Below are positions 1 through 41,855 of a stretch of 41,855 nt of DNA, piece by piece. Position 1 is the stretch's first letter. Each line of letters starts with the position of its first letter. A program made the position numbers and the translations under genes. This DNA comes from Bryobacteraceae bacterium CoA2 C42. Lineage in GTDB: Bacteria; Acidobacteriota; Terriglobia; Bryobacterales; Bryobacteraceae. The notes under the pieces are model-generated. The model worked only from the letters and a program-made list of their open reading frames with translations, did no database searches and was not told the DNA's origin. The stretch lies in the NCBI GenBank assembly GCA_019931245.1, contig JAINDL010000051.1:1-41855 (forward strand). Reading direction: 5' to 3'.

Positions 1-1
1 C

Positions 2-364
2 GCCCCCGCCGGCCTCACCTCGCCCCGCCGCCCCCGCAAGGACCCCGCACCCCCGCCCGCCCCGCCGCCTCCTCACCCCGGCGCCCTCCGCCTCGCCGCC
101 TCCCCCGGGCCCCTCCCGGCCGACCGTACCGGCTTCGCCGTCCTCACCGCCAACCAACCCGGCCCCCTCCGCTGGTCCGTCCGCGGCCAGGGCCACCTCG
201 CCGGTCCCCCCCTGTTCGGCTCGGTCAATCTCGTCCGCACCACCGCCACCCCCGGCAAAATCACCGTCACCGCCACCAACCCCGCCGGGGAAACCGCCTC
301 CGTCGAACTCTGGTCCACGGCCGTCCCCCTCGGCGCCGCATGGATGCGCGAACCCGCCCGCTAA
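2..364 (+). CDS. C-terminal fragment of an unidentified, probably secreted protein with an Ig-like end domain
   Basis: The frame is open from the window edge to a TAA at 362-364, so the start lies outside. The first 30 residues are proline/arginine-rich and linker-like. The last 75 look like a beta-sandwich, with the stretches 'TGFAVLTANQPGPLRWSV' and 'ITVTATNPAGETASVELW'. Such end domains occur in glycoside hydrolase family 2 enzymes and other exported hydrolases, but no catalytic part is visible, so the enzyme type is a guess. The recA promoter begins 18 bp after the stop, so this gene belongs to a separate upstream transcript. I am fairly sure it is coding and unsure what it does. Confidence 0.6.
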   Translation, partial: APAGLTSPRRPRKDPAPPPAPPPPHPGALRLAASPGPLPADRTGFAVLTANQPGPLRWSVRGQGHLAGPPLFGSVNLVRTTATPGKITVTATNPAGETASVELWSTAVPLGAAWMREPAR

Positions 365-382
365 ACACACGCCAAAAAGTAC

Positions 383-410
383 TTGACACCCCCACGCAAT
401 CCGCTATCCT
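383..410 (+). promoter_or_regulatory. sigma-70 type promoter of recA
   Basis: A perfect -35 box TTGACA (383-388) is followed after 16 bp by TATCCT (405-410), a good -10 box. Transcription would start near 417, leaving a leader of about 40 nt before the ATG at 456. It is the clearest vegetative promoter in the window. Confidence 0.75.
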
Positions 411-417
411 AAGTCAG

Positions 418-434
418 GCGAATAAAAAGCGAAT
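418..434 (+). promoter_or_regulatory. direct repeat GCGAAT-N5-GCGAAT at the recA start site, candidate operator
   Basis: GCGAAT occurs at 418-423 and again at 429-434, so the copies are 11 bp apart, about one helical turn. They lie directly downstream of the -10 box, where a repressor could block recA. Several bacterial groups use direct-repeat LexA boxes, but I know of no established acidobacterial motif that this matches, so the role is an inference. Confidence 0.3.
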
Positions 435-455
435 CATCTCCCGAGGGGAAAAAAC

Positions 456-1586
456 ATGCTGGCTACTAGCGAAATGACCCGCGTTGTGGACACTATGGTG
501 AAGGCATCAAACCCAGTTCCGCGACAGGAAAAGCTTATGTTGGACGAAAAAGAGAAAATGCGAGCCCTCCAAGCCACGCTTGGAGCCATTGAAAAGCAGT
601 TTGGCAAAGGTTCCGTGCTCCGGCTCGGCTCCAAGGAATCGGTGCAGCCGGTGGCGGTCATCCCCTCGGGCTCCATCTCGCTCGACCACGCCCTCGGCGT
701 TGGCGGCTTCCCCCGCGGCCGCATCATCGAGGTCTACGGTCCGGAGTCCTCCGGCAAAACCACCATCGCTCTCCAGGTCGTCGCCGAAGCCCAGAAGGCT
801 GGCGGTGTCGCCGCCTTCGTCGACGTCGAACACGCCCTCGACCCCGTCTACGCCCGCAAGCTCGGCGTCGATATCGACAACCTCCTCGTCTCCCAGCCCG
901 ACTTCGCCGAACAGGCCCTTGAAATCACCAATACGCTGATTCAGTCCGGCTCCATCGACGTTCTCGTCGTCGACTCGGTCGCCGCCCTCGTCCCCAAAGC
1001 CGAACTCGATGGCGAAATGGGCGACTCCTTCGTCGGCGTCCACGCCCGCCTCATGAGTCAGGCCATGCGCAAGCTCACCGGCATCGTCGCCAAGTCCAAC
1101 ACCTGCCTCATCTTCATCAACCAGATCCGCGAAAAGATCGGCGTCATGTTCGGCAGCCCGGAAACCACCACCGGCGGCCGCGCGCTCAAGTTCTATTCAA
1201 GCGTCCGGCTCGACATCCGTCGCATCAGCTCGCTCAAAGAGGGTGAAGAGGTCATCGGCAACCGTACCAAGGTCAAGGTCGTCAAAAACAAGGTCGCCCC
1301 GCCCTTCCGCGAAGCCGAGTTCGACATCATCTACGGCCAGGGCATCTCCCGCGAAGGTGACCTCATCGACCTCGCTGTCGCCAACACCGTCGTCGAGAAG
1401 TCCGGCTCCTGGTACAGCTACAAAGGTGACCGCATCGGCCAGGGCCGCGACAACGCTCGCCAGTTCATCAAGGACAATCCGGACTTCTTCCGCCGCATCG
1501 ACGTCGAACTCCGCGACAAACTAGGCCTCGCCCAGGCGCCGGTGAACCCGGACCTCGAAAAAGCCGCCGCCGCTACCAAAAAGTAA
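456..1586 (+). CDS. recA: Recombinase RecA
   Basis: RecA is the cytoplasmic ATP-dependent strand-exchange protein of homologous recombination and the coprotease of the SOS response. The 376-residue product carries the Walker A motif GPESSGKT (95-102), the core beginning '[20 protein letters not shown]', the loop-1 region and the '[14 protein letters not shown]' segment, all typical of the family. The ATG at 456 has a GAGGGG ribosome site 7 bp upstream. It gives an N-terminus about 29 residues longer than E. coli RecA, and an in-frame ATG at 537 with AGGA upstream would give the usual length, so the start is uncertain. The gene is preceded by its own promoter. Its last 20 codons are duplicated just downstream (1691-1752) as a non-functional tail. 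Confidence 0.98.
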
Positions 1587-1667
1587 TCGGACCCTACCGG
1601 CCCCCGGCCGGCGCCAACTCGGCCTGCATCACGCAAAGCAGAGCCTCCGCTGGCGCCGTCCGGGGGT
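1525..1667. repeat. left copy of a 166-bp tandem duplication across the recA 3' junction
   Basis: This segment holds the real recA tail, its stop, and, on the opposite strand, a decayed copy of the C-terminus of the convergent gene. Read on the minus strand, 1592-1663 gives PRTAPAEALLCVMQAELAPAGGR and a stop, matching the functional tail at 1760-1830. The offset to the right copy is constantly 166 bp with no indel. Confidence 0.9.
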
Positions 1668-1690
1668 TTCCCTCTTGCCTGTCAAGTTAT

Positions 1691-1833
1691 GCCTCGCCCA
1701 GGCGCCGGTGAACCCGGACCTCGAAAAAGCCGCCGCCGCTACCAAGAAATAACCCGTCCCTACCGGCCCCCGGTCGGCGCCAACTCGGCCTGCACCACGC
1801 GGAGCAGTGCCTCAAGGAGCGCCGCCCGGGGGT
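1691..1833. repeat. right copy of the 166-bp tandem duplication (recA tail remnant plus live tail of the convergent gene)
   Basis: Bases 1691-1752 repeat the last codons of recA ([19 protein letters not shown] and a stop) with no start site or gene body. Bases 1760-1833 are the functional end of the minus-strand lectin/LssY/hydrolase gene. Similarity to 1525-1667 is near-perfect over the recA tail and weaker on the hydrolase side, so the duplication is not very recent. Confidence 0.9.
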
Positions 1834-3793
1834 AACGTGTCTTATCCATGTTGTTCCGCACCGTGGCGTCCGGCGACTTGTCAAAAGGCAGCGCCACGGC
1901 AAAGTGGTCCCCCTTCAGCACGCCCAGGTACTTGCTGCCCGGCACAATTGCATCCTGTCGCGTCAACTGCCCGTCGTGGACCGGGTCGAAGGAGTTCATC
2001 AGCATCCACGTCTGCTGCAGCGCCTTCGACGTATTCTCCTTGCTGCTCGCCGCCACCACGGAGTACGTCGGCACCTTCGGCTCCGGAAACGCCGCCAGAA
2101 ACGCCTGCCGCACCCCTTTGCCCAGGCTCTTGAACCCCGTCGACAAGTCGCCCCGGCACGTCTTGAACTGAAACTGCCGGATCCACCGGTCCGCCTGCCC
2201 CGGCATCGCATCCGCAATCGGCGACCCCCCGCTCGCCCCCGCCACGCTCACAAACGCCGCCACCTTATCCGCAATCCCCTCCCGCGCCAGCGCCTCCTGA
2301 ATATCGGGCGTTCCCTTGCTGTAACCCACCAGAATCCACTTCCGCTGGTCCGTCTTCCAGCTCTCGTTCACGTACCGCGCAATCTCCTTGGCGTTCACCT
2401 CCGACCCGTCATTGCCCACCGCCAGCAACTCCACCGTCATCCCGTACTGCTTCCGCAGCGCGCGCGTCCCCTCTTCAAAAGCCGGGCTCTCGGCAAAGCA
2501 CGAACTCATAAAGCCCGGCACCACCAACACCCGGTGCTCCTTGCCCAACGGCGCCAGCTTCCGGTCCGTCCGCCCCGCCCGCTCGGTCCAATCCTGGCAC
2601 CCGCCCCAACCTCCCGTGTCCGGATTATTCTGCACAAGCACACTGCAGAAGGTATCGCTGAAAACCTCGCTCGCGTCCTGCCCCTCCCCTTCCAGGTAGA
2701 TCACCAGCGTCCGCCCGTCGGAAAAGAACTCCTGCCCGTGCGCCGTCTTCGCCTTCAGCAGCGGATTCCGCACCGTCATGTACTCCCGCGCCGCCACCAT
2801 CCCCGTATCGGCCAGGCTTTGCCCAATAAAATCCCGCTCCTTATCCGTCTCCGGGTCAATCTTGTGGGTCAGCTTGCCGTTCCGCTGATCCTTATCAAAG
2901 CCCACATCGTGCGTCCCTGCCCCGGCCCAAACCGTCCGCCCGCCCACCTGAAACGGCGCCTTCCAGATCCGAAAATGGTGCCGCGCCGCCACCACCTTCA
3001 ATGGGTCCGCGTGCGCCCATCCGTAGTCCTGCGGCCGGTCAAACAGGTACAGCTCGCTCATCGGGATCGTCAGATAGGCTAGCTTTGAAAAACTCGCCAA
3101 AGCCCCCCGCAAGATCGTGTCCTTGATTGACCGGTCTACCGTCACCCAATCGCCCGCCCGCAGCGCCGCCACCACCTGCACCTCGCTGCCCACAATGAAG
3201 AAGTTCACGCGGTCCCCCGGCGTCCCCTCCTTATCCCCCACCCGCACCGGCACCGAGTTCAGCTGCGCCTCGGTCATCTTCACGATCGGCGCCTGCACCC
3301 GCGCCACCTTGGCCGCGCCCGCCACCCGCTCCACCCTCACCGTAAACGCCCCGTCCGCCCCGTCCGTCGCCGCCTGGTTGATCCCCAAAAACAGCCGCCC
3401 CTTCACAGCCACCCGCCGCTCCCCCTGCGGGCCAATCAGAAACGGCCGGTTCGTCTCCCCGTCCCCCACCCGGCCCACCAGCGCCCCCCGCTGGCCGTCC
3501 ATCACCGGAAACGCCTTGATCATGTCCATCCACGCCCGCGCCACCCCCGCCGGCGACACCTCCCGGCCGTTGTAGCGCAGCGCGCCCGACGCCGTAAACC
3601 GCAGCAGATCCCCCGCCTCCACGTCCATGCCCGTATCGGTCCACTGCCGGCTCCCCGCCACCGTCACCTCGCCGCCCGCGCCCGGCGCGCTCCCCTTCGC
3701 GGTCGCCGCCGCCTTCCCCACGTCGTAACGGCTCGCCGGCGCCTGCGCCCACAGCGCCCCTCCCACCAGCCCAATCAAGAACACCAGCCTCAT
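1760..3793 (-). CDS. Exported fusion protein: PA-IL-like lectin domain, LssY C-terminal domain and alpha/beta hydrolase
   Basis: The start at 3793 opens a clear signal peptide (MRLVFLIGLVGGALWAQAPA), and it overlaps the upstream gene's stop by ATGA. Domains of the 677-residue product: residues 40-165 resemble the LecA/PA-IL galactose lectin fold, including 'RAWMDMIKAFPVMDGQRGAL' and the 'RLFLGINQAATDGADGAFTV' segment. Residues 200-350 match the LssY C-terminal domain ('VNFFIVGSEVQVVAALRAGD', 'THDVGFDKDQRNGKLTHKID'). Residues 440-640 form an alpha/beta hydrolase with nucleophile elbow GYSKG (Ser about 492). It probably binds a surface sugar or lipid and hydrolyses an ester outside the cytoplasm; the substrate is unknown. 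It is the last gene of the run beginning at tesA, and its 3' end lies in the tandem duplication. Confidence 0.88.
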   Translation of the reverse strand: MRLVFLIGLVGGALWAQAPASRYDVGKAAATAKGSAPGAGGEVTVAGSRQWTDTGMDVEAGDLLRFTASGALRYNGREVSPAGVARAWMDMIKAFPVMDGQRGALVGRVGDGETNRPFLIGPQGERRVAVKGRLFLGINQAATDGADGAFTVRVERVAGAAKVARVQAPIVKMTEAQLNSVPVRVGDKEGTPGDRVNFFIVGSEVQVVAALRAGDWVTVDRSIKDTILRGALASFSKLAYLTIPMSELYLFDRPQDYGWAHADPLKVVAARHHFRIWKAPFQVGGRTVWAGAGTHDVGFDKDQRNGKLTHKIDPETDKERDFIGQSLADTGMVAAREYMTVRNPLLKAKTAHGQEFFSDGRTLVIYLEGEGQDASEVFSDTFCSVLVQNNPDTGGWGGCQDWTERAGRTDRKLAPLGKEHRVLVVPGFMSSCFAESPAFEEGTRALRKQYGMTVELLAVGNDGSEVNAKEIARYVNESWKTDQRKWILVGYSKGTPDIQEALAREGIADKVAAFVSVAGASGGSPIADAMPGQADRWIRQFQFKTCRGDLSTGFKSLGKGVRQAFLAAFPEPKVPTYSVVAASSKENTSKALQQTWMLMNSFDPVHDGQLTRQDAIVPGSKYLGVLKGDHFAVALPFDKSPDATVRNNMDKTRYPRAALLEALLRVVQAELAPTGGR

Positions 3794-4488
3794 TGTATCG
3801 ACTCCACAATCAACGCTTGAATCTGTGCCCAGAGTAGCGGATCGGCCTCCATCCGTGCGTGGCCCCCGCCCAGCACCCGCCGCCAACTTAGCTCCGGCGC
3901 CGGATACATCGCTAACAACGGGTACCGAAACCGGAAATTTCCGAGAATCTTCGTCCGCCGCGCATCCTCGGCCTGAATATAGTCCTCGCCCCGAAACGTC
4001 AGCAGCTCCTTCTGGTAGAAATTCACCGCCCGCCGCACATTCGGCGGGATATGCCCGTCCCGCCCCAGCGACACACTATCCACCTGCACCGTCAACTCCA
4101 CCGCCACCCCGGCCTTGCCCAACTCCCTGGCCAATCGCACCACTTCGCCCCCGCCAAGGCTCTGCCCGAACAGGATGATCTTCACCCGCCCCCGCTCCTC
4201 CTCGTCCACGCGCCGGTTCCCGTTGGCGTCCAGCGCCGCCACCACCCGCCGCCGCGCCTCCCGGTGCCGGAAGTGCTCGAGCGTCTCGGCATACACCCCC
4301 GGCCGCCCCATCGCCCGGATCGCCAGCGCCAGCCGCCGCACGCCCCGCTCCGGATCGTCGGCGCGGTCCAGCCCCCCGGTAAAACCCAGAATCAGCGTAC
4401 TGCCGGGCGGCAGCAGCCCCGCCCCCTCCGGCGCGGCGTACATCCCGCCCGCCAGGGCGAGCCCCCAAACTAGAATCTTGCGGAACAT
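3790..4488 (-). CDS. Exported small alpha/beta hydrolase-like protein with an EF-hand-like loop
   Basis: The 232-residue product begins with a signal peptide (MFRKILVWGLALAGGMYA). It has the nucleophile elbow FGQSLGGG (Ser 110) after a beta strand, and a GGGHARM segment near the C-terminus that could supply the catalytic His (about 217). Just before the elbow lies an acidic loop DANGNRRVDEEE (87-98) spaced like an EF-hand calcium loop, which suggests metal-dependent folding. The stop overlaps the start of the lectin/LssY/hydrolase gene by ATGA, so the two are probably translated together and may act on the same extracytoplasmic substrate. Substrate class (lipase, esterase or other) cannot be read from the sequence. 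Confidence 0.82.
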   Translation of the reverse strand: MFRKILVWGLALAGGMYAAPEGAGLLPPGSTLILGFTGGLDRADDPERGVRRLALAIRAMGRPGVYAETLEHFRHREARRRVVAALDANGNRRVDEEERGRVKIILFGQSLGGGEVVRLARELGKAGVAVELTVQVDSVSLGRDGHIPPNVRRAVNFYQKELLTFRGEDYIQAEDARRTKILGNFRFRYPLLAMYPAPELSWRRVLGGGHARMEADPLLWAQIQALIVESIQ

Positions 4489-4529
4489 CCCGCTACGGTA
4501 GATGTCACCAACCGCCCGCCGCGTTTCCC

Positions 4530-4853
4530 CTAACCCGCCACCACCGCCGTGCCCGACACCGAAACCATCAACATCGTCCCTCCCGAGCCCACCGGAATCG
4601 TCTCGTAGTCCAGGTCAATCCCAATCACGGCGTTGGCGCCCATCTGCCGCGCCTGCTCCTCCATCTCCTTCATCGCAATCGTCTTCGCCTTCCGCAGCTC
4701 CGCCTCGTAGGAGCCGCTCCGCCCGCCCACAATATCCGTAATCTTGGCGAAAAAGTCCCGGAACACATTCGCCCCCAAAATCGCCTCCCCGGAAACCATC
4801 CCCAGATAGTGAATCTGTTGCCCCTCGAGCGTCGACGTCGTCGTCAGTAACAT
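4530..4853 (-). CDS. ybjQ: YbjQ family (UPF0145) protein
   Basis: The 107-residue product matches the YbjQ/UPF0145 family over its whole length: the start '[20 protein letters not shown]', the middle '[19 protein letters not shown]' and the hallmark '[13 protein letters not shown]' near residue 75. The family is cytoplasmic, about 100-110 residues long and forms small oligomeric barrels; its biochemical role is not established. The ATG follows the tesA stop by 2 bp (TAAACATG), so it is almost certainly co-transcribed and coupled with tesA. About 40 bp separate it from the hydrolase gene downstream. Confidence 0.93.
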
Positions 4854-4855
4854 GT

Positions 4856-5539
4856 TTATCCCCTCTTCCGCAGCAGCGGCGCCAGCACCGGCAAGACATT
4901 CCGGTCAGCCACGATCTTACACCCCGCCGCCGTCGGGTGTATCCCGTCCTGCTGCATCAGCGAACCCACCGTCGCCACCCCGTCCAGCAGAAACCGGATC
5001 CGCGGCGCCTGATGCTTGGCCGCCAGCGCCGGGTACATCTGCTCAAACTCCCGGATATACTCCGGCCCGTAGTTCGGCGGCAGCGTAATCCCCGCCAGCA
5101 CCACCTTCGCCCCGCCCGCTTTGAAAGCGCTGATCATCCGGTCCAGGTTCTGCCGGCTCAGCGCCACCGGCAGCCCTCGCAACCCGTCATTGCCCCCCAA
5201 CTCCAAAATCACAATCTCCGGCTTCTCGGCCAGCGCCTGTGCAATCCGCTCCACGCCCCCGCTGGTCGTATCGCCGCTCACCCCCTGGTTCACCACCCGG
5301 TAGCGGTAGCCCTTCTCGTCCAGCGCCTTCTGCAGATAGTCCGGGTACGACTCCCCGGACTCCAACCCATAACCCGCGCTCAAGCTATCGCCAAACGCAA
5401 CAATCACCGGCCGGTCGTCCCTACTTTCCTCCCTCACCGGCGTGGCTGCCACCGCCGCCGGAGCCGCCTCCTTCACTGGCTCCACCCGCTGCCCGCAACC
5501 CGCCAGCAGCACCGCCAAACTCATCAGAACCGTTCGCAT
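4856..5539 (-). CDS. tesA: SGNH-family thioesterase/arylesterase lipoprotein, TesA type
   Basis: TesA enzymes hydrolyse acyl-CoA thioesters and lysophospholipid or aryl esters in the periplasm. The 227-residue product starts with a lipoprotein signal whose lipobox LAGC ends at Cys 15, so it is predicted to be lipid-anchored rather than soluble as in E. coli. SGNH blocks are intact: GDSL with Ser 52, the GVSGDT block with Gly/Asp near 90, GGND with Asn 117, and DGIHP with Asp 198 and His 201. It is divergent from ybbA, the same arrangement as tesA/ybbA-ybbP of E. coli, with only 18 bp between the starts. It heads the minus-strand run through ybjQ to 1760. Confidence 0.94.
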
Positions 5540-5557
5540 CTAATGCCATAATAAGGC

Positions 5558-6236
<679 letters not shown>

Positions 6237-6262
<26 letters not shown>

Positions 6263-8834
6263 CGGCCTCTCCCTCTCCACCGCCCTCAAAATTGCCTGGC
6301 GCGAATCCCGCTCCTCGGCCTCGCGCTTCCTGTTCGTCATCCTCGCCGTCGCCATCGGCACCGGCTCGCTCACCGGCGTCCGCGGCTTCTCCCGCTCCTT
6401 CCGCGCCATGCTGCTCAAAGACGCCCGCACCCTCATGGCCGCCGATCTCTCCATCCGCGTCTTCGAACACCCCACCGAAACCCAATTGGCTTCGTTTCGC
6501 AAATGGGAGTCGCGCGGCCTCGAACGCACCTGGATCACCGAAACCGTCTCCATGCTCTCCGGCGACTCGGTCGCCGTCCCCCAGCTCATCGCCCTCAAAG
6601 CCGTCGAACCCGGCAAGTACCCCTTCTACGGCCAGGTCACCACCACCACCGGCATCTCTCTCTCCGACGCCCTTGCCGGCGACGGCGTCGGCGTCTCCGA
6701 CGACCTCCTCACCCGCACCGGCCTCACCCCCGGCGCCGCGGTCCGCATCGGCTCGGCCACCTTCACCATCCGCGCCGTCCTCCGCGACGAACCGGACCGC
6801 ATGAGCGGCTCCGTCAACGTCGGGCCCCGCGTCATGATGTCGCGCGAAAACCTCGAACGCTCCGGCCTCACCCAACTCGGCTCCCGCGCCAGCCAGCGCC
6901 ACCTCTTCCGCATCGCCTCCACGCAGGCCGACGCCATCATCCAGCAGGTTCGCGACGATCTCAAAACCGTCTTTCCCGACGCCGTCATCGCCGACTATCG
7001 CGAAACCCACCCCCTCATCACCCGCGGCCTCAACAACGCCACCACCTTCCTCAGCCTCGTCTCCCTCATCGCCCTCGTCGTCGGCGCGCTCGGCGTCGCC
7101 ATGGCCATGCAGGCTCACCTCCAGGCCAAGCTCGACTCCATTGCCATCCTCAAGGCCCTCGGCGGCCTCTCCTCCCATATCCTCCGCATCTACCTCTCGC
7201 AAACCCTCGCCCTCGCCCTCGCCGGCGGCGCCCTCGGCCTCCTCATCGGCTTCGGCGTCCAACTCCTGTTCCCCCTGCTCATCGCCCAATTCTTCCCCGT
7301 TTCGCCCACAATTGAGTTCCAGTGGATCTCCATCGCCGAAGGCCTCGGCCTCGCCTTGCTCTCGACGCTGCTCTTCACCCTCCCCACTCTGCTCGGCGTC
7401 CGCCAGATCCGTCCCATCGTCATCCTCCGCCGCGACATGGACGGCGACGCCCCGCCCGCCGCCGAGCGCTGGAAGCAGTGGCGCGCCTCGCTCTTCGCCG
7501 GCTTCCTGATCCTCTCCGGCATGACCGCCATGGCCACGGTCCTGATCGACGCCAACTGGCGGGATTCGTTCCGCATCAGCGCCTGGTTCGTCGGCGGCCT
7601 CACGGTCGCCCTCTTCGCCCTCGCCGGCTTCAGTTGGGCGCTGCTGCGCGGCCTCCGCCTCCTGCTCCGCGCCCCGGGCCGCCGCCTGCCCTCCACCCTC
7701 CGCCACGGCCTCGCCAACCTCTACCGCCCCGGCAACCACGCCGAAGCCGTCCTCGTCGCCCTCGGCGTCGGCGTCATGTTCACCCTCACCGTCTACCTCC
7801 TGCAAAGCAGCCTCCTCGGCCAGATCGCCGCCAGCGCCCCGCCCGGCATGCCGAACGTCTTCCTCATCAACATCACCGAAAGCGACCGCGCCGCCGTCAA
7901 ATCCTTCCTCGAAAACGGTCCCGGCGTTCAGGGCGAAGTCATCGTCTCCGCCACCGCCAGCGGCCGCCTCAAAGCCATCAACGGCAAACCAATCGACAAG
8001 ATCGCCGTCGAAGGCCCCGCCAAACGCTTCCTCCGCGCCCGCAATCTCACCTGGAGCGCCGAACTCCCCAAGCAAACCGAAGTGCTCGCCGGCGCCTGGT
8101 GGAAAAACTCGTCCCCGGACCGGCCTGAAATCGCCGTCAACCAGGAAAGCGCCCGCCTGCTCGGCCTCGCCCCCGGCGCCGTCATGGAATGGGAGTGCGC
8201 CGGCCGCCGCATCGCCCTGCGGGTTGCGGCCATCTTCCGCACCGAAGCCGTTGGCCCCGGCGCGAACGCCGAGTTCATCACCAGCCCGGACGCCCTGCGC
8301 CAGGTGCCCATGCTCTACTTCGGCGCCGCCCGCGTCGCCCCCGCGCAGATCCCGCAGCTACAGAAGCTCTCGTTTCAAAAGTTCCCCGCCATTACCATGC
8401 TCAATCTGGCCGACGTGCTCGACCGCGTCCAGGAGGTCGTCGACCAAGTCGCCCTCGTCGTCCGCTCCATCTCGGCCTTCTCCATCCTCGCCGGCGTCAT
8501 CATCCTCGCCTCGAGCGTAGCCGGTTCCCGCCTGCGCCGGGTCCGCGAAGTGGTCATTCTCAAAACCCTCGGCGCCACCCGCCGCCGCATCGCGGCCTCC
8601 TTCACCATCGAATTCCTCCTGCTCGGCGGTGTCGCGGGCCTCATGGGCAGCCTCCTCGCCAGCGCCTTCTCGAGCCTGCTTCTCACCCGCCTGCTCGACG
8701 CCCGCTTCGTCTTCTCGCTGTGGCCCAACCTGGCGGCCGTCCTCGCCAGCGCCCTCATCGCCCTCGCCGCCGGATGGCTCGCCAGCTTCCGCATCCTGCG
8801 CCAGAAACCCCTCGAAATCCTCCGGAACGAGTAG
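6237..8834 (+). CDS. ybbP: ABC transporter permease, YbbP type (two FtsX-like units)
   Basis: This large inner-membrane permease pairs with the ATPase just upstream. It has an N-terminal transmembrane helix (about residues 22-42), a long extracytoplasmic segment, three helices around residues 260-390 forming the first FtsX unit, further helices around 420-530 including 'VLVALGVGVMFTLTVYLLQ', a second large extracytoplasmic segment, and three helices at the C-terminus forming the second FtsX unit. This doubled-FtsX layout and the roughly 860-residue length fit YbbP rather than LolC/E. The start is uncertain: ATG 6237 and GTG 6252 both lie inside the end of ybbA. I chose 6237, which overlaps ybbA by 26 bp and gives translational coupling. 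Confidence 0.93.
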
Positions 8835-8875
8835 GGGCCATGTGGTAGACTTCCCTCAGTCGGAAGAGTCAAGGT

Positions 8876-9832
8876 TTGCGATCTTTAGTGACCGGCGCAG
8901 CCGGCTTTCTTGGCAGCCATACGGTCGACCGCTTGCTTGCGGATGGCCACGAAGTTATCGGCATTGATAACTGCATCACCGGAAGGCGCCAGTTTCTGGA
9001 GCGTGCCTGTGCCTCCCCGCGCTTCCAGTTCATTCTCGGCGACCTCTTCGACTACACAACTGTCTCCGAGGTCTGCCCGGGCGTCGATGCGGTCTTCCAT
9101 CTCGCTGCCCACTCCAATCTCCGCGACGGCGCCGAGTTTCCGCGCCGCGACCTCGACCAGAATGTCATCGTCACCTGGAATGTCCTTGAAGCGATGCGTC
9201 GCCACGGCGTCGGCACCCTCGTCTATGCGAGCACCGCCAGCCTATACGGCGCCACCACCCTCGTACCCACCCCGGAAATCGCTCGGCTCCCGGACCAAAC
9301 CACGCTCTTGTGCGCCTCGAAACTGGCCGCCGAAGCCTTCATCACGGCCTACGCCCATACCTACGGCCTACGCGCTCTCCTCCTCCGCCCCGCAACGATC
9401 GTCGGCGAGCGCCAATCCCAGGGCCACCTGTTTCACTTCTGCCGGCAACTCCACCATCATCCCGGCCACCTCGACGTCCCCGGCCACCCGGCTCTCCGCC
9501 GCGGCTACCTCGATGTCGTCGACTGCGTCGACGCCATGCTCCTCGCCCTCAGCCACGCCACCGCTCCCGTCGAAATCTTCAACGTCGGCGCCCTCTCCCA
9601 TCACTCCCTCGCCGATGCCATCGCCTGGACCACCAGCGAACTGCAACTCGACCCCGTGATCCACTACCACCCGCCCCCTGCCATCGCGGGCAGCGCGGTG
9701 CCCACGCTCCACCTGGATTGCTCGAAACTCACCAACCTCGGCTGGCGGCCCCAAACCAGCCCCGAAACCGCCGTCCGCCGTGCCGTCCGCTACCTCACGG
9801 CCAATCCCTGGTTGCTCGCCGCTGGTTGCTGA
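8876..9832 (+). CDS. NAD-dependent epimerase/dehydratase-like protein lacking the catalytic tyrosine
   Basis: The 318-residue product is an extended short-chain dehydrogenase related to UDP-sugar 4-epimerases and dehydratases. The Rossmann motif GAAGFLG is at 7-13, followed by the NAD-binding Asp in 'VIGIDN', HLAAHS (75-80), 'STASLYG' and the '[10 protein letters not shown]' region. The active-site motif normally YxxxK reads LLCASK: Lys 149 is present but Leu 145 (codon TTG) replaces the tyrosine. That should remove the acid/base used for hydride transfer, so it may be a binding protein, use another residue, or be degrading. The TTG start at 8876 is taken from homology beginning at residue 2. 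It follows ybbP by 41 bp and precedes the ThiF-like gene by 32 bp. Confidence 0.88.
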
Positions 9833-9864
9833 AAGCCCCCGCCTGGCCCCACAATCAAACCAGC

Positions 9865-10881
9865 ATGACCAGTCAGCAGCGGGAACGCTACTCCCGCCAA
9901 ATCCTCTTCGCCCCCATCGGCGAAGCCGGCCAGGAGCGCCTCCTCGCCTCCCGCGTCGCCATCGTCGGCTGCGGCGCCCTCGGCTCCTTCCAGGCCGCCT
10001 CCCTCGCCCGCGCCGGCGTCGGCCATCTCCGCCTCATCGACCGCGACTACGTCGAAGCCTCCAACCTCCAACGCCAATGGCTCTACGACGAAACCGACGC
10101 CGCCGAAGCCCTCCCCAAAGCCGCCGCCGCCGCCCGCGCCATCGCCCGCTTCAACTCCTCCATCCAAGTCGAACCCCTCATCGCCGACCTCACCCCCGCC
10201 AACGCCGACGACCTCCTCGCCGGCGTCCACCTCATCCTCGACGGCACCGACAACTTCGAAACCCGCTACCTCATTAACGACTTCGCCCTCGCCCACCAGA
10301 TCCCCTGGATCTACGGCGCCGCCGTCGGCAGCTACGGCCTCACCATGCCCATCCTCCCCGGCCAAACCTCCTGCCTCCAGTGCGTCTATCCCGCGCCCCC
10401 CTCCGGCGCCCAACCCACCTGCGAAACCGACGGCGTCCTCGGCGCCATCACCTCCACCATCGGCGCTCTCCAATCCGCCATGGCCCTCCGCCTCCTCTCG
10501 GGCTCACTCCCCGCCACCAAACTTACAACCATCGACGTCTGGTCCGGCAACATCCGCCAACTCGACCAACCCCCCGCCGACCCCGACTGCCCCGCCTGCG
10601 GCCGCCGCGAGTTCGCCTATCTTGACGGCGCCCGCCGCGCCCCCATCAGCCTCTGCGGACGTAACGCCGTCCAAATCCACGAACGCAACCGCCCCCTCGA
10701 CCTCGCCTCCCTCGCCGAACGCCTCGCCCCCCTCGGCCCCGTCCGCCGCAACGAGTTCGCCCTTCGCTTCTTTCTCGATCCCTACGAACTCACCCTGTTC
10801 GCCGACGGTCGCGCCATCATCAAAGGCACCCAGGATATCGGCATCGCCCGCAGCCTCTACTCCCGCTACATCGGCGCCTAG
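9865..10881 (+). CDS. ThiF/MoeB/HesA-family adenylyltransferase (E1-like)
   Basis: Members of this family adenylate the C-terminal glycine of a ubiquitin-like sulfur carrier (ThiS, MoaD) for thiamine, molybdopterin or other sulfur transfer. The 338-residue product has the ATP-binding Rossmann motif GCGALGS (35-41), the LIDRDYVEASNLQRQ stretch with the conserved Asp and Arg, the DGTDNFETRYLIND segment, and two zinc-ligand pairs CLQC (170-173) and CPAC (242-245). The stretch 'TCETDGVLGAITSTIGALQS' is also typical. No carrier protein or thiamine/molybdopterin gene lies in the window, so the pathway is open. The C-terminal 80 residues are not a rhodanese domain that I recognise. Confidence 0.9.
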   Translation: MTSQQRERYSRQILFAPIGEAGQERLLASRVAIVGCGALGSFQAASLARAGVGHLRLIDRDYVEASNLQRQWLYDETDAAEALPKAAAAARAIARFNSSIQVEPLIADLTPANADDLLAGVHLILDGTDNFETRYLINDFALAHQIPWIYGAAVGSYGLTMPILPGQTSCLQCVYPAPPSGAQPTCETDGVLGAITSTIGALQSAMALRLLSGSLPATKLTTIDVWSGNIRQLDQPPADPDCPACGRREFAYLDGARRAPISLCGRNAVQIHERNRPLDLASLAERLAPLGPVRRNEFALRFFLDPYELTLFADGRAIIKGTQDIGIARSLYSRYIGA

Positions 10882-10913
10882 GATACTCCTGATAGCGTCT
10901 CACTCGCGTTCTC

Positions 10914-10949
10914 CCACAAGATTTTGTAGTTTTCCACAATCTCCCCACA
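10914..10949 (+). promoter_or_regulatory. three CCACA elements upstream of the MerR-TPR gene
   Basis: CCACA occurs at 10914-10918, 10934-10938 and 10945-10949, spaced 20 and 11 bp, in the only noticeably AT-enriched stretch nearby. The middle copy, TTTTCCACA, also fits the loose DnaA-box consensus. Helical phasing suggests protein binding, but the motif is short and could be chance. Confidence 0.22.
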
Positions 10950-10952
10950 GCA

Positions 10953-10967
10953 GAGCATGATATGCTC
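10953..10967. promoter_or_regulatory. perfect dyad GAGCAT-GAT-ATGCTC, candidate operator
   Basis: Two 6-bp arms with a 3-bp centre make a perfect 15-bp inverted repeat, 11 bp before the GTG start of the MerR-like regulator. MerR proteins bind dyads at their own and target promoters, so autoregulation is a reasonable inference. Confidence 0.4.
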
Positions 10968-10978
10968 AGTCCAGCAAC

Positions 10979-11899
10979 GTGGTTACGCAGCAGTCCTGGA
11001 GTCGCGATCAAGTACGACGCGTCCTGTCGGTGACGGAACGCCATCTCCGCTGTTGGGAACAGCAGGGGCTCATCCCCCCACAAGAGCGTTACGGCCTCAG
11101 CGATCTCATCGCCCTCCGCGCCCTCAACTCGCTGCGGGAAAAGAAAGTCCCCGTGGCCCGCGTCCGCCGTAGCTTCCAATCTCTGCGCGAACGCCTCCAG
11201 CACATCGCCAACCCCTTCACCGAACTCAAGGTCTTCCTCGACGGCAAGCGCATCGGCGTCCACCTCGGCGGCCAGAAAATGGACTCACTCTCGGGGCAAC
11301 TCCTCCTCGATTTCGACGCCGCCGCCCTCGAAAAACTCCGCCCCTTCAGCCGCCCCGAAGGCCGTAAAATCAAAGACCGCCAAAAAACGCTCGCCGAAGC
11401 GGACGAGTGGTTCCAGCGCGGCCTCGAAGTCGAGCAGACCGGCGGTCCCATCGAACACGCTATCCTCGCCTACGAAAAGGCAATCGCCCTCAATCCCCAA
11501 GCCGCCGGCGCTCACGTCAATCTCGGCACCATCCGCTTCCACCAGCGCCGCTGGGCTCAGGCCGAAGAGCACTACGGCAAGGCCATCGCCGCCGACCCCG
11601 AGTACGCCCTCGCCCAGTTCAATCTCGCCAACCTCTACGACGAACGCGGCGACCGTCTCCGCGCCCTCACCCACTACCACGCCGCCCTGCGCCTCAACCC
11701 CCACTACGCCGACGTCTACTACAACCTCGCCCTGCTCCATCAAGCCTCGGGCGATGTTCTGCAGGCCGTTCAATACTGGAGCACCTACCTCAAGCTCGAT
11801 CCCCACAGCCAGTGGGCCATCGTCGCCCGCCGCGAACTCGCCAAACTCAAGCAAGCTACCGTCATTCCCGGCGCCCGCTCGCTCTCCCAGCACGCTTAA
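10979..11899 (+). CDS. MerR-type HTH regulator fused to tetratricopeptide repeats
   Basis: Residues 8-75 form a MerR-like winged helix: 'VLSVTERHLRCWEQQGLIPP' is the recognition region with the family's WE.QGL signature, followed by 'YGLSDLIALRALNSLREKKV'. Residues 135-285 hold about four TPRs, for example 'AAGAHVNLGTIRFHQRRWAQ' and 'ALAQFNLANLYDERGDRLRA', each with the Asn/Leu/Gly/Ala/Tyr pattern. A middle segment of about 55 residues is unassigned. MerR plus TPR suggests a DNA-binding protein controlled by a protein partner rather than a small effector. The GTG at 10979 has no good ribosome site. A perfect dyad sits 11 bp upstream. Downstream lie a small unknown gene and the Hsp70 set, its likeliest targets by position. 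Confidence 0.85.
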   Translation: MVTQQSWSRDQVRRVLSVTERHLRCWEQQGLIPPQERYGLSDLIALRALNSLREKKVPVARVRRSFQSLRERLQHIANPFTELKVFLDGKRIGVHLGGQKMDSLSGQLLLDFDAAALEKLRPFSRPEGRKIKDRQKTLAEADEWFQRGLEVEQTGGPIEHAILAYEKAIALNPQAAGAHVNLGTIRFHQRRWAQAEEHYGKAIAADPEYALAQFNLANLYDERGDRLRALTHYHAALRLNPHYADVYYNLALLHQASGDVLQAVQYWSTYLKLDPHSQWAIVARRELAKLKQATVIPGARSLSQHA

Positions 11900-11948
11900 C
11901 TCTCCCGCCGTCGCGCCGGTCCTGCTATAACTAACTTGATCCGCTCCG

Positions 11949-12344
11949 ATGCCGCCGAACTCCAAGTCCCGCCGTCGCTTGCCCACCATCCGCATCGGCC
12001 ACCTCTCCATTACCCTTCTCCCCGGCGAAACCGTCGAACGCGTCCAGCAGATCACCGACCAGGTCTGGGACCGCTGGCAACCGGATAACATCGTCGAGCA
12101 GTTCGACTGCGACATGATCATCCACGCCCTGTTCAAAATCGAACGCTACGAACGCTTCCGCGACCAGTTCGTCGCCAGCGGCATCCGCGCCGAAGACCTC
12201 GACCGCGCCCAGAAATCCTACGAGTCCACCATCGTCACCGCCGAACGCAGCCTGCTCATCGCCCGGGAATCCAACTCCCGCCCCCGCCAGCAGGTCACCC
12301 CCGACCTGCTCGCCGATTGGCCGGTCGACGGGCCTGTCCAGTAG
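11949..12344 (+). CDS. conserved-looking hypothetical protein, 131 residues
   Basis: I do not recognise the family. The product is soluble, with no signal or membrane segment. It begins basic (MPPNSKSRRRLP), then has a strand-rich part 'TIRIGHLSITLLPGETVERV' and a mostly helical remainder rich in charged residues up to about 110, ending in a proline-containing tail. Codon use is like its neighbours (third positions mostly G or C) and the frame has no competing overlap. It sits 49 bp after the MerR-TPR gene and 36 bp before the DUF2760 gene, in the same direction, so it may be part of the Hsp70 transcript. Confidence 0.7.
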   Translation: MPPNSKSRRRLPTIRIGHLSITLLPGETVERVQQITDQVWDRWQPDNIVEQFDCDMIIHALFKIERYERFRDQFVASGIRAEDLDRAQKSYESTIVTAERSLLIARESNSRPRQQVTPDLLADWPVDGPVQ

Positions 12345-12380
12345 CGCACGGTGTATCCTGAAGGTTTCAGGAGCTTTTCG

Positions 12381-12923
12381 TTGTCTCGTATCGCTGACGC
12401 CTTTTCATCCTTTTTCGGAATCCTGTTCTCGGGAACCCTCCCCGCTGACGTAGCCAAAACCTACGGATACACCAAGGCCGTCGAAAAGAAGCCGGAGCCC
12501 AAGGCCGCCCCCGTGCCCGTTGCCAAAACCAGCGACGGCGCCCTCCAAATGCTCGGTATCCTCCAGCGCGAAGCCCGCCTCGTCGACTTCCTCATGGAAG
12601 ACATCTCCGCCTATCAGGACGACCAGGTCGGCGCCGCCGTGCGCACCCTACACGAACAGGCCGGTAAGGCCATCGGTCGCTATGTCACCCTCGCCCCGGT
12701 CATCGACGGCGTCGAGGGCACCTACACCGAAACGCGCGCCGCCGGCCCCCTCGCCAAAGACAACGCCGCGCTCAAGTTCCTCGGCAACGTACCGGCCCAG
12801 GGCAAGCCCCAGGGCGGCACCCTCCGCCACAAAGGCTGGCACGCCGCCAAGGTCGACCTGCCCGAAGTCAAGCCGGCCATGTCCGTCCACATCCTCGCCC
12901 CCGCCGAAATCGAAATTGAATAG
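12381..12923 (+). CDS. DUF2760 protein of the Hsp70 cluster
   Basis: The 180-residue product matches the DUF2760 family: 'ALQMLGILQREARLVDFLME' followed by 'QVGAAVRTLHEQAGKAIGRY', then 'TLRHKGWHA' and the end 'ILAPAEIEIE'. An N-terminal hydrophobic patch (about 5-20) and a Lys/Pro/Ala linker precede the domain. I place the start at TTG 12381 because AGGAG lies 7 bp upstream; an earlier in-frame GTG at 12351 lacks a ribosome site. DUF2760 genes are known next to paired Hsp70 homologues, and here the stop is 1 bp from the first Hsp70 start, so it probably acts with those chaperones, perhaps as an adaptor. Its biochemical function is unknown. Confidence 0.9.
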   Translation: MSRIADAFSSFFGILFSGTLPADVAKTYGYTKAVEKKPEPKAAPVPVAKTSDGALQMLGILQREARLVDFLMEDISAYQDDQVGAAVRTLHEQAGKAIGRYVTLAPVIDGVEGTYTETRAAGPLAKDNAALKFLGNVPAQGKPQGGTLRHKGWHAAKVDLPEVKPAMSVHILAPAEIEIE

Positions 12924-12924
12924 C

Positions 12925-14559
12925 ATGCAGCCAACCCTTGGCATCGACCTCGGCACCACCAACTGTGCCGTCGCGCGCGCCGAAGAAGGTGCCGTCGAAC
13001 TCCTTGGGATCTCCCAACTCGTCAACCCGGGCGAGGTTCGCGCCGAGTCGCTGCTGCCCTCCTGTCTCTATCTGCCCCGGCCCAACGAGTTCGCTCCCGG
13101 CGCCCTCGCCCTGCCCTGGGACGACAATCCGCCCCACCTCGTCGGCGAACTGGCCAAAAAGCGCGGCGCTGAAAACCCTACTCGCCTCGTCCACTCCGCC
13201 AAATCCTGGCTCGCCGTCGCCGCCGACATGCCCCACCTGTCCGCCGTCGAAGCCAGCCGCGCCTACCTCGCCCACCTCCGCGCCGCCACCCCGGATTTCG
13301 ACGCCCATAACGTCCTCCTCACCGTCCCGGCCTCCTTCGACGCCGCCGCCCGCAACCTCACCCTCGAAGCCGCCCGCCAGGCCGGCTACCCCACCCCCGT
13401 CCTCCTCGAAGAGCCCCAGGCCGCCTTCTACGCCTGGCTCGAACGCCATCCCGACTGGCGCGAACGCATCCACCCCGGCGCCCTCATCCTCGTCATCGAT
13501 ATCGGCGGCGGCACCACCGACTTCACCCTCATCCGCGTCACCGACGACTCCGGCGAATTGGCCCTCGAACGCATCGCCGTCGGCGAACACATCCTGCTGG
13601 GCGGCGACAATATGGATCTCGCCCTCGCCCGCGCTGTCGAAGCCGAGATGCCGAAACTGGACGCGGCCCAGGTCCACGCCCTCTGGCAGCGCTGCCGCGT
13701 CGCCAAGGAAAAACTCCTCGCCCCCGGCGCCACCCAGGCCGAAGAGCCCGTCACCATCCTCGGCCGCGGCACCGGCCTCATCGGCGGTACGCTGAAAGCC
13801 ACGCTCCGCCGCGCCACCCTCGAACAGGTCCTCCTCGAAGGCTTCTTCCCCCTCGCCGATCCCGCCAGCCGCCCCGCCACCCCCCGCCGCGCCGCCCTCC
13901 AGGAGGTCGGCCTCCCCTACGCCTCCGATCCCGCCATCACCCGCCACCTCGCCGCCTTCCTCCGCGGCCAGCAACCCACGCACATTCTCTTCAACGGAGG
14001 CGTCTTCCACGCTCCGCTCCTCCGCGAGCGTCTCCTCGCCGTCCTCAACTCCTGGCTCCCCTCGCCCGTTCAGGTGCTCAGCGGCGAAGACCTCATGCAT
14101 GCCGTCGCCCGCGGCGCGGCCTACTACGGCCTCGCCCGCCAGGGCCGCGGCCTGCGCATCCGCGGGGGCGTGCCCCGCACGTATTACCTCGGCATCGAAT
14201 CCGCCATGCCCGCCGTCCCCGGCTTCCCGGCGCCCATGAAGGCCCTCACCGTCGTTCCCTTCGGCCTCGAAGAGGGCTCCAAGGTGGCCCTGCCTGACTA
14301 TCAGTTCTCCCTCCGTACCGGCGAACCGGCCGAGTTCCGCTTCTTCTCCTCCACCAACAGAAAAGACGACCAGCCCGGCGACCTCCTCGACCCCATCCCC
14401 CCCGGCGTCGAAGCCCTGGCCCCCATGGAAGTCACCCTCTCCGGCGCTCCGGCCCGCGTCTCGCTCGAAGCGCAGGTCACCGAAACCGGCGTGCTCGAAA
14501 TCTACTGCGTCGCCGCCGCCGGAGAACGCTGGAAACTCGAATTCAACCTACGCTCATGA
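12925..14559 (+). CDS. Hsp70-like ATPase, short form (544 residues)
   Basis: Hsp70 homologue distinct from DnaK. The nucleotide-binding domain shows phosphate 1 GIDLGTTNCAVA (6-17), phosphate 2 VIDIGGGTTDFTL (190-202), the adenosine motif HILFNGG (353-359) and the second connect motif around 'EDLMHAVARGAAYYG'. Residues from about 400 give a beta-rich region like a substrate-binding domain, but the helical lid and the DnaK C-terminus are missing, and the protein ends in 'WKLEFNLRS'. It starts 1 bp after the DUF2760 stop and overlaps the second Hsp70 by ATGA. No dnaJ or grpE is nearby. It is probably a dedicated chaperone or ATP-switch subunit for a specific, unknown client. Confidence 0.92.
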   Translation: MQPTLGIDLGTTNCAVARAEEGAVELLGISQLVNPGEVRAESLLPSCLYLPRPNEFAPGALALPWDDNPPHLVGELAKKRGAENPTRLVHSAKSWLAVAADMPHLSAVEASRAYLAHLRAATPDFDAHNVLLTVPASFDAAARNLTLEAARQAGYPTPVLLEEPQAAFYAWLERHPDWRERIHPGALILVIDIGGGTTDFTLIRVTDDSGELALERIAVGEHILLGGDNMDLALARAVEAEMPKLDAAQVHALWQRCRVAKEKLLAPGATQAEEPVTILGRGTGLIGGTLKATLRRATLEQVLLEGFFPLADPASRPATPRRAALQEVGLPYASDPAITRHLAAFLRGQQPTHILFNGGVFHAPLLRERLLAVLNSWLPSPVQVLSGEDLMHAVARGAAYYGLARQGRGLRIRGGVPRTYYLGIESAMPAVPGFPAPMKALTVVPFGLEEGSKVALPDYQFSLRTGEPAEFRFFSSTNRKDDQPGDLLDPIPPGVEALAPMEVTLSGAPARVSLEAQVTETGVLEIYCVAAAGERWKLEFNLRS

Positions 14560-17192
14560 AGATCGGTATCGACCTCGGCACCACCAACTCCGCCCTCGCC
14601 TACTGGGACCCCTCCAGCGAAGACGCTGCCATCAGCGTCTTCGAGATTCCCCAGTTCACCGCCCCGGGCCGCCTCGAAAAGCTTCGCACCCTCCCCAGCT
14701 TCCTCTACCTCGCCGACCAGACCTACGTCGGCGCTTACGCCCGCGAACAGGGCGCCCTCACCCCCACCCGCTCCGTCCACTCCGCCAAAAGCTGGCTCTC
14801 CAACCCCGACGTCGACCGCTCGGCCAAAATCCTCCCCTGGGAAGCCCAACCCGAAGCCCGCGAACTCTCCCCCGTCGAAGTCTCCGCCGCATTCCTCCGC
14901 CATATCCGCCAAGCCTGGGACGCCGCTCATCCGGAAACCCCGCTCGCCGCCCAGGACATCGTCCTCACCGTCCCCGCCTCGTTTGACGAAGAGGCCCGCG
15001 AACTCACCGTCCAGGCCGCCGCCCAGGCCGGCCTCGACCGCATCACCCTCATCGAAGAGCCCGCCGCCGCCTTCTACTCCTGGATCGCCAACCACCTCAC
15101 CGCCTCCCAAAAACAGCTCTTCGACGGCCAGACCGTTCTCATCTGCGACGTCGGCGGCGGCACCAGCGACTTCACTCTCATCAAAGTCTCCCGCACCGGC
15201 GACCTCGTCGAATTCACCCGCACCGCCGTCGGCAAACACCTGCTCCTCGGCGGCGATAACCTCGACCTCACCCTCGCCTGGCTCGTCGAAGCCAAACTCG
15301 GCCAACAGCTCTCTCTCCGCCAGCGCTCCGCCCTCCGCCGCCAGTGCGCCGCCGCCAAGGAGCGTTTGCTGAACGAACCCAATCTCGAAAAGGTGGAGAT
15401 CACCGTCCTCGGCGCTGGCAGCTCCCTCATCGGCGGCACCCTCCGCTCGGAGATTCTCCGCGCGGAAGCCCTCGAACTCGCCCTCGACGGCTTCCTGCCC
15501 GCCGCCCCGCTCACCGAACGGCCGAAGGACGACAAGCGCAGCCTGTTCCGCGAACTCGGCCTGCCCTATGTCTCCGACCCCGCCGTCACCAGGCATCTGG
15601 CCGCCTTCCTCGCCGACAACGGCATCACCGACGGCCCCGACGCTATTCTCTTCAACGGCGGCTTCTTCATCCCCGAACTCCTCCGCCAGCGCGTCGCCGA
15701 CGTCCTCGAACACTGGTTCGCCAAGCGCCCGGCGATCTTTGAAAATCGCGACCTCGATCTCGCCGTCGCCGTCGGCGCCGCCTACTACGCCAACGTGCGC
15801 ACCGGCGGCAAGGGCGTCCTCGTCCGCGGCGGCCTGCCCCGGGCTTACTTCATCGGCCTGTCGCCGGACCGCAAGCAGTCCATCTGCCTAGCCCCCCGCG
15901 GCAGCGAAGAGGGCGCCGCGATGACCATCGACCACGAAGGCCTCCAACTTGTGGCCAACCGGCCCGTCAGCTTCCGCCTCTACAGCTCGCTCCACCGCAC
16001 CGAAGATCAAATCGGCGACGTGGTCGATCTCTCCGCCGAACCCGAACTCCACGCCCACGCCCCGCTCCAGGCCCTCATCCGCTTCGGCAAACCCACGGGC
16101 GAGCGGCTCGTCCCCGTCCGCCTCGGCGCCCAACTCACCGCCGTCGGCACGCTCGAAATCTGGTGTGATTCGAAGATCAGTGAGAACCGCTGGCGTCTCC
16201 AGTTCGAACTCCGCAAATCCGCCCTCCCCACCGCCACCCGCGCCGCCACCGTCATCGCCGACGAAGCCGTCGCCCAGTGCGAGGAGTTGATCCGCCAAAC
16301 CTTCGCCGCCGCCACCCTTCCTCCGGAAGAGCTTCCCGCTAAACTCGAGCAACTCCTCGGTCTCGGCCGCGCCAGTTGGCCGTTGAGCGTCATTCGCCGT
16401 TTCGCCGACCTCTTTCTGCAACTCGCCGAAGGCCGCAAACGCTCCGCCGCGCACGAATCCCGCTGGCTGAACCTCGCCGGCCTCTGCCTGCGCCCGGGCT
16501 TCGGCTTCCCCGGCGACGAACTTCGTATTGAACAGGCTCGCCGCGTCTATGCCGGTGGCCTCGCGTTTGGTAATCAGGTCCAGCCGGAGATTGAGTGGTG
16601 GATCTTCTGGGGCCGCGTTGCCGGTGGGCTCAACCGGAACCAGCAGACGGATATCTATCAGCGCATCGCCAATCAGATCCTGCCCAAGGGCAACAAGAAG
16701 GCGCCGCGGATCAACCCCAGCCTCCTGCGCGAACTCTGGCGCACCGCCGCCAGCCTCGAACACCTGCCTGCCGGCACCCGCACCGAACTCGGCGAGGCCT
16801 GCCTCAAGCGGCTTCGTAACAACCAATCGCCGCACCCGGACACGGACCTGTGGTGCCTCAGCCGCCTGGGCGCCCGCAAGCTCTTCTACGCCCCCCTGAA
16901 TCTGGTGCTGCCCGCCGCCACCGCCGCCCGCTGGGCCGAACAACTCGCCAAGCAGCCCCACGCGCCGGTTCCCGATACCCTCGTCGCGCTCTGTCAAAAA
17001 ACGGGCAACGCCACCCTCGACCTGCCCGCCGCCACGCTCAGCTTGGCCGCTGCCCGCCTCCGCTCGCACAAAGACGCCGACGCCCTCCTGGCCCGCCTCG
17101 AAGGCAAAGCCCCCGATTCGGCCGAGTCCCTCGCCCGCCTGTTCGGCGAAGAGCTGCCGAGCGGGCTCGTCTTCGCGACGCACACGGAGTAG
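14556..17192 (+). CDS. Hsp70-like ATPase with C-terminal DUF3731 (878 residues)
   Basis: The second Hsp70 of the pair. Phosphate 1 GIDLGTTNSALA lies at 4-15, phosphate 2 LICDVGGGTSDFTLIK at 195-210, and the adenosine motif AILFNGG at 363-369. A beta-rich substrate-binding-like region covers about 400-560 and ends 'WRLQFELRK', closely echoing the end of the first Hsp70. From about 570 to 875 follows a mostly helical extension of the DUF3731 type ('WWIFWGRVAGGLNRNQQTD' lies within it). Thus it is the short partner plus an added helical module. The start overlaps the upstream stop by ATGA. The pair could be paralogues forming a heteromeric machine; that is inference from order and similarity. 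Confidence 0.93.
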   Translation: MKIGIDLGTTNSALAYWDPSSEDAAISVFEIPQFTAPGRLEKLRTLPSFLYLADQTYVGAYAREQGALTPTRSVHSAKSWLSNPDVDRSAKILPWEAQPEARELSPVEVSAAFLRHIRQAWDAAHPETPLAAQDIVLTVPASFDEEARELTVQAAAQAGLDRITLIEEPAAAFYSWIANHLTASQKQLFDGQTVLICDVGGGTSDFTLIKVSRTGDLVEFTRTAVGKHLLLGGDNLDLTLAWLVEAKLGQQLSLRQRSALRRQCAAAKERLLNEPNLEKVEITVLGAGSSLIGGTLRSEILRAEALELALDGFLPAAPLTERPKDDKRSLFRELGLPYVSDPAVTRHLAAFLADNGITDGPDAILFNGGFFIPELLRQRVADVLEHWFAKRPAIFENRDLDLAVAVGAAYYANVRTGGKGVLVRGGLPRAYFIGLSPDRKQSICLAPRGSEEGAAMTIDHEGLQLVANRPVSFRLYSSLHRTEDQIGDVVDLSAEPELHAHAPLQALIRFGKPTGERLVPVRLGAQLTAVGTLEIWCDSKISENRWRLQFELRKSALPTATRAATVIADEAVAQCEELIRQTFAAATLPPEELPAKLEQLLGLGRASWPLSVIRRFADLFLQLAEGRKRSAAHESRWLNLAGLCLRPGFGFPGDELRIEQARRVYAGGLAFGNQVQPEIEWWIFWGRVAGGLNRNQQTDIYQRIANQILPKGNKKAPRINPSLLRELWRTAASLEHLPAGTRTELGEACLKRLRNNQSPHPDTDLWCLSRLGARKLFYAPLNLVLPAATAARWAEQLAKQPHAPVPDTLVALCQKTGNATLDLPAATLSLAAARLRSHKDADALLARLEGKAPDSAESLARLFGEELPSGLVFATHTE

Positions 17193-17193
17193 A

Positions 17194-17218
17194 GCGGCCG
17201 CCTGCCGGCCGGCCGTTT
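17194..17218 (+). terminator. possible terminator after the Hsp70 operon
   Basis: CGGCCG arms flank an 8- to 10-bp GC-rich loop and are followed by only three T residues. The stem is strong but the T tract is poor, so rho-independent termination is uncertain. Confidence 0.3.
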
Positions 17219-17327
17219 CAATTGGAAAATCTCCGTGCAGGCCGGGAACCCCGCTCGGCTCGAAGTGTTAACCTGGAATGACAAGGGTCCATCTCTTGAA
17301 CCCTATCCTTCTGGAGGTCTATTTATA

Positions 17328-20300
17328 ATGAAGCTACCCGCGCAACGCTGGTCTTCCCCAGCTCTGCTGTGTTTCGCTCTCGCTCTCCCCGGTTTGGCCC
17401 AGCTCGCCAGCAACACCTCGATCGTCGGCAATGTCGCTGACGCCTCCGGCGCCAGCATCGCCGGTGCCCAGGTCACCGCCCTCAACCAAAATACCGGGGA
17501 ATCGGTAAACGCCACATCCAACGACACGGGCAACTACGAATTCCAGTTCCTCAAGGCCGGCGTCTACACCGTCACCGTCCAGAAAACCGGCTTCAGCACC
17601 AGCAGCACCAAGGACATCAGCCTCAGCGCGAACCAAACTGTTCGTTCCGACTTCGCTCTCAAAGTCGGCTCGGTCGATACCCGCGTCGAAGTCACCGCCG
17701 ACATTCCGCCGATCAAGACCGACGAAGCGTCGATGAACGAAGTAATCTCCACCAAGAGCACCGCCGAACTGCCCCTCAATGGCCGCAACCCGATGCGCCT
17801 GGCCATCACCACCCCCGGCGTCATCTTCGGCGCCCGCGGCACCAGCAACCCCGGTGGCGGCGAAGCCTATATCGGCGCGGGCTTGCGCGAAATCACCAAC
17901 AGCGTCTCCCTCGATGGCGTGAGCATCATGTCCAACCTCATCACGACCACCACGCTGCGCCCCTCCGTCGACGCCGTCGCCGAAGTGCAGGTCCAGACCG
18001 GCACCTACCCCGCCCAGTACGGCGGCTATCTCGGCGTCCAGGTGAACATGGTAACCAAGTCCGGAAGCAACAGCTTCCACGGTGCGGCCTACGAGTTCCT
18101 CCGCAACCAGAAGCTTGATGCCAAGCCCTTCTTCCTCCCCCAGGGCCGCAACAAGCCGCCCCTGCGCCAAAACCAGTTCGGCGTCCAGTTCAACGGCCCG
18201 GTCGTCATTCCGAAACTCTACAACGGCAAGAACAAGACCTTCTTCATGTTCGGTTGGGAGGAGCTTCGCCTCGTCTCCCAAGCACCGGTCATCGACAGCG
18301 TCTTCACCCCGTTGATGCGCCAGGGCAACTTCAGCGAAACCACTACCATCGCTCGTGACCCCCTCACCGGCAACCCCTTCCCCGGCAACATCGTTCCGAA
18401 CAACCGCATCGCCCCCCAGGCCACCCGTTCGCTGGCCTACATGCCCCTGCCCAACGCTTCGGGCTTGTTGCAGAACTACAACACCAACGTCGCGGCCAAC
18501 AACACCGGTCGGCAGTACGTCGGTCGTCTCGATCAGTCGATCGGCGAAAACAACCGCTTCTTCTTCCGTTACGTCACCAACACCACCGTTCTGCTCAACG
18601 AAAACTCGAACCCCTTCAATGGTTCTGAACAGCCCGTTGGCGATCGCAACTGGGTCGTCGGTTACACCAAGATCTTCAACTCCTCCATCGTGAACGACTT
18701 CCGCTACGGCGACCAGTACACGACGATCGACGCGTTGAACTTCTTCACCCCCGGCAAGCGCTTCCCGGCCACCGCTGGCAGCGACCTGGGCATCCCCGGC
18801 TTTGCGACCTCCGCCTCCAACCCCGGTCTGCCCTCGCTCGGCATCGCCAACTACATGGCCATCGGCGGCCAGAACATGAGCTCCACCAACTGGTTCCAGC
18901 AGGACGAAACCCACCAGGTTTCCAACACCACCAGCATCATCAAGTCGGCGCATAACATCGCCTTCGGTATCGATAGCCGCCAGGTCATCACCAATCGCAC
19001 GGCCAACAACAACCCCCGCGGCGGCTTCGGCTTCAACGGCCAGCTCACCGGCTTCGCCCCGGCCGATTTCATGCTCGGCCTCCCGCAAAACATCACCACC
19101 CCGGGTCCCCTGGTCCCCGGCGGCGGCCAGCAGTGGCGTCATGGCTTCTTCGTCCAGGACAAGTGGCAGGTCTCCAACCGCCTCACCTTGACGCTCGGCA
19201 TCCGCTATGAACTCCCCATCGTGCCCCAGTCCACCACCGGCAACGGCACCATCCTGAATCCCGAGCAGACGGCCTTTATCCCGGGCACCGTCCCCTCGAA
19301 GATCCCTTACCACCAAGCCGACCGCAACAACTTCGCGCCGCGCTTCGGCTTTGCCTACCGCATGCCGTCGAAGTTCGTCATCCGCGGTGGCTTCGGGCTC
19401 TACTACAACCCCAACCAGATGAACTCCTTCACTCTGGCCACCACCAATCCCCCGTTTTCGACGATCTTTACCTTCAACAACTCGCTCGTCAACGGCATTC
19501 TCCCCTCGAACGCTCTGACCCTGTCGAACCCCCTCCCCGCTGCGGGCGGTACCGTTTCGGCGCGGCCCAACGCGTTCCACATCAGCCCCTACCTGCCTAA
19601 CGGTTCCATGAACCAGTGGAGCCTCAGCATTGAGCGCGGCCTCTGGCGCAGCGCCGGCATCGCCGTCGAGTACCTCGGCAACTACGCCTACCACCTCGAC
19701 CGCAGCTTCTTCCTCAACACGCCGCGGCCGGGCCCGGGCAGCATCAACGATCGCCGTCCCAACCCGCGCTTCGCCGTCATCCGGCAGATCACCAACGACC
19801 TGAACTCCAAATACAACGGTCTCAGCCTCGTCTACCGCCAGAACGGCTTCAAGGGTCTCACCACCCTCTTCAGCTACACCTACTCGAAGGTCCTCGACGT
19901 CGCCACCGACTCCAACAGCGGCTCAAACGTCATGGATCCCTTCAACTGGCGCCTCGACTACGGCCGCGCCAACTGGGATATCCCCCATCGCACCGTGGCC
20001 AGCTATAACTACGAGATTCCGTTCTTCAACAGCACTTCGAACAAGTTCCTCAAGAACACGCTCGGCGGCTGGCAGATGAACGGCATCACCACCATCCAGT
20101 CCGGTCTGCCCTTCAGCGCCGTGCTCGCCCTGGACCGCGCCAACGTCGGCCAGGGTACCCAGCGCGCCAACTTCTCCGGCACGCCGATTTCCGTCAACTG
20201 CGGCAGCGGCAAGCTCATCAATTGTGTCAACATCAGCGGCTTCGCCCTTCCCGCGGAGTTCACCTACGGCAACACACCCCGCAACTTCCTCCGCGGACCG

Positions 20301-20516
20301 GGCCTCGTCAACTTCGATTGGAGCCTCTTCAAGAACTTCACCATCACCGATAACTTGAAGCTCCAGTTCCGTTGGGAAACCTTCAACACCCTCAACCATC
20401 CGAACTTCGGCAACCCCAACACCTCGTATGTTGTGGGCGCCACTAACTTCGGCAACATCACCGGCACCGCCACCAACATGCGTCAGCAGCAGTTCGGCCT
20501 GAAGTTCCTCTTCTAG
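17328..20516 (+). CDS. Oar-like TonB-dependent outer-membrane receptor with carboxypeptidase-regulatory-like N-terminus
   Basis: This 1062-residue outer-membrane protein begins with a signal peptide ending near 'ALPGLAQ'. Residues 28-110 form a carboxypeptidase-regulatory-like beta sandwich ('GASIAGAQVTALNQNTGES'). A TonB plug follows ('ELPLNGRNPMRLAITTPGV', then 'EVQVQTGTYPAQYGGYLGVQ'), and the rest is beta barrel ending in FGLKFLF with a terminal Phe. It is the Oar-type receptor expanded in Acidobacteria, presumably importing a polymer-derived or metal-complex ligand; no ligand can be named. ATG 17328 has GGAGG 10 bp upstream. Third-position codon choice is less extreme than in neighbours, as in strongly expressed genes. 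It is monocistronic, closed by a strong terminator. Confidence 0.95.
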   Translation: MKLPAQRWSSPALLCFALALPGLAQLASNTSIVGNVADASGASIAGAQVTALNQNTGESVNATSNDTGNYEFQFLKAGVYTVTVQKTGFSTSSTKDISLSANQTVRSDFALKVGSVDTRVEVTADIPPIKTDEASMNEVISTKSTAELPLNGRNPMRLAITTPGVIFGARGTSNPGGGEAYIGAGLREITNSVSLDGVSIMSNLITTTTLRPSVDAVAEVQVQTGTYPAQYGGYLGVQVNMVTKSGSNSFHGAAYEFLRNQKLDAKPFFLPQGRNKPPLRQNQFGVQFNGPVVIPKLYNGKNKTFFMFGWEELRLVSQAPVIDSVFTPLMRQGNFSETTTIARDPLTGNPFPGNIVPNNRIAPQATRSLAYMPLPNASGLLQNYNTNVAANNTGRQYVGRLDQSIGENNRFFFRYVTNTTVLLNENSNPFNGSEQPVGDRNWVVGYTKIFNSSIVNDFRYGDQYTTIDALNFFTPGKRFPATAGSDLGIPGFATSASNPGLPSLGIANYMAIGGQNMSSTNWFQQDETHQVSNTTSIIKSAHNIAFGIDSRQVITNRTANNNPRGGFGFNGQLTGFAPADFMLGLPQNITTPGPLVPGGGQQWRHGFFVQDKWQVSNRLTLTLGIRYELPIVPQSTTGNGTILNPEQTAFIPGTVPSKIPYHQADRNNFAPRFGFAYRMPSKFVIRGGFGLYYNPNQMNSFTLATTNPPFSTIFTFNNSLVNGILPSNALTLSNPLPAAGGTVSARPNAFHISPYLPNGSMNQWSLSIERGLWRSAGIAVEYLGNYAYHLDRSFFLNTPRPGPGSINDRRPNPRFAVIRQITNDLNSKYNGLSLVYRQNGFKGLTTLFSYTYSKVLDVATDSNSGSNVMDPFNWRLDYGRANWDIPHRTVASYNYEIPFFNSTSNKFLKNTLGGWQMNGITTIQSGLPFSAVLALDRANVGQGTQRANFSGTPISVNCGSGKLINCVNISGFALPAEFTYGNTPRNFLRGPGLVNFDWSLFKNFTITDNLKLQFRWETFNTLNHPNFGNPNTSYVVGATNFGNITGTATNMRQQQFGLKFLF

Positions 20517-20546
20517 CCAACCGCCGCAACGCATCGCCGCATCAAC

Positions 20547-20579
20547 AAAAAGGGCCTCCTGGCAAGGGAGGCCCTTTTT
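20547..20579. terminator. strong rho-independent terminator
   Basis: An 8-bp perfect stem GGGCCTCC/GGAGGCCC (20552-20559, 20567-20574) with a 7-nt loop is extended by AAAAA on the left and TTTTT on the right to 13 bp. The A and T tracts let it work in either direction. It ends the receptor transcript 33 bp before the kinase gene. Confidence 0.92.
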
Positions 20580-20611
20580 GCTACCCGCCCTGCTAAGATG
20601 ACCAGCGTACT

Positions 20612-22689
20612 ATGTCTCCTCGCCGACCCTGGATGGGGCGCCTCGCCGGAATCACCCTCCTCGCCACCCTCGGCGCTGGCCTCTACCTCCTTCTCGAAGG
20701 CAGGCTCCCCGTCGACCGCACCCGCGTCTACCGCGTCGGCTTCAGCGCCCTGCCTCCCGCCATGAACCTCTCGCCCCAGGGCCGGCCCATCGGACCCGTT
20801 CCCCAAGGCTTTCAGGAGGCCGCCCACAACCTCGGCGTCCAACTCGACTGGGTGCCCGCCAACGAAGGCCCCGCCGCCGCCTTCGCCGCCGCGCGTATCG
20901 ACCTCTGGCCCTTCCTCGCCCCCAGCCCGGATCTCCCCCCCTCCCTCCACTTCAGTGCACCCTACCATCGCCTCGCCTACTGGCTCATCACCGCCGAATC
21001 CCAACCCCTGCCCACCCGCTGGGCCGGCCTCCGCCTCGCCCGCGCCCGCGGCGGCCAGGCCGCCACCTGGAGCCAGCGCATCGCCCCCGGCGCCACCGAA
21101 GTCGAGGTCCAGGACCAGCTCGCCGCCTTCGACGCCTTCTGCCGCGGCCAGGCCGATGCCGCTCTCGTCGCCGAAGGCATGAGCGACGGTGTCCTCTCCT
21201 CGAAACCAACCTCCTGCGGCGCCCGCCGCATTGCCCTCCATACCCTCCCCGACTGGGACCTCGTGTTCTCCATCGCCGCCAACTCCCGCGACCGCGAAGC
21301 CACCCGCGTCGCCAACCAGCTCCGCGAAGAACTCAACCGCATGACCCGCAGCGGCCGCTTCGCCTCCATCAGCTTCAATTGGGGCATCGCCACCTCCAGT
21401 CAGCTGTTCACCATCTCCGAGTTCCTCGAATCCGGTCGCCGCACCCAACAGCTCTGGTACGGCCTCTCCGCCCTCGCCCTCGCCTGCCTCCTCCTCGGCT
21501 GGCAAACTCTCCGCCTCCGCCGCGCCCGCCTCGCCGCCGAGGCCGCCAACCGCGCCAAATCCGCCTTCCTCGCTAAAATGAGCCACGAGATCCGTACCCC
21601 CATGAACGGCATCCTCGGCATGGCCGGCCTCCTCCTCCAAACCAGCCTCCCCCCCCCCAGCGCGAACTCGCCACCACCATCAACGAATCCGCCGAAGCCC
21701 TCCTCGGCCTCCTCAACGAAATCCTCGACCTGGCCAAAGTCGAATCCGGCAAAATCGATATCCGCCTCGCCCCCCTCTCCCTCCCCGCCCAGCTTCAGGA
21801 GGTCGAACGCCTCTTCCGCGCCCGCGCCCTCGAAAAGAGCCTCCAACTCACTATCGCCCCCCTCCCGGCCGACCTCCCTCTCGTCGCCGCCGACGAACTC
21901 CGCCTCCGCCAGATCCTCGTCAACCTCGTTAGCAACGCCATCAAATTCACCGACCATGGCGAAGTCACCCTCGGCCTCTCCGTCGAACCCGCTCCGCGGC
22001 AGGAACTCCTCGCCAAATTCACCGTCACCGACACCGGCGTCGGCATCTCTCCCGCAGATCAGTCCCGCCTCTTCGAAGTCTTTGCCCAAGGGGAAGACCC
22101 CATCGCCCGCTGGCGCGGCGGCACCGGCCTCGGCCTCTCCATCTCCCGCCGTCTCGCCGAACTCATGGGCGGCAGCCTCACCCTCGCCTCCGAGCAGGGC
22201 AAAGGCTCCGTCTTCACCCTCGCGCTTCCCCTCGCCCCCGCCGCCGAGGCCCTCCCCGCCGCCGCCGCGCGCCCCGCCCGTCTGCCCCTCAAGTCCTCCC
22301 GCGTCCTCGTCGTCGAAGACAATCCCGTCAATCGCCGTGTCCTCGAACTCATGCTCAAGAAACTCGGCTGCCAGCCCACCCTCGTCAACTCCGGCGAAGA
22401 GGCCCTCGCCGTCACCACCACCCGCCCCTTCGACCTCATCCTCATGGACTGGGAGATGCCCGGCATGGACGGACTCGCCACCGCCCGCGCCCTCCACCAG
22501 CGCTGGTCGGAAAACGAACGCATCCCCATCCTCGCCATCACCGCCAACGCCATGCAGGGCGACCGCGACCGCTGCCTCGCCGCCGGCATGGCCGACTACC
22601 TCACTAAACCCATCGACCTCCCCACCCTCGGCGCCGCCATCACCCGCTGGACCCCTACCAGTGCATCACCTGCCCCCCATCCACATTAA
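20612..22689 (+). pseudogene. Hybrid sensor histidine kinase with periplasmic solute-binding-like sensor, frameshifted at a C10 tract
   Basis: The first frame (20612 on) encodes a membrane anchor (12-28), a periplasmic family-3 solute-binding-like domain (about 38-270), a second helix (283-303) and the phosphoacceptor H-box [15 protein letters not shown] with His 325. At 21649-21658 a run of ten C residues puts the ribosome out of frame. Homology resumes in another frame from 21658 with the DHp second helix ('[20 protein letters not shown]'), N-box '[13 protein letters not shown]', G1 DTGVGI, G2 GGTGLGLS, and a receiver domain with '[11 protein letters not shown]'. One extra C restores a full kinase of about 692 residues. 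The stop at 22689 overlaps the convergent SDR by 35 bp. It is a real mutation, a phase-variable switch or a read error. Confidence 0.9.
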
Positions 22690-23410
22690 TCGTCTGCCCC
22701 GTTACCGACCGCGCACGCGCCGACGATAAAAACGCCACCATATCCGCAATCTCCGCCGGCTCCTGCCACCGCCCCAACGGCGCCACCGCCCTCACCTTCT
22801 CCCCTGCCCATTCCTCATAGCTCTTCCGCCCCCCCACCGGCTGCTGGTCATGCCACGCCTGCCACACCGCCCGATTCAGCGGCGTCTTCACCATCCCCGG
22901 ATTCACCGTATTCACCCGCACCTCGTACGGCGCCAGATCCTTCGCCAGACACTGCGCAAAATTGATATTCGCCGCCTTGCTCGCCGAATACGGCGGGTCC
23001 GTCTGTGAACCGATCTGCCCGGCTACCGACGCCAGAAACACCATCGTCCCCGCCCGCCGCTCCATCATCCCCGGCGCCAACACCTGCGCCACGTTCACCA
23101 TCCCCAGGATGTTCACCTCGAGCACCCGCGGCCAATCCCCCGGCGCCAGATTCAAAAACGGAAAGCCAAACTTCCCCGACCCCATCGCCGCCGCGTGCAC
23201 CAGATGACGTACCGGCCCCAGCCGCGCCTCCGTCTCCCGCAGCGCCTCCTGCACCGACTCGAGCACGCTCACGTCCACGCTTCCCGGCCCCTGCCGGTCC
23301 CATACCGCCACCCGGCATCCCTCCCGCTCCAAAGCCTCCACGCAAGCCCGGCCAATGCCGCTCGCCCCGCCCGTCACCACCGCTACGCTGTCCCGCAGTT
23401 CCAGATCCAT
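22655..23410 (-). CDS. Short-chain dehydrogenase/reductase (SDR)
   Basis: Classical SDR of 251 residues using NAD(P)H. The cofactor motif TGGASGIG is at 13-20, the structural NAAG equivalent reads HAAAMG (72-77), and the catalytic tetrad is present: Asn 100, Ser 128, Tyr 141 and Lys 145 in YSASK. The Asp following the second strand ('VAVWDRQ') favours NAD over NADP. The end '[15 protein letters not shown]' is typical of the family. The substrate is unknown. It is the last gene of the long minus-strand run from the ECF sigma factor, 31 bp after the patatin gene, and overlaps the 3' end of the kinase gene by 35 bp. Confidence 0.95.
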
Positions 23411-23441
23411 GCCGCCAGCATACCCTACCCGTCACCCCCAC

Positions 23442-25934
23442 TTACGGCTCACACAAACACCCTCGCCCCCTCAGCGCCCGCTCGAGGCTACACCACCCCT
23501 CCCGAAACTCCGGCGACTCCGTAATCAACGCCCGCAGCCGCTCCGGCGCCGCTCCCGCCCGGCAACCGTAACTCCCCCGCAACGCCCGCACCACCTCCAC
23601 TCCCCCAAACACCTCCTCCCCCGCCTTCGTCCGCACCGCAATGGAGGGCTGCAGCATCCAGTGCGTGCCAAACGATTCGGCCTTTCTCAGCTCCTCCGGC
23701 ATCGCCACCAGATGAAACCGCACCCCCGGCAACTGCCGGGCCAACTCCACGTTCAACTGCCCGGCAAACTGCGCCCCCGCCCCCATCGCCGAACCGATCC
23801 CCCGGTCCTGGCTATACCTCCCGCTCAGCCCCGACGCCTCAATCACCACCACATGAACCTCCGGCGGCACCGCACACGGCAGCGTCTTCGCCCGCAGCGC
23901 GTAAAGCAGCATCTCCAGGCCCCGGTTGTCCGCCGCACCCCCGTCCGTCACCCAGTACCGGTCCCGTCCCCCCACATCCACCGCCGCATTCGAAAACACC
24001 GGCGGAAAGTTCGCGCTCAGCGCCGCGGCCTTCTCAAGCGGCGTCGCCGGGTCATCCACCAGCACCGGCAGCGGATCCTTCGCCACAAACGGCAACGCCG
24101 AGCGCGGAAACGCCTCCCGCAGCGCCAGGTTCGTCAATACCAGCCGTCCCCCCGCCACCTCCGATCTCGTCTCCCCCAAACGCGCCGAAGCCGCCTCCGC
24201 CAGCGTCAACCCGCCCTCCTGCCCGGCCCAGGCGAACCGCCCCGCCAGCGTCGTGTTCAGCATCAATCCAAAGTCGCCCACCTCCCCCATCCGCTGCCGC
24301 GCCCCCAACGCCCACCGCCGCTCAAAACTCTCCGCCAGCAAAATCCCCAGCCGCCCGCCCTTCACCATCCGCCACTCCGACGCCCGGTCGATCACGTCCG
24401 CGATGTACGGCTCGCTCATCTTGTCGTGAAACCGGTCCCACGCCGCCACCTCCGGAACCAGCAGCTCCGGCCGCCTCCCCGCGTAGTAAGCCAGCGCCGC
24501 CGACCCGCCCGATACCCCGACACCCGCCACAACCGACCCCGCCGGCCCCCGCTGCGTTATCCCCTCGAGCACCGCCGCCGTAAACAGCGCCGCCCGCGTA
24601 CCCCCGCCCGACGCCGCCACCAGAATCCGCGGTCCCCCGCCACATCCCACCAACTCCGCCAGCCGCTTCCCGTTTCCCGGCCCCGACGCCGCCACCAGTC
24701 CCGGAATCTGCGTCTGCAAGCTCAACCACCACATCCCCCCGCCCAACAACACCGCCGCCAACAATCCCACCGATCCGAAATACTGGCTCAGCCGCCGGTC
24801 AATCCGCCGCGGCTTCGGCTCGGCCTTCCCCCCGGGGTTGCCCGTCGCCGCCAGGTGCACAAACAGATCCCGGAAAGACCAGGCCTCAAAGTACGGCAAC
24901 TCCCCGTTTGGCCGGTACGCCACAAAACGCCCCAGCCCATGCAGCGCCAAAGCTCGCTGATCCGCCGGCACCCGCGTCACCGCCGGCCCCTCGTAAAGGT
25001 ACGGAATCTCCGTTGACTCGCCGCCCCCGCCCAGCACCCCCAACAACTCCTGCCCCACCAAACGCTCCGTCCAGTAGTCGTACCACCACGTGATCGCGTA
25101 CGCGTAGCCCAAAAACAGCACAATCTCCAGCCCCGTCGCCCCATCAAACACGGTCGTCACATACGAAACTCCCGCCATCCGCGCCGCCCCCAGCGCCATC
25201 AGCAACAGTGAAACCCCCAACGCCGCGTTCCGGAACCAGCGTACCGTCAAAATCCGCACCATCGCATACAGCCGCTCGTTCAGCGCCGTGAACACCACCA
25301 AAAGCCCCATCCCGCCCAACACCGCCACCCCCGCCACCCCCGTGTACGCCGGCGGCGCCACCAACACCGCCACCGCCGCCGGCAGCAGCAGCAGCCCCGC
25401 GCCGCCAGACAAACCCGTAATCAGCTGCCACAATAGCGCCCGCCCCTCCGCCGGCGCCGTTCTCCCCCGTGATTGAAACAGCTCCGTCACCCGTAGCCCC
25501 TGCGCATAAGTCGACCCCGCCGCCAACGGCCCCACCAACACCCGCGCCAACTGCGCCGCCACCAGCAGCACCACCCCCACCCCCGCCGTCACCGGGATCA
25601 GCAAATGCCGGTACACCCCCCCGCCCTCCGGCGCCTGATCCGGACCAAACCACCAGATCCCTGCCCCCAACAGCCCCAGCGCCGCCACCTGCGTCACCAG
25701 CAAATGGCGCCGTCCCGCCCGGAAGAGCGCGTACGCCGCCAACCCCACCACCCACCCCACCGCCAGCCGCCAACCCCACCGCGGCATCCCCGTCCACAGC
25801 GCCGCCGCCACCAGGCTTGGCCAGATCCAGGCATCGATGTTATGCCCGTCCGCCCCCAGTCGTTGCCAGCGGATGTCCGCAAACCGCACCTGGTCGTCCA
25901 ACCATCCGGCCGCCCGCCGCAACTGACCAATCAT
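23442..25934 (-). CDS. Polytopic membrane protein with C-terminal patatin-like phospholipase domain
   Basis: The 830-residue product has about eight predicted membrane helices in its first 300 residues, another near 390-410 ('VGLLAAVLLGGGMWWLSL'), and a patatin-like acyl hydrolase domain from about 435. The domain shows the oxyanion-hole motif ASGGGTRAA (about 440), nucleophile elbow GVSGGS (serine near 478), and the catalytic Asp in VTDGGAADNRG (about 663), so the Ser-Asp dyad is complete. Patatins release fatty acids from membrane lipids; this one is tethered to the membrane. It follows the ankyrin gene by 11 bp and precedes the SDR, inside the ECF-headed run. The substrate and which side of the membrane it faces are not determinable here. 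Confidence 0.9.
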   Translation of the reverse strand: MIGQLRRAAGWLDDQVRFADIRWQRLGADGHNIDAWIWPSLVAAALWTGMPRWGWRLAVGWVVGLAAYALFRAGRRHLLVTQVAALGLLGAGIWWFGPDQAPEGGGVYRHLLIPVTAGVGVVLLVAAQLARVLVGPLAAGSTYAQGLRVTELFQSRGRTAPAEGRALLWQLITGLSGGAGLLLLPAAVAVLVAPPAYTGVAGVAVLGGMGLLVVFTALNERLYAMVRILTVRWFRNAALGVSLLLMALGAARMAGVSYVTTVFDGATGLEIVLFLGYAYAITWWYDYWTERLVGQELLGVLGGGGESTEIPYLYEGPAVTRVPADQRALALHGLGRFVAYRPNGELPYFEAWSFRDLFVHLAATGNPGGKAEPKPRRIDRRLSQYFGSVGLLAAVLLGGGMWWLSLQTQIPGLVAASGPGNGKRLAELVGCGGGPRILVAASGGGTRAALFTAAVLEGITQRGPAGSVVAGVGVSGGSAALAYYAGRRPELLVPEVAAWDRFHDKMSEPYIADVIDRASEWRMVKGGRLGILLAESFERRWALGARQRMGEVGDFGLMLNTTLAGRFAWAGQEGGLTLAEAASARLGETRSEVAGGRLVLTNLALREAFPRSALPFVAKDPLPVLVDDPATPLEKAAALSANFPPVFSNAAVDVGGRDRYWVTDGGAADNRGLEMLLYALRAKTLPCAVPPEVHVVVIEASGLSGRYSQDRGIGSAMGAGAQFAGQLNVELARQLPGVRFHLVAMPEELRKAESFGTHWMLQPSIAVRTKAGEEVFGGVEVVRALRGSYGCRAGAAPERLRALITESPEFREGWCSLERALRGRGCLCEP

Positions 25935-25945
25935 TACCTGCCTCC

Positions 25946-27259
25946 CTACTGCAACTCCCGGAACGCCGCCATCGTCACATCCGACGGCTTATAGTTCCCA
26001 AACCGGTAACCCTCCGCTATCCGCATCGGCGTCCACCCAAAACGGTTCTTCCGGTCCCACACCTCCCGCTTCGCCCCCCGCTTCGCCAGCAGCCGCACCG
26101 CCCCCGGCAGGTTCTTATACGCCGCCCCGTGCATCGCCGTCTCCCCGTTCTGGTCCACGGCATTAACGTCGTTGCCCAACTCGATCGCCACCTCGATCGC
26201 CTCCATCACCTCCGCTTCCGTCCCCGCGTCCTCCCCCGGCGATCGCGTGCCCAATCCCGCCGCCGCCATCAACGGCGTCGACCCGTCCGCGTTCCCCAGC
26301 TTCGTATCCGCCCCCAACTGCGCCAGCAGCCGCATCAACTCCGCATCCGCCGTCCGCGCCGCCAGAAAAAACGCCGTCCCCCCGGCCGTGTTCAACCCCG
26401 TCATCCCCACGCCAATCTTCTTCCCCATCCGCGCGTTGATGTCGGCCCCCTTGGCCACCAGCGCCTTCACAAACTCGAGACTCGTCAACTCGCCCGATCC
26501 CTGCGGCGCCGGGTCGTTGTCCCCCAGCCCCGGCTTCCGTACCCACGTCACCGCGTGCAACGCCGTATAGCCCGGCCCGTCCGCGTTCGGGTTCGCCCCG
26601 GCCTCGAGCAACACCCGGCCCAACTCATAATGCGCATTCAGCGTCGCCAGGATCAGCGCCGACGTTCCCTGCCGCGGCGACTTCGCCGGCGCCGTCCGCC
26701 GCCCGCCCACCGGCGTCGTATCGTTCACCTCCGCCCCCGCCTTGAGCAGCGCCTTCACGGCCGCAATCCGCCCCTCCCGCACCGCGAACAGCAGCGGCGT
26801 GTAGCCCGAGTCCAGCCGGTCCTCCACCACCGCCCCCGCCTTCACTAACTCCGCAATCACCGCCGCATGGCCCTCCGCCGCCGCCCAGTGCAGCGCCGTC
26901 TGTCCCTGCTTGCTCTCCCGCGCCTTCACGTCCGCGCCTTTGCTTAGCAGCGCCCGCACCGCCTCCACGCTCCCTGTCCGCGCCGCCGTCATCAACGCCG
27001 TCTCCCCGCCCGGCAGCGCCGTGTTCGCATCCGCCCCGGCCTCGAGCAGCCGCGCCACCATCGCCCCGTTCCCGTTCGTGCAGGCGAGTGACAAGGCCGT
27101 CACCCCGTACCGGTTGGCCTCCTTCACGTCCGCCCCGCCCCGCAGCAGCCGCTCCACCGCCGCTAGGTCGTCCGCATACGCCGCCCGGTGCAGCGGCGTC
27201 GACCCGTCCGCCGCCGCCAGCACCCCCGCCAAAACCAATCCTACTGCCCAGCGCCGCAT
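25946..27259 (-). CDS. Exported ankyrin-repeat protein
   Basis: A signal peptide (MRRWAVGLVLAGVLAAADG) is followed by ankyrin repeats filling almost all of the 437 residues: 'GSTPLHRAAYADDLAAVERL' (19-38), 'YGVTALSLACTNGNGAMVAR', 'GQTALHWAAAEGHAAVIAEL' and others to the C-terminus, about nine units, some with insertions. Ankyrin arrays bind protein partners. Being exported, it probably works in the periplasm. Its start is 2 bp after the DUF1552 stop, and the patatin gene follows by 11 bp, so a complex with one of these neighbours is plausible but not shown. The last repeat ends with an unusual Arg/Tyr-rich cap. Confidence 0.93.
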   Translation of the reverse strand: MRRWAVGLVLAGVLAAADGSTPLHRAAYADDLAAVERLLRGGADVKEANRYGVTALSLACTNGNGAMVARLLEAGADANTALPGGETALMTAARTGSVEAVRALLSKGADVKARESKQGQTALHWAAAEGHAAVIAELVKAGAVVEDRLDSGYTPLLFAVREGRIAAVKALLKAGAEVNDTTPVGGRRTAPAKSPRQGTSALILATLNAHYELGRVLLEAGANPNADGPGYTALHAVTWVRKPGLGDNDPAPQGSGELTSLEFVKALVAKGADINARMGKKIGVGMTGLNTAGGTAFFLAARTADAELMRLLAQLGADTKLGNADGSTPLMAAAGLGTRSPGEDAGTEAEVMEAIEVAIELGNDVNAVDQNGETAMHGAAYKNLPGAVRLLAKRGAKREVWDRKNRFGWTPMRIAEGYRFGNYKPSDVTMAAFRELQ

Positions 27260-27261
27260 CC

Positions 27262-28581
27262 CTACACCGCCGTCAATTCCGGAATCTTCCCCGTGCTATC
27301 GGCAAACCGGTCCAGCCGCACGCCCACCCGGTCCAGCAGCGTCAAATGCAGATTCGCCAGCGGCTCCGGCTTCGTGTACCGCAGGTGCCGCCCCCCGGCC
27401 TTCCGCCCCGCCAACCCGCCCGCCACCAGAATCGGCAGGTTCACATGGTCATGCTTGTCCGCGTTCCCCATCCCGCTGCCGTAAAGATAAATCGAGTGGT
27501 CCAGCAGACTCCCGTCCCCGTCCGGCGTCGCTTGCAGCTTCTCAAGGAAATAAGCAAACAGCGAAACGTGAAACGCGTTGATCTTCGCTACCCGCGCCAG
27601 CTTCTCCGGGTCCCCGCCGTTGTGCGTCAACGGATGGTGCGCGTCCGGCACCCCGATCTCCGGATACGTCCGCGTGCTCGTCTCCCGCGCCAGTTGGAAC
27701 GTCGTCACCCGCGTCACATCCCCCTGCAGCGCCAGCACCTGCAAGTCAAACATCAGCTTGGCGTGCTCGGCGTAGGAGGCCGGCACCCCCACCGGCCGGT
27801 CCAGATCCGGCAGCTTCGACTCCGCCGTGGCCTTCTCCGCCTTCTGAATCCGCCGCTCCACCTCGCGCACCGTATCGAGATACTCGTTCACCTTCGTCCG
27901 GTCGCCCGCCCCCAGCTTCCGCTGCAAACGCGCAATATCGGCGCTCATCCAATCCAGCAGACTCGCATCCTTGCGCAACTCCGCCTGCCGGTCCGCCGCG
28001 CTGCCCCCGTCGCCAAACAGCCGCTCAAACGCAATCCGCGGATGCGCCTCCGCCGGCAGCGGTGTCGTCGGCGACGACCACGACAGGTTGTTCTGATACA
28101 CGCACGCATACCCGTTATCGCACTGCCCCACTGTCGTCAACAGGTCCATCGCCAGCTCGAGCGATGGCAGCCGCGTCCCCTGCCCCATCTGCTGCGCCGC
28201 CACCTGGTCCGCCGTTGTCGCCAACTGGTAATCCGTGCTCTCGGTCCACTTCGCCGTCGCCGCGCTCAAAAACGCCGCGTTCGACGTCGCATGCGTCCCC
28301 GGATAAGCATTCCGCAGCTCCATGTTACTTAGCACCGAGACGTAATCCACCACCGGCGCCAGACTCCGCAGCGTCGGCGACAGCGTCCGCAGGTCCGCCC
28401 CCGGCGGCGTCCACTCCGCAATGTGCGCGCCCATCGGCATGTACACATAACCCAGCCTCCGCACCGGCGCCGCCGCCGCGCTCAACGCCGGCGCCATCGC
28501 ATCGAGCAGCGGCAGCGCTAACGTAGCCCCCATCCCGCGCAGCAGCGCGCGCCGGGGCAGGGCTTTCTTTGTGATGATCAT
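27262..28581 (-). CDS. Tat-exported DUF1552 protein
   Basis: The N-terminus LPRRALLRGMGATLALPLLD is a twin-arginine signal, so the protein is exported folded. The 439-residue product matches DUF1552: 'YVYMPMGAHIAEWTP', 'HATSNAAFLSAA', 'SNMELRNAYPGTHA' and the C-terminal 'IYLYGSGMGNADKHDHVNLP'. DUF1552 genes are typically paired with DUF1592-type cytochromes in Planctomycetota, Verrucomicrobiota and Acidobacteriota, and here its start overlaps the cytochrome gene's stop by ATGA. Family members resemble sulfatase/alkaline phosphatase-fold proteins such as DUF1501, but a catalytic activity has not been established. It very likely acts with the cytochrome in the periplasm. Confidence 0.94.
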   Translation of the reverse strand: MIITKKALPRRALLRGMGATLALPLLDAMAPALSAAAAPVRRLGYVYMPMGAHIAEWTPPGADLRTLSPTLRSLAPVVDYVSVLSNMELRNAYPGTHATSNAAFLSAATAKWTESTDYQLATTADQVAAQQMGQGTRLPSLELAMDLLTTVGQCDNGYACVYQNNLSWSSPTTPLPAEAHPRIAFERLFGDGGSAADRQAELRKDASLLDWMSADIARLQRKLGAGDRTKVNEYLDTVREVERRIQKAEKATAESKLPDLDRPVGVPASYAEHAKLMFDLQVLALQGDVTRVTTFQLARETSTRTYPEIGVPDAHHPLTHNGGDPEKLARVAKINAFHVSLFAYFLEKLQATPDGDGSLLDHSIYLYGSGMGNADKHDHVNLPILVAGGLAGRKAGGRHLRYTKPEPLANLHLTLLDRVGVRLDRFADSTGKIPELTAV

Positions 28582-30839
28582 TGGGCTCTCCTCATCTGAA
28601 ACGACGGGCTGCCGGCAATCCCCTCAAGCAGCGAGGAAAACCGGAAATTGTTGCGTTCGGCCTGCCGGACAATCTGCCGCACCGCCGGGGCGTCCGTAAA
28701 CTCCACCCCGCGGCCCAGCGCGTACGTCAACAGCTTCTCTGTAACGGTTGTAGCAAAAAGCTCGGGCCGCGTCAGCAGCGCCTTCTCAAGGCCCGCCACC
28801 CCGCTAAACTGCGCCCCGTCCGGCAGCCCCCCGCTCACATCCACCGGCACCCCGTCTTCGGCCCGCCGCCAACGCCCCACCGCGTCATAGTTCTCCAGCG
28901 CAAACCCCACCGGGTCCATCAGCTTATGGCAACCCGCGCACGCCGGGTTCCTCCGGTGCTCGGCCAGCCGCTCCCGCACCGTCATTTTCTTCATCGCCGC
29001 CTTGGTCTCCTCAAGCGCCGGCACGTTCGGCGGCGGGGGAGGCGGCGGTACCCCCAGAATATTGTCCAGCACCCACTTGCCCCGAATCACCGGCGAAGTC
29101 CGCGTCGCATACGACGTCACCGTCAAAATGCTCCCCTGCCGCAGCAGCCCGCCCCGCTCCGCCCCCTCGCCAAACGTCACCTTCCGAAACCGGCTCCCGT
29201 ACACCCCCGCCACCCCGTAGTGCTTCGCCAGCCGCTCGTTCAAGAAGCTGTAGTTGGCCCGCAGCAACTCCGTCACGCTCCGGTCCTCCCGCAGCACGCT
29301 CTCTAAAAACAGATGCGTCTCCCGCCGGAACGCCTTCCGCAGATTATCGTCAAAGTCCGGAAACGCCCGCATATCCGGCGTCGCCGCCGCCACATTCCGC
29401 AGTTGCAGCCACTGGTCCGCGAAATTCGTCACCAGCATCCGCGCCCGCTCATCGCCCAGCATCCGCCGCACCTGCCCGCTCAGCACCCCCGGCTTCCGCA
29501 GCTCCCCCCGCTCGGCCAACCCCAGCAGCTCCTCATCCGGAATACTGCTCCACAGAAAAAACGATAGCCGCGACGCCAGCTCCAACTCGCTAATCCGGTA
29601 CGCCGTCCCCGGCTTCACCCCCGCCGGGTCCTGCTCCACCCGGAACAAAAACTCCGGACTCACCAGCACCGCCCGCAGCGCCATCTCAATCCCCGCCTCA
29701 AACCCCTCTTTCCCCTGCGTCTCGCGGAAAAACCGCATCGGCACCGCCAGGTCCGCCGCCCGCACCGGCCGCCGGTAGGCCCGCCGCGCCAGACGGCTCA
29801 CAATCCGGGTCGCGCAAGCCTCGTCCTGCGTCGAGCAAACAAAAATCGCCCGCCGGCTCGGGGTATCGCCCGGCCCCTTGGCGTTGTATGGCCCGTTCAC
29901 CGTCACCGAAAAAACCGCCGGCGTAATCCGCGGATGCCGGTCCATGTTGAAGTGCGCCTGGTAAGGCTGCCGCTCGGTCTCGAGCATCGCCGAAGCCTGC
30001 TTCGGAAACACTGCCGCCACCGTGTGCGGCCCCGCGCTCACCCGCACCCGCACGTTGAACTCCCGGTCCACCCCCGCGTGGTCCTTCCCCGGCGCCGGCG
30101 GCTTGGCCACAAACGCCTGAATGCGCTCGCCGTCCAGCAGCAGCTCCACCGTGTGCTGCCCCCGCAGCCCCTCTACGTGCTCGTTCCGGTCCCGTTGCAG
30201 CCGCACCTGAATCTCGTACTCGGCGTCCAGCGGAAACGTGTACCGCACCGCCGTCCCGCCCCTCGTCCCCAGCGGCAGCCCTTCAAAATGCTCCTCCTGC
30301 GTCAGGTCCGGCGGCAGCAGCACCGTCTCGCCCCCCGCCTGCTTCGGCGCAATGCCAATCGCCAGCCGGCCGATCTTCCGCGCCGCGCCCAGGTAGCGCT
30401 CGAGCAGCGTCGGCGAAAGATTGCCCACCGTCACGTTGTCAAACCCCCGGCTCACATCATCGGCCGGCAGCAGTCCGGTTACGTCCACCTCCACGGCCAG
30501 CAGATCCCGGATCGCGTTCTGGTATTCCGTCCGGTTCAAACGCCGGAACGTATCGGTCCGCCCCGGGTCCATGGGCCGCGCGTCCAGCCGCTTCTCGAGC
30601 CGCGCCACCAGCCCCTCGTACTCCGCCTCTCCCGGCCGCGGCAAACCCGCCGGCGGCATCGTCCGGCCCCGCACCCGCCGCAGCACCTTCTCCCAGCTCG
30701 CCGCATCGTCCGCCTTCACCGTATCGAGCGCCAACCCCGCCACCTTCGTCTGCGCGTTGTGGCAGCCCTTGCAGTAGCGATCAATCACCGGCTCCTGCGC
30801 CAGCAACAAAACAGGAAAAAAGGCCGCCAAGCGGAGCAT
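28578..30839 (-). CDS. Planctomycete-type cytochrome c protein (DUF1587/1592/1588/1585 set)
   Basis: The 753-residue product starts with a signal peptide (MLRLAAFFPVLLLAQ) at 30839; upstream in-frame codons lie inside the neighbour. A haem-binding site CKGCH (Cys 23, Cys 26, His 27) opens a PSCyt1-like domain. Then come DUF1587 ('FRRLNRTEYQNAIRDLLAVE'), DUF1595/DUF1592 around 'EFLFRVEQDP' and 'SRLSFFLWSSIPDEELL', DUF1588 around 'RGGLLRQGSILTVTSYATRT', and DUF1585, before which a second haem site CAGCH lies near residue 632. A Pro-rich linker of seven Pro stands near 615. These proteins are thought to serve periplasmic redox work, often in polysaccharide use; the role is unproven. It follows the anti-sigma gene by 23 bp. 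Confidence 0.94.
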   Translation of the reverse strand: MLRLAAFFPVLLLAQEPVIDRYCKGCHNAQTKVAGLALDTVKADDAASWEKVLRRVRGRTMPPAGLPRPGEAEYEGLVARLEKRLDARPMDPGRTDTFRRLNRTEYQNAIRDLLAVEVDVTGLLPADDVSRGFDNVTVGNLSPTLLERYLGAARKIGRLAIGIAPKQAGGETVLLPPDLTQEEHFEGLPLGTRGGTAVRYTFPLDAEYEIQVRLQRDRNEHVEGLRGQHTVELLLDGERIQAFVAKPPAPGKDHAGVDREFNVRVRVSAGPHTVAAVFPKQASAMLETERQPYQAHFNMDRHPRITPAVFSVTVNGPYNAKGPGDTPSRRAIFVCSTQDEACATRIVSRLARRAYRRPVRAADLAVPMRFFRETQGKEGFEAGIEMALRAVLVSPEFLFRVEQDPAGVKPGTAYRISELELASRLSFFLWSSIPDEELLGLAERGELRKPGVLSGQVRRMLGDERARMLVTNFADQWLQLRNVAAATPDMRAFPDFDDNLRKAFRRETHLFLESVLREDRSVTELLRANYSFLNERLAKHYGVAGVYGSRFRKVTFGEGAERGGLLRQGSILTVTSYATRTSPVIRGKWVLDNILGVPPPPPPPNVPALEETKAAMKKMTVRERLAEHRRNPACAGCHKLMDPVGFALENYDAVGRWRRAEDGVPVDVSGGLPDGAQFSGVAGLEKALLTRPELFATTVTEKLLTYALGRGVEFTDAPAVRQIVRQAERNNFRFSSLLEGIAGSPSFQMRRAQ

Positions 30840-30862
30840 GGCTAAACTATATCGCGCTCCCG

Positions 30863-31534
30863 CTACTCCCAGGGCCGGTCTTTCACAAACCCCGCGTGCT
30901 CCCGCAGCGGCCGGTCCGTCTGAAAATACTTCCGGTAGGCCCCAATCCAATCCGTGGCGATCTCCTCCTGCGCCGTGGCCAGCTCCAGCCGCCCATTGCA
31001 AACCCGCTTGCGCAGATAATCTTCGAGCGCATCCTTCACCCGCGCCGTCCACACACTCCCGCCGTAGGGCTGCGGCCACAGGTTCCGGATCTCCTCGGCC
31101 CCGCCCAGCGCCGGCGAAATCAGATAATCCACCTCGTACGCCCGCGGCGCCGGATTCCGGATCCCGTATCGCGCAAACACCTCCGCCGCCATCTCCCGCG
31201 GCGCCCTTTGCTCGTCATCCTGCGCCGCCGCCACGCAAACCTCCGCCTGTGTCATCGGCCGCGTCGCCCCCGGCGTCAACGCCGCATCCGGCAAATCCGT
31301 CCGTCCCCGCAGCAGCCAAAGCCCCATCCCGCCCACCACCACCAACGCCGCCGCCGCCGCCGCATACCTCCCCCAACCCGCCCCCCACCCGCCCCGGTGC
31401 AGCGCAGTAAACTCCCGCAGCGCCCCCGCCAGCTCCGCCCCCCGCGTCCGGCACTGCGCGCACCCGTCGAAATGGGCGCGCTCCCCCTCCCCGTCCAGAA
31501 TCGCCATCAACTCCGCGTCCGTGCAGTGCCTCAT
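30863..31534 (-). CDS. Membrane anti-sigma factor (ZAS domain) with HNH-like outer domain
   Basis: The 223-residue product has an N-terminal zinc anti-sigma domain with His 21, Cys 25 and Cys 28 spaced HxxxCxxC, one membrane helix (about 58-76), and an outer domain from 96 to 215. That domain contains 'YEVDYLISPALGG' and 'NLWPQPY', resembling HNH-nuclease cores (EVDHxIPLxLGG...NLWP), but the usual His after Asp is Tyr here. Cys 100 and Cys 179 could form a disulfide outside. The ATG at 31534 overlaps the stop of a 57-residue gene that is a decayed copy of its own ZAS part. It most likely holds the ECF sigma factor inactive until the outer domain senses a signal. Confidence 0.88.
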   Translation of the reverse strand: MRHCTDAELMAILDGEGERAHFDGCAQCRTRGAELAGALREFTALHRGGWGAGWGRYAAAAAALVVVGGMGLWLLRGRTDLPDAALTPGATRPMTQAEVCVAAAQDDEQRAPREMAAEVFARYGIRNPAPRAYEVDYLISPALGGAEEIRNLWPQPYGGSVWTARVKDALEDYLRKRVCNGRLELATAQEEIATDWIGAYRKYFQTDRPLREHAGFVKDRPWE

Positions 31535-31719
31535 CGCCCCTCCACCGCCAACCGCCCCCGCCCCTCTTCTCTCCGCCCGTCCCGGCGCATCGCCGCAAAC
31601 TCCTGCACCGTGCGCTTCCACTCCGCGCCCAATGCCGATGCGCCCGGCACCGCACACTCCCCGGCCAACATCGCCGTCAACTCCCCGCTCCTACCGCGCC
31701 TCATCGCCCCTCCACCGCC
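31381..31719. repeat. about 170-bp tandem duplication of the sigma-end/ZAS-start junction
   Basis: A 22-bp block is identical at 31528-31549 and 31698-31719, exactly 170 bp apart, and similarity continues to the left (for example ATCGCC[G/A]TCAACTCC in both). Each unit encodes an end reading LAVEGR or LAAVEGR with stop, then an overlapping MR start and the ZAS N-terminus. The right-hand coding copy has lost the zinc ligands. Confidence 0.8.
31531..31704 (-). CDS. 57-residue decayed ZAS anti-sigma copy between sigma and anti-sigma genes
   Basis: The small gene is joined by ATGA overlaps on both sides: its ATG (31704) to the sigma stop and its stop to the anti-sigma ATG. Its residues 1-43 align with residues 1-49 of the anti-sigma (ELTAMLAGE against ELMAILDGE; VQEFAAMRRDG against LREFTALHRGG), but a gap of about six residues removes the HxxxCxxC zinc site. 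It ends 'GRLAVEGR', echoing the sigma factor's 'GKLAAVEGR'. It therefore arose by tandem duplication of the junction. It may still bind sigma weakly, serve only to couple translation, or be a relic. The open frame and coupling suggest it is translated. Confidence 0.7.
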   Translation of the reverse strand: MRRGRSGELTAMLAGECAVPGASALGAEWKRTVQEFAAMRRDGRREEGRGRLAVEGR

Positions 31720-32213
31720 GCCAGCTTCCCCACCGCCCGCCCCAGCGCCGCCGCCACCGCCCCCAGCGAAATCTCCACCACCTCCGCAATCTCCCGGTGC
31801 CGCAGCCCCTCCGCCCGCAGCAACAAACACCACCGGTCCCTTTCCGGCAGCGCCGCCACCACCGCCTGCAGCCGCTCCCGCCGGCAGCTCAGCAACGCCA
31901 ACTCCTCCGGCCCCGGCGCCGGATCCGCCACCTCCACCTCCTCCACCGTCCGCCCCCTCTGCTCCCGCCGCCGCAGCGCCAGGTTATGCCCCACCCGGAA
32001 CACCCAACCCCGCAAATTCTCCCGGCCCCCCTCCCGCCGCAAATGATGACACAGCGCCAGAAACACCTCCTGCGCCACGTCCTCCGCATCCGCCCCGGGC
32101 AACCCCAGAGCCCCAAGATAACGCAGCAGCGGCCCCCGCCACTGCCCGTACATCTCCGCCACCTCCCTCGCCTGCGGCCAAACCCCGCCCGGCCAAATCG
32201 CTCCATCCGGCAT
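31701..32213 (-). CDS. ECF-type RNA polymerase sigma factor
   Basis: The 170-residue product has only sigma regions 2 and 4. Region 2 includes 'DAEDVAQEVFLALCHHL' and 'RGWVFRVGHNLALRRR'; region 4 includes 'LPERDRWCLLLRAEGLRHR' with the helix-turn-helix 'EIAEVVEISLGAVAAALGRA'. A 20-residue Trp/Pro-containing N-terminus precedes region 2. It is followed by overlapping genes for a decayed and an intact anti-sigma domain, then the cytochrome, DUF1552, ankyrin, patatin and SDR genes, all with gaps of 31 bp or less. It heads the run and is divergent from a TonB receptor 48 bp away, so it probably controls both, including itself. Confidence 0.93.
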   Translation of the reverse strand: MPDGAIWPGGVWPQAREVAEMYGQWRGPLLRYLGALGLPGADAEDVAQEVFLALCHHLRREGGRENLRGWVFRVGHNLALRRREQRGRTVEEVEVADPAPGPEELALLSCRRERLQAVVAALPERDRWCLLLRAEGLRHREIAEVVEISLGAVAAALGRAVGKLAAVEGR

Positions 32214-32261
32214 TCTCTAAAAATACCCTGAACAAACTCCCCCCTGCGCGAATATCCCTCT
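32214..32261. promoter_or_regulatory. 48-bp divergent promoter region between ECF sigma and TonB receptor
   Basis: All promoter signals for the eight-gene minus run and the plus receptor must fit here or inside the genes. TGAAC (32229-32233) followed about 17 bp later by CGAATA is a plausible ECF-type pair toward the receptor; TATTTTT on the minus strand may be a -10 toward the sigma gene. Neither is certain. Confidence 0.35.
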
Positions 32262-34880
32262 GTGAACCTGCTCTTCCTCCTGGCCTCCGTCCTCACCCTC
32301 ACCATCACCGACCCCTCCGGCGCACCCGTCCGCGCCACCGGCCAGCTCGACCACCTCGCCACCGGCGTCTCCACCCGCTTCACCGCCAACCCCCAGGGCC
32401 CAACCACCCTCGATCTCCCCCCCGGCCGCTACCGCCTCTCCCTCTCCCACCCCGGCTTCGTCACCCACTCCGAACTCCTCCCCCTCGACGCTCCCCTCTC
32501 GAAAACCATCGTCCTCGTCGTAGGCGCCCCCGCCTACACCGTCGCCGTCATCGCCACCACCCCCCTTCCCGGCCTGAACCAAACCCCCGACGAAATCCCC
32601 GCCCCCGTCCAGGCCGCCACCGCCGCCGACCTCTCCGCCTCCGGCGCCATCGACCTCGCCGACTTCGCCAACCGCCGCCTCCCCGGCGTCTTCCTCAACG
32701 AAATCCAGGGCAATCCCCTCCAGCCCGATCTCAACTATCGCGGCTACACCGCCTCCCCCCTCCTCGGCACCCCCCAGGGCGTGTCTCTTTATCTGGATGG
32801 CGTCCGCCTCAATCAACCCTTCGGCGACGTCGTCAGTTGGGACCTCATCCCCCGCATGGCCATCGCCGAAATGTTGCTGATCCCCGGCTCGAATCCGCTC
32901 TTCGGCCTCAACACCCTCGGCGGCGCCCTCTCGATGCGGACCAAAGACGGCCGCACCCACCCCGGATCCGCCCTCACCCTCTCCGGCGGCAGCTTCGGCC
33001 GCAAAGTCGCCGAGTTCGAACACGGCGCCAGCCTCTCGAACGGCTTCCACTGGTTCACCGGCGGCAATCTCTTCTTCGAAGACGGCTGGCGCGACTCCTC
33101 TCCCTCCAACGTCCGTCAGCTCTTCACCAAAGTCGGTTACCAACGCGATCGCACCGCCATCGGCCTCACCATGGCCTACGCCAACAACGCCCTGGTCGGC
33201 AACGGCCTGCAGGATATTCGCCTCCTCGAACGGGATTTCCGGAGCATCAACACCAAGCCGGACTTCACCGGCAACCGCTCGCCCTTCCTGAACCTCACGG
33301 TGCAGCGCGCCCTGTCTTCGCGCCTCACCCTCTCCTCAAACGCCTACTTCCGCCATATCCGCACCCGCACTGTCAACGGCGACATCAACGAAGACTCCCT
33401 CGACCAGTCCGTCTACCAGCCCAACGCCGCCGAACGCGCCGCCCTCACCGCCGCCGGCTACACCGGTTTCCCCCTCAGCGGCGAAACGGCCGCCAATACG
33501 CCCTTCCCCAAATGGCGCTGCATCGCCAACGTCCTCCTCCGCGACGAACCCGGCGAAAAATGCAACGGCCTCCTCAATCGCTCCTTGAGCCACCAGCGCA
33601 ACTACGGCCTCTCCGCCCAGCTCACCTTCGCCACCGCCCGCCACCAGTTCACCGCCGGCGCCGCCTACGATGGCAACAGCGTCGGCTTCTCTCAATCCAC
33701 CGAACTCGGCTACCTCAACCCCGACCGCAGCGTCACCCCCCTCGGCGCCTTCGCCGACGGCGTCACCGGCGGCGACGTCGATGGCGAACCCTTCGACACC
33801 CGCGCCAGCCTCCGCGGCCGCATCCACACCGGCAGCCTCTTTCTCACCGATACCTTCCACCTCGGCCGGCTCCACCTCACCGCCTCCGGCCGCTTCAACC
33901 AAACCGTCATCGATAACCTCGACCTCATCCGCCCCACCCCCGGTACCGGCTCCCTCACCGGCCGCCACACCTTCCGCCGCTTCAACCCCGCCGTCGGCCT
34001 CACCTACCGCTGGTTCTACACGAGCTACACCGAAGGCAGCCGCGCCCCCACCTCCATCGAACTCGGCTGCGCCGATCCCGAAGCGCCCTGTCGCCTGCCC
34101 AACGCCATGGCCGGCGATCCACCCCTCAAACAGGTGGTCACCCGCACGGTGGAGGCCGGCCTCCGCGGCGGCGGCGAAAGCAACTTCCGCTGGAACGCCG
34201 GCTGGTTCCGCTCCGACAACCGCGACGACATCCTTTTTGTCGCCTCTGAGCAAACCGGCTACGGCTACTTCCGGAACTTCGGCAAAACCCTCCGCCAGGG
34301 CCTTGAAGCCGGCGCCACCGCCCGCATCCGCCGCGCCACCCTCGGCGCCAGCTACACCCTCCTCGACGCCACCTTCCGCAGCCCCGAAGAGGTCAACGGC
34401 GAAGCCAACAGCACGAACGACGACGAGTTCATCGAGATCCAGCCCGGCAACCGCATCCCGCTCATCCCCCGTCACATGACCAAGCTCTACGCCGACCTCC
34501 AGGTGACCGGCAAGTTCGTCGTCAACCTCGGTGTCGTCGGAACCTCCAGCTCCTTCGCCCGTGGCAACGAAAACAACCAGCACCAGCCCGACGGCCGCCT
34601 CTTTGTCGGTGCGGGCTCCTCCCCCGGCTACGCTGTCGCCAACCTCGGCGCCCGCTACGACGTCCATCCTCGCGTGCAGCTCTTCGGACAGATCAACAAT
34701 CTCTTCGACCAGCGCTACTACACCGGCGGCCAGCTCGGCCCCGCCGGCTTTACGCTCGAAGGAAACTACGTTGCCCGCCCCTTCCCGGCCGTCGACGGCG
34801 AGTTCCCCGTGCGCAACTCAACTTTCTACGCCCCCGGCGCCCCTCGCGGCCTCTGGGGCGGCCTTCGCTTCCGCTTCTAG
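32262..34880 (+). CDS. TonB-dependent outer-membrane receptor
   Basis: The 872-residue product starts at GTG 32262 with a short signal-like helix ([13 protein letters not shown]). Residues 14-90 form a carboxypeptidase-regulatory-like domain; a plug domain follows with '[19 protein letters not shown]', '[19 protein letters not shown]' and '[19 protein letters not shown]'. The barrel ends '[12 protein letters not shown]' with terminal Phe. The plug resembles siderophore or vitamin receptors more than the Oar type at 17328. It contains few cysteines, in extracellular-loop-like regions ([18 protein letters not shown]). Its position divergent from an ECF sigma/anti-sigma pair resembles regulated uptake systems, though no FecR-type protein or TonB box at an N-terminal signalling domain is seen. 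The ligand is unknown. Confidence 0.93.
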
Positions 34881-34909
34881 CCGCGTTCCGGCGGCGGTAT
34901 CCTGTCGAG

Positions 34910-36163
34910 GTGAACCACACCCACTACCGGCTCCCCGCCCTTGCCTTGCCCGCCATTGCCCTGCCCGCCACTGCCCTGCCCGCCACTGCGATGATGCTCG
35001 GCTGGGGCCTCCGCGGCTTCATCGGCGGCGGCCCCTTCGGCGCCATGATCCCCGGCGCCATGGTGGTCCTCGCCCTCGGCGTGCTCTACCCCCGCCGCGA
35101 CTGGACGCTCCCGGCCGCCTTCGGCGCCATCGGCGTCGGCTTCGGGGGAGAGATGACCTACGGCCAAACCGTCGGCTTCATCGTCAAGCCCGAGACCTTC
35201 TGGTGGGGCTTCCTCGGCCTGGGCCTCAAAGGCGCCATCTGGGCCGCCCTCGCCGCCCCGGTCATCCTGCTCGGCCTCCGCCCGGCCCCCCGCCCCGTCG
35301 CCCTCGCCGCCGGGGCGATGATTCTGGCCACCTGGACCGGCTGGAAGCTCATCAACGAACCCAAGCTCATTTACTTCTCAAACCTCCTCGACCGCCCCCG
35401 CCCCGAAATCTGGGCCGGCTTTCTGTTGGCCGCCGCTGCCCTTGCGGCCCTCGGTGGCGCGACGGCCCGGCGTTGGGCGGCGGTTGCCTTTCTCGGCGGC
35501 TTTATCGGTTTCGGCGTCGGCGGCGCCATCCAGGGCCTCGGCCGCATCTACGCCCCGGATTGGAATCTCCACTGGTGGAAGTACATGGAATTCTTTTTCG
35601 GGTACTGCTTCGGCTTCGCCCTCGCCTGGCTCGCGGCCCGCACGGATCTCCCGGCCGCGCCGGAACCCACCCCTGCCCCCCGAATCGCGCTCGAACTTTC
35701 CGCTGCCGCCCTCACCGCCGCGGCCCTGTTTGCCATCGCCTGGCATGTCGAGCTGCGCTTTGCCTACCTGCTGGGCGGCAGCCTGCTGCTGGTGCTCCTG
35801 CCCCGTTATCCCTGGCTGGCCCGCCACGTAGCCTGCAGCGTGACGTTCGCCGCCGTGGCCCTCGACCTCGCCCGTTACTGGAGCAAGGAGTATCAGCGCG
35901 GCCCGGCCGAACCCGCCTACGCCCTCGCCGGCCTCGCCGCGCTGCTGTTCGCCCTCGCCGTTCGCCGCGCGAACGACGACCCCGCCCGGCTCCTCAATCT
36001 CCTCATGTGGAGCTGCGTCGCCGATGCCATGGTCAAGTTCGCCATCCACCCCGACGGCCTCCGCAACCTCCTCGACCACGTCGCCGCCGCCTTCGTCCTC
36101 ATGGCCATCGCCGTCTCGTTGCTAATCGCCCACCGCCAACCTCCGCCCCACCCTGCGCCCTGA
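34910..36163 (+). CDS. Polytopic membrane protein of unknown function
   Basis: The product is almost entirely hydrophobic with about eleven predicted helices. The first is followed by a glycine-rich 'MMLGWGLRGFIGGGPFGAMI', and a later segment 'GFGVGGAIQGLGRIYAPDWN' repeats the Gly-rich style, so the two halves may be related. I recognise no transporter or enzyme signature. The GTG start at 34910 gives an N-terminus containing LPAIA-LPATA-LPATA, coded by a 15-bp tandem repeat. An in-frame ATG at 34991 would start right at MMLGWG and leave the repeat in the leader; I cannot decide between them. It follows the TonB receptor by 29 bp and may be co-transcribed. Confidence 0.8.
   Translation: MNHTHYRLPALALPAIALPATALPATAMMLGWGLRGFIGGGPFGAMIPGAMVVLALGVLYPRRDWTLPAAFGAIGVGFGGEMTYGQTVGFIVKPETFWWGFLGLGLKGAIWAALAAPVILLGLRPAPRPVALAAGAMILATWTGWKLINEPKLIYFSNLLDRPRPEIWAGFLLAAAALAALGGATARRWAAVAFLGGFIGFGVGGAIQGLGRIYAPDWNLHWWKYMEFFFGYCFGFALAWLAARTDLPAAPEPTPAPRIALELSAAALTAAALFAIAWHVELRFAYLLGGSLLLVLLPRYPWLARHVACSVTFAAVALDLARYWSKEYQRGPAEPAYALAGLAALLFALAVRRANDDPARLLNLLMWSCVADAMVKFAIHPDGLRNLLDHVAAAFVLMAIAVSLLIAHRQPPPHPAP
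34946..34990 (+). repeat. three 15-bp tandem repeats
   Basis: Units at 34946-34960, 34961-34975 and 34976-34990 read TTGCCCGCCATTGCC, CTGCCCGCCACTGCC and CTGCCCGCCACTGCG. Being a multiple of three, copy changes keep the frame and would lengthen or shorten the first helix by five residues. Confidence 0.9.
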
Positions 36164-36309
36164 CCCCGCCGCGATCACCCGCTCCCACGCCAAGTTCCCC
36201 CGGCGGCGGTCCAAATCATAGGCCGCGTTGAGCAGAGCTAAGCTCCCCCGGGGCTTCGATGGTGCCGCCTCCTCATGTTGTTTCTACAACGTCGTTCCGC
36301 TCAGAGCAG
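36164..36309. other. 146-bp gap with an unexplained minus-strand coding-like stretch
   Basis: No complete gene is visible. On the minus strand about 36163-36260 stays open and reads 'NAAYDLDRRRGNLAWERVI', which looks like real protein, but there is no start and I cannot assign a family. It may be a gene relic beside the damaged toxin-antitoxin pair. Confidence 0.35.
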
Positions 36310-36871
36310 TTAGGCGAAGGCGTGCATTTCGCTGACCGTCGCGACTAAGCCCTGACGGGTCAGGCTGGCCAGATACTCTTCAATGCTGTAGGGCGGGTGA
36401 ACAAGGCGGGCTCGAACTTTCCGCACCGCGCTACAGAACACTCCCGGCGCAAGGGACAAATGGTTGCATAGGAACTCGTCGGGGTGCTGCGTTTCGATGT
36501 TGAATGGAGCAAGCGCCTCGTCTGGGAAGTCCTTCCCATTCTGCGTCACGATGACATCGCACCGGCCAACGATGGCCGCCGCCAACACATGCCGGTCGTC
36601 CGGGTCAGGAAGCGAGAGTGCCGGAATCAGCGGCTCATAACCGGTGACCAAACTATCCCGTGTGGCCTGATCCATTAGATAGATGGCGCGTTCGCTCGAG
36701 CGCTGCTCGATCCCGTTGCGGCTCGTTGCGCAACAGCGCCTCGATCCACTCCCGGTGAATGTCCGCCGACCACTTGGCTTTGAATAAGTCTGCAACGGCC
36801 AATTGCAGAAACACATCCCGCAGCGGCGCGGGATAGAGTACGTTGGCATCCAGAAGCGCCGTGTGGCTCAT
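36310..36871 (-). pseudogene. PIN-domain toxin (PIN_3 type), frameshifted
   Basis: PIN toxins are metal-dependent ribonucleases. Reading from ATG 36871 gives MSHTALLDANVLYPAPLRD with the first catalytic Asp (8), then 'FKAKWSADIHREWIEALLRN', and runs into a frame that ends soon after 'ALERTR'. From about 36685 the homology continues in another frame: 'IPALSLPDPDDRHVLAAAI', 'DVIVTQNGKDFPDEALAPF' and the expected end. One surplus base around 36685-36690 explains the break. Joined, the protein would be about 186 residues, the normal size. It starts with an ATGA overlap to the HTH antitoxin gene. A broken toxin beside an intact antitoxin is a usual decay state; a read error is also possible. Confidence 0.88.
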
Positions 36872-37332
36872 GGGCGGTCATAACCCATCCCTTGCTCCTG
36901 GGCCTCCCGTGCGAGCTGGTCGAGAACGGCTTCGCGGTCGCGGTCAATTCTGGATTTGTGGGCCATGACATCTTCCATGCGAATGCGCCGGTGTTTACCG
37001 ACCGTGCGATGTGGCAGTGCGTTTTCCTCCAGGAGCTTGATCAGGAACGGACGCGAGACGTTCAGCACATCTGCTGCCTGCACGGTGGTCAGTTCCGCGT
37101 TTTCGGGAACGAGCGTCACGCCGCGGCCGGCCGCCATCGCCTCCAGAATCTCCATAAGCATGGTTACCGCACCAGCGGGGAGTTCGAGAGGTTTTTCCTG
37201 TCCCGCTTCGCGCACGCGAAGAGTCAGGGGATGACTGGGCCGAACGCAGCGGGAAAGAAGTTGGCCGCAAACCCGCGCCATGGCGACCTCCTGAGCCGAG
37301 GGCGGTAGCTGTCGATGGGCGAGCGTAGGCAT
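36868..37332 (-). CDS. Helix-turn-helix antitoxin (excisionase-type DNA-binding domain)
   Basis: The 154-residue product pairs with the PIN toxin downstream, overlapping it by ATGA. Residues 80-125 hold an excisionase-like helix-turn-helix: 'LTTVQAADVLNVSRPFLIKL' followed by 'LPHRTVGKHRRIRMEDVMAH'. The N-terminal part (1-75) is unlike the DNA-binding part, and the C-terminal acidic/basic tail 'HKSRIDRDREAVLDQLARE' is a likely toxin-binding helix. I take ATG 37332; an in-frame ATG at 37356 is possible. Upstream lies the most AT-rich stretch of the window, with a perfect inverted repeat that would serve as the autoregulatory operator. Confidence 0.88.
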   Translation of the reverse strand: MPTLAHRQLPPSAQEVAMARVCGQLLSRCVRPSHPLTLRVREAGQEKPLELPAGAVTMLMEILEAMAAGRGVTLVPENAELTTVQAADVLNVSRPFLIKLLEENALPHRTVGKHRRIRMEDVMAHKSRIDRDREAVLDQLAREAQEQGMGYDRP

Positions 37333-37383
37333 GGCGTAAAGTGACCTCACTTCCATTTTGCCCGTATATGCAATAAATGAAAT

Positions 37384-37400
37384 AACTGTAATGAACAGTT
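37384..37400. promoter_or_regulatory. inverted repeat AACTGT-AATGA-ACAGTT upstream of the antitoxin gene, candidate operator
   Basis: Perfect 6-bp arms with a 5-bp centre lie in an AT-rich promoter-like region, 28 to 52 bp upstream of the possible antitoxin starts. HTH antitoxins usually repress their own operon at such dyads. TATACG nearer the gene is a possible -10. Confidence 0.5.
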
Positions 37401-37500
37401 TAAGGGGATTGCTCCAGCGCCACGGCAATCGCCTAACCGGTAAGGCGCTTGGCCAGTTTCGCGGTACAAACCCAGTTCCATGGCACAAGCATCGATGGCC

Positions 37501-37706
37501 TCAGGTGTGTGGGGTAGCGATCCCGTTCGTGATTTGATTTGCCTCCCACTCGCGAACTACCCGGCCGACAGAGTGGCCCGATTGCAGCCGCTGAACAGCG
37601 GATAGCTTGAATTCGCGCGTGAACTTCCGCCGCGTGGCGCACAGGACTCAACTTCTCCTTCGGGAATCTTTATGAGTCTAGTCTCGTGTCCCAAATTCGG
37701 GGACAA
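37501..37706 (-). mobile_element. IS3-family orfA remnant with possible element end
   Basis: On the minus strand 37501-37640 reads RRKFTREFKLSAVQRLQSGH and then SVGRVVREWE, the N-terminal HTH of IS3-family transposase OrfA. The family match ends after REWE and a stop follows at 37501. A TTG at 37651 with AAGGAG 3 bp upstream is the old start, but it is out of frame with the OrfA match, so one base has been lost or gained. The TGTCCC/GGGACA dyad at 37687-37705 lies where the element's left end would be. OrfB and the other end are absent: it is a dead fragment. Confidence 0.75.
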
Positions 37707-37927
37707 CTCCACCCGGCAGGATCGTACCCCAAAATGGAACTTGGCCGGAAGCCCCCGGCGCCTGACGCGTGTCTCCGCAACCGGGAAAGGTCTCCCCCCG
37801 CCAACCCGTCCACGCCTCTTTCCAAAATATTTTCCTCGCCCCAACCCACTCAATCCAAATCACTTCCTCATTTTCCTCCGTAGCCCGCACCCCGGATTCG
37901 CTTGACCCGCATGGTACGTTTCTAAGC
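37707..37927. other. non-coding stretch, nothing recognised
   Basis: Several short open frames exist but none has a start site, family resemblance or the codon pattern of neighbouring genes. The base composition is a little lower in GC than the genes around it. It separates the IS remnant from the stem-loop before the next gene. Confidence 0.5.
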
Positions 37928-37970
37928 AAAGGCGTTCCTCTTCCCGAAAACCGGGAGCAGGAGCGCCTTT
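37928..37970. terminator. long imperfect stem-loop upstream of the 259-residue gene
   Basis: AAAGGCGTTCCTCTTCCCG and its near-complement pair over 19 positions with two non-Watson-Crick positions around a 5-nt AAAAC loop, ending in CTTT. It could end transcription from the left, or be a leader structure for the gene starting 26 bp later. Confidence 0.5.
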
Positions 37971-37996
37971 CGCATTTCTAGCCAGGAAAATCCGCC

Positions 37997-38776
37997 ATGC
38001 CAAGCAAAGAACTTACAGAGGAACAACGCCAGCGCCGCGCCCAAATCGCCCGCCAAAACGGAGCCAAAGGCAAAGGCCCCGTCACCACCGAAGGCAAATA
38101 CCGCAGCTCCATGAATGCCATCGCCACCGGCGAACACGTCGAACTCCACAAAGAAGATCTCCCGCCCTTCTATTGCCTGCTCTCCACGGACGACCGGTCA
38201 GCCTATCTGCGCTCGCTGCAGGCCCAAATGCGCCATCTCAAGCCGCAGTCCGAGTTCGAACAAAGCCCCGTCCGGCGCATGGCCATCGCCCTGTTTCAAC
38301 ACGACCGCCTCACCAGCTTCCAGGCCGAAGCCATGCAGCGCGAAGTCGATACCATCGTCCGCGAATTCCCGGCGCTCGGCCTGTCCGATCACTTCTTCCT
38401 ATCGAACAAACGGGCGACCCTCGACAAAGAGGTCCAGCAGTTCGTCATCCGTGGCCAGCGCCATCACATGGCCACCTTTCGCAGTCTGCACAAAACGCTC
38501 ATCGACCTGCGCAGGCATACCCCCATGCAGCCGCCGGAGCCAGTGGATATCACCGCCGACTCGCAACAAATTCGCGACGACGATCCCGATCCGGCGGTTG
38601 CCGTCGAAGTGCTCGCCCTAGCGGACCGGGCCAAAAAGGAACCCAACTTCGATCTCCCTGGATACGTGCTCAACTTATTGCAAGATAACGACTTAATGGA
38701 ACGCCTGGCCCCGGGCTACGACGTCGGCGATCTGCTCGAACGCTTCGGTCGAACCCCGGTCCCGAAAGCCGCGTAG
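37997..38776 (+). CDS. Hypothetical protein of a family common in Acidobacteria, start 'RRAQIARQNGAKGKGPVTTEGK'-like
   Basis: The 259-residue soluble product begins with a basic segment, 'QIARQNGAKGKGPVTTEG' followed by 'KYRSSMNAIATGEH', a signature I know from many uncharacterised proteins that are multi-copy in Acidobacteria and some Planctomycetota. The rest is mostly helical, with a His/Arg-rich centre ('VIRGQRHHMATFRSLHKTL') and an acidic linker before the C-terminus. No enzyme motif is visible. The basic start suggests nucleic-acid binding. It sits alone, between an IS remnant with a long stem-loop and the DUF1501 gene, and has AGGAAAA upstream of the ATG. Confidence 0.8.
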   Translation: MPSKELTEEQRQRRAQIARQNGAKGKGPVTTEGKYRSSMNAIATGEHVELHKEDLPPFYCLLSTDDRSAYLRSLQAQMRHLKPQSEFEQSPVRRMAIALFQHDRLTSFQAEAMQREVDTIVREFPALGLSDHFFLSNKRATLDKEVQQFVIRGQRHHMATFRSLHKTLIDLRRHTPMQPPEPVDITADSQQIRDDDPDPAVAVEVLALADRAKKEPNFDLPGYVLNLLQDNDLMERLAPGYDVGDLLERFGRTPVPKAA

Positions 38777-38818
38777 CCGCCCGGATCGTTCCGCCCATCA
38801 CCGTGATATGCTGTCGTC

Positions 38819-40227
<1,409 letters not shown>

Positions 40228-40228
<1 letters not shown>

Positions 40229-41855
40229 TGCGCTGGCTCGCCTCCCTCTCGCTGCTCGCCGCGGCCCTCCCGCCCCTCGCCGCCCAGCCAGACCCCGCCG
40301 AGCTCTTTGAAAAGAAGCTCCGCCCCCTCCTCGCCGCCAAGTGCCAGGGCTGCCATGGCGCCGCCGTCCAGATGGCCGGCCTCAACCTCGCCACCGGCGC
40401 CGGCCTCGCCCCGCACATCGTCGCCGGCGACCCCGCCGCCAGCCCCCTCTACCGCGCCCTCCTGTACACCGACAAGGTCAAAATGCCCCCCGCCGGCAAG
40501 CTCCCCGACTCCGACCTCGCCCTCTTCAAATCCTGGATCGAACAAGGCGCCTCCTGGCCCGCCGCGCCCGCCGCCCCCGCCGCAACTGCCGCCCCCGCCG
40601 AGCCCCACTGGGCCTTCGCCCCCATCAGCGACCCCGCGCCGCCCCCGGTCAAGCAGGAAGCCTGGATCAAAACCCCCATCGACCGCTTCGTCCTCGCCGC
40701 CCTCGAAGCCAAAGGCCTCGCCCCCGCCGCTCCCGCCGCCAAACTCGCTCTCCTCCGCCGCGTCACCTTCGACCTCACCGGCCTCCCCCCCACCCTCGCC
40801 GAAATCGAAGCCTTCCTCGCCGATCCCTCCCCCCAAGCCTACGACCAGGTCATCGACCGCCTCCTCGCCTCCCCCCGCTACGGCGAACGCTGGGGCCGCC
40901 ACTGGCTCGACGTCGCCCGCCTCGCCGACTCCACCGGCATGGACGAAGACAACCTCTACCCCCACGCCTGGCGCTACCGCGACTATGTCGTCGACTCCCT
41001 CAACAAAGACACCCCCTTCCACCGCTTCATCCACGAGCAGCTCGCCGGCGACCTCCTGCCCGCCGTCTCCCCCGCCGAACGCGCCCGCAACCTCACCGCC
41101 ACCGGCTTCCTCGCCCTCGGACCCCGCGCCCTCGCCCAGCAGGACCGCCTCCAGGCCGTCTACGACATCGTCGACGAACAGATCGACACCGTCTCCAAGG
41201 TCTTCCTCGGCCTCACCGTCTCCTGCGCCCGCTGCCACGACCACAAGTTCGACCCCATTAGCACCAAAGACTACTACTCCCTAGCCTCCATCTTCGCCTC
41301 CACCCGCCAGTTCCGGAACTACGGCCGCCCCGGCTCCATCTCCTTCATGCACTATGAGCCGCTCGACCCCGTCGCCCATGCCCGCTACGAACTCCACCGC
41401 CGGCAGATGTACTCGAAGCAGCTCGAAATGGAGGACGCCCTCTCCGAAGACCTCGGCCGCGAAACCGCCCCCCTCCGCCAGAAAGTCGCCGCCGCCGTCG
41501 AAGCCGCCTGGCGCGTGCTCCACGAAAGCGCCGCCCTCGACGAAGCCGCCTCCCGCCACGGCCTCGACAGCAAACACCTCGCCCAGTGGGTCCAATGGTG
41601 GAAGACGGCCAAACTCGCGCCCTTCTCAAACGCCACCCCCGCCACCATCGCCGCAGTCGCCGCCGCCTACGCCAAACAGTACAACGCCAGCGCCACCAAG
41701 TGGGATAAGGCCCTCGACAACTGGCGCACTCGCCTCGCCAAAGAGCTAGCGCAGGACCGCACGCTTCCCGAACGCCCCAAACCCAACGCCGAAGAGCACC
41801 CCTTCTTCGTTCAGACCTCCTTCCACGGCGGCCCCATGGACATCCCGGAGTCGCC
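40228..41855 (+). CDS. Planctomycete-type cytochrome c protein (PSCyt1, DUF1549, start of DUF1553), cut by window edge
   Basis: The frame is open from ATG 40228 to the window end (542 codons seen, no stop). A signal peptide (MRWLASLSLLAAALPPLAAQ) leads to a cytochrome domain with CQGCH (Cys 39, Cys 42, His 43) and the distal 'KVKMPPAGKLPDSDLALFK' with its methionine ligand candidate. DUF1549 follows: 'TPIDRFVLAALEAKGLAPA', 'RRVTFDLTGLPPTLAEIEAF', 'YGERWGRHWLDVARLADS', then a second haem site CARCH (333-337) before 'DHKFDPISTKDYYSLASIFA'. The 100-residue helical stretch after it is usual before DUF1553. It is coupled to the DUF1501 gene by TGATG and likely acts with it in the periplasm. Confidence 0.95.

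Follow-up and report, generated by a model that had tools for sequence, protein, structure and literature searches.

What is a 57-codon reading frame doing between an ECF sigma factor gene and the gene of the adjoining anti-sigma factor, overlapping each of them by ATGA, and does it encode a working regulator? We addressed this question for an operon of Bryobacteraceae bacterium CoA2 C42, which lies within an analysed stretch of 41,855 nucleotides (the window). An earlier note on this DNA had proposed that the frame encodes a soluble, metal-independent copy of the class I anti-sigma domain (ZAS) making a two-step or leaky switch, and had left as its last option a relic kept for coupling. Our analysis supports that last option, with the coupling itself as its conditional part. 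With a probability of about 0.62, we read the small frame as a relic that acts as a pass-through relay cistron and would thereby keep the anti-sigma gene coupled to sigma. The coordinates confirm two descriptive claims of the note, a 57-residue gene between sigma and anti-sigma with ATGA at either end and an identical 22-bp block repeated at exactly 170 bp. The features of the locus are as follows.

31701..32213, minus strand: ECF sigma factor gene, 170 aa; Pfam Sigma70_r2 and Sigma70_r4_2 and NCBIfam sigma70-ECF, all above cut-off
31531..31704, minus strand: small open reading frame, 57 codons plus stop; degenerate duplicate of the ZAS start and then of the sigma tail; proposed relay cistron
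30863..31534, minus strand: anti-sigma factor gene (P0002), 223 aa; ZAS ligands, profile matches to ChrR and RsiW; presumably membrane-bound
31394..31534, minus strand: ZAS (class I anti-sigma) part of the anti-sigma factor, residues 1-47
30905..31291, minus strand: outer C-terminal domain of the anti-sigma factor, residues 82-210; HNH-like, both expected His missing; weak fold match only
31698..31719, minus strand: 22-bp junction block, copy 1; sigma 3' end with GGAGG and ATGA
31528..31549, minus strand: 22-bp junction block, copy 2; GGAGG and ATGA for the anti-sigma gene
28578..30839, minus strand: PSCyt/PSD-type gene (DUF1587/1595/1592/1588/1585), downstream
32262..34880, plus strand: TonB-dependent receptor gene, divergent; a possible target, judging from its position

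The ATGA overlaps fall at 31704-31701 (sigma/small frame) and 31534-31531 (small frame/anti-sigma), and a GGAGG Shine-Dalgarno sequence lies upstream of the 4-nt overlap at both junctions. The locus resembles other ECF sigma/membrane anti-sigma operons in the order of sigma before anti-sigma, in a single likely membrane helix, and in the divergent TonB-dependent receptor gene upstream, but differs from them in the extra cistron and in the HNH-like outer domain of the anti-sigma factor. Downstream lie the PSCyt/PSD-type gene, whose 5' part also aligns beside the anti-sigma gene in three relatives (L004, L005, and L006), and a DUF1552 gene; control of these genes or of the TonB-dependent receptor by sigma is possible, given their positions. 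A tandem repeat with a 166-bp unit (1.9 copies, 88%) occupies positions 1525-1833 of the window.

The adjoining anti-sigma factor is a class I protein that retains the zinc ligands His3, His21, Cys25, and Cys28 (HxxxCxxC). No Pfam match was found for P0002, and a profile of its family matched ChrR (E = 6e-4) and RsiW (E = 8e-4) in the PDB. Its structural model places helices at residues 6-13, 19-24, and 26-47 and then at 55-75, the last of which is hydrophobic and presumably spans the membrane. According to PMC7406223, a fourth helix after the linker binds sigma region 2 in class I anti-sigma factors. This segment, between ZAS and the membrane helix, is absent from P0002 and L004-L014 in an alignment read by eye and is carried by the longer homologues L015-L017 and L036 (compared over the region 31372-31534 of the window). 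The description of the membrane anti-sigma factor as intact therefore holds for its four zinc ligands and fails for the helix-4 segment of its longer homologues. The alignment comprises 28 rows, 26 of them ZAS-bearing (fused) and two without ZAS; L020, L022, L023, L037, L040, and L041 were left out as close copies or as cut by a contig end.

The outer domain of this protein looks like a nuclease-like domain turned sensor, perhaps a dead nuclease. Eight of its 23 Foldseek matches name HNH, including ranks 1-5, at a best E of 0.38 and query TM-scores of at most 0.19, and Pfam HNH reached E = 0.1 for two unfused relatives. We chose alignment columns 137, 151, and 165, which we take to be the HNH active-site His-Asn-His. 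The window protein has Tyr-Asn-Arg at these columns, and His-Asn-His occurs in none of the 26 fused rows and in both unfused ones; the latter both come from G025 (L027:1399-1932 and L030:1453-1977), and their products are possibly secreted. Among 247 genomes drawn from the phylum, nine carry the outer domain at E up to 1e-10, and the eight besides the window's own all join it to ZAS and have Tyr or Phe in place of the first His (read by eye). The full His-Asn-His set is found in none of the 34 fused copies counted, and the first His is kept in L019, L021, and L026. A literature search that covered a small part of its results found no anti-sigma factor with an HNH-like outer domain, and the text of PMC7406223, when searched, did not contain "HNH".

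The origin of the small frame can be read from a direct repeat of 78 nt (77% identity, spacing 170), which is the longest of 12 direct-repeat families within 30600-32500, the runner-up measuring 36 nt at 75%. The repeat spans the end of the sigma gene and the start of the anti-sigma gene, and thus the small frame begins as ZAS and ends as sigma tail. Judged from the nucleotide sequence, the frame arose when the 3' end of sigma and the 5' end of the anti-sigma gene were duplicated in tandem. Its protein closes with GRLAVEGR, a copy of GKLAAVEGR at the sigma C-terminus, which makes the frame a chimera; the earlier view of a tandemly duplicated anti-sigma domain was correct as to the duplication, but overlooked the copy of the sigma C-terminus that the frame also carries. 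The 22-bp block is identical in both copies though their aligned codons are 75% identical (chance approximately 0.0015). We set aside a chance frame unrelated to the anti-sigma gene on account of the 78-nt repeat together with the placement of the copy, in trees, with the ZAS of this clade. In L004 and L005, a 9-bp repeat AGCTGGCGG is present at -22 and +156; we do not claim a duplication by way of it, as a further insertion would be needed to match the present spacing.

The small protein aligns with residues 1-46 of the anti-sigma factor, as the note had seen for the ZAS N-terminus (16 of 48 columns identical; BLASTP E = 0.026 in a single comparison), and descends from a class I anti-sigma domain (zf-HC2, PF13490; ChrR, RsiW). 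Unlike such domains, it retains only one of the four zinc ligands, lacking His3, His21, and the second Cys, whereas 26 of 26 ZAS-bearing alignment rows keep all four. The HxxxCxxC motif is indeed missing, as had been observed, yet its first Cys survives (Cys17 against Cys25). On our reading of the alignment, about eight codons including that of His21 have been deleted, and the residues after Cys17 are shifted in register as far as a further insertion that brings them back into line. No zf-HC2 match was found for the small protein at E up to 10, although Pfam misses the real anti-sigma factor as well. Class I anti-sigma domains consist of a three-helix bundle plus a fourth helix; for the small protein, a single-sequence model predicts a helix at residues 6-14 and a long one at 22-55 (mean pLDDT 77.7, pTM 0.43), with 20 of the 57 residues at a pLDDT of at least 90. 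Loss of the ligands does not disprove sigma binding, since PMC7406223 puts the share of class I anti-sigma domains with the zinc motif at about 56% and of those without it at about 44%, and since the deletion falls in helix 2, which is said there not to be critical for sigma contact.

The age and the rate of change of the duplicate bear on whether its protein has been kept. A tree of ZAS sequences unites the small-frame copy with L004, L005, and the real ZAS of the window in one clade (98/97) and gives it a terminal branch of 0.35, as compared to 0.11 for the real ZAS (0.29 and 0.099 in a second tree). The dS is 0.27 between the two window copies and 0.24 between the window and L004 anti-sigma genes, which suggests that the duplication happened at about the time when the nearest relatives split off. 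A tree joining the two window copies is not rejected (p-AU 0.17), and the duplication may thus have come before or after the L004/L005 split. Over 34 alignable codons, the omega of the duplicate is 1.24 against the window ZAS, 1.11 against L004, 0.88 against L005, and 0.89 against L006, as compared to 0.14-0.39 for the whole anti-sigma gene and 0.13-0.23 for sigma among the same four genomes. At least 20 nonsynonymous changes among 26 would be expected with P = 0.55 under an omega of 1, 0.003 under 0.3, and 0.018 under 0.39, and the small protein's sequence therefore appears to be drifting, though the sample is small. These comparisons show a copy that, as far as its codons tell, has decayed as an anti-sigma domain and is under no detectable protein constraint.

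An open frame of 57 codons by itself is no evidence here, such stretches making up 32% of simulated ones and 42% of real minus-strand ones at 28-35 kb. Followed from 31584, the observed phase is alone among the three in terminating at the anti-sigma ATG; another runs to 31217, and the third shares the phase and stop of the anti-sigma gene. In neutral simulations 45-69% of window frames stay free of stops, to be multiplied by approximately 1/3 for the phase. Openness and phase together are thus not improbable under neutrality, and selection for coupling is for this reason only likely. RNA folding at the junctions gave no signal (z of -0.05 to 0.45 in four stretches).

The anti-sigma factor was found in 24 of 61 genomes, including 14 of the 19 of the genus (the window's own genome counted), and the named relatives that share its locus are acidobacterial metagenome assemblies. 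At none of 15 sigma/anti-sigma loci of other genomes (L004-L009, L011-L017, L028, and L036, from 14 genomes, G006 being represented twice) is there room for a 57-codon frame, even in the nearest, whose sigma is 95% identical; close relatives thus lack the small frame, an outcome that the note itself had named as refuting the switch it proposed. The sigma stop directly overlaps the anti-sigma start (ATGA) at the eight nearest loci (L004-L009, L011, and L028, the L011 contig holding only the last 28 sigma residues). Among 14 more distant loci, with starts chosen by eye, 13 have a gap of -4 to +8 nt; in L043 it measures 128 nt, and a run of N lies upstream of it. L010 (G012) was excluded from the junction count as its contig carries no sigma match, L031-L035 were not counted again beside L004-L008, and L057-L064 stand outside the gap counts. 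Alignment of the region with L004-L006 gives a clean insertion between sigma and anti-sigma, and in a search of the genus, the junction DNA matched over its full length only in the window's own genome and in part in 14 of 19. In G006 (L011/L068 and L028/L067), two contig ends carry overlapping, non-identical versions of one sigma/anti-sigma junction, perhaps from two strains or two copies.

We also identified a second case, in G012. There, the contig of the anti-sigma gene (L010) runs out in an array whose 111-bp unit is present in 4.5 copies (88% matching), and the only other occurrence of these units among the 19 genus genomes (E up to 1e-6) is at another G012 contig end (array coordinates L065:2042-2381 and L010:2187-2684). 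On this second contig sigma ends in ATGA, and the frame that follows opens with MKHRDDAELMAVMVGEHLKLGSQWRT, a ZAS start lacking both cysteines, before passing into the same repeats; at its far end the array closes with ...ARSLRKLALVEGR-stop and an ATGA leading into the anti-sigma gene. The order would accordingly be sigma-ATGA-array-ATGA-anti-sigma if, as we infer, the two contig ends join. Eight unit anchors, divided three and five between the contigs, are spaced by 111 bases within each contig and share one phase, which stays open for 113 and 175 codons. In a comparison of six units over 97 bases, pN/pS was 1.68, and a codon-position test on the units found no coding signature (variable columns 7, 9, and 6); the other phases have a pN/pS of 0.64 with 11 stops and of 1.03 with 2 stops. 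Under neutrality, the chance of no stop in eight units is 0.20. The first copy of G012 is placed beside the ZAS of G012 itself (82/75), and a single origin for this array and the window copy was rejected as a joint clade (p-AU 5e-6); the two cases therefore arose separately. Both have open frames and a Shine-Dalgarno sequence with ATGA at their outer junctions, and such a separate origin is found in two of the 12 genus genomes with a sigma match at 1e-40 (19 searched).

We hypothesize that ribosomes finishing sigma would restart on the small frame, and that its translation, ending on the duplicated sigma tail, would be followed by a further restart on the anti-sigma gene, which would thereby stay coupled to sigma across a 170-nt insertion that might otherwise weaken or break the coupling. 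As the duplicate carries the coupling bases with it, a new frame made by a junction duplication of suitable length could hand ribosomes on to the anti-sigma gene. The experiments reported in PMC10666635 on pairs from E. coli and Haloferax speak for this scheme: coupling required a gene distance near zero, and the final 15 nt of the upstream gene were sufficient for it; in E. coli, two pairs lost 80-90% of restart when separated by 38 nt, and a third pair lost all of it. If, however, coupling persists over 150-850 nt, as in other work cited there, the relay would not be needed. In the overlapping pairs reported in PMC6728339, coupling was strict in 13 of 14 tested. The window junctions share with such termination-reinitiation genes the 4-nt overlap and the upstream GGAGG, but differ in that a third, apparently non-functional cistron, ended by a duplicated tail of the upstream gene, would pass the coupling on; a literature search made largely at the level of listings found no counterpart of a duplicated-tail relay cistron. 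The open frame and the retention of Shine-Dalgarno and ATGA at both of its ends favor the relay, whereas conservation of the junctions could also be explained by the C-terminus of sigma and the need of the anti-sigma gene for any ribosome site. The peptide of the small frame is probably without function. As a side effect, the extra restart may lower the anti-sigma:sigma ratio, and, more speculatively, sigma-binding copies might act as constant inhibitors, so that ligand loss may be the price of keeping a duplicate.

Several other explanations could account for the same junction. A plain neutral relic, in which the anti-sigma gene uses a duplicated ribosome site of its own and coupling does not depend on the small frame, is unlikely but deserves to be taken seriously: openness and the right phase are not improbable by chance, the duplicated GGAGG could initiate alone, and among five E. 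coli overlapping pairs described in PMC6728339 one was uncoupled and another only about 60% coupled. Against it stand the two genus duplications, in separate clades, both with open frames and ATGA at their outer ends. We consider it very improbable that the frame encodes a functional soluble, zinc-independent second anti-sigma domain binding sigma beside the membrane-bound one. The homology of the small protein to ZAS residues 1-46, its predicted long helix, and the recurrence in G012 would all suit such a domain, but omega is near 1, the codons around His21 are deleted with the stretch after Cys17 out of register, zf-HC2 is not matched (a point weakened by Pfam's failure on the real anti-sigma factor), and the G012 repeats have a pN/pS above 1. 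We set this explanation aside, and with it the two-step or leaky switch of the note, on the loss of three of four ligands, the undetected protein constraint, and the absence of the frame from all 15 relative loci.

The duplicate could also be a selected dimmer, each extra restart lowering the anti-sigma:sigma ratio and making the switch easier to turn on. The separate origin in two of 12 genomes fits this, as does the account in PMC5207722 of the sigma-B network, in which the relative synthesis of sigma and its partners shapes the output; the junction may, however, simply be prone to duplication, as the 9-bp repeat in L004 and L005 suggests, and selection of this kind has in our judgment only a slim chance of being the cause. 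An assembly artefact scarcely merits consideration: the genome is a 237-contig draft and the G012 array sits at two contig ends, but the window copies differ by approximately 25% with indels, and are therefore not a doubled read set, and the contig continues on both sides. The relay cistron, kept as a relic, remains our preferred reading. A wider proposal built on it is doubtful, namely that junctions in this genus repeatedly grow relay cistrons from their own sequence, the duplicates bringing a coupling element with them in the sigma tail and being kept, or even amplified to an array, to set the ribosome supply of the anti-sigma gene and the threshold of the switch, with sigma binding lost along with the zinc ligands.

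More generally, the locus points to an uncomplicated way for a new small gene to arise within a coupled operon and be tolerated there, whereby the duplicated tail of the upstream gene supplies its own restart site. It also calls for caution, as a short, ATGA-joined, anti-sigma-like frame is not necessarily a working regulator. With two separate cases in the same genus, one can test whether such frames are retained solely for passing ribosomes on.
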